Assembly: GCF_013387455.1 (NCBI RefSeq)
Contig: NZ_VWNC01000004.1
Coordinates: forward strand, 186,001 to 250,000
Direction of reading: 5' to 3'
DNA length: 64,000 bases
Source of the DNA: Mariprofundus sp. NF
GTDB taxonomy: Bacteria; Pseudomonadota; Zetaproteobacteria; Mariprofundales; Mariprofundaceae
In this document: in pieces, positions 1 to 64,000 of the stretch
How positions within the stretch are numbered: the first letter of the stretch is position 1
Layout of the letters: the number at the start of each line of letters is the position of its first letter
Notes under the pieces: generated by a model
Database searches by the model: none
The model's input: only the letters and a program-made list of their open reading frames with translations
What the model was told of the DNA's origin: nothing
Made by a program: the position numbers and the translations under genes

Positions 1-909
1 GAGCTCTATCTTCGCAAACGGCTGATTGCCAGGAATGGCCAGTCAGGCATGGGTTCAGACTGCCATGGTAAATATGGCACGGATGTTGTCATTGAAGTGC
101 CCATCGGCACGATTGTTAAGGATGAGGATGGTCATATCCTGGCTGATATGTCACACGATGGTGAGGAGTTTTTCGTCGCCCGTGGTGGCGCTGGCGGCAT
201 GGGTAATGCCCGCTTTGCAACCAGCACCAACCGTGCGCCGCGCTACTGCCAGCCCGGCATGGAGGGTGAACAGGGTATCCGTTATCTGGAGCTGAAGCTG
301 ATGGCTGATGTCGGTCTCGTTGGTCTGCCCAATGCAGGTAAATCCACACTGCTGGCTCGTATCTCCAATGCACGACCGAAGATTGCCGATTATCCGTTTA
401 CCACGATTAAACCGATGCTGGGGCAGGTATTTATGGATGATGGTGACGGTTTTGTCGTTGCTGATATTCCCGGCCTGATTGAAGGCGCCCATGAGGGCAA
501 AGGTCTGGGGCATCGCTTCCTGCGCCATATTGAACGCACCGCAGTGCTTCTGCATATGGTGGATGCAGCGTGTGAGGATGGCAAGCCGGTTCGCGAACAG
601 ATTGAAGAGATCAATGGTGAGTTGGAAGGTTATGGTGACGCCCTGCTCAACAAGCCGAAGTTGTTGGTGTTTAATAAATGTGATGCGCTGCTAGATGAAG
701 AGCGTGCAGCCATCGAAGAAGAGATTGCCACGATGGGCCTTGAGACCTATTTTATCTCGGCGGTAAGTGGCGAAGGGGTGCAGCTGCTTCTGCATCGTAT
801 TTATGAGCAGGTATTGAATCTGCGTGCCAGACTGGCCAAAGAGGCTGCTGACAAGGAAGCCGATAGAATAGAGGCGATTGAGGAGCTAAATGATTCGTTC
901 GAGGAGTGA
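1..909 (+). CDS. obgE: GTPase ObgE/CgtA, 5' end cut by window edge
   Basis: Obg is a ribosome-associated GTPase acting in late assembly of the 50S subunit and in stress control. The frame is open from base 1, so the gene starts before the window; about 302 codons are visible. The first visible residues belong to the glycine-rich Obg fold, followed by the G domain: G1 loop GLPNAGKST, switch region YPFTTIKPMLG, G3 DIPGLIEGAHEGKGLGHRFL, G4 NKCD and G5 SAVSG. The short acidic tail ends in SFEE. The last 20 bases overlap the start of proB, so the two are translationally coupled, a common Obg-ProB neighbourhood. The identification is secure; only the N-terminus is missing. Confidence 0.96.
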   Translation, partial: ELYLRKRLIARNGQSGMGSDCHGKYGTDVVIEVPIGTIVKDEDGHILADMSHDGEEFFVARGGAGGMGNARFATSTNRAPRYCQPGMEGEQGIRYLELKLMADVGLVGLPNAGKSTLLARISNARPKIADYPFTTIKPMLGQVFMDDGDGFVVADIPGLIEGAHEGKGLGHRFLRHIERTAVLLHMVDAACEDGKPVREQIEEINGELEGYGDALLNKPKLLVFNKCDALLDEERAAIEEEIATMGLETYFISAVSGEGVQLLLHRIYEQVLNLRARLAKEAADKEADRIEAIEELNDSFEE

Positions 910-2029
910 TCTGGGCCTTGCCCGCCGCGTTGTCGTGAAAATCGGCAGTTCACTGCTGGCCGATGAAAAGCATGGCATTCGTCAGGATGTCATTGATCGG
1001 GTGGTGGATGAGCTGCAGAGCTGCATGGGCAGTGGTGTGGATGTGGTGATGGTGACGTCAGGATCAGTTGCACTGGGTCGCGTGCAGTTGGGATGGTTGA
1101 ACCGCACCCTCTCGGTACATGAGAAGCAGGCTGCTGCTGCCATAGGCCAGCCTATGCTGATGAGCGCTTACGCCAAATCATTTGCCAGATACGGTAGAAC
1201 TGTGGCGCAGATGTTACTGACCAAGGATGATCTCAGGCACCGTCGTCGTTATCTCAACACCACCAATACCAGTGAAACACTCTTTTCTGCCGGTGTAGTA
1301 CCCATTGTGAATGAAAATGACACCGTGGTGGTGGCCGAGATCAAGTTTGGTGATAATGACTCACTCGGTGCACTGGTCAGTCTGGTGGTTGATGCCGATC
1401 TGCTGGTGATGCTGACCGATGTCGATGGCCTCTACGATAAAAACCCAACAAAACATGCCGATGCCAAACGTGTCGGTGTGATTGAACATCTCAACGAAGA
1501 GCATGTGGCGATGGCCGGTGATGCAGGCTCCGCATTTGGTACAGGTGGTATGGGCAGTAAAATTTCTGCAGCCCGTGTAGCTACCACAGGCGGTGTATCC
1601 GCAGCCATTATCAGTGGCAAAGAGTCTGGTAAATTAACGCGCCTGCTGGCTGGCGAGGATGAGGGTACGCTGTTTCTCTGCGGCGTGGACAGGTGGACGC
1701 GGCGCAAACACTGGATTCTGGAGGTGCTCTCACCCAAGGGCGAGATTCATGTTGATGCTGGAGCTGAGCAGGCCATTGTGGGCAAAGGCAGTAGCCTGTT
1801 GCCTGTTGGCGTGAAAGCAGTGAGTGGCCGCTTTGATAAGGGTGAGTGCGTAGAGATTGTCGGTGCTGAGGGTGTGATTGCGCGCGGGTTGTGTAACTAT
1901 ACCTCTGAAGAGTTGAAGCGGATTATGGGACATGCCAGTAGTGACATTGAATCCATTCTGGGTTACCGCGATTTCTCAGCGGTGATTCATCGTGACAATC
2001 TGGTGTTGTGCAGAGAGGAAGCTGATTGA
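890..2029 (+). CDS. proB: Glutamate 5-kinase
   Basis: Catalyses ATP-dependent phosphorylation of glutamate to glutamyl 5-phosphate, the first step of proline synthesis. At 379 residues it has the full two-domain form: an amino acid kinase domain (VVVKIGSSLL near the N-terminus, then VNENDTV, FGDNDSLGALVS and the GTGGMGSKISAA motif) and a C-terminal PUA domain from about residue 280 (VDAGAEQAIVGKGSSLLPVG). The ATG lies inside obgE, with GAGGAG just upstream. The next enzyme of the pathway, proA, follows after 42 bases, so proBA is transcribed as a unit. Confidence 0.97.
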   Translation: MIRSRSDLGLARRVVVKIGSSLLADEKHGIRQDVIDRVVDELQSCMGSGVDVVMVTSGSVALGRVQLGWLNRTLSVHEKQAAAAIGQPMLMSAYAKSFARYGRTVAQMLLTKDDLRHRRRYLNTTNTSETLFSAGVVPIVNENDTVVVAEIKFGDNDSLGALVSLVVDADLLVMLTDVDGLYDKNPTKHADAKRVGVIEHLNEEHVAMAGDAGSAFGTGGMGSKISAARVATTGGVSAAIISGKESGKLTRLLAGEDEGTLFLCGVDRWTRRKHWILEVLSPKGEIHVDAGAEQAIVGKGSSLLPVGVKAVSGRFDKGECVEIVGAEGVIARGLCNYTSEELKRIMGHASSDIESILGYRDFSAVIHRDNLVLCREEAD

Positions 2030-2071
2030 TCTGAACCGATATTGTTCAGAAAGATTCGGGAGTGAACGAGC

Positions 2072-3340
2072 ATGGAAGTAGATGCGACAAATATGATCAA
2101 TACGCTGGGCAAGCAGGCGCGGATTGCAGCCAAAGCGATGCGTATGGCCAATACCAGTGCCAAAAACAGAGCGCTGACACTGGCTGCAGCGGTGATGCGG
2201 CGTGAGATGAAAGAGATTATCGCAGCCAATGCGCTGGATATGAAGGCCGCTGATGAGAATGGCCTTGATGCAGCAATGAAAGATCGCCTGATGCTCAATG
2301 GCGATCGTGTTGAGGCGATGGCTGAAGGTCTTGAGCAGATTGCTGCCCTGCCTGATCCTGTTGGTGCAGTGGACAATTTAAACTATCGCCCGTCCGGCAT
2401 TCAGATCGGTCATATGCGCGTGCCTCTGGGCGTGATTGGTATTATCTATGAGTCGCGCCCTAATGTGACCGCTGATGCGGCAGGGCTCTGCCTGAAGTCG
2501 GGTAATGCGGTGATTCTGCGTGGTGGTTCTGAAGCGATTCACTCCAATCGTGCCATAGCTGCATGTCTGCGTCGTGCCTTGGTGGATAGCGGCCTTTCAC
2601 AGGATGCGATTCAGCTGATTGATTCAACCGATCGGGCTCTGGTTGGCGCCCTGCTGAAGAGCGAGAAGTATGTCGATGTGATTATTCCGCGTGGTGGTAA
2701 GTCACTGATTGAGCGCGTATCAGCCGAATCACGCGTACCGGTGATCAAACATCTCGATGGCATCTGCCATGTCTATGTGGACAGGGCAGCCAAAGCTGAG
2801 ATGGCCGTGGAGATTGCCGTCAATGCCAAGACCCATCGCTATGGTGTCTGCAATGCGATGGAGACACTGCTGATTCACCGTGATGTGGCAGCCAATACTG
2901 TGCAGGCTCTGGTTCAGGCAATGCTTGATAAGGGTGTTGAGGTGCGCGGGTGTGCGCAGACGCGTGAGCTGTGTGCCGGCATGGATGTGAAGATCGCTAC
3001 GGATGAGGATTGGGCGACTGAATACCTGGCACCGATTCTGTCGGTGCGCATGGTTGATTCACTCGATGCCGCAGTGGATCACATCGCCACCTACAGCTCG
3101 GATCACACCGAAACGATTGTCACCGAGGATTATGAGGCGGGCAGCCGCTTCCTGCGCGAGGTGGATTCATCTTCCGTGATGTGGAATGCCAGCACCCGTT
3201 TTGCCGATGGTTTTGAGTATGGTCTGGGTGCAGAGATCGGTATCTCTACTGATCGCCTGCATGTGCGCGGCCCTGTTGGGCTTGAGGGTTTGACGACGCA
3301 GAAGTGGATTGTTTACGGCCATGGCGAAGTCAGGAAGTAA
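2072..3340 (+). CDS. proA: Gamma-glutamyl phosphate reductase
   Basis: Reduces glutamyl 5-phosphate to glutamate semialdehyde with NADPH, the second step of proline synthesis. The 422-residue length is normal. Family landmarks are [46 protein letters not shown] with the catalytic-cysteine region [17 protein letters not shown], and the C-terminal [22 protein letters not shown]. The protein begins with a slightly extended N-terminus; the ATG at 2072 follows a GGGAGTGA sequence. It is downstream of proB and is followed by a small inverted-repeat element before nadD. Confidence 0.97.
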
Positions 3341-3375
3341 GTCGAGGAAGTGCTATCAGCGTTGAAAACCGTTTT

Positions 3376-3447
3376 ACCACGAAGATCACGAAGGGCACAG
3401 AGAGCAGCATGACAGCTCATCTTCGTGTACTTCGAGATCTTCGTGGT
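3376..3447. repeat. Intergenic inverted-repeat element (first of three related copies)
   Basis: Between proA and nadD the arms ACCACGAAGATC (3376-3387) and GATCTTCGTGGT (3436-3447) are perfect reverse complements, and a second pair (ACGAAG / CTTCGT) lies inside them. The folded structure would place its base about 17 bases from the nadD ATG. Elements of the same general style (ACCGCAAAGGACGC-like arms) occur at 30037-30190 and 43182-43325, also inside operons. No coding potential is seen. Confidence 0.7.
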
Positions 3448-3463
3448 GCAAGGATGAAATGAG

Positions 3464-4099
3464 ATGGAGTTGGATAGGCGACACATTGGCCTGTTCGGTG
3501 GCACATTTGATCCGCCGCACAATGGCCATGTGGCGCTGGTTGAGGCGGGATTGAAGGTGATGGGGCTGGATGAGATTCTGGTGATTCCGGCGGAGCCGGT
3601 GCATCGGTCGCTTTCCGGTCGCGCTGATGGTGTGAAGCGTTTAAGTTGGCTGCAGGCTGTTTTTGCCGCCAATGCGGCTGTTACCGTGGTTGATTGGGAA
3701 GTGGTGCGTGGCCGACCTGTTGCAGCGATTGAAACGTTGCGGGAGTTTCGCGATGCTAATCCGGAGACTGTGCCGTGGTTGATGCTAGGTGCTGATGCAT
3801 GGGCAGGGTTGCAGAGTTGGCGTGAATATCCGGCTCATCTGCAGTTGTGCAATGTGGCTGTGTTTGCCCGTCAGGGCATGGATGCTGAGATGAGTGAGCA
3901 TGAAGGCTGGCAGCAGGTGAATCTCTGCAGCTGGCGTGAGTGTGAGACTCCGGGCCACTGCTGTTATCTGCAGGTGGAGCTGCCTGATATCTCGGCTACA
4001 GCATTGCGCCGGGATGCAGAGATGGGACACTCACTTGCAGGGCGAGTGCCTGAACAGGTGATCAGCCGGATTGAGAAGAGTTATCAGATCGTGGATTGA
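3464..4099 (+). CDS. nadD: Nicotinate-nucleotide adenylyltransferase
   Basis: Transfers AMP from ATP to nicotinate mononucleotide to give deamido-NAD in NAD synthesis. The N-terminal nucleotidyltransferase signature GGTFDPPHNGH is intact, VIPAEPVHR follows, and the C-terminal ISATALRR corresponds to the ISST-type motif (second serine changed). The 211-residue length matches the family. It opens the nadD-rsfS-rlmH-envC-ctpA series found in many proteobacteria. The ATG at 3464 was chosen because the GGTFDP motif then sits at the usual distance from the start. Confidence 0.95.
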   Translation: MELDRRHIGLFGGTFDPPHNGHVALVEAGLKVMGLDEILVIPAEPVHRSLSGRADGVKRLSWLQAVFAANAAVTVVDWEVVRGRPVAAIETLREFRDANPETVPWLMLGADAWAGLQSWREYPAHLQLCNVAVFARQGMDAEMSEHEGWQQVNLCSWRECETPGHCCYLQVELPDISATALRRDAEMGHSLAGRVPEQVISRIEKSYQIVD

Positions 4100-4141
4100 G
4101 GAGCTCTGATTAAGTCAGAAGTTTCTATTTAAGGAGAAGTT

Positions 4142-4513
4142 GTGGTTGAAGTGGTAGCAAAAGATAACGAGAGATTTGAGAAGATGACTGCAGCGCTGGT
4201 AGCGGCGCTGGAGGATAAAAAAGCACAGGATGTTCTGGTGATTGATGTGCGCGGACGCTGTGATTTTGCTGATCGGTTTGTCGTCGCTAGTGGCCGTTCA
4301 GGTCGCCAGATTAAGGCGCTATCCCAGTCTGTATCAGAAGTGGCGCACGACTATGGGCTGCCAGCCAAGGTGGAAGGGCTGGAGGCGATGGAGTGGCTGC
4401 TGGTTGATATGGGGGACATTGTTGTACACCTCTTTCTGCCTGAAGTACGTGAGAGCTTTCAGCTTGAGCGGTTGTGGCGTGTTCCTCACAAGGATACTGA
4501 CGCAGCATCGTGA
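4142..4513 (+). CDS. rsfS: Ribosomal silencing factor RsfS (Iojap/DUF143)
   Basis: RsfS binds ribosomal protein uL14 on the large subunit and blocks subunit joining when nutrients are scarce. The 123-residue protein shows the family pattern VLVIDVRGRCDFADRFVVASGRS early and EGLEAMEWLLVDMGDIVVHLF in the second half. Translation starts at GTG 4142, preceded by a good AAGGAG. The stop overlaps the start of rlmH (GTGA), as in many genomes where rsfS and rlmH are adjacent. Confidence 0.94.
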   Translation: MVEVVAKDNERFEKMTAALVAALEDKKAQDVLVIDVRGRCDFADRFVVASGRSGRQIKALSQSVSEVAHDYGLPAKVEGLEAMEWLLVDMGDIVVHLFLPEVRESFQLERLWRVPHKDTDAAS

Positions 4514-4959
4514 AGTTACGCCTGCTGGTAGTCGGACGCGGTTCTCGCGAACTCTCCGATTTCGAGGACCGTTTTCTCGAACGGTTGAAACCCTTTGCGC
4601 CCTGTCAGGTTGTCGAACTACCGGAGGGGCGTGGTAAGCAGGTCTCCCAGCGTAAGCAGGAGGAGGCGAAGCAGATTCTGAAACAGGTTAAGCCGGGTTT
4701 TGTACTCTTTGATGAGCACGGCTCGTTGCATGGTAGTAAACAGTGGGCCTCTTATATGGCGAGGCTACCCGGTGATGCGCAGCAGGATTTTGTCATTGGT
4801 GGTGCTGATGGTGTTTCCGATGAGGTGCGCAGAGCCGCCGGAGCCTGTTGGAGCCTTTCCAAACTGACACTGCCGCACCAGCTGGTTCGGGCCATGGTGC
4901 TTGAGCAGCTATACCGGGCATTTACCATTATTCAGGGCCATCCTTACCACCGCGTATGA
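4510..4959 (+). CDS. rlmH: 23S rRNA (pseudouridine1915-N3)-methyltransferase RlmH
   Basis: A SPOUT methyltransferase that N3-methylates pseudouridine 1915 in helix 69 of 23S rRNA. The 149-residue protein has the family N-terminus KLRLLVVGRG, the cofactor-binding IGGADGVSDEVR knot segment and the C-terminal LPHQLVRAMVLEQLYRAF followed by the terminal GHPYHRV. It starts at GTG 4510 overlapping the rsfS stop, and its own stop overlaps the next start (ATGA), so translation of the three genes is probably coupled. Confidence 0.96.
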   Translation: MKLRLLVVGRGSRELSDFEDRFLERLKPFAPCQVVELPEGRGKQVSQRKQEEAKQILKQVKPGFVLFDEHGSLHGSKQWASYMARLPGDAQQDFVIGGADGVSDEVRRAAGACWSLSKLTLPHQLVRAMVLEQLYRAFTIIQGHPYHRV

Positions 4960-6119
4960 GATATCGCTGGCGTTTTTCCCCTCTTATTCTGTTGGTGCTG
5001 TTGCTATCGTGCTCTGCAACGGATGAGGCTGTTGCAGCAGATGCAGTGGCCCAGTCAAAAATCGAGAAAATTAAAACTGAACGGCAGCGTTTGAACCGGG
5101 TACGTAGCCAGCTTGAGGGGCAGATGGGTAGCATCGGTCGTGAGCTGCGTAAGCTGGACTCAGCCCTGATTGAGGCGCGCAAGGCCAGTCGTAGTGTGCA
5201 GACGCAGGTGCGAACTTCAGACAAGCGACTTGCTGAATTGAAAAGGCAGCGCAGCCAGTTGCAGGCAAGCATTAAAGCGCTGAAAAAGCTGATGCTGGAT
5301 GAGACCGTGGCTGCCTGGCAGCGCAGCAGTCGTTCATCGGAGTGGATGGGCATTTTTACCGGTGTGCCGGTCAGTGATATTCCACATCGTCGTTATCTGC
5401 TGAATGTGGTGATGCACTCGCAAGAACAGGATCGCCACACCTATATCAAATCGGTAAAAGAGCTGGCACAGGTTGAGATCGACCTTCAACAGCAGCGCGA
5501 TCAGCTTGAGGTATTGCAGCAGCAGCGGCTACAGGTTGAACAGGAGCTGGCTGCCCGTGTGAGTGATAAACGCGGCATGCTCAATCGGGTACGCCAGGAG
5601 GTTGCCTCGAAAAAGAGCCGCGACCTGCAGCTGGCGCGTGAAGAGAAGGCGCTGCTGCGGCTGCTTGATGATATGAGTGAAGGGCTGCTGGCGATTGAGA
5701 AGTCATCAACCTCAGATCAGCAGATTCGTAAACGCAAAGGTCGTCTGAAGTGGCCACTACCGGGCAAGATCGTTGCAAGTTTTGGCTCTCGTCCTTCACC
5801 CTCGATGCCGACCCTGCAGGGGGTACAGCTCAAGCCGAAATCGAATTTTCGTGAAGTGCGAGCCATGGCAGCAGGGCAGGTGCGTTATGCCGACTGGTTC
5901 GGCGGTTTCGGGCTGATGACCATTGTTGATTATGGCGATGGCCTGCTCGGTGTTTATGCCCATAATGATGTGCTCTACAAGCAGCTGGGTGACTGGGTGG
6001 AGGAGAATGAGACGATTGCTGATGCAGGCAGCACTGGCTGGATCAACAACGTAGCCGTCTATTTCGAAATCAGGGATCGCGGCAAAGCCGTAGATCCGAA
6101 ACGCTGGTGTCGGCGCTGA
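4956..6119 (+). CDS. EnvC-like murein hydrolase activator (degenerate LytM/M23)
   Basis: Periplasmic protein of 387 residues: N-terminal export signal (hydrophobic LILLVLLLS, then a cysteine that could be a lipidation site although the lipobox LLSC is imperfect), a long coiled coil from about residue 30 to 250, and a C-terminal M23/LytM fold. The zinc ligands of active M23 peptidases are missing: the HxGxD position reads QGVQL and the HxHFE position reads VYFEIR. This is the pattern of EnvC, which activates the division amidases AmiA/AmiB rather than cutting peptidoglycan itself. It lies between rlmH and ctpA, a position EnvC-like genes often occupy. Confidence 0.85.
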   Translation: MRYRWRFSPLILLVLLLSCSATDEAVAADAVAQSKIEKIKTERQRLNRVRSQLEGQMGSIGRELRKLDSALIEARKASRSVQTQVRTSDKRLAELKRQRSQLQASIKALKKLMLDETVAAWQRSSRSSEWMGIFTGVPVSDIPHRRYLLNVVMHSQEQDRHTYIKSVKELAQVEIDLQQQRDQLEVLQQQRLQVEQELAARVSDKRGMLNRVRQEVASKKSRDLQLAREEKALLRLLDDMSEGLLAIEKSSTSDQQIRKRKGRLKWPLPGKIVASFGSRPSPSMPTLQGVQLKPKSNFREVRAMAAGQVRYADWFGGFGLMTIVDYGDGLLGVYAHNDVLYKQLGDWVEENETIADAGSTGWINNVAVYFEIRDRGKAVDPKRWCRR

Positions 6120-6249
6120 TCGACTGGCATGCTGCTGGCTGATACAGGGATGGAGTCAGGAGCCAGCTGTGATATTTACTCAGTCTGAGCTGTAGTACGG
6201 TGAAAAGAGAAACGATAATCCACCCTGTGCAGGGTTTATGGAGAAAGGT

Positions 6250-7575
6250 ATGTCTTTGAAGTTTCGTCGAATAATTTTGGGCGTAGGCGCTATAGCTCTA
6301 CTGAGCGTGGGCGTGATGGCCTGGCAGCCGGGTAGCGATGGCTACCGTCAGGCCAATGCCGCCACCGATTATCAACAGCTGCAGAAGTTTTCGCAGGTGA
6401 TGGAGATGGTGCGTCAGGCCTATGTCGAAGAGGTTAGTGATGAGAAGCTGATCGAGGGGGCGCTCTCGGGTATGCTCTTAAGTCTTGATCCCCACTCCAC
6501 CTACCTTGATAAAGAGATGTACAAGCAGATGAATGTCGATACCAAGGGCGAGTTCGGAGGTCTGGGTATTGAGATTCAGTCGGCTGAAGGTGGTATTCGC
6601 ATTGTCTCTCCGATTGAGGACACACCTGCTGATCGGGCCGGAGTTAAAGCCGGTGATCTGATCATCAAGATTGATGAGGATCTGGCGCGTGATATGTCGC
6701 TGATGGAAGCGGTGAAGAAGATGCGCGGTAAACCGGGCACCAGTATTATGCTGACGATATTCCGTGAAGGTGAGAATGCGCCGCTTGAGGTGAAGATCAC
6801 CCGCGCTGTTATCAAGGTGAACTCGGTGAAGAGCGATATGCTGGCTCCCGGTTATGCCTATCTGCGTATTACCCAGTTTCAGCAACCCACTGTACAGCTG
6901 CTATCCAAACAGATTCGAGAGCTAAAGAAACGTGCCGGTGGCACACTCTCCGGTGCAGTGCTTGATCTGCGCAACAATCCCGGTGGCCTGCTCAATCAGG
7001 CGGTAGCTGTATCCGACCTCTTCCTTGAGAAAGGCAATATTGTCAGTACCAAATCACGGGCTGGTAAGAGCCTCTCCTTTGATGCCGAGCCGGGTGACAT
7101 TCTTCAAGGGCTGCCGATGGTGGTGCTGATGAATAACGGTTCAGCCTCAGCTTCCGAAATTGTTGGTGGTGCACTGCAGGATCATCATCGTGCCATCGTG
7201 ATGGGCACCAAATCTTTTGGTAAAGGCTCTGTACAGTCGGTTGTGCCATTGAACGACGGTACCGCCATCAAGGTGACCACTGCGCTCTACTACACACCGA
7301 GCGGGCGCTCTATTCAGGCTACGGGCATTGATCCGGATATTCTGGTCGAGCAGGTCGTATTGAAAAGGGATGAAGAGGCCAATAAGCGTGCCTCCAATTC
7401 GGTTTCAGAGGCCAATCTGAAAGGCCATCTCGCCAACGGCAACGGTAAAAAGAAGAAGGTGAAAGAGGAGATGGGTGAAGGGCCGAGTGAAGTGATGCAG
7501 GAACGACTGAAGCTTGATACCCAGTTGCAGCGCGCACTGGATCTGCTCAGAGGATTGCATGTACTTCGCGGTTAA
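6250..7575 (+). CDS. ctpA: Carboxyl-terminal processing protease (S41 family)
   Basis: Periplasmic serine protease with a signal anchor (RRIILGVGAIALLSVGVMAW), a PDZ domain (GGLGIEI through LTIFREG) and the S41 catalytic domain. The catalytic pair is visible as the serine in NNGSASASEIVGG and the lysine in GTKSFGKGSVQ. A Lys/Glu-rich stretch near the C-terminus (KKKKVKEE) follows the protease domain. An in-frame ATG exists at 6238, but GGAGAAAGG lies just before the ATG at 6250, which is therefore preferred (441 residues). A short perfect hairpin (6222-6235) sits before the start. Likely substrates are periplasmic peptidoglycan hydrolases or other tail-processed proteins. Confidence 0.94.
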   Translation: MSLKFRRIILGVGAIALLSVGVMAWQPGSDGYRQANAATDYQQLQKFSQVMEMVRQAYVEEVSDEKLIEGALSGMLLSLDPHSTYLDKEMYKQMNVDTKGEFGGLGIEIQSAEGGIRIVSPIEDTPADRAGVKAGDLIIKIDEDLARDMSLMEAVKKMRGKPGTSIMLTIFREGENAPLEVKITRAVIKVNSVKSDMLAPGYAYLRITQFQQPTVQLLSKQIRELKKRAGGTLSGAVLDLRNNPGGLLNQAVAVSDLFLEKGNIVSTKSRAGKSLSFDAEPGDILQGLPMVVLMNNGSASASEIVGGALQDHHRAIVMGTKSFGKGSVQSVVPLNDGTAIKVTTALYYTPSGRSIQATGIDPDILVEQVVLKRDEEANKRASNSVSEANLKGHLANGNGKKKKVKEEMGEGPSEVMQERLKLDTQLQRALDLLRGLHVLRG

Positions 7576-7620
7576 CGCGTTGTTAACCAAGGCTGCCAGA
7601 TCCACGAACCTGATCACATT

Positions 7621-8553
7621 ATGAGTCGTAAAAAACAACTGCCCAAGTGGTTGGCGCTGCTTCTGGTTTTGCTGCTGGGGCTACTTCTGATCATCACGAT
7701 CCTGAAACCTTCAGATCAAAACAGTAGATCCGGAGTTAAGCTTAATAGCTATGTTGAGAAACCGGTTTTGCCGATCTCACCTCTGCCTGAAGTGGTGCCT
7801 GAGGTCGTGGTTGAACCGCTGGAACTGCCTCTGCTGCAGCGCGTGGAATCAGGCCTTGCTCTTGTGATTGATGATGTCGGCTATGATATGCCTGCACTGC
7901 GGCGTATTCTCAATCTCTCCATACCTGTAGCGATTGCTGTGATCCCTGATGCACCCTATGCAGAAGCTTCGGCAACGCTGGCCCATGAGCATGGTCAGAT
8001 GGTGATGCTGCATCTTCCGATGGAGCCCTCATCGGAGAAGTACCGCAAAAAAATGACCCCCTATTTCCTGCATGAAAAAATGGACAGACAACTGCTGCGT
8101 GAGACCTTTCTTAAAGGGCTTGCACAGGTGCCCTATGTTGAAGGGGTCAACAACCATATGGGTTCATATCTGACCGAAAAGTCAGAATCGATGCGCTGGG
8201 TGATGCAGCTCTGCCGTGAGAAAGAGCTCTTTTTTATCGACTCCAAAACCAGCCCTAAAAGTGTCGCTGCCGATATGGCACAAGCGCTGGATGTGTCGTG
8301 GGCATCCAGACAGATCTTTCTCGATCACGATCTGGCACCCGAAGCGATGCAGGCAGCCTGGCAGAAGGCAGAAGCCTGCCTGGCCAAGGGCTATCGCTGT
8401 GTGGTGATTGGTCATCCGCATAAAGAGACGGTGGCATTTCTTGAGGCGCAGTTCAGTTCTACAGGTCTGGATTCACTGATTCCTGTTGCGCAACTGTTGC
8501 GTGGTGGCGACGCTGCGGTGCAGGCACAATTAACAGCTGAGGAGCGCTTGTAA
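7621..8553 (+). CDS. Divergent polysaccharide deacetylase family protein (YibQ-like)
   Basis: A 310-residue protein with one N-terminal membrane anchor (LALLLVLLLGLLLIITIL), a proline-rich linker and a NodB-related domain: LALVIDDVGYDM, AIAVIPDAPYA, MLHLPMEP, GVNNHMGSYLT and FIDSKTS. This is the divergent polysaccharide deacetylase family, whose members are found next to EnvC and CtpA in many proteobacteria, as here. The conserved Asp and His residues resemble metal ligands of the deacetylase fold, but the enzymatic activity is not established for the family. No clear ribosome-binding site precedes the ATG at 7621. Confidence 0.86.
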   Translation: MSRKKQLPKWLALLLVLLLGLLLIITILKPSDQNSRSGVKLNSYVEKPVLPISPLPEVVPEVVVEPLELPLLQRVESGLALVIDDVGYDMPALRRILNLSIPVAIAVIPDAPYAEASATLAHEHGQMVMLHLPMEPSSEKYRKKMTPYFLHEKMDRQLLRETFLKGLAQVPYVEGVNNHMGSYLTEKSESMRWVMQLCREKELFFIDSKTSPKSVAADMAQALDVSWASRQIFLDHDLAPEAMQAAWQKAEACLAKGYRCVVIGHPHKETVAFLEAQFSSTGLDSLIPVAQLLRGGDAAVQAQLTAEERL

Positions 8554-9161
8554 TGGCTGCGCTGCGCAGATATCTGCTGGCAGGCATTGTTGCACTTGCT
8601 CCCATTCTGGTTACCGTTGCACTGATCAACTGGTTGATCGAACTCTCTGATTCGGCGGTTGCCATGCTGCCGCCTGAATATCGCCCTGAGACTCTGTTTG
8701 GCGTTGATATCCCGGGGCTTGGCATCCTGCTGGCCGTTCTGTTTATTATTATTATCGGCATGGTCACAACCCATTTTGTCGGCAATCAGCTGATGCGCCT
8801 GTTCAATCGAATCATGGAGCGCATTCCGCTGGTACGAACGATTTATAAGGCGACCCGTCAGCTCTTTGAGGCCACGCTAAGTGATAGTTCCAAAGCTTTT
8901 GAGCGGGTGGTCATGGTTCCATTTCCCGACAGATCAACCATGGTGATCGGTTTTGTCACCGGTGAGATGGAAGTTGCGATGCATGGTGCCCGGCAGCAGC
9001 GCATCTCGGTCTTTGTTCCTTCGACACCTGTGCCAACTACGGGCTGGTTACTCTTTGTCGAGTTGTCTGAAGTTGTTGCCCTTGATATGAGTGTGGAGGA
9101 GGGCATGAAACTGGTGCTTTCCGGCGGTACTCTGCCAGCTGTAAACAGTGAAAAAACGTGA
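8553..9161 (+). CDS. DUF502 family membrane protein
   Basis: A 202-residue protein with two hydrophobic segments near the N-terminus (LLAGIVALAPILVTVALINWL and GLGILLAVLFIIIIGMVTTHFV), followed by the DUF502 core ERIPLVRTIYKATRQLFE, VVMVPFPDRSTMVIGFVTGE and PTTGWLLFV. Function is unknown for the family. Its start overlaps the stop of the deacetylase-like gene (TAATG), so the two are co-translated. Confidence 0.88.
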   Translation: MAALRRYLLAGIVALAPILVTVALINWLIELSDSAVAMLPPEYRPETLFGVDIPGLGILLAVLFIIIIGMVTTHFVGNQLMRLFNRIMERIPLVRTIYKATRQLFEATLSDSSKAFERVVMVPFPDRSTMVIGFVTGEMEVAMHGARQQRISVFVPSTPVPTTGWLLFVELSEVVALDMSVEEGMKLVLSGGTLPAVNSEKT

Positions 9162-9215
9162 GTTAACAACGCAGATAGAACTTGTTCCTTTTTTGAATGC
9201 CGTTACGATGTTCGC

Positions 9216-10142
9216 ATGCTACTGAAACCTCTGATATTTGCGCTGCTGCTTGTTGTTGCACCAGCGATTTCCACGGCTGATGCGTCGAGCCTTGCCAAGG
9301 CTGAAGCGCTCATTGCTCAGGGCAAAGATCTTGCCGCAATCAGTATGCTCAAACGCGCAGTCGAAGAGTCCCCCGATGAGTATCAGGCCTGGTTTCTGCT
9401 GGGCGTGACACAGGCACGAAAGCGTCATTTCGATGATGCCATTGCCGCCTTTGGTAAAGTTGCTCAACTGCAGCCTGAACTTGCTGAACCGCATAATAAT
9501 CTGGCTGTGATCTATAATGAGATGGGCAACCTGACTGCGGCGGTCAGGGAGCTGGAGGCATCGCTCAAACTTAATCCTGATTATGTCACCGCCCATGAGA
9601 ATATCGGTGACCTGTATGTCAAACTTGCGGCGCGGGCGTATAAAGATGCACTCTCCAAGCAAGAGAATGCTCAGCTCAGGAACCGTTATGAGAACCTGCT
9701 GCGTATTCGCAAGCCTGCGACAGTGAAACAGACCACGACGGAAAGATTGGTTGTGGATAAAAAAGCTGAGAAGGTTGAAAGCCCGGCTGTTGTATCCTCC
9801 CCCTCTGAGCAGGCACTGGATGCCATCGAGGTCTGGCGTAGTGCCTGGAGTAGTCGCAATCTTGATGCCTATTTCGCCTCCTACGCCGCCGATTTTGATC
9901 CCGGAACTAACTTCGATTCACTTGAAGAGTGGAAAGTCTATAAGCGAGCGGTGATCAGCAAGCGCAGCTTTATTAATGTCAGCATCAACAACATCGTGGT
10001 AAGTGAAATTGCGCCCGGAGAGATCAAGGCCGTATTTTTGCAGAATTTTGTCGCTGACTCGTTCCAGAGCAGTAACCGGAAAGAGCTGCTGCTGAAGAAG
10101 GTCGGAGAGAGCTGGAAAATTGCGCATGAAATCTCAAATTAA
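9216..10142 (+). CDS. Secreted TPR protein with C-terminal NTF2/Cds6-like domain
   Basis: The 308-residue protein has an N-terminal signal peptide (LLKPLIFALLLVVAPAIS), about three TPR motifs (residues 30-150: AWFLLGVTQARKRHFDDAI, AVIYNEMGNLTAAVRELEAS, AHENIGDLYVKLA), a linker, and a C-terminal domain starting near residue 200 (AIEVWRSAWSSRNLDAYFASY). That domain is visibly homologous to the tail of the next gene product, an L,D-transpeptidase, and resembles the NTF2-like domain of the Cds6 type. Likely a periplasmic partner or scaffold for the peptidoglycan enzyme next door; that role is inference. The downstream ATG lies inside this gene. Confidence 0.75.
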   Translation: MLLKPLIFALLLVVAPAISTADASSLAKAEALIAQGKDLAAISMLKRAVEESPDEYQAWFLLGVTQARKRHFDDAIAAFGKVAQLQPELAEPHNNLAVIYNEMGNLTAAVRELEASLKLNPDYVTAHENIGDLYVKLAARAYKDALSKQENAQLRNRYENLLRIRKPATVKQTTTERLVVDKKAEKVESPAVVSSPSEQALDAIEVWRSAWSSRNLDAYFASYAADFDPGTNFDSLEEWKVYKRAVISKRSFINVSINNIVVSEIAPGEIKAVFLQNFVADSFQSSNRKELLLKKVGESWKIAHEISN

Positions 10143-11409
10143 TCTTTTTTGTATGCTTCTGCTCGCTAGCCTGTTGGCCATGCCGATGGCAGCTCAGACT
10201 GAACCCGATCAACTGGCTTATGCCTCGAAAATTCTCAAAGAGGGCAGCCACTCGGCGGTTCAGAACCTCTCCCATCAGGAGCGTACCATTCTGCAGGCAA
10301 CTGCAGCCCTGAAAGGCGATCACCCCAGTGAAGCGCTTGTGCTGCTGGATTCAGCAAAAAGCAGGGACCCGCTGGTTGCGCTGCTTGAAGCCGAAGCGCA
10401 TCGGCAGCAGGCGATCCATGCCATGCGTGAGGCAGGCAGTTTTGCTGACAATATAGGTCAGGGAGAGATGCTGGCCTCAGCGGATCTCAATCGTGGCCTT
10501 GGTGAGGCCGATGCCCGGCTGAACTCCTTTATTGATAAGGTTAATGAGGTTTCAGGCAGTCCCCTCGATATTTTGCTGACCGGACCGGATGTGGAAAATG
10601 TTTTCATGTTCGATAAGGCACGTAACCGTCTCTATATCTATCAGCCGGATGCAGATGGGCAGTTAAAGAAAGTCGCCGATGAGTATGTGGTTACAGGTTC
10701 TGTGGCGGGGGATAAGCAGCGTCAGGGTGATGGTAAAACACCCAATGGTATCTACCGCTTCATTAAAAAACTGCAGGGCAAAGAGCTGGAGTCCCGCTAT
10801 GGGCCGGTCGCTTTCCCGATTGATTACCCCAACGAACTGGACAAGCTGCACAACAAAGATGGTTACGGCATCTGGCTGCATGGTTACCCGATGGATGTGA
10901 GTCGTCGCCCGCCCCAGGATACACGCGGCTGTTTTTCGCTCTCTAACACCAGCCTGACAAAGATTGCCAGGCTGGTGAAGCTGAAGCGAAGTTGGGTGAT
11001 TGCCGGAGAGAATTTCGAATTTGACCGTGATCTGGATAAACAGACGCTGCTGAATTCTGTGCAACGGGATATCAAAGCCTGGCAACAGGATTGGGCATCA
11101 CTCGATAGTGAGGCCTATCTCTCGCACTATCATCAGGATTTCCGTTCCGGAAAACGTGATCTCAAAGCCTGGAAATCATACAAGCGACGGGTCAATGCCA
11201 ATAAAGCATTTGTAGAGGTGAAATTCACCAATTTCACACTGATGCGTGACCCTACACGCTGGCCTGAGGGTGAGGTGGTGCTGGCTGAGTTTGATCAGTC
11301 GTATCGCTCCAGTAATTATGCAGACCAGGGCCGAAAACGCCTCTATCTGGCGCGTGACTCCAAAACCAGCCCATGGAAAATTTTGCTGGAGGAGAGCCTG
11401 AAGCGATGA
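10126..11409 (+). CDS. L,D-transpeptidase (YkuD, Cds6-like) with NTF2-like tail
   Basis: A secreted 427-residue protein: signal peptide (FCMLLLASLLAMPMAAQ), a helical region, a YkuD domain in the middle and a C-terminal NTF2-like domain (AWQQDWASLDSEAYLSHY). YkuD landmarks are KTPNGIYRF, YGIWLHGYP with the catalytic histidine and TRGCFSLSN with the nucleophilic cysteine. The usual SHGC is RGC, as in the YafK/DpaA and Csd6 branch, members of which can cleave or remodel peptidoglycan and lipoprotein links rather than only cross-link. ATG 10126 is preferred over a TTG two codons upstream; both overlap the upstream gene. Confidence 0.85.
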   Translation: MKSQINLFCMLLLASLLAMPMAAQTEPDQLAYASKILKEGSHSAVQNLSHQERTILQATAALKGDHPSEALVLLDSAKSRDPLVALLEAEAHRQQAIHAMREAGSFADNIGQGEMLASADLNRGLGEADARLNSFIDKVNEVSGSPLDILLTGPDVENVFMFDKARNRLYIYQPDADGQLKKVADEYVVTGSVAGDKQRQGDGKTPNGIYRFIKKLQGKELESRYGPVAFPIDYPNELDKLHNKDGYGIWLHGYPMDVSRRPPQDTRGCFSLSNTSLTKIARLVKLKRSWVIAGENFEFDRDLDKQTLLNSVQRDIKAWQQDWASLDSEAYLSHYHQDFRSGKRDLKAWKSYKRRVNANKAFVEVKFTNFTLMRDPTRWPEGEVVLAEFDQSYRSSNYADQGRKRLYLARDSKTSPWKILLEESLKR

Positions 11410-11419
11410 GAGGGAAGCG

Positions 11420-12529
11420 ATGAGTGAGAAGCCTGTGTCCAAAGTGGAGGATCTCTCTACGCGGCGCTTTCAGCAGTTGGCCGATGAGAATCGGGAGCTC
11501 AAAGGTTATGTTGCGGATGTAATGCAGCGCCTGCGCCAGAATGAGCGACTCTTCTCGCGCATGTTTGAGCTGGAATCGCAGGTACTCAAATCCACCGATC
11601 CCGAAGATCTCTGTTTTACTCTCTTACGTGGCCTGCGTTCGGGTTTTGAACTCGATTTTGTCCGCTTCTGGCTTGATCGCTCCAGCTTTATCGGTGGTCA
11701 TAAGCTCGATTCTCTCTCTGAGCGTGATCTGGTCTGGGTGGAGAAGGATGAGATCAGGCAGATGGGCATTGGTCGTAAACCGGCCTGGTTGATTCAACTC
11801 TCTGCCGATAACGCTTTTGATTGGCTCGATTCGCAGGATCAGCATCTCGGTTCGATTGCACTGTTGCCGTTGGGTGATCCGGAGAAACCGTTTGGTGTGC
11901 TGGGTGTCGGTTCCATTGATCGCGATCGCTTTGCCCCCGATCAGAGCAGTGATTTTCTGCAGCATCTGGCTCAGGTGGTGGGGTTAACACTGGAGCATGC
12001 CGTAGCACGTGAACATCTGGCCCGCCTCTCGGTCACTGATACGTTGACCGGCAGCCATAATCGCCGTTTTCTGCAGCCCCACAGCCACCAGCCCCTTTCA
12101 CAATGGTTCGGTCAGACCAAAGTCGCCTGCCTCTATGCGGATGTTGATCACTTTAAAGGTTTGAATGATCGACTGGGTCATGAGTCCGGGGATGCGGTGC
12201 TGAGCATGGTTAGTCAGGCGCTGCGCCAGCATGTGCGATCCAATGATCCACTGATTCGTATGGGTGGTGATGAGTTTGTTCTGCTGCTGCCCGGTTGCTC
12301 AGAAGCCAAGGCACGTGAAATTGCTGAAAAGGCCGTTGCTGAGGTTGCTGCCAGCACACTACTGGAGGGTGAAGCGATCAGCATCAGTATCGGTGTTGCT
12401 TTCTCAGCTGCCGATCAGGATATGGCAGTCAAACAGCTGATCGCACTGGCTGATCAGGCGATGTATGTCGCCAAGGCACTGGGCGGCAACCGCTTTGAAG
12501 TCGCCGACTCCGATTCAGCTGCAAACTAA
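11420..12529 (+). CDS. DUF484-GGDEF fusion, probable diguanylate cyclase
   Basis: The 369-residue cytoplasmic protein has an N-terminal DUF484/GAF-like part (residues 10-200: RRFQQLADENRELKGYVAD, LRSGFELDFVRFWLD, HLGSIALLPLG, PFGVLGVGS) and a C-terminal GGDEF domain (VTDTLTGSHNRRF, YADVDHFKGLND, MGGDEFVLLL). The active-site GGDEF is intact and the inhibitory RxxD site (RSND) lies exactly five residues before it, so product-inhibited c-di-GMP synthesis is expected. In E. coli a stand-alone DUF484 gene lies directly before xerC; here that domain has acquired a cyclase and kept the position. The ATG at 11420 follows AGGGAAG. Confidence 0.88.
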   Translation: MSEKPVSKVEDLSTRRFQQLADENRELKGYVADVMQRLRQNERLFSRMFELESQVLKSTDPEDLCFTLLRGLRSGFELDFVRFWLDRSSFIGGHKLDSLSERDLVWVEKDEIRQMGIGRKPAWLIQLSADNAFDWLDSQDQHLGSIALLPLGDPEKPFGVLGVGSIDRDRFAPDQSSDFLQHLAQVVGLTLEHAVAREHLARLSVTDTLTGSHNRRFLQPHSHQPLSQWFGQTKVACLYADVDHFKGLNDRLGHESGDAVLSMVSQALRQHVRSNDPLIRMGGDEFVLLLPGCSEAKAREIAEKAVAEVAASTLLEGEAISISIGVAFSAADQDMAVKQLIALADQAMYVAKALGGNRFEVADSDSAAN

Positions 12530-13412
12530 TCCGGCTCTGCAAGAGGCGGTCGAACGATTTCTGCATGAGATGGCCGATGTTCGACTGGCATCTGAACATA
12601 CCATCGCCGCCTACCGGCGCGATCTCTCCCGCTTTATAGATTTCTCTGGTGATCTGCCACTAAACCAGATCACTCGCATGCAGGTACAGGACTGGTTGGT
12701 CAGTGGCCACGCTGCAGGCCTTGCCGCTTCGACACTTGCCAGACGCCTCTCTGCCCTCTCCAGCTTCTTTGATGCAGCGGTGCAGGCCCACTGGTGCAAA
12801 ACCAATGTTGCAGCAGGAGTGCGCCCGCCCAAGCAGCCGAAACGACTTCCCCGTACACTGCCTCCGGAGCAGACAGCCGCTCTGATGCAGAGCAGTGACC
12901 GCAGCAGCGAACTGCGTGATCTGGCACTGCTGGCTGTGATGTACGGCTGTGGCCTGCGTGTCTCTGAAGTGGTGGGTCTGAATCTGCACGATGTTGATCT
13001 GCTTCAATTTGAACTGCGTGTGTTCGGTAAGGGTCGCAAGGAGCGCATTGTTCCGCTTCCGGAGGGGGCGGTTGACTATGTGCAGGCCTACCTTGCAGAG
13101 CGCAGCGCTGCAGCAGAAGAGCCCGCGGTATTTCTCAATCGTTTTGGCAAGCGCCTCTCTGTGCGCAGCGTACAGCGCATGCTTAAAGACCGGGCTCTGG
13201 AGAATGGGGCAGATATCTCAGTGACACCGCATCGATTGCGCCACTCCTTTGCTACCCATCTACTGGCAGGTGGTGTCGACCTGCGCGCCATTCAGGAGCT
13301 GTTAGGCCACGCCTCCCTTGCTACCACCGAGCGCTATACCCATCTCGATATTGCCAAACTCACCGAGGTTTATGATCAGACCCATCCCCGAGCCAGAAAA
13401 AAGCCGCAGTAA
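12465..13412 (+). CDS. xerC: Tyrosine recombinase XerC
   Basis: Resolves chromosome dimers at dif together with XerD and FtsK. The core-binding domain (SEHTIAAYRRDLSRF) precedes the catalytic domain with Arg in GCGLRVSEV, Lys in FGKGRKER, the HRLRHSFATHLL box, LGHASLATTERYTHL with the histidine and the nucleophilic tyrosine. Length and motifs are those of housekeeping XerC, not of a phage integrase. The first ATG (12465) overlaps the GGDEF gene by 65 bases; a TTG at 12495 or a codon closer to residue 20 could be the true start. Position next to DUF484 agrees with XerC. Confidence 0.92.
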   Translation: MSPRHWAATALKSPTPIQLQTNPALQEAVERFLHEMADVRLASEHTIAAYRRDLSRFIDFSGDLPLNQITRMQVQDWLVSGHAAGLAASTLARRLSALSSFFDAAVQAHWCKTNVAAGVRPPKQPKRLPRTLPPEQTAALMQSSDRSSELRDLALLAVMYGCGLRVSEVVGLNLHDVDLLQFELRVFGKGRKERIVPLPEGAVDYVQAYLAERSAAAEEPAVFLNRFGKRLSVRSVQRMLKDRALENGADISVTPHRLRHSFATHLLAGGVDLRAIQELLGHASLATTERYTHLDIAKLTEVYDQTHPRARKKPQ

Positions 13413-13450
13413 GCGGGTTCAGATGTTCAGGCATTCAGATAGTGATTGTA

Positions 13451-14089
13451 TTAGACAGGTTTTATCAAATTATGACGTATCGCCAGCCGGGTAAGCTGAC
13501 CCAGATCATGCACAGCCATTTTTTTATTTATCTGGGTGCGGTGGTTGGCAACTGTTTTTTTGCTGATATGAAGTCGGGTCGCGCACTCTTCGGTATTGTT
13601 ACCTTTCAGGATTAACTGCAGAACCGTTTTCTCTCTTTCTGAAAGAATATCAAATGGATTGATCATCTGCTGATAAGGCACCTCAGCCAGCGCCTGCTGC
13701 AGGGATGGATCGATGAACTGTTGGCCCGCAGCAACTTCTCGTATGGCCTGAGTCAGCAGAGCCTGATTCGCCTCCATTGATAGTACCCCTTTAGCACCAT
13801 TGTGAAGTGCCTCATTAACCAGCGTGAACTGCTCTCGCCAGATAATCACCAGGATTTTAACATCGGGATGGCGTCTGGTGACTTGACGGATACAATCAAT
13901 GCAGCTGTATTTTCCGGAGGTGGTATCGATGACAATCAGATCGGTCTCATCTGAGTGGCAGCTCTGATAACAGCTTGGCGGAGAGCATTTTACTTGTGGT
14001 GTTATGACACTTAGATCCTCTTCACTATCCAGCAGACAGAGCAAACCATCGTGAATCAAGGTTGTCTCGCTGATCAGCTGAATCTTCAT
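13451..14089 (-). CDS. NarL/LuxR-type response regulator with degenerate receiver
   Basis: A 212-residue regulator: an N-terminal receiver-like domain and a C-terminal LuxR helix-turn-helix (LSEREKTVLQLILKGN, then ISKKTVANHRTQINKKM). The receiver keeps an aspartate at the phospho-acceptor place (VIDTT, D55) but the N-terminal acidic pair is replaced by SE in LISETT, and the conserved lysine of the GYLLK-type motif is absent (KGVLSMEA). Phosphorylation-independent or altered signalling is therefore likely. It is divergent from a hybrid histidine kinase. A reverse-strand TATAAT-like -10 (14114-14119) lies about 25 bases from the ATG. Confidence 0.85.
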   Translation of the reverse strand: MKIQLISETTLIHDGLLCLLDSEEDLSVITPQVKCSPPSCYQSCHSDETDLIVIDTTSGKYSCIDCIRQVTRRHPDVKILVIIWREQFTLVNEALHNGAKGVLSMEANQALLTQAIREVAAGQQFIDPSLQQALAEVPYQQMINPFDILSEREKTVLQLILKGNNTEECATRLHISKKTVANHRTQINKKMAVHDLGQLTRLAIRHNLIKPV

Positions 14090-14244
14090 AAGCCTTAAAC
14101 TCCTGCTGCTTCTATTATAGCAGCGTTGCCCTGAAATGGATGAGTATGTTTCGCAGCAGTATGCGTGCCAATCCCCACAATAAGAAGCAGGCCTGATGAA
14201 TTCGGGAATTACTCCTATTCACTTAATGTAGTCAGTGGTCTTAA

Positions 14245-14299
14245 ATAAGATAATATCTTATACGAGAGGTGGTGATGAACATCTTGATTTTGAATCAAG
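14245..14299. promoter_or_regulatory. Two palindromes in the regulator/kinase divergent region
   Basis: In the 232-base gap between the two divergent regulatory genes there is a 17-base perfect palindrome with one central base (ATAAGATAATATCTTAT, 14245-14261) and, 21 bases on, a second dyad CTTGATT-TTG-AATCAAG (14283-14299). Both lie just upstream of the kinase start. They are candidate operators; which protein binds is unknown. The second resembles an FNR half-site pair but its spacer is one base too long. Confidence 0.5.
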
Positions 14300-14321
14300 T
14301 GAAGTTTGTTGAGATGGCAAG

Positions 14322-16469
14322 ATGAGTGTGACAGCTATGGTCAACAACAGGCCTGTTGTAGCTTTGGCGGGGTTGCTGATTGCGACCCTGCTGATGCTGG
14401 CCTGGACCCATCAGTCGGGGCAGCAGCTATTAAAAAATAGTACGCTGCTGGTTGATAAGGTGATGCAGTTCAGGGTGGAGTTATCTCAGGCTCACTATCT
14501 GATACATGAAGAGACAGAGGTGGATCCGTTATCTCTTGATGTGTCCTTTGTTGTCGCATTGCTGGAAAGAATCAATAAGAGCGCCACCTTTTTGCAGGGA
14601 GAGCAGGCTAAGATGGGGCGCATCTCTGGCAATATCTCTGTTGAACACCTCTCATATGAATCGATAATGAATCTGAAATGGCACGTTGATTTTTTATCCA
14701 GCTATCTTGAAACGAACGCTGAAATTCTGAATCGGGATGCCGATGAGGATTTCGTGCATGATCACCTCTTCGCATCAACAGAAACAGTTGCCAGTCAGTT
14801 AGATGAACAGGTGCATGAAGGTGTTGCCGTCAGTATGGAGAAGCAACGCAATATATTCATGGTGTTATTTGGTCTGACTCTGTTGCTGTTTACGCTGCTG
14901 CTGTTGATGCTTAACCGTAGCCAGAAGGGTCAGATCTTGGCGCTGCAACAGTCGACCAGGCTTTCGCAGGCACTGGAACACTCTGGCGAGGCGGCAATCA
15001 TTGCCAGTAGAGATGGGGTCATTGAGTTTGTAAATGATGCCTTTTGCCGCATGACCGGTTATTCAGCGGAAGAGACGCTTGGTAATAATCCCAATATGTT
15101 AAGCAGTGGTAAGCAGGAGCGTTCATTTTATGAATCTTTGTGGTCTACGATCACCAGCGGCATGGTCTGGCAGGGAGAACTGATCAACCGCAGAAAAGAT
15201 GGCACGTTATATCCGGCTCTGATGACCATTGCCCCCATTGTTGATGCTGCCGGAGAGACTACCCACTATGTGGCCAATCAGTCTGATGTGAGTGAGTACA
15301 AGCGACTGGAAGAGAGTTTTTATAAAGCTCAGAAACTGGAAGCGCTTGGCACGCTTGCCGGTGGTATAGCCCATGATTTTAATAATGCTCTGGCAGGCAT
15401 TACCGGTAATATATATCTGTTAGACAAAGGCGAGCCCAATCTGGGCAAGGATTCGCGCAGAAACATTACAGCCATTGAGGAGATCTGTGACAGTGCTGCG
15501 ACACACATTCGGCAGATCCTGAGTTACGCGCGTCAGGATACAGTGTTGATGGATTCCATTGAGTTGAATCAATGCCTTCAAAAGAGCTGTTTGATGGCAG
15601 GCTCAATGATCCCTGCCTCAATTCAATTGGAATTTATTCCCAGTGAGAATGATCTCTATGTCTATTGGAATGAGTCACAGGTGCAACAGATTCTGATCAA
15701 TCTGATCAATAATGCTCAATATGCCCTGAAGGGCGTGAAGAACCCGCAGATTACGTTAAAAGTACAAATATTTAACAGTAAAGATTCTCTGCTGCGTTTG
15801 AAGCCTGAGATAGAGGAGGAGAGGCATATCTGCCTCTCAGTAAGGGATAATGGTTGCGGTATGCCAAAAGAGATCGCTGATAAGATATTTGACCCCTTCT
15901 TTACCACCAAGCCGGTTGATGAGGGAACCGGACTCGGGCTATCCATGGCTTATGGTGCTATCAAGCAGGCTGGAGGTAGTCTGATTGTTGATAGTGAGGT
16001 TGGCAGGGGAACAGAGTTCCGTATCTATCTCCCTCTCGAGTTTGAAAGGCAGGAAGAGATCAAAGCAGTAGATGACGAGGTGATACAAGGGCATGGCGAG
16101 TTGATATTAATTGCTGATGACGATTCGACACTTCTGGCGACGCAGGGAAGGGTTGTAGAGTCATTTGGTTATAGAAGTATCATCGCCAACGATGGTCTTG
16201 AGGCAGTGCATCTATTCGAAAAACATGTCGATGAGGTAGATGTCGTCATTTTGGATTTAGTGATGCCGGGTCTGACAGGTGTGGATACTGCAAAACAGAT
16301 ACTGTCTCTGAAGCCTGAAACCAGGATCATTTTTGCTACGGGTTACGATAAACATGATACGCTTGAGAGTAATGTCGGCTCTATAGATGCACCCGTGATT
16401 TACAAACCATGCAAATCTTCTGTCCTGAGTCAGGTGATTCATGACCGGCTCAATAAGTTAGCCCTTTAG
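14322..16469 (+). CDS. Hybrid sensor histidine kinase (TM sensor, PAS, kinase, receiver)
   Basis: A 715-residue membrane kinase. Two transmembrane helices (about residues 12-28 and 178-196, MVLFGLTLLLFTLLLLML) frame a periplasmic helical sensor of about 150 residues. A PAS domain follows (SGEAAIIASRDGVIEFVNDA, then GYSAEETLGNNPNML), then the phospho-acceptor box GGIAHDFNNALAG, ATPase motifs NLINNAQYAL, DNGCGMP and GTGLGLSM, and a C-terminal receiver with ADDD, phospho-acceptor in VVILDLVMPG and the KP motif in IYKPC. The receiver is complete, unlike that of the adjacent divergent regulator. The ligand is unknown. Its last 12 bases overlap the convergent mutT. Confidence 0.92.
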   Translation: MSVTAMVNNRPVVALAGLLIATLLMLAWTHQSGQQLLKNSTLLVDKVMQFRVELSQAHYLIHEETEVDPLSLDVSFVVALLERINKSATFLQGEQAKMGRISGNISVEHLSYESIMNLKWHVDFLSSYLETNAEILNRDADEDFVHDHLFASTETVASQLDEQVHEGVAVSMEKQRNIFMVLFGLTLLLFTLLLLMLNRSQKGQILALQQSTRLSQALEHSGEAAIIASRDGVIEFVNDAFCRMTGYSAEETLGNNPNMLSSGKQERSFYESLWSTITSGMVWQGELINRRKDGTLYPALMTIAPIVDAAGETTHYVANQSDVSEYKRLEESFYKAQKLEALGTLAGGIAHDFNNALAGITGNIYLLDKGEPNLGKDSRRNITAIEEICDSAATHIRQILSYARQDTVLMDSIELNQCLQKSCLMAGSMIPASIQLEFIPSENDLYVYWNESQVQQILINLINNAQYALKGVKNPQITLKVQIFNSKDSLLRLKPEIEEERHICLSVRDNGCGMPKEIADKIFDPFFTTKPVDEGTGLGLSMAYGAIKQAGGSLIVDSEVGRGTEFRIYLPLEFERQEEIKAVDDEVIQGHGELILIADDDSTLLATQGRVVESFGYRSIIANDGLEAVHLFEKHVDEVDVVILDLVMPGLTGVDTAKQILSLKPETRIIFATGYDKHDTLESNVGSIDAPVIYKPCKSSVLSQVIHDRLNKLAL

Positions 16470-16856
16470 CGTTGTCTGGATCATTTGTAGCAGTGCTCTG
16501 TTGGCTTCCGGCATCGGGTAATCGACCAGCTTGCCGACCTTTACCCAGGTATAGCTGGATTCACAGGACAGGGATTCCAGGTCATCACATTGGCAGCTGA
16601 AGAGGAAAAAATGGAGCAGGCGGTCAGGGTATTCAAAGGTGGAATCACCAAGGAACTTCCAGTCATCTCCTTCCAGCCCTGTCTCCTCAAGAAGCTCACG
16701 TTTGGCAGATATTTTGGGCGATTCACCCGTCTCAATCTTACCGCCGGGGAATGACCACAGGTCACCGCAGTGTGTATCTCTGTTTCGCTTCAGTAGTAGA
16801 AGATTGCCGTCAGCATCGAATGAGACAACAAGAGCAATGGCTTGAGACTTCATCAA
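16458..16856 (-). CDS. mutT: NUDIX hydrolase, MutT-like (8-oxo-dGTP diphosphatase type)
   Basis: A 132-residue single-domain NUDIX protein. The box GGKIETGESPKISAKRELLEETGLE matches GX5EX7REUXEEXGU in full. Its place directly downstream of argJ and secA is the classic mutT location; in many gammaproteobacteria the protein there carries a C-terminal ThiE-like domain, which is missing in this one. A ThiE/TenI-like domain of that same subtype is encoded alone at 63313-63936. Sanitation of oxidised nucleotides would suit an iron-oxidising lifestyle, but the substrate is inferred from family and position. Confidence 0.85.
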   Translation of the reverse strand: MMKSQAIALVVSFDADGNLLLLKRNRDTHCGDLWSFPGGKIETGESPKISAKRELLEETGLEGDDWKFLGDSTFEYPDRLLHFFLFSCQCDDLESLSCESSYTWVKVGKLVDYPMPEANRALLQMIQTTLKG

Positions 16857-16907
16857 TCTATCCCGTTATGGATGGCATGAAGCAATGGCTTTTGCGGATC
16901 GAACAAA

Positions 16908-18131
16908 TCAGGTGCGATACTCGGCATTGATGACGATATATTCATGGGTTAGGTCACCCGTCCAGACTGTGGCGGATGCGTCGCCCATGCCGAGATCAAG
17001 TGAGATGGTGAACTCATCATTGCTAAAGATCGCCATGCCCTCTTCGTCCTTGTAATCCGGATGCAGGTTACCCTTTTCAAACATCAGCAGATCATCGGCT
17101 GATAGGGTGATGGCGTTGGTGTCGATCGCTACACCGGAGTTACCCACGGCAGAGAGGATACGTCCCCAGTTGGCATCAGATCCGGCAAAGGCTGTTTTCA
17201 CCAGTGGCGAGACAGCAACAGCACGGCCAACAGTGCGGGCATCCTCTTCCGTAGCAGCACCGCTAACCTCGATAGTGACAAATTTAGATACGCCTTCGCC
17301 ATCACGCACAATCTGTTGAGCCAGCTCAATGCATAGCTCAGTCAGCGCCTGTTCAAACAGGGCTGAATCAGAGAGAGGGGCATGGCCAAGACCGATACCG
17401 GATGAGAGAACATAGAGGGTGTCGTTGGTTGAGGTGTCACCATCAACACTGATGCAGTTGAACGAGCGGTTGGCGACGCGTTTGAGCATCGGCTGCAACG
17501 CCGCTGCGGAGATAGGGGCATCGGTAGCAACAAAACCGAGCATGGTGGCCATGTTCGGATGAATCATGCCGCTGCCTTTAGCGATACCGGTCAGTGTATA
17601 GCTGTTGCCATCGATCTCAATCTGCGCAGATGACCATTTGGCAAAGGTGTCGGTAGTGCGGATGGCATTGGCCGCAGCCTGCCAGTTGTCGGCTGTAAGG
17701 GAGTCGGCAGCTTCAAACATATTGGCCTGTATGCGATCGATAGGGAACGGTGTGCCGATCACGCCGGTTGAGGCGGAGAGTACGCACGCTGCATCCACAC
17801 CTGCAGCGGCTGCGCCGGACTCAATAAGCTGTTTGCCCCAGATGGTCTCCATCTCGCCAAGTCCTGCATTGGCGTTACCGGCATTGGCAACAATAGCACG
17901 CACTTTCTCGGCATGGCTTGCCAGCGTCTGCTCGCCCTGGCGTACACAGGCGGCACGAAAGCGGTTCCGGGTAAATACGCCGGCAGCATGACAATCGACA
18001 TCGGAGACGATCAGCGTCAGATCCTGACGTTTACCTTTGAGTTCTGCTGATTTGACGCCGCAGGAGGCAGTGCCGACTCTGAAGCCGGGCACTGGCAGGG
18101 GTGGTGATAGCTCAGGCTGATTAACTGGCAT
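16908..18131 (-). CDS. argJ: Bifunctional ornithine acetyltransferase / N-acetylglutamate synthase
   Basis: Transfers acetyl from N-acetylornithine to glutamate, recycling the acetyl group in arginine synthesis. The autocatalytic cleavage site is visible in GSGMIHPNMATML, where the threonine becomes the nucleophile of the beta chain. Other family motifs are NAGNANA, SASTGVIG and FAGSDANWGRI, and the protein ends in the typical EYRT. An upstream in-frame ATG (18155) has no ribosome-binding site, whereas AGGA precedes the ATG at 18131, giving 407 residues. It lies between secA and mutT on the same strand. Confidence 0.95.
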   Translation of the reverse strand: MPVNQPELSPPLPVPGFRVGTASCGVKSAELKGKRQDLTLIVSDVDCHAAGVFTRNRFRAACVRQGEQTLASHAEKVRAIVANAGNANAGLGEMETIWGKQLIESGAAAAGVDAACVLSASTGVIGTPFPIDRIQANMFEAADSLTADNWQAAANAIRTTDTFAKWSSAQIEIDGNSYTLTGIAKGSGMIHPNMATMLGFVATDAPISAAALQPMLKRVANRSFNCISVDGDTSTNDTLYVLSSGIGLGHAPLSDSALFEQALTELCIELAQQIVRDGEGVSKFVTIEVSGAATEEDARTVGRAVAVSPLVKTAFAGSDANWGRILSAVGNSGVAIDTNAITLSADDLLMFEKGNLHPDYKDEEGMAIFSNDEFTISLDLGMGDASATVWTGDLTHEYIVINAEYRT

Positions 18132-18241
18132 AAGCGCTGTTCCTCGTCCAAACATGGACTCTATTATTAAGCCGGACGGTTGAATGCATCGTCTGACTTC
18201 ACTTCAAGATGTCAGATAAAAATACCGGACACCAATTCAAA

Positions 18242-20920
18242 TCAGGCGTGTTTGCCGTGGCACTGCTTGTATTTCTTGCCTGAACCACATGGACACGGAT
18301 CGTTACGGCCAACCTTAGGGTGGTCGCGTTTGTAGGTGTGTGAGACCTCTTCGGCTTCCTGAGCTTCGCCGTGGTTGTAACTCACCGGTGTCGCTTCACG
18401 TTGCGGCTCGATCAGGGGTGCAGCAGTCTCTTCCTGTTCAACGACAGGGGTCGGCTTCTCCACCTCAACACTGTGCAGAGCGATCATGGTCTGCTCGCGC
18501 ACCTTATCCAGCATTGTTTCAAAGAGCTCAAACGATTCGCGTTTGTACTCCTGAATCGGCTGTTTCTGGGCGTAACCACGCAGGCCGACACTCTGGCGCA
18601 GGTGATCCATCGCCAGCAGATGCTCTTTCCAGTGATGGTCGAGGATCTGTAGTACCAGATACTTCTCAAAGCCGCGCATCTGCTCGGCTCCGGTGGTCTC
18701 CTCTTTGGCGGCCATATGCTCTTTCAGTGCATTTTTAATCTTGCCATCCATATCTTCAGATGTTTCAACATCGTCGTGTGAGAGCCACTCTTTCGGATCG
18801 CCATCTACAGTCAGGCGCTCCATCAACGCTTCTTGCAGCTCATCCATGTGCCACTCTTCCGGATGCCCCTGCAAAAATTCGGCGACAAGGCGTCTTGCAA
18901 TATCGGCCTGCATATCATCAATCACATCATGCACATCATCAGCACTGAGTAGTTCGCGGCGCTGGGAGTAGACCACATCACGCTGCTGATTCATCACATC
19001 ATCATATTCGAGCAGCTGCTTACGAATATCGAAGTTGCGACCTTCCACCTTCTTCTGTGAGTTCTCAATGGCTTTGGTTACCCATGGGTGCTCAATCGCT
19101 TCGCCCTTCTCAAAGCCCATCTTGGTCAGCATCGCCTGCATCTTCTCACCGCCGAAGATACGCATCAGATCATCTTCAAGGGAGAGGTAGAAGCGGGTTG
19201 TGCCCGGGTCACCCTGACGACCGGAACGGCCACGCAGCTGGTTATCGATACGGCGTGATTCATGGCGTTCGGTACCGAGAATATGCAGGCCACCAAGTGC
19301 TACAACCTCGATATGCTCTGCCAGGCAGGTCGCTTTGATCTCCTCGGCTTTGGCCGCGCGCTCTTCATCGCTGAGTTTGTCAGGCAACTGGGCAATCAGC
19401 ATATCCGGATTACCACCGAGCATGATATCGGTACCACGGCCTGCCATGTTGGTGGCGATGGTTACCGCGCCTTTACGTCCGGCCTGAGATACGATCTCCG
19501 CCTCACGTTCGTGATGTTTGGCGTTGAGCACCTCATGTTTGATGCCCTTTTTCTTCAGCTCTTCGGAGAGATACTCTGATTTTTCAATCGAAATGGTACC
19601 CACCAGCAGCGGTACACCCTCTTTATGCACAACCTCGATATCGCTGACGATGGCTTCGAATTTGTCCTCTTCATCACGATAGATCACATCGGCAACATCG
19701 TTACGGATCATATCTTTATTGGTCGGAACAATGACCACTTCCAACTTGTAGATCTTCTCGAACTCTTCAGCTTCAGTATCGGCGGTACCGGTCATGCCGG
19801 CCAGCTTGCCATACATACGGAAGTAGTTCTGGAAGGTGATTGAGGCAAGCGTCTGGTTCTCAGGCTGAACAGTGACCCCCTCTTTGGCTTCCAGTGCCTG
19901 ATGCAGGCCATCGGAGTAGCGGCGGCCTGGCATCATACGACCGGTGAACTCATCAATGATGATCACCTCATCGTTGCGCACGATGTAGTCGGATTCACGG
20001 GTGAACAGGGTGTTGGCCCGCAGTGCCTGTGTGGCGGCATGCATCAGATTTACATTTTCAGGATCGTAGAGACTGCCGTTGGTCAGCAGGCCATCATCAC
20101 GGAATAGCTGCTCAACATGATCGTTACCGATCTCGGTGTAGGAGACGGCTTTATCTTTTTCATCTTTCTCATAATCTTCTTCATTGAGCTGTTTGATCAG
20201 GGCATCAGCCTGATTATAGAGCTCGGTGGCCTGCTCGGCCGGGCCGGAGATGATCAGAGGCGTACGCGCCTCATCGATCAGGATGGAATCGACCTCATCG
20301 ACAATAGCGTAGTGGTGACCGCGCTGAACCAGCTCTTCAGAGGCAAAAGCCATGTTGTCACGCAGGTAGTCAAATCCGAATTCATTGTTGGTGCCGTAGG
20401 TGATATCACAGCCATAAGCGGCCTGACGCTCCTCATTGCTGATGCCATGCACGATGACACCGGTAGTCAGACCAAGGAAACCATAGAGCTTGCCCATCAT
20501 CTCAGCATCACGACTGGCCAGATAGTCATTCACAGTGATCACATGCGCACCTTTACCCGGCAGGGCGTTGAGGTAGATGGCGAGTGTTGCGGTCAGGGTT
20601 TTACCCTCACCGGTCTTCATCTCGGCAATCTTACCCTGATGCAGGATAATACCGCCGATCAGCTGGGCGTCGAAATGACGCAGCCCGAGTGTGCGCACTG
20701 AGGCTTCACGAACCACGGCAAAGGCTTCAAAAAGCAGGTCATCAACCGTGGCGCCATCTGCGAGACGCTGGCGAAATTCAACGGTTTTGGCGGCCAGCTC
20801 TTCATCAGAGAGAGCCTGCATATCAGCTTCCAGCGCGTTGATCTGCACGGACATAGGCCACAGTTCTTTTAATAAACGGTCATTGCGGCTACCGAACAGC
20901 TTGGTCAGGACTTTAAACAT
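18242..20920 (-). CDS. secA: Preprotein translocase ATPase SecA
   Basis: The motor that drives export through SecYEG. The 892-residue length is usual. Motifs include MKTGEGKT (Walker A), [65 protein letters not shown] and the C-terminal zinc motif [20 protein letters not shown] that binds SecB and phospholipid. Long open frames on the opposite strand (for example 20117-20701) are shadows of its codon bias. Confidence 0.99.
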
Positions 20921-21056
20921 GATGATGTGTACTCCGATTGAATCTCGATGCAGTGCCGTTTCCGGCAGGCATCAGGGATGCGCAGCATAACACTGACTAT
21001 GGCAAAGTCTAAGCGAATAGGGGAATAAAAGCGTCAGATAGCGCTTGAATTGTGGC

Positions 21057-21608
21057 TCAGAGGCCGGAGATATACTCCGCAACGGCTTTCATATCATCTT
21101 CACTCAGCTCAGCTGCAACATCCGGCATGGTATCATTTTTGCGTGCACCACTCTTAAAGGCTTGCAGCTGTTTGACGATATAGAGGGATTTCTGGCTGGC
21201 CAGCCGGGCAATATTCTCATCACCCGTGCCTGTTGCACCATGGCAGGCAATACAGACCTCATCGTAAATCAGCTTACCTTTGGCAGCCAGCTTGGCATCG
21301 GTCCTGTTCTTTTTTGGGGTGATCTTGGCATACTCAGCGGAGATGATTTTAATGTCGTCATCGCTGACCGCTTCAACCATCATGGTCATGGTGAAATCAT
21401 CGCGTGTGCCGTTTTTAAAGTTCTGCACCTGATTGAAGATGTATTTGGCATTCTGTCCGGCGAGGTTGGGATATTCAGGAGATGAGCTGGTATCAGTGCC
21501 ATGGCAACCGAGGCAGACCTGCATCTTCTTGCTCGCATCGGCACAAGCAAGCTGTGCAGGCAGCAGAGCCAGTAGCGTGATAAGAAGTCGAACGGATGTT
21601 TTAAGCAT
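21057..21608 (-). CDS. Diheme cytochrome c, c4-like
   Basis: A 183-residue periplasmic protein with a signal peptide (RLLITLLALLPAQLACA) and two similar cytochrome c domains: CLGCHG near residue 32 and CIACHG near residue 113. Each half has the downstream methionine ligand region (FTMTMM; KNDTMPDVAAELSEDD). The two-fold repeat and length are those of cytochrome c4, an electron carrier to terminal oxidases. In an iron oxidiser it could link outer-membrane oxidation to a cbb3 oxidase; that is inference. A GTG two codons upstream is possible, but GGGGAGGTGATC fits the ATG at 21608. Confidence 0.85.
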   Translation of the reverse strand: MLKTSVRLLITLLALLPAQLACADASKKMQVCLGCHGTDTSSSPEYPNLAGQNAKYIFNQVQNFKNGTRDDFTMTMMVEAVSDDDIKIISAEYAKITPKKNRTDAKLAAKGKLIYDEVCIACHGATGTGDENIARLASQKSLYIVKQLQAFKSGARKNDTMPDVAAELSEDDMKAVAEYISGL

Positions 21609-21718
21609 GATCACCTCCCCAGATAATCCGTGACCACACTAACGTTGAAAATGGAGAAGATACAAGTGTTAATCGCTATATTCTCTCTAAAATGGTGACA
21701 TTTCGTGGAAAAATTAGC

Positions 21719-22861
21719 TTAAAGCGATAAAAACTGACGAATTCTTGCAATGCCTTCGCGAATGTCATCCATGCTTGTGGCGTAGGAGAAGCGCAGATGT
21801 TGCGTGGATTTGTAGCTGCCAAAATCCTCCCCCGGTGTGATCGCTACCCCTGCCTCCTCAAGCATCTGCCAGCAGAATGCGCGCGAATCATCGGTGATGC
21901 TGCTGACATCGGCATAGATATAAAATGCCCCCTGCGGTTCAATAACAATATTGAAACCGAGTTTGGGTAGCTCCTGCAGCAGGTAACTTCGACGCTTACC
22001 ATAAGCCAGTCGCATGGCCTCAATATCATCGCTGTTTTGCAGTGCGGCCGTAGCTGCATACTGGGAGAGGGTGGGGGCAGCGATAAAGATATTCTGCATC
22101 ACCCGGCGGCAGCCGTCGATCAGCTCATCCGGCACAATCACCCAGCCGATACGCCAGCCGGTCATCGCCCAGCGTTTGGAGAAGCCGTTAACGATGATGG
22201 TGTTTTCATCGAACTCCAGCGCACAGCGCGCTTTGGCTCCATAGGTCAGCCCGTGGTAAATCTCATCGGAGATCAGGTAGCCACCGAGCCTGCGGCAGCT
22301 CTCTGCAACCGCTTTCAGTTCACCATCTTCAATCAATGTGCCGGTCGGATTAGAGGGGTTAATCACCACGGCAGCACGTGTGCCCTCTTGCCAGTGCTTC
22401 TCAATCAGTTCGGCAGAGAGGTGGTAGCGTGTTTCAGGCCCGACCGGGATATTGAGTGGTTCCGCACCGGTAAGCCGGATAAAATTACGCTGGCATGGGT
22501 AACCGGGATCAGAGAGCAGTACCGATTCCCCCGCCTCTAGCAGGGCCGCATAGATCAGGCTGAAAGCACCGGACGTGCCGGGGGTAATCAGGATACGCTC
22601 AGGCGCAACGGAGAGTCCGTACTCCTCCTGATACCACTCACTCAGTGCTTTTTGCAGAACAGGACTTCCGGTAGACGGAGTATAGAAGTTGTCACCGCTA
22701 TCCAGTGCAACCTTCGCCGCTTCGATCACCGAAGCAGGGGTTGGAAAGTCAGGCTCGCCGATCTCCATATGGATGATCTTCTTCCCTTCTGCTTCAAGCT
22801 CCTTGGCACGCTCTAAGAGCTGCATCACCCGAAACGGTTCAATCTGATCAATGCGTCGCAT
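21719..22861 (-). CDS. PLP-dependent class I aminotransferase
   Basis: A 380-residue fold type I aminotransferase. Visible motifs are MEIGEPDFPTP, TPGTSGAFSLIYAAL, the substrate-carboxylate NPSNPTG, LISDEIYHGLTYG, and the PLP lysine in NGFSKRWAMTGWRIGWV; the C-terminal arginine is in HLRFSYATS. This pattern fits the aspartate/aromatic/alanine transaminase group (MalY-independent, I-gamma-like). The exact amino acid cannot be told from sequence alone. No operon partner is close. A small dyad, CTTATTC-7-GAATAAG at 22915-22935, lies upstream of the ATG. Confidence 0.85.
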   Translation of the reverse strand: MRRIDQIEPFRVMQLLERAKELEAEGKKIIHMEIGEPDFPTPASVIEAAKVALDSGDNFYTPSTGSPVLQKALSEWYQEEYGLSVAPERILITPGTSGAFSLIYAALLEAGESVLLSDPGYPCQRNFIRLTGAEPLNIPVGPETRYHLSAELIEKHWQEGTRAAVVINPSNPTGTLIEDGELKAVAESCRRLGGYLISDEIYHGLTYGAKARCALEFDENTIIVNGFSKRWAMTGWRIGWVIVPDELIDGCRRVMQNIFIAAPTLSQYAATAALQNSDDIEAMRLAYGKRRSYLLQELPKLGFNIVIEPQGAFYIYADVSSITDDSRAFCWQMLEEAGVAITPGEDFGSYKSTQHLRFSYATSMDDIREGIARIRQFLSL

Positions 22862-23028
22862 GCCAGCAGCTTAACTTGCCCGATTCATCAGCGCTATGGG
22901 GTTGCTTATTCAGCCTTCGAATAAGAATCACTAATTATTACTTTTAAATTGAAGTAGACCACATTGTAAGAAAAATATTTGAAGCTGGTGATTAAAACCA
23001 AGAAAGGTTTCTGAGACATGCCTGCTAT

Positions 23029-23060
23029 AAAAAAATAGCCCCGTTAGGAACGGGGCTATT
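23029..23060 (-). terminator. Rho-independent terminator of the small-peptide operon
   Basis: On the minus strand a perfect 10-bp stem (CGGGGCTATT pairing with AATAGCCCCG, 7-base loop) is followed by seven T residues. It ends 22 bases after the stop of the second 31-codon gene, so those tiny genes are delimited by a strong dedicated terminator. Confidence 0.9.
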
Positions 23061-23081
23061 GCTCTTTGTTTATGCCATGCA

Positions 23082-23177
23082 TTAAAGGACGACCATGGCA
23101 TAAAGGGCTGCAGCTGTTGCGCTACTACCCAATACAACTGTTTTAATATCGGAAATCCATGATGATGAGTTTTTCAT
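23082..23177 (-). CDS. 31-residue small membrane peptide, distal copy
   Basis: A 31-codon gene with a full anti-Shine-Dalgarno match (AAGGAGGT) seven to eight bases before its ATG. The peptide begins MKNSSSWISDIK, a short polar head with Trp7 and Asp10, then runs into a hydrophobic Ala/Val/Leu-rich segment from residue 13 to the C-terminus that is long enough for one membrane helix (it ends ALYAMVVL). It differs from the upstream copy only at residue 19 (Ser here, Thr there). It is the last gene before a strong terminator. I do not recognise the family. A small membrane subunit, a signalling peptide or a type I toxin are all possible; strong translation signals and lack of a visible antisense gene argue mildly against a toxin. 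Confidence 0.75.
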   Translation of the reverse strand: MKNSSSWISDIKTVVLGSSATAAALYAMVVL

Positions 23178-23255
23178 TTTGTACCTCCTTAGGTAATGAT
23201 CTAATTGCTTCTGTGGTTCGCTTTATAGACAAAACATTCTTTGTTTATGCATGCA

Positions 23256-23351
23256 TTAAAGGACGACCATGGCATAAAGGGCTGCTGCTGTTGCGGTACT
23301 ACCCAATACAACCGTTTTAATATCGGAAATCCATGATGATGAGTTTTTCAT
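23256..23351 (-). CDS. 31-residue small membrane peptide, proximal copy
   Basis: The first of the two tandem 31-codon genes. RBS AAGGAGGT and spacing are identical to the other copy. Compared with the distal copy there are two silent changes (Thr13 ACG, Ala22 GCA) and one conservative change (Thr19). The N-terminal head carries one acidic and two basic residues, the remainder is a single hydrophobic helix with small residues (Gly17, Ser18, Ala20, Ala22-24) suited to helix packing. About 220 bases of AT-rich leader with dyads lie between it and the LysR-type gene upstream on the same strand. Function unknown. Confidence 0.75.
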   Translation of the reverse strand: MKNSSSWISDIKTVVLGSTATAAALYAMVVL

Positions 23352-23418
23352 TTTGTACCTCCTTAACCAATGATCTCACTTCTTCTGTGGCTCACTTTAC
23401 AGAAATATAATCATAAAT

Positions 23419-23489
23419 AGAAATAGATGTTTTTTATATGCACCATAGATGAAGATCTATTTCTAATGTGATGAGTTAAATTATATATT
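23419..23489 (-). promoter_or_regulatory. Candidate promoter and LysR-type operator of the small-peptide operon
   Basis: Nested dyads lie upstream of the proximal peptide gene: ATAGAT-4-ATCTAT (23445-23460), and AGAAATAGAT (23419-23428) facing ATCTATTTCT (23455-23464). The inner one fits the T-N11-A pattern of LysR-type sites. On the minus strand a TATAAT -10-like sequence (about 23478-23487) has no good -35, as expected for an activator-dependent promoter; the start would lie upstream of the dyads, so they could also act in the leader. Confidence 0.45.
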
Positions 23490-23573
23490 ATACAAATATC
23501 AGCAGAAATAGAGTGGGTGTTCTCTCAGGCTGACAACAATAACTTCATGTGCGGTTGGAAGAGTTGCCAGATT

Positions 23574-24491
23574 TTAAAATTTGCTATGCAATAGAAAGTT
23601 CAAAAAGGTGCGCGTAAGAAGTGAAAGCTTCTTTTCTTTCGAGTGAACGGCGTACCATTTACGATTCAGAGGGAAGCCTTCCACATCGAGTATAGCGAGA
23701 TGATTTCCAGCCAATTCCAGTCGTAAGTTAAAGTTCGATAAAACTGATATCCCTAGCTTTGCCATTACGGCCTGCTTAATGGCTTCACTACTATCCAATT
23801 CCATGTGTTGATTAACTATTAGATCATGTTCTGCAAACAGCTTCTCTACAGCCTGTCGAGTTCCGGATCCTCGTTCGCGCATGAGAAAGCGTTCCTGACT
23901 CAACTCCTTGAGAGAGATCTTCTTTTTTTTGCATAACGGATGATCTGGCGATGCAACGGCAACCAATTCGTGATCCAGCATGGGGTAAGCTTTAACGATA
24001 AGGTTGTTGGGCATCTGTCCGACAATCATTAAATCATCTTCGTTAGCTTTGAAGCGTTTTAATACTGTCTCTCGATTGGTTACCGTCAGTTGTGGTTTAA
24101 CGTCAGGATGCTGCCCAATGAAGGCAGCCAGAAGATGCGGAATAAAGTATTTTGCTGAGGTGATACATGCGATGCGCAATTCACCTTTGATCAACCCATT
24201 TTGCTCAGATATTGAATCACCCAACTCCACCATTTTTTCGAGAATGACTTGAGTGGTGGCATAAACTTCTTTACCTGCGAAGGTAGGCTGAACATGCCGT
24301 CCAACTTGCTCTATCAGAGGGGTTCCAAGTGATTCACTCAGTTTTTTGATTTGCATGGAGACTGTGGGTTGCGTTAAATGCAATGCTTCAGCTGCGCGGG
24401 TGTATCCGCCTAAACGAATCACGGCCTCAAAAATTTGTAATTGTCGCAACGTGACATGTCGGATGAGGTTCTCAGCTCTAGAGTATGGCAT
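23574..24491 (-). CDS. LysR-family regulator, CbbR-like
   Basis: A 305-residue LysR regulator. The N-terminal winged helix-turn-helix (VTLRQLQIFEAVIRLGGYTRAAEALHLTQPTVSMQIKKL) and the effector domain (GELRIACITSAKYFIPHLLAAF, VTNRETVLKRF, DDLMIVGQMP, RERGSGTRQAVEKLF) resemble CbbR/RbcR, which activate Calvin-cycle genes. No RuBisCO or other cbb gene occurs in the window. The next genes on its strand are the two 31-codon peptides. Its A+T content is higher than that of the housekeeping genes around it. CbbR-like assignment is by sequence resemblance; the target is unknown. Confidence 0.85.
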   Translation of the reverse strand: MPYSRAENLIRHVTLRQLQIFEAVIRLGGYTRAAEALHLTQPTVSMQIKKLSESLGTPLIEQVGRHVQPTFAGKEVYATTQVILEKMVELGDSISEQNGLIKGELRIACITSAKYFIPHLLAAFIGQHPDVKPQLTVTNRETVLKRFKANEDDLMIVGQMPNNLIVKAYPMLDHELVAVASPDHPLCKKKKISLKELSQERFLMRERGSGTRQAVEKLFAEHDLIVNQHMELDSSEAIKQAVMAKLGISVLSNFNLRLELAGNHLAILDVEGFPLNRKWYAVHSKEKKLSLLTRTFLNFLLHSKF

Positions 24492-24621
24492 TGCTAATAT
24501 ACTATGTGGAATATGGATGCCATCAATAATTAATTATATGTTCCTAATGCTTAAACTCTCTCTTCAGGAGGAAGATGTGGATCAGAAGTGTGGGGAGACT
24601 GGGAGACTGAGTGGAGACTGA

Positions 24622-24681
24622 GGGTCAGTTCTTTACTTTGTAGTTTCCAAAAGGGGCTGGTACAAACTAAAGAACTGACCC
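24622..24681. repeat. Inverted-repeat element (REP/MITE-like)
   Basis: Perfect 14-base arms GGGTCAGTTCTTTA (24622-24635) and TAAAGAACTGACCC (24668-24681); with one mismatch the similarity extends to about 21 bases. Three GGAGACTG-like direct repeats precede the left arm. Such palindromes are typical of mobile REP-like or non-autonomous elements. It sits about 33 bases after the stop of a 50-codon gene and could also end its transcript. Confidence 0.65.
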
Positions 24682-24714
24682 CGAGACTCTTAAAATCCTC
24701 ATTCCTTTTCCTAT

Positions 24715-24867
24715 TTAATACTTTTGTGTTCTTTTCAGGAAGAGGATATGCAGCATCAGCGCGAGGGCGAAGGAGAGCAGGGTGCCTAGAAACAGGTCAT
24801 CCACACTGAATCCGAGAAAGTGTAGAGCTACCCCTGTTGTGATTGCCAATACCCATGCGCTTAACAT
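24715..24867 (-). CDS. 50-residue putative two-helix membrane protein
   Basis: A short minus-strand gene with AAGGGG six bases before its ATG. The peptide has two hydrophobic segments, AWVLAITTGVALHFLGF (about residues 4-20) and LFLGTLLSFALALMLHILFL (about 26-45), joined by a short acidic SVDD turn, and ends KRTQKY. The frame continues upstream without an ATG (reading ERRFRQGLAQGVG), so a longer form from a non-standard start is possible. The arrangement vaguely recalls small AtpZ/AtpI-type or DUF membrane proteins, but I do not recognise a family. Confidence 0.5.
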   Translation of the reverse strand: MLSAWVLAITTGVALHFLGFSVDDLFLGTLLSFALALMLHILFLKRTQKY

Positions 24868-25009
24868 ACCCACCCCTTGCGCAAGCCCCTGCCGGAACCG
24901 GCGCTCTTCATTTGTTGTTACTGTTATAGACCATATTTGAGATAAATCAAATTGGAATGGTGTGATGCTTGGCGTTGGCCTGTCTGCGCAATTGACTTAG
25001 GGTCACGGC

Positions 25010-26197
25010 ATGAGTGATAGATATGATCTGATTGTGATTGGCGCCGGGATTTCCGGGCTGGCGATGGCCTTTGAAGCCAAACAGGCTGGTATGAATGTGC
25101 TGGTGCTGGAGAAGGAGGAGCGAGCCGGTGGCTGCTTTGAGTCCGCCATTGTTGATGGCGATAATCCTTTCTGGCTGGAGATGGGTACACACACCTGTTT
25201 CAACTCCTATGGCCGCCTGCTGAAAATTCTTGAGCAGCTTGGCCTTATGGATCAACTCACTGCACGTGAGAAGCTGCGCTACAAGATGCTTGCTGAGGAT
25301 CAACTCTGCTCAATCCCTTCACGACTCAGCTTCTTTGAACTCTTTGCCAATGGTTGGCGTATCTTCTCCATGAAGAAAGAGGGGAAATCGATTTCAGATT
25401 ATTACAGCGCTATTGTCGGCAAGAAGAACTACCAGAATGTATTCCGCCACGCCTTTAATGCGGTGCTCTGCCAGCAGGCGGATGATGTGCCATCGGAGAT
25501 GCTGTTTCGTAAACGGCCACGCGATAAAGAGGTGATGCGCAGCTACACCTTCCCGGAAGGGTTGGGGCGTATTATTTCCGAGCTGGAGAAGCAGGTAGGC
25601 TGTCGGAAAGGGGTAGCTGTAAAAGCGATCTCTTTCGATGCAACAGAGGGCTTCTCCCTAGAGATCGACGATGAAACGCTCACTGCCGACAAACTGGTTT
25701 GCGCAACGCCTGTACTTGCGTCTTCCCGGCTTCTGCATGAGAGCTTCAGCGAGATTGCTGAGCAGCTGGCCTGGGTGGCTGAGGTTGAGATTGAGTCGGT
25801 TGGCATCGTGGTCAACAAGGCTGATCTGCCAATTGAGCCGGTAGCAGGCATTATCGCTGCTGACGGTGATTTCTACTCATCGGTATCGCGCGACATTGTT
25901 GGTCATCCGCAATATCGCGGCATGGCATTCCACTTTAAACCCGGGCTGCTTGATCAGGGTGAGAAGGTAGAGCGTATCTGCTCTCTTCTGGAGATTGATG
26001 CATCGAAACTGCATCGGGTGTTTTACAAAACCAATCGCCTGCCAAGTCCGGATATGGGCCATGGCGCAGTGATCGCCAGGGTGGATGAGCTGCTCGCTGG
26101 CAAGCCGCTGGCGCTGGTGGGCAACTATTTTGAAGGTGTGGCAGTCGAGGATTGTCTGGCTCGTGTGGAGAGTGAGTTTAAGCGGCTTACGCAATGA
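25010..26197 (+). CDS. FAD-dependent protoporphyrinogen oxidase-like protein (HemY-type amine oxidase)
   Basis: A 395-residue flavoprotein with the dinucleotide-binding motif VIGAGISGLAMAFEAKQAG, the amine-oxidase signature LEKEERAGGCFES, DKLVCATPV mid-protein and a C-terminal FAD-contact LALVGNYFEGVAVEDCLA. The pattern fits HemY/PPO-like proteins that oxidise protoporphyrinogen, though other amine-oxidase-fold enzymes cannot be excluded; at 395 residues it is a little short for HemY (about 450). A heme biosynthetic role would suit a cytochrome-rich organism. The downstream lipoprotein gene overlaps by four bases. Confidence 0.72.
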   Translation: MSDRYDLIVIGAGISGLAMAFEAKQAGMNVLVLEKEERAGGCFESAIVDGDNPFWLEMGTHTCFNSYGRLLKILEQLGLMDQLTAREKLRYKMLAEDQLCSIPSRLSFFELFANGWRIFSMKKEGKSISDYYSAIVGKKNYQNVFRHAFNAVLCQQADDVPSEMLFRKRPRDKEVMRSYTFPEGLGRIISELEKQVGCRKGVAVKAISFDATEGFSLEIDDETLTADKLVCATPVLASSRLLHESFSEIAEQLAWVAEVEIESVGIVVNKADLPIEPVAGIIAADGDFYSSVSRDIVGHPQYRGMAFHFKPGLLDQGEKVERICSLLEIDASKLHRVFYKTNRLPSPDMGHGAVIARVDELLAGKPLALVGNYFEGVAVEDCLARVESEFKRLTQ

Positions 26198-26643
26198 TGA
26201 TCAGAACAGTGTTAACAGCAGCTCTGATGCTTCTGTTGAGCGGTTGCGGTGCGGGTGAAAAAGCTGATGTGCTGTATGAGTGCCCATCACCCGACGGCAG
26301 TTTGATTGCCACCTTATACAGGGTCTCTGATGGTGCGCGGGAGATCGATCGCGAGACCCGCCTGAATGTGCGTCCGGCCACTACAGCCTTTAATGATTCG
26401 ATGTTCAGCTTCGCCATGCGCCATGGTTATGATGCGATTGTGCGCTGGTCGTCAGAACAACAGCTAGAGTTTGTCTACCCGCTGGACTCTGAGCTGATAC
26501 ATGTGGAGAACGTCATCTTTGGCAGTAGCCAGACCTTCAATTCAACTCAGCAAATCGTTGTGACCTATCGCGAAGAGCCCTCGACACATGGTTACTTTAT
26601 GGTTGAAAAGCGCTGTTTATCTGGAGTCGAAGCGATCAGATAG
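26194..26643 (+). CDS. Putative lipoprotein of unknown function
   Basis: A 149-residue protein with a lipoprotein signal (RTVLTAALMLLLSGC; LSGC lipobox, acylated cysteine near residue 18). The mature part carries YECPSPDGSLIATLYRVSDG and a beta-rich remainder without a family I can name. Translation is coupled to the HemY-like gene (overlap ATGA). It ends eight bases into the convergent 26636-27085 gene. Confidence 0.7.
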   Translation: MMIRTVLTAALMLLLSGCGAGEKADVLYECPSPDGSLIATLYRVSDGAREIDRETRLNVRPATTAFNDSMFSFAMRHGYDAIVRWSSEQQLEFVYPLDSELIHVENVIFGSSQTFNSTQQIVVTYREEPSTHGYFMVEKRCLSGVEAIR

Positions 26644-27085
26644 TTTCCAGGCTCGGCTTTTCATAAGCAGTAATCCTTTTCAGGATCGTATCTGTGATCT
26701 CGCTGGTACCCAGCCACTGGATGGCTGAATCAAGCTCGTGACCGTGAAATACCCTGATCTCATCCAGCCCTTCTACTTCGCTGGCCAGTTGATACATCTT
26801 GGCCATGCCGAAGCCAACGGTGTTTTTTGCGACAATAGCGAGCCTGCCATCGGGGCGGAAGCGGGCCTGCTGCAGCTGCTTGCCAGCTGCATAGACGGCG
26901 TGGTGATCAAGGCGGTGGGCAGATGCGTTTTCACAGAGAATGGTAAGTCGTTTTTTTCCCGGATCGCTGTAGCGATCACCAAGGATTTCGGCTGTGTAAT
27001 TTCTCAGATCACTCGCTTTCACCGGGCCATGGAAGATGGTCAGTAGAAAATTCTTGTCTGGATCATGATGGATGAAAAAGCCCAT
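26636..27085 (-). CDS. Conserved hypothetical protein, possible STAS/SpoIIAA-like fold
   Basis: A 149-residue soluble protein (MGFFIHHDPDKNFLLTIFHG, then AEILGDRYSDPGKKRLTILC and RLAIVAKNTVGFGMAKMYQ). The order of strands and helices resembles the SpoIIAA-like/SEC14 group, small proteins often found as hypothetical genes in marine proteobacteria; this is a fold-level guess. AGGGTGG precedes the ATG at 27085. It is separated from the gcv operon by a strong hairpin. Confidence 0.6.
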   Translation of the reverse strand: MGFFIHHDPDKNFLLTIFHGPVKASDLRNYTAEILGDRYSDPGKKRLTILCENASAHRLDHHAVYAAGKQLQQARFRPDGRLAIVAKNTVGFGMAKMYQLASEVEGLDEIRVFHGHELDSAIQWLGTSEITDTILKRITAYEKPSLETI

Positions 27086-27099
27086 GTGCCACCCTGTTC

Positions 27100-27133
27100 A
27101 TAAGAGTCCTGCAGCGTGCTGCAATACTCTTAT
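27100..27133. other. Strong intergenic hairpin between gcvPB and 26636-27085
   Basis: Outer arms ATAAGAGT / ACTCTTAT (8 bp) and inner arms TGCAGC / GCTGCA with a two-base loop fit one extended stem-loop. It lies about 50 bases after the gcvPB stop and 15 bases before the next ATG on the same strand. No T-run follows, so it is a possible processing or partial-termination site, or an operator. Confidence 0.5.
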
Positions 27134-27185
27134 TAATAGCAGAGATTTATGCTTTTGCCAGAAGGAAATTTCCCGGTGACGATTG

Positions 27186-28670
27186 CTACTCTTGCCAGGT
27201 AAGCACCGGCTTACGGGCAGCCTGAGTCTCATCAAGCCTGCGGCGGAACGGTTTGACCGGCGCTTCGTGCAGCATGTCGGTATCACCGGCCTCGCATGCA
27301 TCGGCAATTTCGAGCATCGCATCACAGAAGGCATCCAGTGTTTCGCGTGACTCTGTTTCTGTCGGTTCGATCAGCATCGCACCATGCACAATCAGCGGGA
27401 AGTAGACGGTCATAGGATGGAAACCGAGATCAATCAGCCGCTTGGCGATATCGAGTGTTTTAACACCGTGCGAGTTTTGAAGTTCATCGGTGAGCAGACA
27501 CTCATGTTTGCACAGTCCTTCAAATGGTACGTGGTAACGATCTTTCAGACGATGCAGTACATAGTTGGCATTAAGTACCGCATCCTCGGCAATCTGGTGC
27601 AGATGCTGGCGACCGAAGGCGGAGATATAGGCGTTGGCACGCAGCAGTACGCCAATCTGACCTGCAGAACCGAGCACAGGGCCGATAGAGTTTTCATCAC
27701 TGTGAACCAGAGCGTAACTATCGCCAGATTTCACAATGCGTGGCACCGGCAGGTAAGGGGCCAGTGTTTCATTCACAGCAACAGGGCCACCACCGGGGCC
27801 GCCACCACCATGCGGGGTGGAGAAGGTTTTATGCACATTGATGTGCAGGCAGTCGATGCCCATATCACCGGGGCGCGCCACGCCGACCAGTGCATTAAGG
27901 TTGGCACCATCGCCATAGACCATGCCACCGGCATCGTGCACCAACTGGCAGATCTCTTTGATATCAGACTCAAAGGCACCGGCAGTGTTCGGGTTGGTCA
28001 TCATCAGGGCGGCGGTGTCGCCATCCAGATGTGCTTTCAGCTCATTCAGATCGATGCGGCCATCAGCACCGGACTTCAGTTCAACACAGTGCATGCCGCA
28101 CAGTGCCGCCGAGGCCGGATTGGTGCCGTGAGCGGAATCGGGAACCAGTACCTTAATGCGGTTGCTTTCGCCGCGTGCATCCAGGCAGGCGCGGATCATC
28201 ATCAATCCGACCAATTCACCGTGGGCGCCGGCTGCAGGCTGCAGCGTGACATAGGGCAGACCGGAAATATCACCCAGCCACTGTTGTGTCTCATAAAGCA
28301 GTTCAAGCACACCCTGGGCTGTATCTTCAGGCTGATCCGGGTGGATATGGGCCAGCCCCGGCAGGCGAACCACCTGCTCGTTAACGCGCGGATTATATTT
28401 CATGGTGCAGGAACCCAGCGGATAGAAGCCGGTCTCAATGCCGTGATTCCACTGCGACATGCGCACGAAATGGCGTACCGTTTCAGGCTCGGAAAGACCG
28501 GGGATATTGGCGGGGGTTTTACGTGCAAAGGCATGCAGTGCATCAGAAATTGGGCCTTCCACACCCGGCAGGCTGATCGATTCAGGTGCCTCATGAGCAT
28601 GTTCGAAGAGCAGGGGCTCTTCATGCTGGATGCCGTTGGTGCCTGAGTATTTGTAGTCAGGATTACTCAT
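27186..28670 (-). CDS. gcvPB: Glycine dehydrogenase (decarboxylating) subunit 2
   Basis: The PLP-binding half of the split P-protein of the glycine cleavage system. The pyridoxal lysine is in NVHKTFSTPHGGGGPGGGP. Other motifs: FYPLGSCTMKYNPR, LQPAAGAHGELVG and MMTNPNTAGAFE. At 494 residues it is the normal length for subunit 2. It overlaps gcvPA by four bases. A 420-codon open frame on the opposite strand is an artefact of its codon bias. Confidence 0.97.
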   Translation of the reverse strand: MSNPDYKYSGTNGIQHEEPLLFEHAHEAPESISLPGVEGPISDALHAFARKTPANIPGLSEPETVRHFVRMSQWNHGIETGFYPLGSCTMKYNPRVNEQVVRLPGLAHIHPDQPEDTAQGVLELLYETQQWLGDISGLPYVTLQPAAGAHGELVGLMMIRACLDARGESNRIKVLVPDSAHGTNPASAALCGMHCVELKSGADGRIDLNELKAHLDGDTAALMMTNPNTAGAFESDIKEICQLVHDAGGMVYGDGANLNALVGVARPGDMGIDCLHINVHKTFSTPHGGGGPGGGPVAVNETLAPYLPVPRIVKSGDSYALVHSDENSIGPVLGSAGQIGVLLRANAYISAFGRQHLHQIAEDAVLNANYVLHRLKDRYHVPFEGLCKHECLLTDELQNSHGVKTLDIAKRLIDLGFHPMTVYFPLIVHGAMLIEPTETESRETLDAFCDAMLEIADACEAGDTDMLHEAPVKPFRRRLDETQAARKPVLTWQE

Positions 28671-30013
28671 TTGGCCACCTCCAGTGCTGCCAGGAAGCCC
28701 GTGATATCGGTCTCTTCAACCATCTCGGTGGTGGCGACCAGCAGGTGATTGCTCTTGGCCGTCGGATCAATCAGTTCAAGGGGGATGCCGGCAAAGATAT
28801 CCTTGTCACGGGCCGCCGCCAGGAAGCGGTCACGTGCCGGGTTATCGGTAAAGCTTAGTACGGTTTCGTTGTAATGTGCGCCTTGGGCTGCGCTGACATG
28901 ATCAGGTAGTTGCGAGAGCAGTGATTGCAGTGCGGCTGCAGAGTTCATGGCTACCTTTTCAAGGCCGGCATCACCCATCAGCGCCATATAGGTGGCTGCT
29001 GCGGTGCACATCAGACCCTGATTGGAACAGATGTTGGAGGTCGCTTTCTCACGACGGATATGCTGCTCACGGGTGGAGAGGGTAAGTACAAAACCGCGCT
29101 TGCCATTCACATCCGAGGTCATGCCACAGACACGTCCTGGCATCTGTCGCAGATATTTCTGCTTGCATGTGAATAGCCCCAGATGCGGACCGCCAAAGCC
29201 CATTGGAATGCCAAGCGACTGCCCTGAACCGACGGCAATATCAGCACCCATGGCGCCAGGTGATTCGATCAGTGCAAAGGCTGAGATATCGGAGAAGGCA
29301 ACCACCATCAAACATTTGGCGGCATCACAGGCCGCACGCAGCGGTGCCAGATCATATACGGAGCCGTAGAAGTCCGGATACTGCACGATCACACAGGCAG
29401 TGGTTGCATCGATAGCGGCGATCACCTTGTCCAGATCGGTACCAAAATCGCCCATATCGACTTCGCTGTATTCGCCATCCAGACGAGAGAGATAGTTGGC
29501 CGTGACACTGCGGTAACGCGGGTTCACTGATCCGGCCATCACCACTCGGGTTTTACGGGTCACACGCCGCGCCATCAGAGCCGCTTCGGCTGTGGCTGTT
29601 GCTGCCTCATACATCGAGGCGTTGGAGACATCCATGCCGGTCAGCCGGGCAATCATGGTCTGGAACTCAAACAGAGCTTGCAGCGTGCCCTGTGAAATTT
29701 CCGGTTGGTAGGGGGTGTAGGCAGTAAGAAATTCACCGCGTGAGATCACATAATCAACAACGGCAGGTACAAAGTGATGGTAGGTGCCGCCACCGAGAAA
29801 ATAGGCGCTGTTGCTGGCGTTACGGTTCTTCTCCGATGCCTTGGTGAACTTGCGCACGATACCTGCTTCGGAGAGTCCATTAGCCAGATTAAGGCTGCCC
29901 TTATCAATCAGGAACTCTTCTGGAATATCGGCAAAAAGATCGCGGAGTGTCGAAACATCCATCGTCTCCAGCATTGCTGATCTGTCTGTATCGGTATGAG
30001 GAAGAAACCGCAT
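28667..30013 (-). CDS. gcvPA: Glycine dehydrogenase (decarboxylating) subunit 1
   Basis: The N-terminal half of the split P-protein, 448 residues. It begins with RFLPHTDTDRSAML, the common start of the family, and contains YTPYQPEISQGTLQALFEFQT, MYEAATATAEAALMA and GQSLGIPMGFGGPHLG. The subunit joins GcvPB to form the heterotetramer that decarboxylates glycine onto the lipoyl arm of GcvH. A dispersed inverted repeat separates it from gcvH upstream. Confidence 0.97.
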   Translation of the reverse strand: MRFLPHTDTDRSAMLETMDVSTLRDLFADIPEEFLIDKGSLNLANGLSEAGIVRKFTKASEKNRNASNSAYFLGGGTYHHFVPAVVDYVISRGEFLTAYTPYQPEISQGTLQALFEFQTMIARLTGMDVSNASMYEAATATAEAALMARRVTRKTRVVMAGSVNPRYRSVTANYLSRLDGEYSEVDMGDFGTDLDKVIAAIDATTACVIVQYPDFYGSVYDLAPLRAACDAAKCLMVVAFSDISAFALIESPGAMGADIAVGSGQSLGIPMGFGGPHLGLFTCKQKYLRQMPGRVCGMTSDVNGKRGFVLTLSTREQHIRREKATSNICSNQGLMCTAAATYMALMGDAGLEKVAMNSAAALQSLLSQLPDHVSAAQGAHYNETVLSFTDNPARDRFLAAARDKDIFAGIPLELIDPTAKSNHLLVATTEMVEETDITGFLAALEVAK

Positions 30014-30036
30014 AATTAATGTCCTTCTTTTTTACC

Positions 30037-30190
30037 GCAAAGGACGCAAGGCTACGCAAAGGCATTCAATGGTCAGTTTTGGCCCCTGCTTGTTGAGATG
30101 CGGGAAGGTCGCATCGCCGATTTGGCGAAATTCGACAGCCTGTAGTAAACCGATTTTTGATCTTTCTGTGCGTACCTTTGCGTCCTTTGC
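30037..30190. repeat. Intergenic inverted-repeat element (second of three)
   Basis: Arms GCAAAGGACGCAA (30037-30049) and TTGCGTCCTTTGC (30178-30190) are perfect reverse complements and flank about 128 bases of non-coding sequence between gcvH and gcvPA. A further GCAAAGG follows the left arm. It resembles the element at 43182-43325 in the trp cluster in both arms and size. Confidence 0.75.
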
Positions 30191-30203
30191 AGCGAACGTA
30201 TTT

Positions 30204-30578
30204 TTACTCTTCGAGGAAGGTGTTGTACTCGTCGTCACTCATCAGTTCAATGGTCTCGCCACTCATCTTCACTTTGGCGATCCAGCCTGCACCGTAGGCG
30301 TCGGTGTTTACCTTTTCCGGTTCACCTTCAAGCTCTTCATTCACCTCGATCACTTCACCGGCAACCGGTGCATAGACATCAGAAACGGCCTTGACCGACT
30401 CAACTACAGCGTAGGCTTCACCGGCATCAATGGTGCGGCCAATCTCAGGTAGCTCTACAAAAACGATATCACCAAGTGCTTCCTGCGCATGGTCACTAAT
30501 GCCAAAGGTGGCAACATCGCCTTCAATGCGCACCCACTCATGGTCTTTGGTATATTTCAAATCAGCAGGAATAGTCAT
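30204..30578 (-). CDS. gcvH: Glycine cleavage system H protein
   Basis: Lipoyl carrier of the glycine cleavage system. The lipoylated lysine is in [19 protein letters not shown], preceded by [12 protein letters not shown]; 124 residues, the usual length. The N-terminus [19 protein letters not shown] is diagnostic. It is transcribed after gcvT with a gap of 37 bases. Confidence 0.98.
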
Positions 30579-30615
30579 GGCCGCTCCTTAATAAATACAA
30601 AAATATGGTGCTACG

Positions 30616-31707
30616 TTAGCGCCGGACGTTACTGCGCACAAACGGTAAAGTTGTACGCTCAGCAGGGACTGCTTTGCCGCGAATCTCTACAGTTAACGCA
30701 CCAGACACAGCATGTTCCGGTTTTACATAAGCCAGCGCTACACCGCCGGCCATGGGACTGAACATGCCAGAGGTGATTTCGCCAGTTTCCGCGCCATCGG
30801 CATACACTTTGTAGTGCTCGCGAGGAATGCCGCGCTCAGTCAGTTTGATGGCGATCAGACGAAGCTGCGGACCTTCAGACCTACGCGTTTCAACAGCGGT
30901 TTTGCCAATAAAATCACCCTTATCAAGCTTGGTGATCCACATCAGTTTGGCCTCAACCGGTGTAACACTATCTGAGATCTCATGGCCGTAGAGCGCGTAA
31001 CCCATCTCAGTGCGCAGCATGTCGCGGGCGGCAAGGCCGATTGGCTCTGCACCATTAGCCAGCAGCTGTTTCCAGATATCTACTGCAATGGCGTTGGGAA
31101 TGTAAATCTCAAAGCCATCTTCGCCGGTGTAACCGGTACGTGAAATGATGCCTTTACGACCAGCAACGGTTACCTGTGCAAACCTGTAGTAACCGATGCT
31201 CTCCAGATCGGCATCAAGCAGAGGTTGAAGCGCGGTCTGGGCAGCAGCACCCTGCAGTGCCAGTAGTGTGGTATCGTCTGACTCATCATTCACTTGAACA
31301 TCAAAAGCCGCTGCCTGCTGCTGAAGATGTGCCACATCCTTATGGCGATTGGCGGCATTGATACAGAGGTAGTATTCGCTCTCTGAAATCTTGTAGGTGG
31401 TGATGTCATCAATGAAGGTGCCTGAGTCATTCAAGAGTGCGGAGTAGTGCACCTGTCCTTCTACCAGTTTTGAGACATCGTTGGTGGTGACATACTGCAG
31501 GAAGGCCAGGCTATCTGCGCCACTAACGCGCACCTGCCCCATATGGGTGATGTCAAAGATGCCTGCACCGCCTTCGCGAACGAAGGTGTACTCTTTCAGA
31601 GCACCATTTTTGTACTGCACCGGCATCTCAAAACCGGCAAACGGCACCATCTTGCCGCCAAGCTTTACGTGCTCGTCAAACATCGGTGTTTTAGACAGAT
31701 CGCTCAT
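30616..31707 (-). CDS. gcvT: Aminomethyltransferase (T protein)
   Basis: Transfers the methylene unit from aminomethyl-lipoyl H protein to tetrahydrofolate and releases ammonia. Motifs in the 363 residues: [23 protein letters not shown]-like [47 protein letters not shown] and the C-terminal [12 protein letters not shown]. Its start overlaps the folD stop by four bases, so methylene-THF made here is passed to a co-translated methylene-THF dehydrogenase. Confidence 0.97.
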
Positions 31708-32576
31708 TCGTCATCCCCGACATGGGCTTTGAATGCCTGTACGGTATTGGCCAGCAGCATGGTGATGGTCATCGGTCCGACACCACCCGGTACAGGGGTG
31801 ATCCAGCCAGCGCGCTTGCTTGCTGCTTCAAACTCAACATCGCCGGTAAGGGAACCATTTTCAAGACGGTGAATGCCCACATCAATGACGATAGCGCCCT
31901 CTCTGATCCATTCGCCCTTGATCAGGCCACGTTTGCCTGCCGCGGCAACGACAATCTCGGCACGTTCAATATGCTGCTGAAGGTTTCTGGTAAAACGATG
32001 ACAGACGGTAACTGTGGCTCCGGCCAAGAGTAGCTCCAGCGCCATCGGGCGACCAACAATGTTCGATGCGCCGACAATCACGCACTCCATGCCGTGCAGA
32101 TCAAGGCCGGTTTCAGCCAGCAGTTTCATGCAGCCGTATGGTGTGCAGGAGCGCAGGGCCGGTTTGCGGGCGGTAAGGCGTCCGACGTTATAGGGGTGAA
32201 AACCATCGACATCTTTGCCCGGATCAATCGCTTCGAGAATCGTTTCTGAATTGATGTGATCGGGAACCGGAAGCTGAACCAGAATGCCATCCACCTTCGG
32301 ATCACTGTTCAGCTCGGCGATCAGGCCAAGCAGATGCAGCTGGCTGGTATCGGCTGGCAGTTCGTGTGAGAAGGAGCGGATGCCCGCTTTTTCGCAGCCC
32401 AGTTTCTTGTTTTTGACATAGACATGCGAGGCGGGGTCATTGCCGACAATAATCACGGCAAGGCCGGGTGCACGACCATGTTTCTGTTTGAGTGAGGCAG
32501 CTTCCACGCCGATTTCACCGCGCATGCGGTCGGAGAGGGCTTTGCCGTTAAGTATCTTTGCAGTTGAATCGTTCAT
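31704..32576 (-). CDS. folD: Methylenetetrahydrofolate dehydrogenase / methenyl-THF cyclohydrolase
   Basis: Interconverts methylene-, methenyl- and formyl-THF. Motifs: [71 protein letters not shown] and [22 protein letters not shown]. The ORF reaches upstream to a TTG, but that part overlaps the divergent ROK kinase; the ATG at 32576 ([14 protein letters not shown], 290 residues) matches the family start. First gene of a one-carbon operon with gcvT, gcvH and gcvPAB. Confidence 0.95.
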
Positions 32577-32626
32577 ATGGCTGCGCATTGTTGCAGTAAG
32601 GCTCAGTTCAGACAATGATAAGCTGC

Positions 32627-33544
32627 ATGAACAGGCTTTCTGAATCAGATCTGCGCATCGGCATCGATCTTGGCGGTAGTAAAATTGAACTGATAGCTCT
32701 GGATGCTACGGGCATTGAGCTACTGCGTTTTCGCCGTGCCACACCGGCAGGCGATTATAAGCAGACGGTAAATATGATCGCTGGCATGGTTGCAGAGGCT
32801 GAAGCCGATCTGGGTGCGCAGGCAACGATGGGCATCGGAACGCCGGGTGCGATCTCACTGAAAAGCGGGCTGATGAAGAACTGCAACTCGACCTGTCTGA
32901 ACGGCATGCCACTTCAGCAGGACCTGCAGCAGCTGCTTGGTCGCGATGTGCGTATAAGTAACGACGCCAACTGTTTTGCACTCTCCGAGGCCGTTGATGG
33001 TGCTGCGGCAGGGGAAAATGTTGTGTTCGGCGTGATTCTCGGCACCGGGGTTGGTGGTGGTGTCGTGGTCAACGGACAGGTGTTGAATGGCGTTAACGCC
33101 ATTGCCGGGGAGTGGGGACATAATCCGCTGCCCTATCCGCAATCGGATGAACTGCCGGGGCCAGCCTGTTATTGTGGTCGTCATGGCTGCATCGAAACAT
33201 GGCTCTCCGGTCCCGCTATGAGTGCTGACCACCATCGGCAGGAACAGGTCAATTTATCAGCTGAACAGATTGTAGGTCTTGCGGCTCAAGGCGATCAGAA
33301 ATGCCAGCAGAGTATCGACCGTTATTGTGATCGTTTAGCCAGAGCAGTGGCGGGTGTGATAAACATCATCGATCCGGACGTGATTGTGCTGGGCGGCGGC
33401 ATGTCGAATATCAAACAGGTTTATGATGAGGTTCCATGCCTGTGGGGGCGCTATGTCTTTTCCGATGAGGTGCGCACACGCCTTGTCGCTCCGAAGTTCG
33501 GTGACTCATCGGGTGTGCGGGGCGCAGCTTGGTTATGGAGCTAG
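32627..33544 (+). CDS. ROK-family sugar kinase (fructokinase / Mak-like)
   Basis: A 305-residue ROK kinase: phosphate-binding [17 protein letters not shown] at the N-terminus, [18 protein letters not shown] with the catalytic aspartate, [18 protein letters not shown] and the zinc site [15 protein letters not shown]. These agree with the fructokinase/N-acetylhexosamine kinase group; the substrate is not determined by sequence alone. The ATG at 32627 puts the LGG motif at its normal place; an upstream ATG (32615) would overlap folD's TTG extension. Confidence 0.88.
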
Positions 33545-33553
33545 GAGAGTGAT

Positions 33554-33910
33554 ATGAAGTTTATGCATATGGCACTGATAGTGTCTGACCTGAAACGGGC
33601 CGAAGATTTTTATGAATCTATTCTTGGATTGACGAAGATTGCGCGCCCTGATCTCGGCTTTGATGGCCTCTGGTACGGACTGGATGGCGGCAGTGAACTG
33701 CATCTGATGCTGCTTGATAATCCCTATGCGGGTTGTGATAAACCGGAACATGGCGGTCGTGATAATCATATTGCCCTGCAAAGTAAGGAGTTCGACAAGA
33801 TTTGCCAGCGACTTGATAGTGTGGTTATCCCATACACGCTGAGCAGGTCAGGTCGCAAGGCACTCTTCTTCCGCGATCCGGATGGCAATACGATTGAACT
33901 GATGGCCTGA
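33554..33910 (+). CDS. VOC-superfamily (glyoxalase/bleomycin resistance-type) protein
   Basis: A 118-residue vicinal oxygen chelate protein: MKFMHMALIVSDLKRAEDFY at the start, GRDNHIALQ mid-protein and RDPDGNTIELMA at the end. Candidate metal ligands are His5, the His in DNHIAL and the terminal Glu. Substrate unknown; related proteins include lactoylglutathione lyases and extradiol dioxygenases. It lies nine bases after the ROK kinase and is probably co-transcribed with it. Confidence 0.82.
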   Translation: MKFMHMALIVSDLKRAEDFYESILGLTKIARPDLGFDGLWYGLDGGSELHLMLLDNPYAGCDKPEHGGRDNHIALQSKEFDKICQRLDSVVIPYTLSRSGRKALFFRDPDGNTIELMA

Positions 33911-33948
33911 TTATCGGAGGGCAGGCTTCAAGTCCGCAGCCGTATCAA

Positions 33949-35292
33949 TCAAACATGCATGGCCTCAAAGAAGACACGGTCGATATTTTTATTCCAGACA
34001 CCGTGATACATCTCAAGCCAGAACTCAGCCTGTGTTTGACCCGATGCGACAGTCCTTTCCAGCGGCTTGAGAAAGATGGTCTCATTTTGCCCGCTGCTGT
34101 TGCGGGCATCAATGCGTTCAAGGCCAGCCCGGCTGATCTGAACCATCTGTTCACAGAGCTGTAGCACGGTTGTATCTCTGAACGGTGTGCCCAGCGCTGT
34201 TTTCGGAGCCTCTGCTCGGAGTTCAACGACTTCGGCATGGCTCCAGTCGGCGATCATCTGCCAGGCCTGCTGCTGCGCCTCTCTATCATATAACAGCCCT
34301 TTCCAGAGAGCGGGCAGCGAGCAGATCCACGGCCATGGTCCGGCATCTGCACCACGCATCTCCATATACTGTTTCAGTCGCACATCCGGGAAGAGGGTGG
34401 AGATATGCAGCTCCCAATCCTCAATGGTCGGAAATTGGCCGGGTAGCTTATCAAGTTTTCCACCCATAAAGTCGCGGAAACTGGCTCCGGCACAATCTAT
34501 ATATATATCGTCGCGAATCACGCAGTACATCGGTGCATCCAGAGCCCACTCGGTATATGAGGCGAATCCGAAATCCTCTTCAAAGGCACAGGCCGGGATG
34601 CCGGTGCGATTGGAATCGGTATCAAGCCAGCAGGCGCCGCGTCGGGAGAGGTAGTCGGATGGCTTGCCATTTTCAAACGGACTGGCTGCGTAGAGGGCGG
34701 TAACCAGCGGCTGCAAGCAGAGCGAGATGCGCATCTTCTGTGCCATGTCAGCCTCGGATTCGAAATCGATGTTGGCCTGCACGGTTGCGGTGCGCAGCAT
34801 CATATCCAGTCCGCCACTGCCAACCTGCGGCATATAGTTGCGCATAATTCTGTAGCGATCTTTCGGCATCCACGGAATATCATCACGTTGCCACTTGGGC
34901 TGAAAACCCATGGCGAGAAAGCCGATGCGCAGCTCATCGGTCACACTCTTGAGGATTTTGTGGTAAGCGGTGGTCTCTTCGCATGTCTGGTGAATCGTGG
35001 CGTGCGGAGCGCCGGAGAGTTCAAGCTGACCACCAGGTTCAAGGGTGATCGAAGCCATGCCGTTTTTCAGTGCAATGATATTTTCATGCTCTCTGACCGG
35101 CTGCCAGTTCTGATCGGCGAGCAGCGTTAACAGGTTGCGGATGCTGCGCTCGCCCTCATAAGGGATCGGTTTGAGCGTATCCATGCAGAAACCGACTTTT
35201 TCATGTTCGGTGCCGATGCGCCAGGCATCGCGAGGTTTGCAACCCTGTTTGAACCAGTTGCTTAGATCAGATGTGGAGAGGTGCGAAGACAT
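33949..35292 (-). CDS. gshA: Glutamate-cysteine ligase, plant/proteobacterial type
   Basis: Makes gamma-glutamylcysteine, the first and rate-limiting step of glutathione synthesis. The 447 residues show WRIGTEHEKVGF, LEPGGQLELSGAPH, PRYRIM-like KDRYRIMRNYMPQVGS, and DVRLKQYMEMRGADAGPW, the pattern of the plant-type family (GCS2) seen in alphaproteobacteria and relatives rather than the E. coli type. gshB is not in the window. Convergent with the VOC gene. Confidence 0.94.
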   Translation of the reverse strand: MSSHLSTSDLSNWFKQGCKPRDAWRIGTEHEKVGFCMDTLKPIPYEGERSIRNLLTLLADQNWQPVREHENIIALKNGMASITLEPGGQLELSGAPHATIHQTCEETTAYHKILKSVTDELRIGFLAMGFQPKWQRDDIPWMPKDRYRIMRNYMPQVGSGGLDMMLRTATVQANIDFESEADMAQKMRISLCLQPLVTALYAASPFENGKPSDYLSRRGACWLDTDSNRTGIPACAFEEDFGFASYTEWALDAPMYCVIRDDIYIDCAGASFRDFMGGKLDKLPGQFPTIEDWELHISTLFPDVRLKQYMEMRGADAGPWPWICSLPALWKGLLYDREAQQQAWQMIADWSHAEVVELRAEAPKTALGTPFRDTTVLQLCEQMVQISRAGLERIDARNSSGQNETIFLKPLERTVASGQTQAEFWLEMYHGVWNKNIDRVFFEAMHV

Positions 35293-35361
35293 GGCGGGAG
35301 ATTACCCTATTCTATATATAGATAGTAGATGGTTGCTGTGTGGATAATTACACCGTCGTTG

Positions 35362-36348
35362 CTAGAGAGCATCCCCAAGCGCATCAATCAGCGGCTGCAG
35401 ATGTTTCTCATAGCGTTTCCAGCGTTCAATGGAGTTCTTATAAATCGGCTGACGAACCTGGGCCAGACTTGATGTCTGAACAGTCTGTTTGGATTCGTAG
35501 AATTTCAGGCACGCATCATTCCACTCTAGGTTACAGAATTCGAGCATACGGCGGCTCTGCTGCTCCTGTTCTGCAACGAGCGACTCATAACTGACCTCAT
35601 GGTAAATCTCTGCAGGCAGAACCTTGCGCCAGTGCTCGGCCATATCGAGATAGATGCGGTAGTATTCACCGATCTCCTGCAGGTCATAGGCGTAATTGAA
35701 CGCAGCGCCCTGGAAAAGATTGGAGAAAATAGAGAAGCATGTATCCAGTGGATCACGCATGCAGTGGATGATTTTTGCCTTGGGAAACAGCATGCGAATG
35801 ACTCCGATGAGCCAGATGTTGGGCAGTGCCTTATCAACATAGCGTTCAGACTCTCCGAACAGCCGGTTCATCGCATTCCGGTATTGGTTGGCAGCTTCTA
35901 TGATTCGGTCATCTGAGGTGTTGGTCAGTATCTGCAGGTCAAGCTGATGTATATCACCGCTTGTAAGTCGACCTGTAGTCTCTCTCAGTAGATCTGTTTC
36001 ACCGCTATCAACGACATTTGGCAGGCTTGCCAGAATTTGCGCCAGCAGTGTTGAACCGCAGCGAGGCATGCCAACAATAAATATAAACTCTTCACCATTG
36101 GCTTCATTGTCTGGCTGCTTTGTAAAAGAGGTTTCGTTGAACATCTCTTTGACCTCTTTGGCAAATTCGTGTTCATGGGCTATGTCGAATTGTCCGTAAT
36201 CCTGGCGGATACGGTTTGCCTCAGCGTAATAGGTAAAGGATCTGTCATAATCATGTAAATCCTCCCTCCCACGCTTTGCCGAGTCCGAAGCCAATGGTGA
36301 TTCGGTCTTCAGGCGGTGTGAATGCAGCGTTAAATGCATTTTCCGCAC
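35362..36348 (-). CDS. Sulfotransferase half of a frameshifted TPR-sulfotransferase gene
   Basis: This frame encodes a sulfotransferase domain with the PAPS-binding loops FIVGMPRCGSTLLAQIL (the usual Ser is Cys) and CMRDPLDTCFSIFSNLF. From about codon 30 it matches the intact neighbouring protein at 37135-38841 (DYDRSFTYYAEANRIRQ against EYDKSFACYFAANQIRK). The first part, 36348 to about 36270, is out of frame with the real gene, and the ATG at 36348 has no convincing RBS. The intact ancestor had TPRs upstream in one frame (36251-37099). A separate peptide made by reinitiation cannot be excluded. Confidence 0.75.
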   Translation of the reverse strand: MRKMHLTLHSHRLKTESPLASDSAKRGREDLHDYDRSFTYYAEANRIRQDYGQFDIAHEHEFAKEVKEMFNETSFTKQPDNEANGEEFIFIVGMPRCGSTLLAQILASLPNVVDSGETDLLRETTGRLTSGDIHQLDLQILTNTSDDRIIEAANQYRNAMNRLFGESERYVDKALPNIWLIGVIRMLFPKAKIIHCMRDPLDTCFSIFSNLFQGAAFNYAYDLQEIGEYYRIYLDMAEHWRKVLPAEIYHEVSYESLVAEQEQQSRRMLEFCNLEWNDACLKFYESKQTVQTSSLAQVRQPIYKNSIERWKRYEKHLQPLIDALGDAL

Positions 36349-37099
36349 GCTTTACAATATCATTATAGCTATCGATTTTTTTGAATCGAAGAAGTCGGGA
36401 GAGTGAATCAGCATGGTATGGATTGAGTTCGAGTGCTTTGTTCAGAGTTTTAAATGCCTCATCCATATCGCCTTTTTGCAATATGAGGACTGCAAGATTG
36501 TACCATGCATCGGCATTGTCCGGATCGATTTCAATGGAAGTTTCGAAGCAGACTATAGCTTCATCGTAGCGTTGCTGCTGAAGCAGAGATTGTCCCAGGT
36601 TTGTATGGCCCATGGCTCGCTTTGGCGAGTGTTTAAGACATTGCCTTGCAGCAGTCTCTGCTTTTCCCCACTGACGAAGTGAATACCATTCACAAGAGAG
36701 TGCCTGCCATACATCACCGCTGTATGGCTTTAGCTTGAGATAGAGCTGCCAATAATGGATCGCAGACTCATAGTCTCTGGTTTTATTGTTTAGTTGAGCG
36801 AGGCTAATCAAGAGGTTGAGATGTTTTGGATTGTTCTCATGGCCACGCAGATAAAGTACCTTGGCCTCATCCAGGTCGCCACTATGTTCGGCAATTTTTC
36901 CCAGCAGGTTGTTGGCATCAGGGTCAACAGGGGGGATTTTCAGAATAGTCATGCAATGTTTTTTTGTTTGAATGAATTGCTCGCTGAGAAAGGCTCGTGT
37001 GGCAACATTCACCAGCAGTTTAATCTGGCGTTTCTTGTTGTTCGAGAGTTTAACGTTGATTTTCACACTGCTTCTGGTGATTGATTTCGCGGATTTCAA
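36251..37099 (-). CDS. TPR half of a frameshifted TPR-sulfotransferase gene
   Basis: A 282-residue frame with about five TPR motifs (for example NLLGKIAEHSGDLDEAKVLY, MGHTNLGQSLLQQQRYDEAI, AWYNLAVLILQKGDMDEAF). It ends GKAWEGGFT, where the tandem paralogue continues GKAWEDLKEYDKS into a sulfotransferase. The break is a 4-base duplication at about 36261-36270. Without it the two halves make one protein of 577 residues, close to the 568-580 residues of the paralogue. Probably a recent pseudogene, a phase-variable gene or a sequencing error. Confidence 0.8.
   Translation of the reverse strand: MKSAKSITRSSVKINVKLSNNKKRQIKLLVNVATRAFLSEQFIQTKKHCMTILKIPPVDPDANNLLGKIAEHSGDLDEAKVLYLRGHENNPKHLNLLISLAQLNNKTRDYESAIHYWQLYLKLKPYSGDVWQALSCEWYSLRQWGKAETAARQCLKHSPKRAMGHTNLGQSLLQQQRYDEAIVCFETSIEIDPDNADAWYNLAVLILQKGDMDEAFKTLNKALELNPYHADSLSRLLRFKKIDSYNDIVKRAENAFNAAFTPPEDRITIGFGLGKAWEGGFT
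36259..36272 (-). repeat. GGGA duplication causing a frameshift
   Basis: On the minus strand the run TGGGAGGGAGGATT has an extra GGGA compared with the TGGGAGGATT expected from the paralogue. Removing one unit restores the frame exactly (Ala-Trp-Glu-Asp-Leu). Two tandem GGGA units followed by GG could slip during replication. Confidence 0.8.
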
Positions 37100-37134
37100 G
37101 AATATCTAGATAGATTTATGATTCGTATGGCTGG

Positions 37135-38841
37135 CTACTTAACAGCATCGCCCAGCGCATCAATCAGGGGTTGCAGATGCTTTTCAAAAGGTTTCCAGCG
37201 ACCTTGCGATCTATTATTAATGGGTTCACGAACCTGAGTGAGGCTCATCGTTTTCACTATACTTTTTTTCTTGTGGAAGTTCATGCAATCCTCACTCCAT
37301 TCAAGGTCGCAGAATTCCACTAGGCTTTTAGCCTCTTTCTCCGGCTCTGCGATTAACGATTCATTGCTGATTTCATAAAAATTTTTATCAGGCAGAACTG
37401 ATCGCCAGTGTTTCATCAGATCAAGATAGATGCGGTAGTGTTCGCCTATATCTTTGAGACAGTATGAAAATCCGAATTCTGTGCCTGCAAAGCCACTTGA
37501 AAAAATGGAGAGGCAGTTGTCCAGCGGGTCGCGAGATGAATGAATTATTTTAGCGTTAGGGAACAGTAATCGAATAGTGGCAACCAGCCAGAAGCTGGGC
37601 AGGGTTTTATCAATATATTTTTCAGCTTTAGAAAATCGGGAGATCATGCCTTGACGATATCTTGAAACGGCATCAATAAGTTGTTCACGGCTGACTTTAG
37701 AAAGATTTTCCATGATGTGTTGGTCATAGCTTCCGCTGGTTAAGAGTCCAGTCACCTGCTTCATTGCATCATTCTCTCCCATATCAACGACTTTGGGATG
37801 AGCGGCTAGAATCTGAGCTAATAGCGTTGAGCCGGAGCGCGGCATGCCAACAATGAAAATCAGATCATCGCCATTAGCAGGGCAATCAGCAAGTTTATTG
37901 TCAAAGAACTCTTGGGTGAATAGTTCTTTAAGCTTCTCAGCGCGTTGTCTGTCATCTTCAATATTATAATCAGCAGTTTTTTTTCTGATTTGATTGGCTG
38001 CGAAATAACATGCAAAAGATTTGTCATATTCTTTCAAGTCTTCCCATGCCTTGCCAAGAGGAAAGAGAAGGGGAGCCCTTACTTCATCATCTGTTTCAGG
38101 TAAGGCAATGATTTCTTCAGCCTGTTTCATCAAGTCGTTGTAAGTAGATGGCTTGTTGATACGAATGAGTTTAATTATTGAGTCTGCATGGTGAGGGTCA
38201 ACTTCAATTGCATGGTTGAATGCATCCGTCGCATCGTTAAATCGACCAGTCTCCATTAGTGCAGTGCCGAAGTTATACCATACATCAACATCATGAGGCT
38301 GTATGGAAGTAGCCTTCCTGAAATAATTAAATGCCTCTTCATGGCGGTTCAGCTTGTAAAGGATCTGCCCATACCCACCTATGAGGTCACCGCGGCTAGG
38401 AGCAAGTTGTATTGCCATATTACAAGAGGATTCAGCATCAGGCCAGTTTTCGAGTTTATTGTATGCTGCAGAGAGCGCTTGCCATCCATCTGGATTCCTC
38501 GGCTGGAGCTTGGTGAATTGTTTCCAATATTCAATAGCATCTGAATACTCTTCAAGGTTTCCATGGAGCAGGGCAAGGCTTGCAATTAAGCCCGGGTGCT
38601 TACGGGAAGATTTGAATCCGTGCTGATATAACTCTTTAGCTTTTTGCGTGTCGCCCTGTTTTTCACTGATCTTTCCAAGAATGTTATATGCATCAGGGTT
38701 GTTCTTATGAAGCTTTAGAATGTCCCGGCAGAGCTGTTCTGCGCGAATCAGGTCATTGGCAACATAGGCGCGCATGGATGTAGTGGCTAATGATTCAATC
38801 TTACGCAAGGCATTATTGGATGGCTTTCTTACTTTCATCAT
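37135..38841 (-). CDS. TPR-sulfotransferase
   Basis: A 568-residue protein with six to seven TPR repeats in the N-terminal half (NAYNILGKISEKQGDTQKA-like, IEYWKQFTKLQPRNPDGWQA, VWYNFGTALMETGRFNDA) and a sulfotransferase domain from about residue 310. The PAPS loops are complete: FIVGMPRSGSTLLAQIL and SSRDPLDNCLSIFSSG. A lysine/histidine-rich tail ends FEKHLQPLIDALGDAVK. The acceptor is unknown; members of this class sulfate carbohydrates, lipids or tyrosines. No signal peptide, so it acts in the cytoplasm. The ORF extends 12 codons upstream, but AAGGG precedes the ATG pair at 38841. Next to cyc2. Confidence 0.87.
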   Translation of the reverse strand: MMKVRKPSNNALRKIESLATTSMRAYVANDLIRAEQLCRDILKLHKNNPDAYNILGKISEKQGDTQKAKELYQHGFKSSRKHPGLIASLALLHGNLEEYSDAIEYWKQFTKLQPRNPDGWQALSAAYNKLENWPDAESSCNMAIQLAPSRGDLIGGYGQILYKLNRHEEAFNYFRKATSIQPHDVDVWYNFGTALMETGRFNDATDAFNHAIEVDPHHADSIIKLIRINKPSTYNDLMKQAEEIIALPETDDEVRAPLLFPLGKAWEDLKEYDKSFACYFAANQIRKKTADYNIEDDRQRAEKLKELFTQEFFDNKLADCPANGDDLIFIVGMPRSGSTLLAQILAAHPKVVDMGENDAMKQVTGLLTSGSYDQHIMENLSKVSREQLIDAVSRYRQGMISRFSKAEKYIDKTLPSFWLVATIRLLFPNAKIIHSSRDPLDNCLSIFSSGFAGTEFGFSYCLKDIGEHYRIYLDLMKHWRSVLPDKNFYEISNESLIAEPEKEAKSLVEFCDLEWSEDCMNFHKKKSIVKTMSLTQVREPINNRSQGRWKPFEKHLQPLIDALGDAVK

Positions 38842-38957
38842 GAAAAATCTGACCCTTATTATATATAATAGAGACATCTTCTGATTAATGCTGCTTATGT
38901 CAACTGAGGAATTAACGTCAAATGCATAAGGATATGAAAAATAAAGAAGAATGTGTT

Positions 38958-39012
38958 TGTGTCAAAATGACACAGCACAGATGTGTCGTGTTGACCCAGT
39001 GATCTGGATCAC
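38958..39012 (+). promoter_or_regulatory. Two dyads upstream of the cyc2-like gene
   Basis: The 311-base gap before the cyc2-like gene holds a perfect dyad TGTGTCA-AAA-TGACACA (38958-38974) and, 24 bases later, GTGAT-CTGG-ATCAC (38999-39012), whose half-sites and 4-base spacing match CRP/FNR-family sites. A TTGACC hexamer lies at 38991-38996 but no good -10 is paired with it. The gap otherwise contains a leader hairpin (39105-39122) and no gene. Confidence 0.5.
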
Positions 39013-39104
39013 GCAAAGTTCGCAACGTCATCCCATGGGGGAGAGGCTTTTCAGCGATCTAGATTGATGAAAAGACTTGAAACGAGGGATGGGAATATTT
39101 GCAC

Positions 39105-39122
39105 TAACCCCAGTAGGGGTTA
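39105..39122 (+). promoter_or_regulatory. 5'-leader hairpin of the cyc2-like gene
   Basis: TAACCCC (39105-39111), loop AGTA, GGGGTTA (39116-39122): a perfect 7-bp stem 30 bases before the ATG and upstream of the ribosome-binding site AGAGGA. Such hairpins near the 5' end can stabilise abundant mRNAs. Confidence 0.5.
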
Positions 39123-39152
39123 AATAAACTTTTTAATAGAGGATATCACAAC

Positions 39153-40466
39153 ATGAAGAAGACACTTCTTTCTGCTGCTGCTTTCGCTGTTGTTGCTGTT
39201 TCTGCTGTTGCAGTTGCTCCAACCACTTCTGAAGCTGTTCCTGCATTCGCACGCCAGACCGGCGCTGCATGCTTGAACTGCCACTTCCAGGCAATTCCAC
39301 GTATGACCGCTTTCGGTCGTACTTTCCGTATGAACGCTTTCCGTGACATGGGTGAGCAGGGTCTCATCGAAGACGAGCACCTGTCACTTCCAGCGGTATT
39401 CAACATGGCTTTCCTGATGAAAGCTCGTATCTCTAACGGCGCAACTAAAACTGGTGCTGGCGTACAGACCGCTGGTGGTGGTTTGATCGGTACTCAGGCA
39501 ACAGTTTCTTCTGTTGCTGTAGCAACCCCAACTGCTAACAAGACTGCTATCCAGTTCCCTGATGAAACTGCATTCCTGTTCGGTGGTCGCTTGGGCGAGC
39601 ACACTGGTATGTTCGTTGAAATGGGCTACAACGGCGCAGCTATGGACATGCTGGGTTACAAAGTTGCATACGTTATCGATATCGACGGCGGCCTGATCGC
39701 TGTTGCTCTGGGTACTTCTGATGCACTGGGTCTCTCTTCAGTGTTCAACGATCCTTCAAACGCAATCTCTCGTAACACTCGCGGTGTTCAGACTCGTGCA
39801 CGTGCAATGCGTGACACAGTTCACCACGATGCAGGAACTGGTGTTGGTGTATACGGTCACGTAGCTGACTCTATCTACTTCGCACTTGGTGGCGCTGTTG
39901 CCGCTGGTGGCGGTGCTGTAGTTGGTGGTGGTGTTGACCTTGACCTCGGTACTTATGCACGTCTGGCTTACACTGGTGAGCTCGGTGGTTTTGATGTTGT
40001 TGCTGGTGGTTGGTATGCCAACCTGCACAATGCAAATCATAAGATTAACAACATTCCTAAGGGTTCACGTAAGGAAGTTGGTCTGGACATTCAGGTTCAG
40101 GGCGACCTCGGCGCTGCTTCTGTAGGCTTCTATCTGCCAATCGTTCTGTCTTCTAAGACTGATGCTGCTTGGGCTGGTGGTATAGGTACCATGGGCGCTA
40201 ACCAGAAAGTTACTGGTTACATGCCTTACGTAAACATCGCATTCGGCGCTGCTGGCGTACGTCTGGGTTACGATTATGCTAAACGTACCAACACAATCGG
40301 TGCTGCTGCAACTCAGAAAGACACTCAGTTCGTATTCGGTGCTTGGTATGACCTAGCTCAGAACTTCACACTCGACCTTGAGTATGATGCACAGAAACGC
40401 ACTGTTAATGGCGCAGCTACTCAGAAGCTGAACGCTACTACTCTGCAGCTTGAGTACGTATACTAA
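39153..40466 (+). CDS. cyc2: Cyc2-like fused monoheme cytochrome-porin (outer-membrane iron oxidase candidate)
   Basis: A 437-residue exported protein: signal peptide with a likely cut after SEA (residue 28), then PAFARQTGAACLNCHFQ with the heme motif C40-L-N-C43-H44, then about 370 residues of alternating beta-strands ending in the aromatic LEYVY typical of outer-membrane barrels. This heme-plus-porin plan, and the FARQTG sequence before the heme, is that of Cyc2, the outer-membrane Fe(II) oxidase of Zetaproteobacteria and Acidithiobacillus. Codon use is strongly biased (GCT, GTT, GGT, AAC, CGT) unlike most neighbours, as in very highly expressed genes. It stands alone between a 311-base upstream region and a strong terminator. 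Other FARQTG/CxxCH porins exist, so the enzymatic role is inferred. Confidence 0.78.
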   Translation: MKKTLLSAAAFAVVAVSAVAVAPTTSEAVPAFARQTGAACLNCHFQAIPRMTAFGRTFRMNAFRDMGEQGLIEDEHLSLPAVFNMAFLMKARISNGATKTGAGVQTAGGGLIGTQATVSSVAVATPTANKTAIQFPDETAFLFGGRLGEHTGMFVEMGYNGAAMDMLGYKVAYVIDIDGGLIAVALGTSDALGLSSVFNDPSNAISRNTRGVQTRARAMRDTVHHDAGTGVGVYGHVADSIYFALGGAVAAGGGAVVGGGVDLDLGTYARLAYTGELGGFDVVAGGWYANLHNANHKINNIPKGSRKEVGLDIQVQGDLGAASVGFYLPIVLSSKTDAAWAGGIGTMGANQKVTGYMPYVNIAFGAAGVRLGYDYAKRTNTIGAAATQKDTQFVFGAWYDLAQNFTLDLEYDAQKRTVNGAATQKLNATTLQLEYVY

Positions 40467-40487
40467 GATTCCTTTAGGAAACTTTGG

Positions 40488-40515
40488 AAAGGGGCCCTTC
40501 GGGGCCCCTTTTTTT
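40488..40515 (+). terminator. Rho-independent terminator after the cyc2-like gene
   Basis: AAAGGGGCCC (40488-40497), tetraloop TTCG, GGGCCCCTTT, then a T-run to 40515. The 10-bp, GC-rich stem with a UUCG loop is one of the strongest terminators in the window and isolates cyc2 from the BamC-like gene. Confidence 0.95.
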
Positions 40516-40619
40516 ATGCCTGGAAAAGTTCGAATAAACAGCGTTCCCCTTGTCAGTAAAGTAGCAGCAACCTCCTTTTACCTTGACCACGCTTCTGCAA
40601 CTGGCTGTAATGCGCGGCT

Positions 40620-41312
40620 ATGAAACGATACCTTCTCATTCTTCCTATGATTTCTCTCCTCTCCGCATGCGAGGGAAAGCAGTTCTTTTATCCCAATGAT
40701 CAGCAAGGCCCTGCATACACACTGGGCAATGCTGCAGATCCAGTCAGTGGTAAGCCGCGTGCACCGCTGGATGTGCCACCTGAATTGCAGGCTGAGCTAG
40801 AGGTACCAATGGCGGGCGAAGTTGCCAGCAGAGCAGACGAGAAGGTGCTCTCTAAAGATTATCAGGATGCAGTGGCAGGCAAGGCGATTGCGCTGGATGC
40901 CCGGATTTATCCGGTTGATGCAGCCAAGGTCTTCTCTGCAGTAGTGGATGCGATGACCAGTATGAATATTCCGGTTGATTCAGTTGATTCGCCAAGTGGC
41001 ATTATTACCACTGACTGGATCCGCAGGGGCAGTGCTGCTGCGTCGATGTTTGACTTTTTCGGTTCTACTTCAGCAAACACTCCGACACGGCATCGGTATA
41101 TCGTACGCGTTTATCGGGCAAAGATTGAAGGGCAAGATGAAGCAACCAAGCTTGAAGTTCGTGTGCATGGGCAGATGGCAATTAATCGCACCTGGGTCAA
41201 TAAAACTTTGAAACAGAAGGTGACGGATCAGTTGTTTGTGGGTGTTGATGAGCAGCTTGAGCGTATGCAACAGGGTGTAACTGGCCAGACAACCGGTGAC
41301 ACTGCGCAGTAG
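40620..41312 (+). CDS. BamC-like outer-membrane lipoprotein
   Basis: A 230-residue lipoprotein: signal peptide RYLLILPMISLLSAC with acylated cysteine 17, then an unstructured stretch with PLDVPPELQ, resembling the LEVPPDL motif of BamC, and a helix-grip domain (VFSAVVDAMTSMNIPVDSVDSPSGIITTDW). BamC is a lipoprotein of the beta-barrel assembly complex. E. coli BamC has two such domains (344 residues); this one is shorter and probably has one. A BAM role would suit assembly of abundant porins such as the neighbour. Confidence 0.7.
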   Translation: MKRYLLILPMISLLSACEGKQFFYPNDQQGPAYTLGNAADPVSGKPRAPLDVPPELQAELEVPMAGEVASRADEKVLSKDYQDAVAGKAIALDARIYPVDAAKVFSAVVDAMTSMNIPVDSVDSPSGIITTDWIRRGSAAASMFDFFGSTSANTPTRHRYIVRVYRAKIEGQDEATKLEVRVHGQMAINRTWVNKTLKQKVTDQLFVGVDEQLERMQQGVTGQTTGDTAQ

Positions 41313-41353
41313 TCGTGAACAGTTCTGTCGAGTGTTGCTTGGCAGGCTCCCAG

Positions 41354-42139
41354 TTATTTAATCAGTGCTTTCAGTGCCAGACCCGGATCGGGCTGGCGCA
41401 TCAGTGATTCGCCGATCAGGAATCCGAAGACGTCATTCTTATTCATCAGCCTGATATCATCGGGTGTAAAAATGCCCGACTCGGTAATGATGGTTCTGTC
41501 GTCGCCAATCATGTCGAGTAGTTCAATGGTTGTATCCAGTGTGGTTTCAAAGGTGTGCAGATTACGGTTATTGATACCCATCAACTGCGTATCCAGTTTC
41601 AGAGCCCGTTCCAGCTCCTCAGCATTGTGCACTTCAGGCAGTACAGAGAGGCCCAGTTCATGGGCGCAGCTTGTCAATTCGGCAGCCAGTAGATCATCCA
41701 GCATGGCCAGAATTACCAGGATGGCATCGGCTCCCATCGCTTTGGCTTCAATGACCTGATACGGGTCGAGCATGAAATCTTTGCGCAGGATGGGCAGAGA
41801 GACAGCTTCACGAATGGCTGTAACGTATTCATCCGCACCCTGAAAATATTTCACATCGGTCAGCACTGACAGGCAAGTGGCACCTCCAGCCTCATAGGAT
41901 TGTGCGATGGCTACCGGATCAAAATCAGGGCGGATAATGCCTTTGGATGGGCTAGCCTTTTTCACCTCGGCAATAACAGCACTTTGTCTGCTGGTCACTT
42001 TTGTTTGTAAGGCTCCGGAAAAATCTAGGGGAGCTTTGGCATTAGCCAATGCAAGCAGCTCGGCTTCACTGCGATGCTGTTTGCAGGTGTTTACCCAATC
42101 ACGTTTGTAAGCGGCAATTTCATTCAATATTGAGCTCAT
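41354..42139 (-). CDS. trpC: Indole-3-glycerol phosphate synthase
   Basis: Closes the indole ring in tryptophan synthesis. The 261-residue TIM-barrel shows [60 protein letters not shown] and [12 protein letters not shown]. It overlaps trpD by four bases. Fusion with TrpF, as in E. coli, is not present. Confidence 0.97.
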
Positions 42140-43164
42140 GCTGCTTCCTGAGTAAAGGCAATAAGTTTGTTCAATGTCTCAGACACAGAGCCGGAATCGA
42201 TGGCATTTGCAGCCATGGCAATGCCATCACCAATGCCATCTACTTTACCAGCCACCCAGAGGGCTGCAGCTGCATTTAGCAGCACAATATCACGTCCTGC
42301 ACCTGTCTGGCCGGCAAAGATATGTTTAAGGATTGTAGCATTGGTGGCTGCATCATCGCCTGCCAGTGCTTCAGGGGTGCTAAAAGGCATGCCGAATGCA
42401 GAGGGGTCAATCTCAAAGCGAATCGGCTTCTCACCGGCCTGAATCAGAATGGCATCGGTAATGTTGGTGGTGGTGATCTCATCCAGCCCATCACGGCCAT
42501 GTACAATCAGTGCTCGTTTGCTGCCCAGTTTGGCAAGGGCACCGGCAACCAGTTCCAGTTTGTCCTTGGCAAATACACCCAGCACCTGATATTCAGCATT
42601 GGCCGGATTGGTCAGCGGGCCAAGCAGATTGAAGATAGTGCGCACACCCAGTTCACGACGAACAGGCCCGGCATGTTTCATGGCCGGATGCAGCTGCTGG
42701 GCAAAGAGAAAGCCGATGCCTGTTTGATCGATGCATAGAGCCACCTGTTCGGGCGTAATATTCAGGTTCACACCCAGTGCTTCAAGTACATCTGCAGCTC
42801 CGGATTTGGAGGACATGGCACGATTACCATGTTTGGCTACGGGCACACCGCAGGCGGCAACCACCATCGAAACGGCAGTTGAGATATTGAATGTTTTGGC
42901 GCCATCACCACCTGTGCCGCAGGTGTCGACCAGACCTGTTGCCTGTGGGGTGATCTTTGTGGATGCACTGCGCATTGCCCTGGCTGCACCGGCAATGATC
43001 TCGGAGCTCTCTCCGCGAATGGAGAGACCCATCAGTATCGCACCGATCTGAGCAGGCGTTACTTCACCCTTCATAATGGAGGAGAATACCTGTTCGCTCA
43101 GGTCGCCACTGATGACTTCGCAGTTTTGCAACGCTTTGATCATTTGTGTCACAGATTCACTCAT
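42136..43164 (-). CDS. trpD: Anthranilate phosphoribosyltransferase
   Basis: Adds phosphoribose to anthranilate. The 342-residue protein has [63 protein letters not shown] and [11 protein letters not shown]. The ORF runs 24 codons further upstream into a repeat element, but AAGGAG lies six bases before the ATG at 43164, which is taken as the start. Confidence 0.97.
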
Positions 43165-43181
43165 CGCATGCTCCTTTTTGA

Positions 43182-43325
43182 ACCGCAGAGGGCGCAAAGT
43201 TTCGCAAAGTAAATGATGCGCAATGGGCGGGTGCAACGAATAATGAATCTGGTACAGCAGCTGACCTGCCGATGACTGGGCGGATTGTCGGATTTCCCTT
43301 TGCGCCCCTTTGCGTCCTTCGCGGT
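43182..43325. repeat. Intergenic inverted-repeat element (third of three)
   Basis: Left side ACCGCAGAGGGCGCAAAG (43182-43199) and right side CTTTGCGCCC...GCGGT (43298-43325) are complementary, with an inner stem GGGCGCAAAG/CTTTGCGCCC and an outer ACCGC/GCGGT. It lies between trpG and trpD. Arm sequence and size resemble 30037-30190; the left arm touches the trpD RBS (AAGGAG at 43170-43175). Confidence 0.75.
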
Positions 43326-43332
43326 GAAATCA

Positions 43333-43899
43333 TCAGGCCTCCGCCTCAAGGAAGTTTTTAAGCATCTGGTGGCCGTGTTCGGTGAGGATGGACTCCGGGT
43401 GAAACTGTACACCGAAGGTCGGGTGCTCACGGTGACGCAGTCCCATCAGCTCCCCCTCTTTGGTCCAGGCCGTTTTGATCAGGCACTCTGGCAGGGGTTC
43501 AGGCACAATCAGAGAGTGGTAGCGCGTCGCGGTAAATGGCGATGGTAGCCCTTTAAAAACACCTTCTCCATCATGTTCAATCGGACTGGTCTTGCCATGC
43601 ATCAGGCGTGGGGCACGAATAACCTGACCGCCGAACACTGCTGACATGGACTGGTGACCGAGACAGACTCCGAGTATCGGGATCAAACCTGAAAAGCGGC
43701 GAATCACATCCATAGAGATACCCGCTTCATGTGGCGTACAGGGGCCGGGAGAGACGAGAATGTGGTCCGGTTTTAACGCGGCAATCTCATCCAGGCTGAT
43801 TTTATCGTTACGGTAGACCAGTGGCTCTTCACCCAGTTCGCCAAGATATTGCACCAGATTGAAGGTGAATGAATCGTAGTTGTCGATAACGAGGATCAT
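43333..43899 (-). CDS. trpG: Anthranilate synthase component II (glutamine amidotransferase)
   Basis: Supplies ammonia to TrpE. The class I amidotransferase triad is visible: Cys in [15 protein letters not shown], and His-x-Glu in [27 protein letters not shown] and the N-terminal [19 protein letters not shown] are typical. The 188-residue length is normal; the same gene often serves folate synthesis as PabA. It overlaps trpE by four bases and is followed by an intergenic repeat, so trpD lies beyond a repeat insertion. Confidence 0.96.
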
Positions 43900-45326
43900 G
43901 GTTCCCTGCCTTGTGCTTCGGCCAGTGCAACGGCGCGGAACATGGCTGTAGCTTTATTAACGCACTCGGTATGTTCACGCTCAGGGACTGAATCAGCAAC
44001 GATGCCTGCACCCGCCTGAATATGAATTTCGCCATTGTGGATCACAGCTGTACGAATCGCGATAGCGGTGTCCAGACGCTGGCCACCGAAACCGATATAA
44101 CCAACCGTGCCGGCATAGGGGCCGCGTGCCACAGGTTCCAGTTCGTGAATGATCTGCATGGCGCGCACTTTCGGTGCGCCGGAAACAGTACCTGCGGGGA
44201 ACGTGGCCTCAAGCAGATCGAGGCTGTCGGCATCTTCTTTCAAATTACCCTCTACCTGCGAAACGATATGCATCACGTGTGAGTAGCGCTCAATGCTCAT
44301 CGACTCAGTCAGCGAAACCGAGCCGTATTCACAAACGCGTCCCAGATCGTTGCGACCCAAATCAACCAGCATTACATGTTCAGCCAGCTCCTTGGCATCG
44401 GCCAGTAGGTCCTCTTCCAGGGCTTTGTCTTCTGCCATAGTTCTTCCACGTGGCCGTGTGCCGGCAATCGGGCGAACCACCGCTTTATCCATTTCACGAC
44501 GCACCAGAATCTCTGGTGATGAACCCACCAGAATAGTGTCGCCAATATGCAGGTAGAAGAGATAGGGCGATGGGTTGATATGGCGTACGGCGCGATAGAC
44601 ATCAAAGGGGGCGCAGGTCAGCTTTTTGGAGAAACGCTGACTCAATACCACCTGAAAAATATCACCGGCAAGGATGTATTCACGGGCTTTGGATACTGCT
44701 GCCTCAAAATCGGCCTGTGTGGTCTGCGCTACTGGTGGCTCTGTAAGCGTGGTGTCGGCATCGAGTTTCAGCACCTGCGCCGTTTCACCCTCATAAATAC
44801 TGGCTTCCATGCGATTGAGGACACTCTCTGCCTCTTCGCTCTCACTCTCCGGCAGGCGAACACAGCAGGTCAGTGTGCCTTTGAGGTTGTCGAAGACCAT
44901 AAAGCGATCGACCAGCAGATAGGCTGATTCAGGCGCACCAACCGGATCGGGAAGGTCGGCAGGGATATCTTCAAACCGGGAGACAATCTGGTAACCGAAA
45001 TAACCAACGGCACCACCGGCAAACGGCAGGTCGTCTTCAGGAATAAACTCCTGATGCAGTACAAAATCACGCAGCCAGTCGAGGATGCCACCTTCAAAAG
45101 TATCTTCGCTGCCATCACGGTAGAGCAGATGCGTCGTGTCACCATTTGATGTGGCGCGACATGCAGGGCTGATGCCGAGAATGCTGTAGCGGCCCCACTG
45201 TTCGCCGCCTTCGGCGGATTCAAACATAAAGCAGTCACCACGATTTACGAGGCGAGAAAACAGGCCCGGCGGGGTCAGACAGTCGGCTGAAAGTGTGCGT
45301 CGGAAAAGTTTCATAGTCGCGCTCAT
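43896..45326 (-). CDS. trpE: Anthranilate synthase component I
   Basis: Converts chorismate to anthranilate. The 476 residues show [40 protein letters not shown] and the final [21 protein letters not shown]. Feedback-binding LLxS-type residues near the N-terminus are not evident to me. The start at 45326 (MSATMKL) lies just 75 bases from a divergently placed tRNA gene, and I see no leader peptide or trp attenuator in that gap. Confidence 0.96.
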
Positions 45327-45400
45327 ATTGACAAGGTTACCCTACTATGGCGAAATGCGCCGCCTTCGGGACAGGAGAGATAACCTGTTTGCGAGGAAAC

Positions 45401-45476
45401 GGGGCCATAGCTCAGCTGGGAGAGCGCCACACTGGCAGTGTGGAGGTCAGCGGTTCGATCCCGCTTGGCTCCACCA
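45401..45476 (+). tRNA. tRNA-Ala (anticodon GGC)
   Basis: A 76-base cloverleaf with encoded CCA. Acceptor stem GGGGCCA pairs with TGGCTCC (one G-U). The D arm is GCTC-AGCTGGGA-GAGC, the anticodon arm CCACA-CTGGCAG-TGTGG with anticodon GGC (alanine, GCC codons), and the T arm AGCGG-TTCGATC-CCGCT. It is divergent from trpE. Confidence 0.97.
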
Positions 45477-45482
45477 TATTGA

Positions 45483-45511
45483 AAACCGGGCACATTGTGT
45501 CCGGTTTTTTT
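45483..45511 (+). terminator. Rho-independent terminator of tRNA-Ala
   Basis: AAACCGGGCAC / GTGTCCGGTTT stem (one G-T pair, loop ATT) followed by T residues to 45511, directly after the tRNA. It ends the tRNA transcript. Confidence 0.9.
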
Positions 45512-45654
45512 ATGCTCCTGTTTTTCTGAGCTGATGTGCTGTGAAATATTCATTGTCGCGAAGGTTATATTTTCTCCCTTTATCGGGCTATCCCCAATTC
45601 ATGGTTTTTCACCGCTGTTTCAACTGAGCAATTTCCATTGCATTAAAGGTGTGG

Positions 45655-46359
45655 ATGCATTCGAATCGGTCAATGGATTTTGATGCGAATATTGCTGATA
45701 CGCTGATTAAGCTCTTTGCCGCCTGGTTGCTGCTTGCCGGTGTCGCCTATTGGGCCAAGCGAGAGGGTTTAGGGCTATCACGCAAGATGCTGTTCGCCTC
45801 CGGACGTGGATTGCTGCAGCTGCTGGCGCTGGCATTTGTATTACACTGGATATTTGATATCCAGTCGCATCTGGCACAGGCCGCGCTGATTGCAGGGTTC
45901 TGTATTCTTGCCGGTCATAACAGCGCCTCTCATCATGATGGTGGACGCGCCACATGGTTAGCTTGCGCAATCGGTTTGATATGTGCCTGCCTTGTTACGC
46001 TGCCGTGGCTGGCAGTGACCAGCGCCATCTCTGATGACACTCGAACATTGGTACCACTGGGCAGTATGATTGCTGCCAATGGCATGAATGCGATCTCCAT
46101 TATGTTTTCACGCCTGAAATCAGGCGGCGAAATGGGTGATGGCCTGAAAACAGCTATGATTCCAACCATTGATACGCTGCGCGTGGTGGGGCTTGTGCAT
46201 ATGCCGGGCATCTTTGTTGGCATGGTACTGGCGGGAGCATCGGCAATTGATGCCGCAGTAGCGCAACTGATTGTGCTCTACATGGTTGTGACCTCCAGTT
46301 TTACAGCCTGTCTGATTACTTTTCTGATGATGAATCATCTGAATAAGCGTGAGGCGTAA
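45655..46359 (+). CDS. FetB/UPF0014-family membrane protein (iron-export permease-like)
   Basis: A 234-residue protein with about six or seven hydrophobic helices. VPLGSMIAANGMNAISIMFSRL and the long LKTAMIPTIDTLRVVGLVHMPGIFVGMVLAGASA are the UPF0014 signature. E. coli FetB, with the ATPase FetA, exports iron. No ABC ATPase gene lies next to it in this window, so its partner must be encoded elsewhere. An iron exporter is easy to rationalise in an Fe(II) oxidiser, but this is inference. The GTG at 45649 is an alternative start; ATG 45655 sits behind AAAGGTG. Confidence 0.78.
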   Translation: MHSNRSMDFDANIADTLIKLFAAWLLLAGVAYWAKREGLGLSRKMLFASGRGLLQLLALAFVLHWIFDIQSHLAQAALIAGFCILAGHNSASHHDGGRATWLACAIGLICACLVTLPWLAVTSAISDDTRTLVPLGSMIAANGMNAISIMFSRLKSGGEMGDGLKTAMIPTIDTLRVVGLVHMPGIFVGMVLAGASAIDAAVAQLIVLYMVVTSSFTACLITFLMMNHLNKREA

Positions 46360-46508
46360 GGCGTTAGATGCCAAGTGTTAAGAGGCAGGTCGTTGATTTG
46401 ACTTCTCTCTTCTCACTGCTTGATGTGATCGCCTTTTCCTGCGACTCTGTGGCTTATGAGACGGGAGAGGAGAACTACAGACGTTAGTGTGTGGCAGGTG
46501 ATTTCCAG

Positions 46509-49500
46509 ATGCGGCTGAAGCGCATTGAGCTGGCTGGTTTCAAATCATTTGTTGATCCGACCAAGATCGATCTGGATCAGGGCATTACTGCCATTGTCGG
46601 GCCTAACGGTTGTGGTAAATCAAACATTGTTGACGCGTTGCGCTGGGTGCTGGGTGAACACTCGGCAAAACATCTGCGTGGCGGCGTCATGGATGATCTT
46701 ATCTTTCAGGGCTCTGATTCTCGTCCGCCCGTGGCGGTCTGTGATGTGGAGCTTACCTTCTCCATTCAAAGAGGCACCCTGGCCACGCCCTATCATGAGT
46801 TGAATGAGATCAGTATTCGCCGCCGCCTGACCCGCGATGGTGGTTCAGATGCCTTCATCAACGGCAAAATGGTGCGCCTCAAGGATATTGTTGATCTGTT
46901 CCTTGATACCGGTATCTCCACCCGCGCCTACGCCATCGTTGAGCAGGGCTCGATTGCCCGCATGGTAACCGCCAAACCGGAAGAGCGGCGTGTCATCTTC
47001 GAAGAGGCGGCAGGGGTGATGAAATACCGCTCCCGTCGTAAAGAAGCCAGTCGTCGTATGAAAGACACACAGCAGAATCTCGATCGCGTGCTCGATCTGC
47101 TGGAGGAGGTGCGTAGTCAGTGCCGCAGCCTGAAACAGCAGGCATCACGCGCAGAGCGCTTCAAGACATTGCAGGATGAATTTACGCATCTGCAGTCGGT
47201 CAGCCTTGGTTTGCGCTATCGCAATCTGAAAGAGGGATTTATCGCCATTGAGCAGCGTATGAAACAGGCGCGTTCAACAGAAGATGAAGCGGCCCAGCAG
47301 TTGACTGCATTTGAGAAGGTGGTTGCAGAGCGGCGGGAACAGGTTGTTGCCCATGAGGATGAAGCGCAGTCGTTGCAGGATCAGTTGCGCGAGGCTGAAC
47401 GCCGCCGTGCTGACCTGCAGCAGCAGGCTGAACGCATTGCCGGTGAACGGCGTCTGTTTACAGAGCGCAAAGCGGCACTGAACTCGCGCATCGAGGAGGC
47501 TACTCAATTCAGTGGTCGCATTTGTGAAGAGTTGGCGATGGCTGAGCAGCGCCTTGCTGATCAGGATGACTCCGAACTGCAGTCACTCAAATCGATGGCC
47601 GCCACAAGCCTGGAGCAGGCGCAGCTGAGCTTTCAGCAGCAGGGTTTGCAGCGTGACAGCTCTCTCTCTGAATATGAGCGCTTACGTCATAGCGGTGAGC
47701 AGGCCCGGCAGCAGCGGGACAAAGCTGAGGCCGCACTGCTTCGTTTGAGTGAACGTGAAGTGCATTTGGCAAACCAGTTGCGTGAGATAGATACCCAGAT
47801 TGGTAGTAACAGTTCGCTTCTGGGAGAGGCTGAGCAGCTTCTGGTAACCAGTGAACAGGCTTACCGCAGTGCCGAAACCCATGTTGCATCAGCTCAGGAA
47901 TCTCTGGATCAGAGCAGAATTAGCCGGGAAAATGCGGCGCAGGCGCTGGCTCAGCAGGAGTCAGCAGTTCGTGAGTTAAAAGGCTCAGTACAGGAGCTAC
48001 GCGGACGCACCAAAAATCAGGATGTACCTGATGATCTGCGTGATGGTCTGAGAGCATCGGGTGGCATTTGGGTTGATGAATCACTGAATGTGCCTGAGGG
48101 GCTGGAGGCTGCGGTGGCTGCTGCGCTGCGCGGACGCTCTGCCGATGCACGTATCCCTGTTGATGCAGATCTGAACAGCTGGCGAGAGACGTTAGCTCGT
48201 TCAGCCACCGCTCCGATTGCCCTGTTTGCCGGTAAAGGCAGCACTGCTCAGGCGGTTGCCGCAAGCTCGCTTGCTGATGCCATCGGAGTGGATGCCAGGC
48301 ATCCACTTTATGATCTATTTGCCCCGATCAGACTGGTCGATACGATTGATCAGGGTTTTGGCAGTGGCGGCCAGTGTGTCAGTCGTGATGGCTGGCGTTA
48401 TGAGCCGGAAGGTTGGCTGGTGCCACCGGCGGGCAACAGAACAGCAAATCGACTGGCCACACAGCGCAAACTTCGCGATGCTGAAGGTGAGCTGGCTCAG
48501 GCTGAAGTGGCTCTGCTAGCAGTATCCGAAACATTTGCCGAGGCAGAAACAGTTCTGGAGCTGCAGCAGAAGGATTGGCAGCAGGCCCATATTGAGGTGA
48601 CAAGAACCGAAGGCGACTGGCATAAATCTCAGGCTGAACTTTCTCGCGCAAAATCAGAACAGATATCTCTTAACGAGCGCCAGCAGCGTCTGCAGGGCGA
48701 TATCCAGGAGGCAGCTGAAGAGCGTAAACACTGGCAGCAGCAGTTGGATCAGGCTGGTGGCGTGGATCAGGAAGCCCTTGATCTGGCACGCCAATCGCTT
48801 GATGAGCAGAACAGTGCAGTTGCCAGATCTGAAGAATCGCTCAATCAGGCGCGTACAGGTTTAGCACAGGCCGAGCAGTCGCTGGCCCTGTTTGCTCAGG
48901 CGCAGGATAATATGCGCCGTGAGTGTGAACGGCTAACGCAGGAGCGTTCGCGATTAACCGGTCAGATCGAGTCAGACACGCTACGTCTCTCTCATGCCGA
49001 GGCTGAATTGGCCAAGGTTCGTGCGCATAGTGATCTGGATGAGCAGCTGGCTACTGCGGCTGAAGAGGTGGAGAAGAAACACCAGGAAATGAACGCCATT
49101 CGCCAGAAAGGGCATGAACTTCAGCAGTCTCAGCATGAGGCTGAGCGTAGTGAGCGTCAGGCGCGCCAGCAGCTGCAACTGGCTGGAGAGCAGCGCCAGT
49201 CCATTGAGCTTTCACAGGCTCAGGATGCAACACGCATGCAGGATCTCGAAGCGGAGATTGAGAATCGTTGTCAGGCATCAGCAGCTGAATTGCTTAAGCG
49301 CATTGATAGTATGGATGATCTTGAAGATGCAGAGGTGATGATAGCCCGCAGCCATGAACTGGGAGATCGTCTGGAGCGGTTCGGTCCGGTCAATCTGATG
49401 GCCATTGATGAGTTTGAGCAGGCCAGTGAGCGGGAGGTGTTCCTCTCTGACCAGGCTGCAGATCTGGAAGCGAGTCTGGCAACACTCAACGATACTATCA

Positions 49501-49982
49501 CCCGTATCGACAGGACCACTCGCCAGCGTTTCCTTGAGGTGTTTGAGCAGACCAACGCCTACTTTAAACAGACCTTCCCACAGCTCTTTGGCGGAGGCCG
49601 TGCCGAGCTGCGTCTGGACTCCGATGATGTTCTTACCGCAGGTGTTGAGGTGATTGCTCAGCCGCCGGGTAAACGGCTGCAGGATGTCACGCTGCTTTCA
49701 GGTGGCGAAAAGGCATTGACTGCAGTGGCTCTGGTATTCTCGATATTCAAGATTAAACCGGCACCATTCTGTGTATTGGATGAGGTGGATGCGCCGCTTG
49801 ATGATGCCAATGTGGCTCGCTTTGGTGAGATGGTGCGCGAACTCTCGGATCGGGTGCAGTTCCTCTCTATTTCGCACAATAAAATCACCATGCAGCAGGC
49901 AGATCGCCTGATCGGCGTATCGATGCCAGAGCCGGGCGTATCCAAGATTGTTGCCGTCGATATGGAAGCTATTCCGCACTAG
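46509..49982 (+). CDS. smc: Chromosome segregation ATPase SMC
   Basis: Condensin ATPase of 1157 residues. The N-terminal MRLKRIELAGFKSFVDPTKI and Walker A GPNGCGKSNIVDALRWVLGE, the coiled-coil arms, the hinge around residue 520, and the C-terminal signature LLSGGEKALTAVALVFSIFKIKP with Walker B FCVLDEVDAPLDDAN are all seen. The ORF can be read from a GTG at 46491; ATG 46509 behind AGGTGA matches the usual SMC start. ScpA and ScpB are not in the window. The gene ends before a 244-base hairpin-rich gap. Confidence 0.96.
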   Translation: MRLKRIELAGFKSFVDPTKIDLDQGITAIVGPNGCGKSNIVDALRWVLGEHSAKHLRGGVMDDLIFQGSDSRPPVAVCDVELTFSIQRGTLATPYHELNEISIRRRLTRDGGSDAFINGKMVRLKDIVDLFLDTGISTRAYAIVEQGSIARMVTAKPEERRVIFEEAAGVMKYRSRRKEASRRMKDTQQNLDRVLDLLEEVRSQCRSLKQQASRAERFKTLQDEFTHLQSVSLGLRYRNLKEGFIAIEQRMKQARSTEDEAAQQLTAFEKVVAERREQVVAHEDEAQSLQDQLREAERRRADLQQQAERIAGERRLFTERKAALNSRIEEATQFSGRICEELAMAEQRLADQDDSELQSLKSMAATSLEQAQLSFQQQGLQRDSSLSEYERLRHSGEQARQQRDKAEAALLRLSEREVHLANQLREIDTQIGSNSSLLGEAEQLLVTSEQAYRSAETHVASAQESLDQSRISRENAAQALAQQESAVRELKGSVQELRGRTKNQDVPDDLRDGLRASGGIWVDESLNVPEGLEAAVAAALRGRSADARIPVDADLNSWRETLARSATAPIALFAGKGSTAQAVAASSLADAIGVDARHPLYDLFAPIRLVDTIDQGFGSGGQCVSRDGWRYEPEGWLVPPAGNRTANRLATQRKLRDAEGELAQAEVALLAVSETFAEAETVLELQQKDWQQAHIEVTRTEGDWHKSQAELSRAKSEQISLNERQQRLQGDIQEAAEERKHWQQQLDQAGGVDQEALDLARQSLDEQNSAVARSEESLNQARTGLAQAEQSLALFAQAQDNMRRECERLTQERSRLTGQIESDTLRLSHAEAELAKVRAHSDLDEQLATAAEEVEKKHQEMNAIRQKGHELQQSQHEAERSERQARQQLQLAGEQRQSIELSQAQDATRMQDLEAEIENRCQASAAELLKRIDSMDDLEDAEVMIARSHELGDRLERFGPVNLMAIDEFEQASEREVFLSDQAADLEASLATLNDTITRIDRTTRQRFLEVFEQTNAYFKQTFPQLFGGGRAELRLDSDDVLTAGVEVIAQPPGKRLQDVTLLSGGEKALTAVALVFSIFKIKPAPFCVLDEVDAPLDDANVARFGEMVRELSDRVQFLSISHNKITMQQADRLIGVSMPEPGVSKIVAVDMEAIPH

Positions 49983-50080
49983 GCCCTGTTTTTGACCGCA
50001 GCAATATGGGGTAGAAACTAAACAGTTCAGATCAGCGAAATTGACAGGTCATTGCCGGAAGCGTGGCAGTAGCGACGCGC

Positions 50081-50166
50081 CAATATCCGATCGAGGATAT
50101 TGTGAGCAGAGCCAAAACCACGCTTTTGGCTTTGCGTAGAGAATCATTGCATGGATGCAATGATTC
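50081..50166. other. Three consecutive perfect stem-loops (candidate structured RNA or operator array)
   Basis: Within 86 bases lie three perfect inverted repeats: CAATATCC-6-GGATATTG (50081-50102), AGCCAAAA-6-TTTTGGCT (50110-50131) and GAATCATTGCAT-2-ATGCAATGATTC (50141-50166). None is followed by a T-run. They could fold into one RNA or be activator sites for the sigma-54 promoter that starts 14 bases after the last one. Confidence 0.6.
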
Positions 50167-50179
50167 GGATCAATAAAAC

Positions 50180-50195
50180 TGGCATGAAACCTGCT
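50180..50195 (+). promoter_or_regulatory. Candidate sigma-54 promoter
   Basis: TGGCATGAAACCTGCT: GG at -24 and GC at -12 spaced by exactly ten bases, differing from TGGCACG-N4-TTGCW in two places. The predicted start near 50206 leaves a 20-base leader containing AGGAGG before the ATG at 50227. Confidence 0.55.
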
Positions 50196-50226
50196 CAATA
50201 ACCGAGCTGTTTAGGCAGGAGGATGC

Positions 50227-52125
50227 ATGCCGGATTCCCCACAATCAGAAGAGATCGCAATACCGGGCTTGAAAGAGCGCCCCGGCGGCCAGTTTGCAGT
50301 TATCCTGATTCAGGATGGGGTGATGACGGTTGCCGATGTCAAAAAAGCGATGCGCGTACAGGAGAAGCTGGGCAGCAGTAAGCTTGTATCCACCATCCTC
50401 ACTGAGTTGGGCATGCTTACCGAAGGTGAACACCGCCGTATTATCCGCAAACATGGCAGAGAGTTCCGCATTGGCGAACTGATCTGCGAGCTGGGTTATA
50501 TCACCCTGCAGCAGCTGCAACAGGCAGAGAAAAAACTGGCAACCTCTCCGGGCAAACGTATCGGTGCAGTGATTCGAGAGATGGGTTTGATTGAAGATCG
50601 TCAGCTTGCTCAGGCGCTCTCAGAGCAGCTGGCGATGCCACTGATTCATCTCGATATTGATACCGCAGATCGTATGGTACTTACCCAGTTTGCTATCAAG
50701 TTCATGCGCATGCATCTGACCGTTCCCTATGAGGCGAGCGGTAGTAAGGTTTCGATTGCTACAGCCAATCCACTGAACAATACGGCGATTGCCGAGATTG
50801 AAAAGCGGATGCAGAAAAAGGCGGTGGTCTCGATTGCTGCGGAAAGTGCGATCCTCTCGCTGCTCAGTAAACTTGAATCAGCCGGTGGCAAGGGGGGAGA
50901 AGCCAAGGATCAGGTCGCTGATGTGGTTGATAGTATCCTGCTGTCTGCTATCCGTGATCACGCCAGTGATATTCATATTGAGCCGATGGATGGTTTAGCC
51001 CGGGTGCGTTTCCGTCTCGATGGTGTGCTGATCCATAAGATGGACCTGCCATCGGAACTCTCACAGCGTGTGCTGGCTCGCCTGAAGGTGTTGGCAGAGA
51101 TGGATATCTCCGATAGCCGTCGCCATCAGGATGGCCGTTTTACCCGCGAAGTGAGCAATGTCAGGGCGGATTATCGAGTATCCACCTATGTAACGATCTA
51201 TGGCGAGAATATGGTGATGCGTATCCTGCGCAGCTCAGGTGGCATCAAAAATATTGAACAGATAAGCATGAGTCGCGGTGTACTTGATCGCTTCAAACAT
51301 GAAGCGCTGGATGTGCCGACCGGCGTGGTATTGATTACCGGGCCGACAGGTTCAGGTAAAACATCCACACTCTATGCGGCTGTTGACTACCTGAATCGCC
51401 CGACAACCAAAATCATTACGGTGGAAGATCCGGTAGAATTTATCGTACCGGGTATTATGCAGTGCTCGGTGGATGCGACTGCAGGCCGCTCATTTGATCA
51501 GTCGCTGAAAGCGATGATGCGTCAGGACCCCGATATTATTGTTATGGGTGAGGTGCGGGACCGCCCTTCAGCTCAGGTGGCTGTGCAGGCGGCGCTGACC
51601 GGCCATAAGGTGCTGACAACATTTCATACCGAGGATTCCATCGGTGGATTGTTGCGACTGATCGATATGGGTATTGAGACTTTCCTGATCTCATCTACCG
51701 TGGTCAGTATTCTGGCTCAGCGCCTGATTCGCACCATCTGTCCGGAGTGCAGGCAGGCTTATATGCCCAACAAACGTATCGCCAACCTGATCGGTATTGA
51801 TGATGAGACCTTGCGCACCAATACATTTTATCGCGGTACCGGCTGTGGCACCTGTTATGGTACCGGTTATCACGGGCGTACTGCACTGCATGAGCTGCTG
51901 GTACTCAATGAGGATGTGCGTGAGGCAATTCTGGCACGTAAAAGTTCGCATGATATTCGACAGATCAGCTGTGAGACCACCAACCTTCTCTCTCTGATGG
52001 AGGATGGTATGTACAAGGTGCTGCTTGGGCTGACCACGGCTGAAGAGGTTTACCGCATTGCACCGCGTTCACTCTCTACACGCTCAGTAGAAGATATTTA
52101 CCGATTAATGGGACATGGGGAATAA
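50227..52125 (+). CDS. GspE/PilB-type ATPase with MshEN (c-di-GMP-binding) N-terminal domain
   Basis: A 632-residue secretion-superfamily ATPase. The N-terminal region has an MshEN-like module (GELICELGYITLQQLQQAEKK, RIGAVIREMGLIEDRQLAQAL, EQLAMPLIHLDIDTADRM) of the kind that binds c-di-GMP in MshE and PilB. Then Walker A GPTGSGKTSTLYAA, Walker B and His box (IIVMGEVRD, LTTFHTED), and the zinc tetracysteine CPEC ... GCGTC. No pilin or other pilus gene is adjacent; the next gene is an HDOD protein and upstream is a sigma-54-like promoter. Likely a regulatable or orphan T4P ATPase, or a signalling variant. Confidence 0.9.
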   Translation: MPDSPQSEEIAIPGLKERPGGQFAVILIQDGVMTVADVKKAMRVQEKLGSSKLVSTILTELGMLTEGEHRRIIRKHGREFRIGELICELGYITLQQLQQAEKKLATSPGKRIGAVIREMGLIEDRQLAQALSEQLAMPLIHLDIDTADRMVLTQFAIKFMRMHLTVPYEASGSKVSIATANPLNNTAIAEIEKRMQKKAVVSIAAESAILSLLSKLESAGGKGGEAKDQVADVVDSILLSAIRDHASDIHIEPMDGLARVRFRLDGVLIHKMDLPSELSQRVLARLKVLAEMDISDSRRHQDGRFTREVSNVRADYRVSTYVTIYGENMVMRILRSSGGIKNIEQISMSRGVLDRFKHEALDVPTGVVLITGPTGSGKTSTLYAAVDYLNRPTTKIITVEDPVEFIVPGIMQCSVDATAGRSFDQSLKAMMRQDPDIIVMGEVRDRPSAQVAVQAALTGHKVLTTFHTEDSIGGLLRLIDMGIETFLISSTVVSILAQRLIRTICPECRQAYMPNKRIANLIGIDDETLRTNTFYRGTGCGTCYGTGYHGRTALHELLVLNEDVREAILARKSSHDIRQISCETTNLLSLMEDGMYKVLLGLTTAEEVYRIAPRSLSTRSVEDIYRLMGHGE

Positions 52126-52126
52126 A

Positions 52127-52981
52127 ATGGACGCATTTCAACTGGCTGAAGAGATTCGACTGCGCTTTCGACAAGGCGATGCCAAGCTGCCGGTACTGCC
52201 TGAAGCGGTGATGGAGGTGCGCAAAATCGTCAATGACGAAGACAGGGGCGCAGCCGATATTGCCAAGGTGGTGGCAAAAGATTCAACACTGTCGACGACT
52301 GTGCTGCGCATCGCCAACTCAGCCCGCTTTAGAGCAGGCGGTGCAGAGATCCGTAACCTCCCCATGGCGATTCAGCGACTGGGTGGGCGCAGGACACTGC
52401 AACTGTTGACTGCGATCTCCAGTCAGGTGCATCTGGCGGTAAAAAACAGGCAGCTTCAAGGCGTGCTTCGTGACTGCACCCGCCATGCCCTGCTTGTGGC
52501 CACTGCGGCTCAGCATCTGGCCCGTTTGACGCGCACTGTCGACCCTGAAGAGGCCTTTCTTGGTGGTATGCTGTTTGATGTGGGTGTCTCGGCCATTATC
52601 TGTGCCGTACCTGATGAGATCATCAAGTGTGCCCCTGAAGAGCAGACGGTGATCTTGAAACAGCTGCATCGCGAGATGGGCGGTCGCCTGCTTACCTACT
52701 GGGAGATGCCTGATGCTTTTATCTCACTGGCATCACACCATGGCGTTGAGGCTGATGATAGGCCACGTGAGAATCTGATTGATCTGATTGATGCCGTGCA
52801 GTTTATGCTCGACTCTACAGGCCATTCGTTACCCTTTGATGACGTGCCGGAAGGCATTGATGCGCTGCACTATCCACCAATGCGCAGATTGAGTGTGAAT
52901 GAGACACATCTGGCCGCTGTTGAGGTGGAGCTTGAGGATGGCGTGGCTGAGCTGGAGCAGATATTCAGCCAGATCGGTTGA
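52127..52981 (+). CDS. HDOD-domain protein
   Basis: A 284-residue protein with an HDOD domain over most of its length (LPVLPEAVMEVRKIVNDEDRGAADIAKVVAKDSTLSTTVLRIANSARF, PMAIQRLGGRRTLQLL, EEAFLGGMLFDVGVSAI). HDOD resembles HD phosphohydrolases but lacks the metal-binding HD, and acts in signalling. The gene starts one base after the ATPase stop (the GGGGA in the previous frame serves as RBS); an in-frame ATG at 52115 is less likely. The ATPase and HDOD protein thus share translation, implying joint regulation. Confidence 0.87.
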   Translation: MDAFQLAEEIRLRFRQGDAKLPVLPEAVMEVRKIVNDEDRGAADIAKVVAKDSTLSTTVLRIANSARFRAGGAEIRNLPMAIQRLGGRRTLQLLTAISSQVHLAVKNRQLQGVLRDCTRHALLVATAAQHLARLTRTVDPEEAFLGGMLFDVGVSAIICAVPDEIIKCAPEEQTVILKQLHREMGGRLLTYWEMPDAFISLASHHGVEADDRPRENLIDLIDAVQFMLDSTGHSLPFDDVPEGIDALHYPPMRRLSVNETHLAAVEVELEDGVAELEQIFSQIG

Positions 52982-52991
52982 TCGGACTCCC

Positions 52992-54116
52992 CTATTCAGC
53001 TGCCTGAAAGAGATCCGCGAAGCTGAGCTTGATGCGTGAAACCTCACCCTCAAGCTGGCGGTAGAATGCTGCGCTTTCGATTGGCAATCGTAGTTCATCG
53101 CTAATAAATGACTCATTGATTCTGGCAAAACCGCAGCAGTGAGCGCTCCAAACCAGTTCGCTGGCCATGATCGATTCACCTTTAGTGAAATGTTCGAATA
53201 TGAGATGGGCCAGGTTCAGCGCCATCATGGCGTGCTGCAGCTCTCTCGGGATTGAGGATACGGGCAGGCTGCCTGTGTGGTGGTGGTATGAGATAAAATG
53301 CTGCACCTTTTTCGGCAGCTGCCAGTGCAGGGCGAGGATCACACCTGCATCAATATGGGTGTAACCCAGCTGCTCATATTCAGCCTGCAGGGCGTCAGTG
53401 CCGGAATCAATGGCAGCCTTTAACTGAGTAAGTTTCTCATCCGACTCAAGATTCAGAATCACCAGTTTACCGATATCATGTAACATGCCGATCAGGCTGG
53501 CATCGTGACGCTCAAGTTTCTGACATGACTCAGCCAGCAGACGGGTGAGGCTGGAGATCGACTGGCAGTGCATCCAGATATAACGAACCTGCTGACGCAT
53601 ATTCTCATTCTGCCCCAGTTCAGGTGCAAGGCAGTTAAAGATGACATTGCTGGTCTCATCCAGTCCAAGCCGGGCAATGGCCAGGGGGATGTTGCTGATC
53701 TCAGAGCTTCCGGGAATCGAATAGGCCGATGAGTTGCACACCTTGAGAATCTGAGCGGTAAGGATCGGATCCTGTGCGATCACTGCGCCCAGCTCTCCGG
53801 CTGAGGCGTCGGGCTGCTCCAGAATCTGCTGAATCTTATGCCAGATCTCCGGCATTGGTGGAATCTCATGAATCTTGGAGCGCAGATGCTTGAGTATCGG
53901 CCCATCAAGGCGGGGCGGTTTGCTGAGGTCGTATGCGGAGCTGTTACACAGTGAAGAGGGGCAGCTGGAGAGCAGACCTCCCAGTGAATTGGGGGGGCAC
54001 TCATTGATTTGAACCGTTTGGGTTGGTATCGATTTTCTGGTTGTTGTGCGAGATGATCTCTCACTGCGCTCATTTTCACTGTTTCGTTTGCCGAATAGTT
54101 TTCCAAACCAGGACAT
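52992..54116 (-). CDS. HDOD-domain protein with long N-terminal tail
   Basis: A 374-residue protein: about 80 residues rich in Ser/Arg (NERSERSSRTTTRKS), then an HDOD domain (IPPMPEIWHKIQQILEQPDASAGELGAVIAQDPILTAQILKVCNSSAY, NIPLAIARLGLDETSNVIF, DASLIGMLHDIGKLVIL, in which an HD pair HDIGK is visible). The second region may be a genuine HD-like metal site, unlike the neighbouring HDOD protein. It is convergent with that gene (10-base gap) and divergent from miaB. Role unknown; HDOD proteins control motility, biofilm or stress in other bacteria. Confidence 0.85.
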   Translation of the reverse strand: MSWFGKLFGKRNSENERSERSSRTTTRKSIPTQTVQINECPPNSLGGLLSSCPSSLCNSSAYDLSKPPRLDGPILKHLRSKIHEIPPMPEIWHKIQQILEQPDASAGELGAVIAQDPILTAQILKVCNSSAYSIPGSSEISNIPLAIARLGLDETSNVIFNCLAPELGQNENMRQQVRYIWMHCQSISSLTRLLAESCQKLERHDASLIGMLHDIGKLVILNLESDEKLTQLKAAIDSGTDALQAEYEQLGYTHIDAGVILALHWQLPKKVQHFISYHHHTGSLPVSSIPRELQHAMMALNLAHLIFEHFTKGESIMASELVWSAHCCGFARINESFISDELRLPIESAAFYRQLEGEVSRIKLSFADLFQAAE

Positions 54117-54217
54117 CTAAACCCCCATGGTGCCTGAGACTGCATACCCTTTGCTGCGAGCAAATTCAGTGCCATAAGTTGCCTCGGATATGGCGGCGCT
54201 CTAGCCTGCGTCGCCTG

Positions 54218-55576
54218 ATGAAACAAGAGAGCCAAAAACTACAAGGTCTGGACAGGCTGTTTATTAAAACATACGGCTGCCAGATGAACGAATACGACTC
54301 CGGCCGTATGGCGGATATGATGAAGCAGGCTTATGGCCTCAGGCTTGTCGCAACCCCTGATCAGGCCGATGTGGTCCTGATGAATACCTGCTCGGTTCGT
54401 GAGAAGGCGGAGGATAAGGTCTACTCCGAACTTGGCCGTTATAAGAAGCTGAAAGAGAAACGTCCTGATATGATTATCGGGGTAGGTGGCTGTGTCGGAC
54501 AGCAGGAGGGGGAACGCATCCAGAAGCGGGCACCCTACGTCGATATCGTGTTCGGTCCGCAGACCTACCATCGTCTGCCTGAGATGATCAAAGAGATTCG
54601 CCGTGATCGCGTCTGCCTCACTGAAATTGATATGCCCGAGATCGAGAAGTTTGATCATCTGCCCAAGGCAGAGAGTCATGGTGCGGCCGGTTGTGTGACG
54701 ATCATGGAGGGGTGTGACAAGTTCTGCACCTTCTGTGTGGTGCCTTATACACGTGGAGCTGAAATTTCACGGCCGGTTACTGATATTCTCGAGGAGTGTC
54801 GTCAGTTGCTGGCTGGTGGTGCGGTAGAGATCAGTCTGCTGGGTCAGAATGTGAATGCCTATCGTGGTCCTGGCCCGGATGAAGAGGAGTGGGATTTCAC
54901 CATGCTGCTCTATGCTGTGGCTGAACTTCCAGGCCTTAAACGGCTGCGTTTCTCTACCAGTCATCCGATGGAGATGACCAGTGAACTCTGTATCGCTTTT
55001 GCCGAGATTCCACAGCTGATGCCTTATCTGCATCTGCCGGTACAGAGTGGTTCGGATCATCTGCTTAAGGTGATGCATCGCAGCCATGATCGTGAAACCT
55101 ACTTCCGCATTATTGATGAGTTGCGTCAGCACTGCCCCGATATTGCCCTCTCTTCCGATTTCATTGTTGGTTATCCGGGGGAAACGGATGAAGACTTTGA
55201 GGCCACGCTTGATCTGGTTCGCAGAGTGAACTACGGCTCCGCCTTCTGTTTCAAGTATTCACCACGGCCGGGCACACCTGCATCCAAGGTTGAGGATAGT
55301 GTGCCTGAAGCGGTGAAAGATATTCGCCTGCAGCAGTTGCTAACACTGACGCGTGAGCAGACGCGAGAAGCCATGCAGGCCCAGATCGGTAAAACGGTTG
55401 AAGTGTTGGTTGAGAAAGAGAGCCGTGATGCCGGTGATATGGCCGGGCGCACTGCCGATTTCAAAATCGTTCATTTCAAAGGGCAGAAACGGTTGATTGG
55501 TCAGATTATGCCGGTGCGGATTACCGAGGCTTATGGCCAGTCGCTCAGGGGCGAGTTGATTCTTGCCAGCGATTAG
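54218..55576 (+). CDS. miaB: tRNA-2-methylthio-N6-dimethylallyladenosine synthase
   Basis: Radical-SAM methylthiotransferase modifying A37 of tRNAs. The N-terminal cluster cysteines are in IKTYGCQMNEYDS, MNTCSVREKAEDK and VGGCVGQ; the radical SAM motif is CDKFCTFCVVPYTRG; a TRAM domain ends the protein. A TTG at 54023 gives a 65-codon extension without family similarity and overlaps the HDOD gene, so ATG 54218 (452 residues) is used. Starts the miaB-phoH-ybeY-corC-lnt operon. Confidence 0.96.
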   Translation: MKQESQKLQGLDRLFIKTYGCQMNEYDSGRMADMMKQAYGLRLVATPDQADVVLMNTCSVREKAEDKVYSELGRYKKLKEKRPDMIIGVGGCVGQQEGERIQKRAPYVDIVFGPQTYHRLPEMIKEIRRDRVCLTEIDMPEIEKFDHLPKAESHGAAGCVTIMEGCDKFCTFCVVPYTRGAEISRPVTDILEECRQLLAGGAVEISLLGQNVNAYRGPGPDEEEWDFTMLLYAVAELPGLKRLRFSTSHPMEMTSELCIAFAEIPQLMPYLHLPVQSGSDHLLKVMHRSHDRETYFRIIDELRQHCPDIALSSDFIVGYPGETDEDFEATLDLVRRVNYGSAFCFKYSPRPGTPASKVEDSVPEAVKDIRLQQLLTLTREQTREAMQAQIGKTVEVLVEKESRDAGDMAGRTADFKIVHFKGQKRLIGQIMPVRITEAYGQSLRGELILASD

Positions 55577-55591
55577 AGGCATTATACAACG

Positions 55592-56545
55592 ATGACAGCA
55601 GTTTCCCTGCGCCTTGAGGCGCGTGATGCAATCTCTCTACAGAGCCTGTGCGGTGCCGGTAACCGGATCGTGAATCGGGTTGAGCAGTTCTATCAGGTGC
55701 GCTTTCATGGTCAGCCCGGTGCCTGGGATATTGAAGGTGCGCAGGCTGAAGCTGCGCGCGCAGCGATGTTGCGACTTGTTGCAAGGGGCGCTTCCCAGCC
55801 GGATGAACTCAGTGACGTTGATGTGGAGGGTGTATTGAAGGATGTTCAGGTGACCGATAGTGCTGGCAAAGAAGCAGGGACGGGAGTGCTGATCGCCGGG
55901 CGCCGTCATATCAGCGGCAAAACAGCCAACCAGCGTAGCTACCTTAAATCGATTCAGTCTAACACGCTCTCGCTGGCGGTTGGTCCGGCAGGATCGGGAA
56001 AAACCTATCTGGCGGTCGCTGCTGCGGTCGCTGCTCTCAATAGTAATCGCGTTGAACGCATTATCCTGACCCGTCCGGCTGTGGAGGCTGGTGAGAAGCT
56101 GGGTTTTCTTCCCGGTGATCTGCAGCAGAAGGTTGATCCCTATCTGCGACCCCTGTTTGATGCCCTCTCTGATATGCTGGGCGTGGAGAAGATGAATGCG
56201 ATGATGGAGCAGACGCGCATTGAAGTGGCTCCGCTTGCTTACATGCGTGGCCGTACCCTTAATGATGCCTTTGTGATTCTGGATGAAGCGCAGAATACGA
56301 CCCGTGAACAGATGAAGATGTTCCTGACCCGGCTCGGTTTTGGTTCGGTGATGGTGGTAACCGGTGATGTCACACAGATCGATCTGCCACGCCATCAGCA
56401 GAGTGGTCTGTTGCATGCCTTGCAGGTGCTGGAGCATGTCTCTGATATCGGCATATCACGCATGAGCAGCAGTGATGTGGTTCGCCACCAGCTGGTTGAG
56501 AAGATTGTTAATGCCTATGAAGGGATGGAGAAGCAGGAGTCGTGA
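55592..56545 (+). CDS. ybeZ: PhoH-family ATPase (YbeZ)
   Basis: A 317-residue PhoH-like ATPase with Walker [51 protein letters not shown] and Walker [12 protein letters not shown]. It acts with the RNase YbeY in rRNA/RNA processing. It follows miaB by 15 bases and overlaps ybeY by four. Confidence 0.94.
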
Positions 56546-57027
56546 TCGAAGTCGTTGTTGATGATGAACTGGAAGCGTCGTTCAGCGCTCCCGATGGTAT
56601 CGACAGGGCTGTGTTGATGGCCTGTGAGGTTGCCGGTTTTTCAGCGCAGAAGCCGGAACTGTGTATTCGTTTTGCAGCAGATGCAGCGGTTCAGGAGCTT
56701 AATGCAACGTGGCGCAGCAAAGATAGCGTGACCGATGTGCTCTCCTTTCCTATGCAGGAGGCTCCCGGCTTCGATTTCTCCGAGTCACTCGGTGATATTG
56801 CGCTGGCCGTTCCCTTTATCCTTACTGAGGCAGATCGTCTGAATTTGTCGCAGGATGATCACATCCTGCACCTGATTGTGCATGCCACCCTGCATCTGCT
56901 CGGCTTTGATCATATCGATGATGACGATGCAGATGAGATGCAAACGCTTGAACGGCAGGTCATGTCAAAGATCGGCCTGCACGATCCATATCCAGCAGAA
57001 GTGAAAGATAGTCCGGAGAGTATATGA
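56542..57027 (+). CDS. ybeY: Endoribonuclease YbeY
   Basis: Metal-dependent endoribonuclease for 16S rRNA maturation and ribosome quality control. The zinc triad is present as [11 protein letters not shown], and the SxTDVLSFP region reads [11 protein letters not shown]. The 161-residue length and gene order (phoH-ybeY-corC) are standard. GTG 56542 starts inside phoH. Confidence 0.96.
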
Positions 57028-57860
57028 GCCCCACATTCCAGAAATGGACCCTCAGTTTGCGCGAATCCTTGATTGAGTACCTGCGCCCGGGGCGTAACGA
57101 TGATGAGCTGCTGGCAATCCTTGGACGCGCTGAAGCGGTGCAGTCGGATGAGCAGCGCAGTATGCTGGAGCAGGTGGTGGCCTTTAACGATACCCGCGTG
57201 CGTGAAGTGATGGTGCCACGTTCTGAGATTCATGCTGTGAATGTGGATGCTTCTCTTGCAGAGGTGGAGGCGGCTTTGATCGAGCATGGGGTTACCCGAC
57301 TGCCGGTCATTGAAGCAGATATCGATCATGTGCTTGGTGTTGTCCACACCAAGGATATTCTGGCTGCCCGTGTGCGTGGCGAGTCGCCACAACTCTCGGC
57401 CATTCTGCGCCCCTGCCTGCGGGTGTTGGAGCTTGAGAAGGTATCGGGCCTGCTGGAAGAGATGAGGGATGAGGGGTGTCACATTGCCATGGTACTCGAT
57501 GAGTATGGCGGCACAGCCGGTCTTGTGATGCTCTCTGATCTGCTTGATGAGATTGTTGGTGAGATTCGTGATGCGGGCGAAGAGGGTGAGTGTCAGCTGC
57601 AGGACGATGGTAGCTATCTGGTGCTGGCGCTGATGCATATTGAAGACCTTAGTGAAGAACTTGGCGTGAAACTGCCGCTGGGTGATTACGATACTGTGGG
57701 CGGCTGGCTTACAGACCGACTGGCACGTATCCCGAAAGTCGGCGAAGTGGTGAGGCTGGAAGGTTTTCAGATTCATATTGTAGAGGCCGATCCACGACGC
57801 ATCACCAAAGTACGCATGGTACGTATGCAGGATAATCTGCCCGATAGCTCCGGTGGCTAA
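57024..57860 (+). CDS. corC: CBS-domain transporter-associated protein CorC (YbeX)
   Basis: A 278-residue soluble protein: a CBS pair (VREVMVPRSEIHAVN, LPVIEADIDHVLGVVHTKDIL) and a C-terminal CorC/HlyC domain (GTAGLVMLSDLLDEIVGEIRDA, YDTVGGWLTDRLARIPKVGE). It lacks the DUF21 membrane part. In E. coli YbeX is implicated in Mg2+/Co2+ homeostasis and ribosome metabolism. The start and stop overlap ybeY and lnt, respectively. Confidence 0.92.
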   Translation: MSPTFQKWTLSLRESLIEYLRPGRNDDELLAILGRAEAVQSDEQRSMLEQVVAFNDTRVREVMVPRSEIHAVNVDASLAEVEAALIEHGVTRLPVIEADIDHVLGVVHTKDILAARVRGESPQLSAILRPCLRVLELEKVSGLLEEMRDEGCHIAMVLDEYGGTAGLVMLSDLLDEIVGEIRDAGEEGECQLQDDGSYLVLALMHIEDLSEELGVKLPLGDYDTVGGWLTDRLARIPKVGEVVRLEGFQIHIVEADPRRITKVRMVRMQDNLPDSSGG

Positions 57861-59310
57861 CTCCCACAAACTGCAGATGCTGCTGGCATTGGCTCTGGGT
57901 GGGTTGATGCCTTTTGCCTTTTCCCCCTTTGATTACGCCTGGCTGGCGATACCGGCACTGGCCGGTTTTTTATGGCTGCTCTGTCAGGGCTCGCCGTTTC
58001 GCATCGGTTTCGCCTTTGGCTTTGGCTGGTTTGGTTTCGGGGCATGGTGGTTGGCACCAACCCTGCACACCTTCGGCCATCTGCCGTGGATCGCAGCAGG
58101 ATTCTGTGTGCTGCTGGTCGGTTGTGTGATGGCACTGCTGCCAGCGATGTGGGCGTGGCTTGCTGCCAAAGATGGTGGCCGAACACACTGGATACTGGTC
58201 AGTTTTCCTACCGTCGCTGTGGCTGAGGAGTGGCTGCGCGGGCACATTTTTACCGGCCTGCCATGGACGGCACTGGGTACCCTGATGCTTGATACACCGG
58301 CCATTGGCTGGGCATCGTGGTTCGGTGTTTACGGATTGGCATTTATTCCGGCTCTGCTGGCGGCATCACTGCTGCTGCTTGTCACCCATGAAGAGAAGAG
58401 GTGGGGGGCAGGTGGCCTTGTGGTTGTCACTCTGCTGGTGCTGGCTGCACCGCAACCCTTGGATGCAACCGGTGAAGAGGTTTATCACGCAGCCCTGATT
58501 CAGGGCAATATTCCACAGGATCAGAAATGGGATGCTGCCTTTCTTAATGAGACCATGTTTCGCTATGCCAAGCTCTCTGAACAGGCCGCTGAGAAGAGTG
58601 ATGTAATCATCTGGCCTGAGGCCGCGATCCCCTTCTTTCTCGAACGTGCACCGGAGTGGGACAGCTGGCTCAGTGGCAAGATCACAACCTGGCAGGTACC
58701 CCTGCTGTTTGGCGGGTTGAAGCTGACCGGTGAAAATACGGCCAATAACGGACTGTTTGCTGAAGAGCCTGTTGGCAATCATCGGACGTTTGCCGGCAAA
58801 CAGCATCTGGTTCCCTTTGGCGAATATGTACCATCGTGGGTGCCCTATTTGAGTGCGCTGGTTCCTGCCATCGCCAATTTCAGGCCGGCTGAGGATTCCG
58901 GTACAGTGCAGCTGCGTGGTATCCGTTACGGTTCACTGATCTGTTATGAATCGCTCTTTCCCGAGCAGACGCGTCTGCGCGTGCAGAACGGCGCCCAGGT
59001 TTTGGTCAATGTCACCAATGATGCATGGTACGGCACAACCCCTGCGGCCTGGCAGCATTTTCAGGCGGCTCGCATGCGTGCAGTGGAGAGCGGCCGTTAT
59101 CTTCTGCGTGCTGCCAATACCGGTGTGACGGCGATAATCGGACCCGATGGCAAGGTGAGAAACAGTGCTCCGTGGTGGACGAAAACGGCACTGGTTGGTG
59201 AGTTCAGGCTCTCTGAAGCGATCACGCCTTATGTGCGCTGGGGCGATGCTCCTTTGCTAGGGCTGCTTATTTTGTTAGTAATTCCTCTGTTATTTAGAAA
59301 AGGTGAATAA
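57853..59310 (+). CDS. lnt: Apolipoprotein N-acyltransferase
   Basis: Adds the third acyl chain to lipoproteins in the inner membrane. Several membrane helices occupy the first 190 residues, followed by a nitrilase-type domain with the catalytic Glu (WPEAAIPFF), Lys (GKQHLVPFGEYVP) and Cys (GSLICYESLFPEQTR). 485 residues is typical. It overlaps corC by eight bases. The last gene of the operon. Confidence 0.95.
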   Translation: MANSHKLQMLLALALGGLMPFAFSPFDYAWLAIPALAGFLWLLCQGSPFRIGFAFGFGWFGFGAWWLAPTLHTFGHLPWIAAGFCVLLVGCVMALLPAMWAWLAAKDGGRTHWILVSFPTVAVAEEWLRGHIFTGLPWTALGTLMLDTPAIGWASWFGVYGLAFIPALLAASLLLLVTHEEKRWGAGGLVVVTLLVLAAPQPLDATGEEVYHAALIQGNIPQDQKWDAAFLNETMFRYAKLSEQAAEKSDVIIWPEAAIPFFLERAPEWDSWLSGKITTWQVPLLFGGLKLTGENTANNGLFAEEPVGNHRTFAGKQHLVPFGEYVPSWVPYLSALVPAIANFRPAEDSGTVQLRGIRYGSLICYESLFPEQTRLRVQNGAQVLVNVTNDAWYGTTPAAWQHFQAARMRAVESGRYLLRAANTGVTAIIGPDGKVRNSAPWWTKTALVGEFRLSEAITPYVRWGDAPLLGLLILLVIPLLFRKGE

Positions 59311-59335
59311 GTGCATCCATGAAAAAGGAGAGTCT

Positions 59336-60325
59336 ATGAGCAGGCAGCAGGTTTGTGTGTTGGGTGCGGGATCGTGGGGAACGGCGCTGGCGCTGGTGCT
59401 GGCTCGAAGTGGTGCACGTGATGTCTGGCTGGTCGCACGCGATGATGAGCAGGTGAATGCCATCGAATCGAGCCGTGAGAATCGCCACTATCTGCCGGGC
59501 ATAACCTTACCTGATAATATCCGCATCACAGCAGATACAGGATCGGCTATCGAACATATCGATGCCTGCGTCTATGCACTGCCGTGTATTGCCGTGGATG
59601 ATTATCTGCCGCTACTGGCCGGTGGTGATTATCCGGTTATCGCCGCCTGTAAGGGGTTGCATCCGGAGACATTGATCCGCAGCGATGAGATGCTGGCCAA
59701 GTATATCGACAGATCGCGTATCGCGCTGCTTTCAGGACCCTCTTTTGCGGCTGAGGTGGCTAAGGGTCAGCCAACAGCCATTACCATGGCGGCAGAAACG
59801 CTGGTGCTGGCTGCTACAGCAGCTTCATATTTTGATGATACAAATTTCCGCATCTACCCCAGTGATGATCTTGTTGGTGTGGCCATGGGTGGCGCGCTGA
59901 AAAACGTCATTGCCATTGCCGCAGGCATGGCTGATGGTCTCGGTTTTGGTCATAACTCGGTGGCGGCAGCTGTAACGCGGGGGCTCTCTGAGATGGCGCG
60001 TCTGAGTGTTGCCTGCGGTGGCAGCACGGAGACGATGATGGGGCTCTCCGGCCTTGGTGATCTGGTACTCACCTGTACAGGTGAACTATCGCGCAATCGC
60101 CAGTTCGGTATTGCTGTTGCCAAGGGCAGCAGTTGTTCAGCAGCCATTGAGGAGATCGGTCAGGTCGTCGAAGGTGTTCGCACAGCAAAAGCCGCAAATC
60201 AGCTGGCTGAAAAACTGAATATTGAGCTGCCGCTGATGCAGAGCATCCACCGTATTTTAATTGGAGAAATTGAGATCAAAGAGGCAGTGGCGCAGTTGAT
60301 GGCGAGGCCGGAGCGGCCGGAATAG
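59336..60325 (+). CDS. gpsA: Glycerol-3-phosphate dehydrogenase (NAD(P)+)
   Basis: Reduces dihydroxyacetone phosphate to glycerol-3-phosphate for phospholipid synthesis. NAD motif VLGAGSWGTALALVLARSG, substrate-contact AACKGLHPETL, LLSGPSFAAEVAKGQPTA and GGALKNVIAIAAGMADGLG. The ORF continues to a GTG at 59303, but AAAAAGGAG is placed well for ATG 59336 (329 residues). It abuts the Smr gene. Confidence 0.96.
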   Translation: MSRQQVCVLGAGSWGTALALVLARSGARDVWLVARDDEQVNAIESSRENRHYLPGITLPDNIRITADTGSAIEHIDACVYALPCIAVDDYLPLLAGGDYPVIAACKGLHPETLIRSDEMLAKYIDRSRIALLSGPSFAAEVAKGQPTAITMAAETLVLAATAASYFDDTNFRIYPSDDLVGVAMGGALKNVIAIAAGMADGLGFGHNSVAAAVTRGLSEMARLSVACGGSTETMMGLSGLGDLVLTCTGELSRNRQFGIAVAKGSSCSAAIEEIGQVVEGVRTAKAANQLAEKLNIELPLMQSIHRILIGEIEIKEAVAQLMARPERPE

Positions 60326-60844
60326 ATGGCCGATGAGGATGATCTGTTTGCCGAGGCGATGGGCAAGGTTCGCCCGCTTGCACCGTCCAATAAGGTTGAG
60401 TCGGAGCCACTGAAAAGAAGAAAAAGGGTGGTTCTGGTCAAAGCAGCGACAGGGTCGATCATGAGTCCGCGCGCGAACTATTCACCTGAGCGCACGGATG
60501 ATCCGTGGCGACTGGTTGCCGATGGTGTCTCCCGCGAACGCTTGAGACGCCTGGCTGGCGGGGATCCCTCTGTCGCTCTCACGCTTGATCTGCACGGATT
60601 AACACGCGATGAGGCGTTGCGCCAACTGACTTTAACATTTGAAACTGCCTTGCAGAGTGGGCAGCGTGCTATGCGCATTATTCATGGGCGCGGCCTGCAT
60701 TCACAGGGTAAGGCGATTCTCAAAGAGGCTCTCTACCACTGGCTGCACGATGGCCCTTTTGCTTACGCTGTGCTGGCGGCGATTCCAGAGCCGGGAAGCG
60801 GTGGCGGAGCCTGTCTCGTACTGTTACGCAGACAAAGCGTATAG
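60326..60844 (+). CDS. Smr-domain protein
   Basis: A 172-residue protein with an unstructured N-terminus and a C-terminal Smr domain: LTLDLHGLTRDEAL, MRIIHGRGLHSQG and AIPEPGSGGGACLVLLRR. Small Smr proteins resemble the MutS2 tail and are linked to nicking of DNA or, more recently, to ribosome rescue by mRNA cleavage (SmrB). It begins immediately after the gpsA stop codon. Confidence 0.88.
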   Translation: MADEDDLFAEAMGKVRPLAPSNKVESEPLKRRKRVVLVKAATGSIMSPRANYSPERTDDPWRLVADGVSRERLRRLAGGDPSVALTLDLHGLTRDEALRQLTLTFETALQSGQRAMRIIHGRGLHSQGKAILKEALYHWLHDGPFAYAVLAAIPEPGSGGGACLVLLRRQSV

Positions 60845-60871
60845 CTCGATTGGCAATCAACGGAGGGGAAG

Positions 60872-62839
60872 ATGAAAAGTCTGTGGGATGAGAGTGATGC
60901 GCAGGAGCTTGAAGGCGATCTGTTGGCGCAGCGTGTTTACACCTCGCGCCTGCTGGGTCATGAGCCTTCGCTGGTGCTGCATGGCGGTGGCAATACCTCG
61001 GTAAAAGCTGAAGCAGTGAACCTGTTCGGAGAGTCTGAGACCGTGCTTTATGTTAAGGGCAGCGGTTGGGATCTGGCCACGATTGAGAAGGCGGGGTTTG
61101 CACCGGTTCGGCTGGATGTGCTGAACAAGATGGCAGAACTGCAGGCGCTGACCGATTCAGACATGGTCAATGCGCAGCGGGCGGCGATGACCGATCCTAA
61201 TGCGCCCAATCCTTCGGTTGAGGCCATTCTGCACGCCATTATCCCCTCAACCTTTGTTGATCACACCCATGCTGATGCGGTGGTGACAATCAGTAACAGC
61301 CCCGGTGGAGAAAAGCGGCTGCAGGAGATTTACGGGGAAGAGGTGCTGATTCTGCCCTATGTGATGCCGGGTTTTGTGCTGGCACGTCAGGTCTATGAGC
61401 TGACCGCAGGTATTAACTGGTCAAAACTGAAAGGTATTGTGTTGCTGCATCACGGCGTTTTCACCTTCTCTGATGATGCACGTGAAAGTTACGAAAACAT
61501 GATCGATCTGGTCTCAAAAGCTGAGGTCTACCTGGCTGAACATGTTGCCACTGAGAGTGCAGCTGCCACTGCCAATGCAGCAAATCTGCAGCAGATGGCA
61601 GCGATGCGCAGGGCGGCATCCAGAGTGCGTGGCTCTGCCATGCTTGCTCGCCTGACCAGTGATGCTGAGGCCGTTCAATTTTCTGCTCGTAGCAATGTTG
61701 CAGCCATTGCCGGGCGTGGGCCGTTGACACCCGATCATGTCATTCGCACCAAACGCACTGCCATGATCGTGGGTGATGATGCGGCTGCCAGCGTAGACTC
61801 CTTTGCTGATGATTATCGCAACTATTTCAAGCGCAATAACAGTAGCGACCTCACCTGTCTCGATCTGGCCCCGCGCTGGGCAATCTGGCCGGGCTGCGGG
61901 GCAGTGGCTTTCGGCACGACGCCGGGAGAGTGTGACATTATCGCCGATATCTCTCGCCATACGATGCAGGCGATCTGCCGGGCCGAGGCCCTGGGTGGCT
62001 GGCAGGCACTGCCTGAGAAAGATATTTTCGAGCTGGAGTACTGGGAGCTTGAGCAGGCAAAACTGAAGAAGGGTGGCTCTGCCCCTGAACTCAGGGGAAA
62101 AGTTGCCATGGTCACCGGTGCGGCAAGTGGCATCGGCAAAGCCTGTGTCGATTCTTTGCTGGTCAAAGGTGCTGTGGTTGTGGCGCTGGATATTAATCCG
62201 GAAATTATCGATATGAATGCGCCCAACCTGCTCGGTCTGGTCTGTGATGTGACCAGTAGAGCTCTGCTGAAAGGGGCGATTGAGTCGGCAGTTAGGAGAT
62301 TCGGCGGGCTTGATATTGTGATTAGTAATGCAGGCATTTTCCCAGTCAGCTGTGAGATCGAAGCGATGGATGCGGATGTGTGGCAGCAGAGTCTTAATCT
62401 CAATCTGACCAGTCATCAGGTGCTGTTGCAGGAGGCGATCCCCTATCTGAAACAGGGTATCGATCCGGCAGTTGTGATTATCGCCTCTAAAAATGTGCCG
62501 GCACCGGGCCCCGGAGCATCAGCCTACTCTGTAGCCAAAGCGGGCTTGACCCAGCTTGGACGAGTGGCAGCCCTTGAGTTGGGCAGAGATGGTGTACGCG
62601 TTAATATGCTGCATCCTAATGCAGTCTTTGATACGGCTATCTGGACGGATGAGGTGCTGGAAAAACGTGCAGCCAGTTATGGTTTGAGCGTGGACCAATA
62701 CAAGAGAAATAATCTCTTATGCTGTGAGGTGACCTCGCATCATGTGGGTGAGTTGGCCTGTGCCATGGCAGGAGATCTGTTTGCCTGTACCACCGGAGCA
62801 CAGCTACCTGTTGACGGTGGCAATGAACGGGTTATCTGA
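60872..62839 (+). CDS. Class II aldolase / short-chain dehydrogenase fusion
   Basis: A 655-residue two-domain enzyme. The N-terminal class II aldolase/adducin domain shows GGGNTSVKAEAV, VDHTHADAVV and LLHHGVFTFSDD with the zinc-binding histidines. The C-terminal SDR domain has VAMVTGAASGIGKA, ISNAGIFPVS, IIASKNVPAPG and YSVAKAGLTQLGR. This fusion is the RhaD-type bifunctional rhamnulose-1-phosphate aldolase/lactaldehyde dehydrogenase plan, though no sugar-kinase or isomerase partner is adjacent and the substrate is unproved. GGAGGGG precedes the ATG. Confidence 0.88.
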   Translation: MKSLWDESDAQELEGDLLAQRVYTSRLLGHEPSLVLHGGGNTSVKAEAVNLFGESETVLYVKGSGWDLATIEKAGFAPVRLDVLNKMAELQALTDSDMVNAQRAAMTDPNAPNPSVEAILHAIIPSTFVDHTHADAVVTISNSPGGEKRLQEIYGEEVLILPYVMPGFVLARQVYELTAGINWSKLKGIVLLHHGVFTFSDDARESYENMIDLVSKAEVYLAEHVATESAAATANAANLQQMAAMRRAASRVRGSAMLARLTSDAEAVQFSARSNVAAIAGRGPLTPDHVIRTKRTAMIVGDDAAASVDSFADDYRNYFKRNNSSDLTCLDLAPRWAIWPGCGAVAFGTTPGECDIIADISRHTMQAICRAEALGGWQALPEKDIFELEYWELEQAKLKKGGSAPELRGKVAMVTGAASGIGKACVDSLLVKGAVVVALDINPEIIDMNAPNLLGLVCDVTSRALLKGAIESAVRRFGGLDIVISNAGIFPVSCEIEAMDADVWQQSLNLNLTSHQVLLQEAIPYLKQGIDPAVVIIASKNVPAPGPGASAYSVAKAGLTQLGRVAALELGRDGVRVNMLHPNAVFDTAIWTDEVLEKRAASYGLSVDQYKRNNLLCCEVTSHHVGELACAMAGDLFACTTGAQLPVDGGNERVI

Positions 62840-62901
62840 TACAGGGGCTGCTCTCACTAATTAATGCTGTCTGAACCGGATTCCTGCGCTATAGTACTTG
62901 C

Positions 62902-63309
62902 ATGAAAATGAGATATCTCCTACTCCCGGTTTCACTGACTATATTGCTCTCTTCCCATGCGCTGGCGGAAGAGGATGCGGCCCTGCCGCCGCCTGAGGTC
63001 GGTGTTGAAGCCCCTGTCGAACCTGGCCTGGCCGATGAGATGAAAGAGAGTGCTCCCAATCTGCGTGATGAGCTGGGAACTGCCGATAACGACACCACCA
63101 TCGATGTCCGCTCTTATCAGCGTAAAGATGGTGCCAAAATCACCGAATATGCTGTGCGCGGACGTGTCTATAAGATCAAAGTGCAGCCAGTTGGTGGTTT
63201 GCCAGCCTATTATCTCTATGACCGTGATGGTGATGGTACCTTCGAGCGTCGTCTGCCAGGTGGCGGTAAACCTATCTCACCACCAAGCTGGGTTGTAAAA
63301 GAGTTCTGA
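62902..63309 (+). CDS. DUF2782 family periplasmic protein
   Basis: A 135-residue protein with a signal peptide (RYLLLPVSLTILLSSHALA) and a DUF2782 domain (ITEYAVRGRVYKIKVQPVGGLPAYYLYD, then RRLPGGGKPISPPSWVVKEF). Family members are small secreted proteins of unknown function. It is separated by three bases from the next gene and is likely its operon partner. Confidence 0.82.
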   Translation: MKMRYLLLPVSLTILLSSHALAEEDAALPPPEVGVEAPVEPGLADEMKESAPNLRDELGTADNDTTIDVRSYQRKDGAKITEYAVRGRVYKIKVQPVGGLPAYYLYDRDGDGTFERRLPGGGKPISPPSWVVKEF

Positions 63310-63312
63310 TCC

Positions 63313-63936
63313 ATGCGGGTTAAGATCCCGTCGCTGACCCTGATTACTGACAGTAGCCGATATCCGGATGATCTGCTTTTCTCTGTACTGGAGAAGACAC
63401 TGGACCATGGCGTGGACGCTGTTCTTCTGCGTGAGAAGCAGCTTAGCTCAGCAAAGCTGTTGGCGCTGGCATCGAGATTGCGCGAGCTTACTTCAGCATA
63501 TGAGGCTGCACTTTATATCCATACACAGGCCGATATTGCAGTCGCAGTGGATGCTGATGGTGTGCATCTGGCAAGTGGTGATATGAGCAATATTCCTGGC
63601 ATACGTGGCTGGCTCAATGATGCGAATAAAACAGTATCCGTCTCCTGCCACTCTCTCACTGAGATCAGAATGGCGGAGCAGCATGGTGCAGACTTCCTGT
63701 TTCTCTCCCCTGTTTTTCCCACGGCCTCTCATCCGGGTGCAAAGCACCTTGGTGCTGACGCGTTTATCGATATCGTATCTCAGAGCAGACTTCCAGTCAT
63801 CGCACTGGGAGGCATTGATGGCGACAACTGCCACGAAATTCAGGGCCATGGGGTGGCGGTGATCAGCGCTCTCCTGGCTGCAGATGATCCCACTTTGGCG
63901 GCGATCAGTTTACGCCAACAGGGTAAGCAAGGCTGA
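63313..63936 (+). CDS. Thiamine phosphate synthase-like protein (ThiE/TenI family)
   Basis: A 207-residue TIM barrel: LTLITDSSRYP, GVDAVLLREKQLSS, DADGVHLASGD, SVSCHSLTEI and LFLSPVFPTASHPGAKHLG, then VIALGGIDGDN. The SHPGA sequence and layout are those of the ThiE-like domain that follows MutT in many gammaproteobacterial Nudix proteins, rather than classical ThiE (TxTK). Here it is free-standing, and a free-standing mutT lies at 16458-16856. It may therefore act in thiamine salvage or be a former MutT module. Confidence 0.75.
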   Translation: MRVKIPSLTLITDSSRYPDDLLFSVLEKTLDHGVDAVLLREKQLSSAKLLALASRLRELTSAYEAALYIHTQADIAVAVDADGVHLASGDMSNIPGIRGWLNDANKTVSVSCHSLTEIRMAEQHGADFLFLSPVFPTASHPGAKHLGADAFIDIVSQSRLPVIALGGIDGDNCHEIQGHGVAVISALLAADDPTLAAISLRQQGKQG

Positions 63937-64000
63937 TGCTTGTCCCCCCTTTTGGGGGATAGACCACATTGAAATAATAGATAGGATTATTTCCTATGAG

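Follow-up and report, generated by a model that had tools for sequence, protein, structure and literature searches.

Twin genes for a predicted membrane micropeptide behind a CbbR-type operator in Mariprofundus sp. NF

Introduction

Two nearly identical open reading frames of 31 codons lie in tandem in a stretch of 64,000 nucleotides of Mariprofundus sp. NF DNA (referred to below as the window), and they raise the question of whether such short frames are genes at all and, if so, what controls them and what their products might do. A first-pass annotation, made from the sequence, had described the pair as small membrane proteins or, alternatively, as type I toxins. Its account of the reading frames was accurate, but it overlooked an operator upstream of them, the adjacent gene for an orphan CbbR and the insert in which they reside. 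For the genes of CO2 fixation, CbbR serves as the standard switch. Here, a RuBisCO-type regulator and its operator have apparently been reassigned to orphan membrane micropeptides.

Results

Both reading frames are located on the minus strand, the upstream copy at 23256..23351 (peptide MKNSSSWISDIKTVVLGSTATAAALYAMVVL) and the downstream copy at 23082..23177 (peptide MKNSSSWISDIKTVVLGSSATAAALYAMVVL), as the first-pass annotation had reported, and each runs from ATG to TAA with 31 codons plus the stop. The peptides are identical but for T19S (consensus MKNSSSWISDIKTVVLGS(T/S)ATAAALYAMVVL), and the three differences between the ORFs are those that had already been noticed, two of them silent (ACG/ACA at Thr13, GCA/GCT at Ala22) and the third ACC/AGC (Thr19Ser). 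The ribosome-binding sites of both are AAGGAGGT, with AAGGAGG six bases before either ATG, in agreement with the earlier remark on strong sites at equal spacing; the 16 nt comprising the Shine-Dalgarno (SD) sequence and the start (AAGGAGGTACAAAATG; 23349..23364 and 23175..23190, minus strand) are identical in the two copies. A common intrinsic terminator with a T run follows at 23029..23060 on the same strand (hairpin 23034-23060); its stem has 12 bp, or 10 bp without the last A-T pairs, the latter being the hairpin described originally.

The ORFs are part of a tandem duplication (23076..23403, minus strand) composed of two matched units of 154 nt, 23076-23229 and 23250-23403, which are 92% identical, include a -10-like region, SD and ORF, and are spaced 174 nt from start to start. 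The ORF is better conserved between the copies than its own 5' flank (3 differences in 96 nt vs 9 in 52 aligned positions; Fisher p = 0.004). Within the 64 kb, the twin pair are the only ATG ORFs with AAGGAGG 4-9 nt upstream, simulated windows (n=40) averaging 0.3 such ORFs of at least 30 aa, and a scan of the genomes of the class for the SD-start pattern returned the twin copies only. Codon usage, in so short an ORF, scored 0.64 in frame vs 0.54 and 0.61 in the shifted frames.

Residues 13-31 of the peptide form a 19-residue segment with a mean hydropathy of 1.81, a value that 1.1% of random ORFs with the local composition attain. This segment is preceded by a polar, lysine-bearing N-terminus, and the C-terminus, LYAMVVL, has no cationic end. 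AlphaFold2, applied to one copy (the sister of the upstream copy), predicted one helix spanning residues 4-30 with a pLDDT of 83. The helix is rich in Ala, Ser, Gly and Thr and contains overlapping small-xxx-small pairs (G17-T21, S18-A22, S19-A23 and A20-A24), a common helix-packing feature. Because of the rarity of the SD arrangement, the hydropathy, the predicted helix and the duplication, a chance origin can be dismissed: the tandem pair is not a chance pattern. The twin ORFs are very probably translated and, with the same high confidence, we place their products in the membrane, into which they would insert; the original view of them as small membrane proteins behind strong ribosome-binding sites thus agrees with the sequence.

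Searches with tblastn and profiles revealed no homologue of the peptide in 78 genomes of the class or in 398 genomes of the phylum, and none was found in the 24 genomes carrying the nearest CbbRs, in IMG/VR, phages or plasmids, or in GTDB r220, where the scan needs an exact short-stretch match and so reaches close relatives only. No family matched in Pfam, NCBIfam, PHROGs, PADLOC or PDB (by sequence and fold), just these two copies are present in the peptide's own genome, and none of the small SD-bearing ORFs that relatives have beside the aminotransferase gene or behind CbbR resembles the peptide. Weak matches, lying in unrelated longer frames or lacking a plausible start, were dismissed as chance. 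The first-pass annotation had proposed a tblastn search and held that a lack of homologues in related genomes would speak against the ORFs; by that rule, the result would count against them. Absence from the relatives is expected, because the peptides sit in an insert that the relatives do not have. Since there was no homologue in the collections searched, the evolutionary test of the frame is confined to the three copy-to-copy differences.

The insert occupies about 2.07 kb (22895..24960, ends approximate; GC 41% vs 52%) between divergently oriented aminotransferase and FAD oxidoreductase genes. In most relatives where both of these genes could be placed they are likewise divergent and separated by a gap of ~65-150 bp (for example in G007, G011, G009, G002, G001, G003, G017 and G018). 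Also in the insert, besides the twin ORFs, are the gene for a LysR regulator (23574-24491), a short element of inverted-repeat type and a small ORF for a two-helix protein. In the nearest congener, G015, homology to the window extends up to 22906 and begins again from 24545; the segment 22907..24544, which bears the terminator, the twin ORFs and the LysR gene, is missing, and neither the peptides nor this LysR were found in that genome. Two contigs of G015 (L151 1-160 and L066 1-160) terminate in a common sequence, GCGTTTTCACACACTCTGGGCCG, and one of these ends encodes what we take to be a transposase-like N-terminus (MKRFVIGESRSQSTLFPE), which suggests an insertion sequence at the homologous site. 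The inverted-repeat element, GGGTCAGTTCTTTA...TAAAGAACTGACCC (24622-24681), is REP or MITE-like, and the stretch that houses it, 24596-24729, is also missing from G015. The two-helix ORF (24715-24873, minus strand) has 52 aa from a provisional GTG start in an open frame of ~70 codons. Homologues occur at the same place in G015 (75%) and at another in G011 (54%); it has no Pfam or NCBIfam match, and its AtpI-type likeness was seen by eye only.

The LysR gene (23574..24491, minus strand) encodes a protein of 305 aa with the Pfam domains HTH_1 and LysR_substrate. Its top NCBIfam model is CbbR, with 231.9 bits, below the curated cut-off of 450; the name of that model seems to refer to a single lineage. 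The protein is 65-69% identical to marine gammaproteobacterial CbbRs, several of which adjoin cbbL or cbbM, and 58% and 53% identical to the CbbRs of the congeners G019 and G012, both encoded divergently from form I cbbL. In a tree with some weakly supported inner forks it falls inside the CbbR clade, among the gammaproteobacterial proteins. Judged from these comparisons, it is a CbbR. No RuBisCO operon lies beside its gene, and form I RuBisCO, which a regulator of this kind usually serves, is absent from this genome of 2.53 Mb. The sole RuBisCO, a 34% match to form I, is form II by our own reading of RuBisCO sequences, on which these assignments are based; it is encoded on another contig with its own CbbR.

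A CbbR-type operator of 40 bp, ATAGATCTTCATCTATGGTGCATATAAAAAACATCTATTT, is present at 23421..23460 on the minus strand, with a recognition dyad at 23445-23460 and an activation site at 23421-23437. The operator pattern, ATAG-N7-TCTAT-N7-ATAGAAA-N2-AT-N2-ATTT, was obtained by side-by-side reading of the cbbR-cbbL intergenic regions of G019, G012 and gammaproteobacterial loci, and it fits the known LysR T-N11-A / TNA-N7-TNA layout of CbbR sites (PMC2942843). The likeness between the window and the cbb loci had partly been spotted by eye before the test, which to that extent was not blind; the window site was left out when the scoring matrix was built. The pattern occurred once in the window, at this site, with one mismatch in 22 positions, and not at all in 100 shuffles. 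The matrix score of the operator was 32.7, compared with 7.6 for the next match in the window and 2.5 for the operator-like region upstream of the CbbR gene itself, which is eroded, with 7 mismatches.

The operator site is unique in the genome. Among 31 genomes, this one, G012 and G019 have exactly one site each, and in the latter two it precedes form I cbbL. Elsewhere, by our own reading of the downstream sequences, the operator also precedes form II cbbM, a gene for a class II aldolase that we take as cbbA, and one resembling cbbY. The cbbY-like gene, of HAD type, and the aldolase gene, for class II fructose-bisphosphate aldolase, were seen in L183 (G398) and L168 (G418). In the window, the operator stands upstream of the twin ORFs in the orientation that it has at cbbL, so that they occupy the place normally taken by RuBisCO, and the distance from operator to start codon is 109 nt before the first peptide vs ~95-170 nt at cbb genes. 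By-eye alignment of operator-anchored cbb promoters points to a putative -10 region (TAAAGT) at 23389..23401, minus strand. Both the -35 and the -10 of this promoter are weak by the sigma-70 consensus; this is usual for LysR-activated promoters, though no proof of one.

Since the operator is unique in the genome, form I RuBisCO is absent and the form II cbbM promoter, with 7 mismatches, is without the operator, the twin peptides are predicted to be the sole strong target of the orphan CbbR. That they are controlled by CbbR we regard as probable.

Discussion

The reading that we propose, to which we assign even chances, is that tandem CbbR-induced single-pass membrane peptides tune a membrane system in response to Calvin-cycle signals. 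The orphan CbbR, encoded directly upstream on the same strand, would bind the predicted operator at 23421-23460 and raise transcription once metabolic co-inducers signal Calvin-cycle demand. One CbbR-activated promoter and one terminator would serve a duplicated gene for a 31-residue single-pass inner-membrane peptide. The peptide would insert with its polar, lysine-bearing N-terminus inside and would most likely pack against a larger membrane protein, or against itself, thereby tuning that protein; a carbon-uptake or an electron-transport complex may serve as examples of a candidate partner. Such regulation of the peptides is well supported by the sequence, from which we infer both the binding of CbbR to the operator and the expression of the peptides. 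What we say of their biochemical role is likewise inferred, and the partner protein and the effect on it are guesses. That the role is tied to carbon fixation, as the regulation hints, is put forward tentatively.

Known systems offer partial parallels. The locus resembles the CbbR regulon (cbbL, cbbM, cbbA and cbbY promoters) in its two-part operator, in the range of spacing to the start codon and in having CbbR next door. It differs in that the operator, instead of separating divergent genes, follows cbbR in tandem orientation, form I RuBisCO is absent from the genome, and the targets are not Calvin-cycle enzymes but membrane micropeptides matching no Pfam or NCBIfam family. Control of very small proteins by a LysR regulator has a precedent in kind in VtlR of Brucella and Agrobacterium, because genes for such proteins are among its main targets; VtlR, however, is no CbbR, its targets are unrelated and it also controls an sRNA (PMC7486931). 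MgrB and DinQ are likewise tiny single-helix inner-membrane proteins, single-pass small regulators under a dedicated transcription factor, but no sequence relationship to the twin peptides was found.

A rather unlikely alternative, yet one that we consider stronger than the others discussed below, is that the segment is a relic or a young orphan, left over from a form I cbb island that arrived by horizontal transfer and then lost its RuBisCO genes, with the operator still driving a transcript and the duplicated ORF doing little or nothing. The low GC content of the insert, the lack of peptide homologues in the collections searched and the erosion of the operator upstream of CbbR (7 mismatches) would be consistent with such a history, as would the absence of the segment from G015, with transposase-like ends at its contig breaks. 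Decay is harder to reconcile with perfect SD sequences, an intact CbbR with both domains, an operator with 1 mismatch, a terminator, and an ORF that is conserved between the copies above its own flank. If CbbR drives the segment, its product could also be a regulatory RNA, to which the ORFs would be incidental or of secondary importance. Transcription of sRNAs under LysR control is known, for example from VtlR (PMC7486931), and the fold of the 396-nt region is somewhat better than that of its shuffles (z -2.3), although the individual 5' regions do not fold better than theirs. This explanation appears improbable to us, as both copies have an identical strong SD, an ATG and a 31-codon frame, and the divergence between them is concentrated in the 5' flank rather than in the ORF.

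The suggestion of a type I toxin pair, in which tandem tiny hydrophobic toxins would be held under an antisense or divergent sRNA as in ZorO/OrzO, was not supported. There is a similarity in that ZorO was discovered through tandem duplicated hydrophobic peptides of ~30 aa (PMC8309996, PMC3919570), the present peptide is a hydrophobic single helix of under 60 aa, and the SD of either copy, folded as a short isolated piece, lies within a 12-pair hairpin. However, this hairpin is no stronger than in shuffles (z about -1) and disappears when the 106-nt fragment of the upstream copy is folded to minimum energy. Promoter, duplex and Rfam predictions gave no antisense or divergent RNA antitoxin: no plus-strand promoter rises above the shuffled range, a divergent plus-strand RNA would be no more complementary than shuffled sequence, and no Rfam antitoxin exceeded the threshold. 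In addition, no type I toxin family matched, the promoter is predicted to be activator-driven, and the peptide has no cationic C-terminus, a feature of most type I toxins to which exceptions exist (PMC8309996). We therefore hold a toxin pair to be improbable as well. Least probable, to the point of being barely credible, is that the ORFs encode leader peptides and, together with an attenuator, control the aminotransferase gene downstream. That gene is on the same strand, the terminator lies between it and the ORFs, and there is a weak match to the Rfam Thr_leader (E 0.68), but its score of 21 is far below the gathering score of 55, the locus has two full copies encoding a membrane helix, and the aminotransferase gene of the relatives has no such leader.

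Returning to the CbbR-induced membrane peptides, a more far-reaching version would see in them a new class of CbbR-controlled micropeptides which couple Calvin-cycle demand to a membrane process, either inorganic-carbon uptake or electron supply, the RuBisCO regulator having been wholly reassigned after RuBisCO loss; this we consider speculative and on balance unlikely. Every other strong operator examined that had a recognisable downstream gene preceded one of Calvin-cycle type. If true, membrane micropeptides driven from the one strong site of a CbbR would be a case of a reassigned switch. Through them, control of carbon fixation by small proteins, a layer possibly overlooked by gene callers, would become directly open to testing. 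For mapping CbbR regulons, including their unannotated members, the operator pattern itself is a usable tool. The genome's own form II cbbM promoter (L030 2380-2549) is without this operator; a different motif, ATAATGTAAAATCAAAGGTTATGATG, is repeated ahead of cbbR in several congeners and is a possible site for the second CbbR.

Follow-up and report, generated by a model that had tools for sequence, protein, structure and literature searches.

Cyc2 is an outer-membrane cytochrome-porin that is thought to take electrons from iron in marine iron-oxidizing bacteria, and it is used as a marker gene for neutrophilic iron oxidation, of which it is the proposed key enzyme. The Cluster 1 protein of Mariprofundus ferrooxydans PV-1 comes from the same bacterial lineage as the one described here and shares with it a signal peptide, the sequence AxPxFARQT, one CxxCH, and a 16-strand barrel resembling phosphate-selective porins (PMC8406198). 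The same source describes AXPXFAR[Q/K][T/Y] ahead of CXXCH as the identifying motif, unique to Cyc2, and PXL as an accessory consensus that is common to many cytochromes and is not the identifying mark. What has been reported for Zetaproteobacteria is the presence of Clusters 1 and 3, not an in-place exchange within the Cluster-1 locus (PMC7029218). Cyc2 has also been documented to show low clade fidelity and to move often between phyla (PMC12442345), but the unit considered there is the whole gene on protein trees and the string “recombin” is absent from the text, whereas the case presented here concerns one locus, exchange within the gene, and retention of the leader. That Cyc2 is highly expressed and moves between taxa is already known, as is the protein itself (PMC7029218, PMC12442345). 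Our searches of the open-licence PMC literature, PMC12607638 included, found no report of an in-place exchange of mature Cyc2 and none of a palindrome, operator, or hairpin in the cyc2 leader.

The window, a 64,000-nt stretch of the genome of Mariprofundus sp. NF, contains an ORF with an ATG start that encodes a protein of 437 aa (Table 1). The first-pass annotation had called it a Cyc2-like cytochrome-porin, and its assignment as the Cyc2 of this Mariprofundus-lineage genome is supported by the motif, the single heme, a length above 365 aa, the barrel model, and phylogeny. Its only cysteines are C40 and C43, both within one CxxCH (C40-L-N-C43-H44) that directly follows a 28-residue signal-like stretch, as had been claimed; MKK, a hydrophobic stretch, and SEA make this a putative signal peptide, judged by eye. 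Just 5' of the heme site, A28-V-P-A-F-A-R-Q-T36 fits the published Cyc2 motif, and the proposal that FARQTG before the heme marks the protein as Cyc2 was borne out. FARQTG and the heme motif are invariant in 22 of 22 aligned homologues, so neither is a product of chance. At 437 aa the protein exceeds the 365-aa minimum for Cyc2, and its model has the expected C-terminal porin barrel of about 16 strands. In protein trees, it groups with the Cyc2 proteins that we designate C1, which occur class-wide, and with Cyc2-like proteins of a family labelled f82, apart from Cyc2 of the FARKY type and not among non-Cyc2 porins. The window gene is the sole match in its own 2.53-Mb genome (99.8% complete), and the two named relatives found in a scan of the genome collection were Mariprofundus sp. 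KV (81%) and the Mariprofundaceae MAG OFTM395 (63%). Scanning the protein against NCBIfam yielded no family at E values up to 1, Pfam gave one match under its cut-off, a PDB sequence search gave a chance match only, and plasmids held no homologue.

Table 1. Features of the cyc2 locus, in window coordinates.
Feature	Position	Strand	Basis or remark
Palindrome TGTGTCAAAATGACACA, candidate operator	38958..38974	+	Class-wide leader screen
Imperfect second copy TGTGTCGTGTTGACCCA, 24 bp downstream of TGTGTCAAAATGACACA	38982..38998	+	3 mismatches to palindrome, reverse strand
GTGATCTGGATCAC, inverted repeat GTGA-N6-TCAC	38999..39012	+	Exact GTGA-N6-TCAC in 23/52 leaders
Candidate 5'-UTR hairpin UAACCCC-AGUA-GGGGUUA	39105..39122	+	Covariation in 20 chosen leaders
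Putative ribosome-binding site AGAGGAT	39138..39144	+	Read from sequence; GAGGAT/AGGAT precedes ATG in relatives
cyc2 CDS including stop	39153..40466	+	Single copy in genome
Signal-peptide codons 1-28, lineage-own	39153..39236	+	Four-fold third-base identity in same-genus VAR-C1 pairs
Inferred recombination junction, codons 24-41	39222..39275	+	Max chi-square scans
Cytochrome core AVPAFARQTGAACLNCH (A28-H44), one c-type heme	39234..39284	+	Motif as in PMC8406198; core residues invariant over 22 sequences
Beta barrel, VAR type, residues 83-437	39399..40463	+	About 16 strands in model; OprO/OprP best by VIA-align
Strong intrinsic terminator (GC-rich hairpin of 12 bp, then a T run)	40486..40515	+	Folding energy of the 60-nt stretch: -27.4 kcal/mol (z -2.8)

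An AlphaFold2 model built on 22 homologues forms a barrel of about 16 strands with a mean pLDDT of 62.5, and residues 1-80 are mostly below pLDDT 50, which leaves the heme domain without a usable model. Against solved structures, VIA-align placed OprO (Z 24.8, rmsd 3.5 over 305 residues) and OprP (Z 24.6, rmsd 4.2 over 320 residues) at the top with general porins close behind (PorB Z 23.5), and Foldseek ranked PorB first and OprP fourth. Because PorB scores so near to OprO and OprP, the model shows a 16-strand porin fold rather than a phosphate porin as such; an OprO/OprP-like fold has been reported for PV-1 Cyc2.

The codon usage of the gene stands apart from that of its neighbours, with T-ending Ala, Val, and Gly codons as well as CGT and AAC enriched as the annotation had stated: compared with the other window genes, the fractions are 0.62 versus 0.22 for GCT, 0.68 versus 0.27 for GTT, 0.68 versus 0.40 for GGT, 0.76 versus 0.31 for CGT, and 0.85 versus 0.42 for AAC. 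Using 21 genes of the same genome (ribosomal proteins and EF-Tu) as the reference, the codon adaptation index (CAI) of cyc2 is 0.802, which ranks first among the 49 window genes and exceeds the value for EF-Tu itself (0.786). The other 48 genes have a mean of 0.574 (sd 0.051, maximum 0.704), which puts cyc2 about 4.5 sd above them. Codon usage thus suggests that cyc2 is highly expressed, in agreement with published metatranscriptomes of zetaproteobacterial cyc2 (PMC7029218), and a codon-bias prediction of high expression was reported earlier for Ghiorsea (PMC10734525). Foreign codon usage in the mature part was considered and rejected, as CAI runs 0.86/0.82/0.80 along the gene.

A search of 78 genomes of the class found a Cyc2 match in 67, and typing by heme-flanking residues, C-terminal ending, and tree position, with full and partial sequences included, separated the C1 type from a second type, VAR, to which the window protein belongs. 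VAR occurs in 8 of the 78 genomes (G000, which is the window's genome, and G054, G076, G022, G023, G026, G034, and G045; G026 is 9% contaminated, G023 56% complete, and G034 cut), C1 in 53, three of these assignments resting on fragments, and neither type in 17, among which are incomplete MAGs. No genome of the 78 has both (Fisher one-sided p = 4.6e-5). The sequence sets leave aside L002 and L003, which are named duplicates of the G054 and G076 loci, and L010, which the motif regex missed. VAR is a fully supported clade in two protein trees, one of 67 rows (without L017, L019b, L033, and any row of at most 280 aa) and one of 48 rows, made up of 8 VAR, 23 of 45 C1, 4 of 14 FARKY, and 13 f82 sequences, where its support is 100/99. 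In the 48-row tree, the distance of VAR from C1 is about equal to that of the f82 proteins from C1, and VAR and f82 join with support 96/99, both on long branches; f82 is taken for a putative Gallionellaceae family, going by its Cyc2 content. The clade that includes the mature part of the window protein shares about 32-34% identity with the class's C1 proteins. The heme motif is CLNCH in the window protein and CLSCH or CLACH in nearly all C1. The window protein ends in LEYVY, so the claim that the barrel closes on an aromatic residue holds here, but it fails as a general mark of Cyc2 in the class, a terminal aromatic residue being present in 7 of 7 complete VAR and in 4 of 42 complete C1 proteins. 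Relative to the published Clusters 1-3 (PMC7029218), VAR appears in our own trees to fall on the side of the Cluster-1-like proteins. The FARKY proteins of the class appear to behave as a separate cluster, which motif and tree suggest is Cluster 3.

The distance between VAR and C1 raises the question of function. VAR could be Cyc2-shaped and have another job, with a donor such as Mn(II) or a role in detoxification, and not be used for Fe(II) respiration: it lies as far from C1 as does the Cyc2 of a separate bacterial family, the PXL consensus four residues past the heme motif is replaced by P49-R50-M51 in the window protein and in G054 (the other 6 of the 8 VAR proteins have PRL), and Cyc2 has been proposed to act in manganese oxidizers (PMC11442690). 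Compared with the published description of PV-1 Cyc2 and with the consensus, the window protein differs in this PRM, in CLNCH, and in its EYVY end (PMC8406198). Yet the window's near-complete Mariprofundus-lineage genome has no cyc2 other than this VAR gene, which occupies the native cyc2 site behind the native leader and in the window has the strongest codon adaptation of any gene, and we consider another job very unlikely.

VAR and C1 genes occupy the same chromosomal site in three genera. In the window's genus, g1, the order is glutamate-cysteine ligase (gshA), TPR-sulfotransferase, cyc2, NlpB-like lipoprotein, trpC, trpD, trpG, and trpE (five window neighbours were named by Pfam, trpD and trpG by eye), and it is common to VAR genomes G000 and G054 and C1 genomes G046 and G050, as well as to G048, where the trpC family was left unassigned in clustering. 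In genus g14, gshA adjoins cyc2 in both VAR G076 and C1 G074, and in g6 the flanking families F20 and F21 are common to VAR G022 and G026 and C1 G021, F20 also lying beside C1 in G032. Outside these three genera, neighbours often differ (G045, G008, G002, G018, G016). A tree of the upstream neighbour gshA rejects a single VAR clade (p-AU 3e-10). As a point against exchange, in a tree of the trp genes of g1 the VAR hosts are not nested within the C1 hosts. Downstream, the g6 terminator stem is nearly the same in VAR G022 and G026 and C1 G021 and G032, so the exchanged unit there looks like the mature coding sequence alone. When g1 is compared with g14, the 60 nt starting at the stop codon are 81% identical between VAR genes (G000-G076) versus 57-63% between VAR and C1 within a genus; this likeness follows VAR, and the right-hand break therefore lies further on there. 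Three NlpB-like lipoprotein genes stand in a row after the C1 cyc2 of G046 and G048 (L097, L098), and one follows the window's VAR cyc2. The TPR-sulfotransferase genes beside cyc2 in the window (35362-38877) include one apparently split into two overlapping ORFs; G054 has one such gene at cyc2 and other congeners have one to three.

In its leader and signal-peptide codons the gene tracks the host genus, and in its mature part it tracks VAR. In a 53-row tree of positions -220 to +87, which cover the leader and the first 29 codons (L007, L013, and L050 were dropped for having less than 100 nt upstream), VAR needs 6 label changes, likewise across the 5-95% bootstrap range, and the AU test rejects a single VAR clade (p-AU 8e-66). 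In a 52-row tree limited to the upstream DNA, VAR needs 5 label changes and a single clade is again rejected (p-AU 3e-7), as is a constraint that unites only the VAR genes of g1 and g14 (3e-4). The leader closest to the window's is that of the sister strain (0.90), followed by those of own-genus C1 genomes G046 (0.79) and G048 (0.76), and the leaders of VAR G076 and G023 are each closest to an own-genus C1 leader (G074, 0.78, and G032, 0.79). Within genera, VAR-C1 pairs have a four-fold third-base identity of 0.86 over codons 1-28 and 0.52 over codons 29-44, and C1-C1 pairs 0.84 and 0.65. Signal-peptide codons are, however, kept at silent sites even between genera (0.59 versus 0.34 expected from codon usage), which suggests an RNA-level or translational constraint on codons 1-28. 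Because these codons are conserved beyond codon usage class-wide, they are weak evidence by themselves, and the case for exchange is carried by the upstream DNA and synteny.

Max chi-square scans placed the break near the boundary between signal peptide and heme: in G000 at codons 24/28 with G046 and G076 as partners and at 9/22 with G050 and G076, and in other VAR genes at 40/41 (G076), 26/29 (G023, two scans), 40/41 (G026), and 20/21 (G022). The upstream sites of G026 are near even (38 to 32), and leader similarity in g6 is lower than elsewhere. The reading that this is an ordinary, vertically inherited Cyc2, with a spurious tree conflict caused by sequence that is short, conserved, or long-branched, has some basis in the leader, which is short and hard to align between genera, and in the long branches of the 67-row protein tree and the leader tree. 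We give this reading hardly any credence, since AU tests reject a single VAR clade for the leader, the upstream DNA, and gshA alike, none of 1000 permutations reached the observed break in any of the 7 scans, and in the same-genus pair G076 (VAR) and G074 (C1) the 60-nt upstream blocks are 65-86% identical against mostly 38-62% for coding blocks past codon 40 (one block, codons 61-80, reaches 75%).

The shared locus, the conflicting histories of leader and mature part, and the breakpoints at the signal-peptide/heme boundary together indicate that an in-situ exchange of the iron oxidase probably took place in 3 or more lineages. The main rival to exchange is that C1 and VAR stood side by side in an ancestor as old tandem paralogues, that gene conversion evened out their leaders and signal peptides, and that one copy was then lost in each lineage. 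Such a history would give the same mosaic pattern, and tandem cyc2 copies do exist in G074 (L099, contig C23), in G011 (L019, contig C314; the two copies score identically and are probably a recent duplication), and in the f82 relatives G443 and G451. It would also require a clean loss of one copy in every lineage, and 0 of 78 genomes retain both types; we regard it as unlikely, if the most serious competitor.

Under exchange in place, the VAR mature part, from about codon 29, would have replaced C1, or been replaced by it, at the same chromosomal site, most likely by homologous recombination, for which the almost identical sequence between the signal peptide and the end of AxPxFARQTGAAC would have served as the left arm, and the host's promoter, 5'-UTR hairpin, and signal peptide would have stayed in place throughout. 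Candidate drivers are redox niche and phage or predator pressure on exposed loops, or the exchange may be neutral. As for the protein, Fe(II) at the cell surface would reduce the heme of the N-terminal mono-heme domain, located at or in the 16-strand barrel, and electrons would then pass to periplasmic carriers or cytochromes, as published for Cyc2 relatives. Fe(II) oxidation by VAR, the direction of exchange, and homologous recombination as its mechanism are what we infer from these patterns. Taken as a whole, a sole and highly expressed cyc2 that likely serves electron uptake from Fe(II), with its mature part exchanged in place and its native leader kept, is a model in which we have good confidence. 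We are evenly divided on a more general proposal, that the cyc2 locus is an exchangeable socket: a lineage-owned, class-wide cassette of palindromic operator, structured 5' UTR, and signal peptide conserved at silent sites, into which divergent mature Fe oxidases would be swapped by recombination at the signal-peptide/heme boundary, an allele replacement like that of surface antigens with regulation remaining native. If mature Cyc2 is exchanged as an allele, Cyc2 protein trees and molecular clocks would fail to track hosts even within a genus, and VAR-type iron oxidizers may be misplaced by probes built on the usual type. The natural pairs G000/G046 and G076/G074, which have different mature Cyc2 at one syntenic locus, make the effect of exchange testable (redox potential, affinity, phage sensitivity).

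The leader that stays behind contains several conserved elements. In a screen of 52 leaders with 250 nt upstream, TGTGTCAAAATGACACA is present at 4 mismatches or fewer in 48, about 140-250 nt upstream of the start codon; carriers span both types and two families, and 49 of the 52 leaders beat shuffles at 5%. GTGTCATGTTGACCCAGTGA beats shuffles at the same level in 32 of 52. In the window's genome, the single exact TGTGTCAAAATGACACA is the one at cyc2. The next best site there has 2 mismatches and lies among methyltransferase-like and peptidyl-prolyl-isomerase-like ORFs (named by eye), and a multi-gene regulon is not supported. At 2 mismatches or fewer, a search of 15 genomes found the palindrome at cyc2 in G000, G001, G002, G048, G052, and G065 and at other places, and 5 of the 15 have none. 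The second copy overlaps a -35-like TTGACC (38991-38996), which may be the promoter -35, and GTGA-N6-TCAC in GTGATCTGGATCAC is presumably CRP/FNR-like. The leader was also considered as a cassette repeated elsewhere in its own genome and rejected, the other matches being short with E of at least 0.03.

The hairpin ends about 30 nt ahead of the start codon. Pairing reaches 99.2% of cells in a set of 20 leaders, a value inflated because leaders with an obvious hairpin were picked by eye. Of 6 pairs, 3 have changes on both sides, and the 9 double-sided changes compare with 2.0 in shuffles, are reached in 0 of 500 shuffles, and exceed all slid versions. The signal is weaker in an unselected set: when 54 leaders were screened automatically, 26 had a hairpin that outscored 95% of mononucleotide shuffles. 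Loops are often UACG, CACG, or UUCG, and g13 and part of g4 and g7 lack a clear copy. Rfam has no known RNA family for the cyc2 leader (there was one chance miRNA match). Palindrome and hairpin may have a regulatory role, and they offer concrete targets for studying cyc2 regulation in these bacteria.

Five genomes of g1 (G049, G055, G059, G061, and G062), as well as G004 and G030, all 87-99% complete, have Cyc2 of the FARKY type only, with neither C1 nor VAR, and their hosts are possibly iron oxidizers, or non-oxidizers, without a Cluster-1-like Cyc2. Four further genomes (G046, G052, G069, and G047) contain short ORFs (L145, L146, L147, and L148, respectively) of 95-124 codons from stop to stop that have the Cyc2-like cytochrome motif P[AS]F[ST]RQ...C..CHF and no barrel, and these may be free-standing Cyc2-type heme domains.
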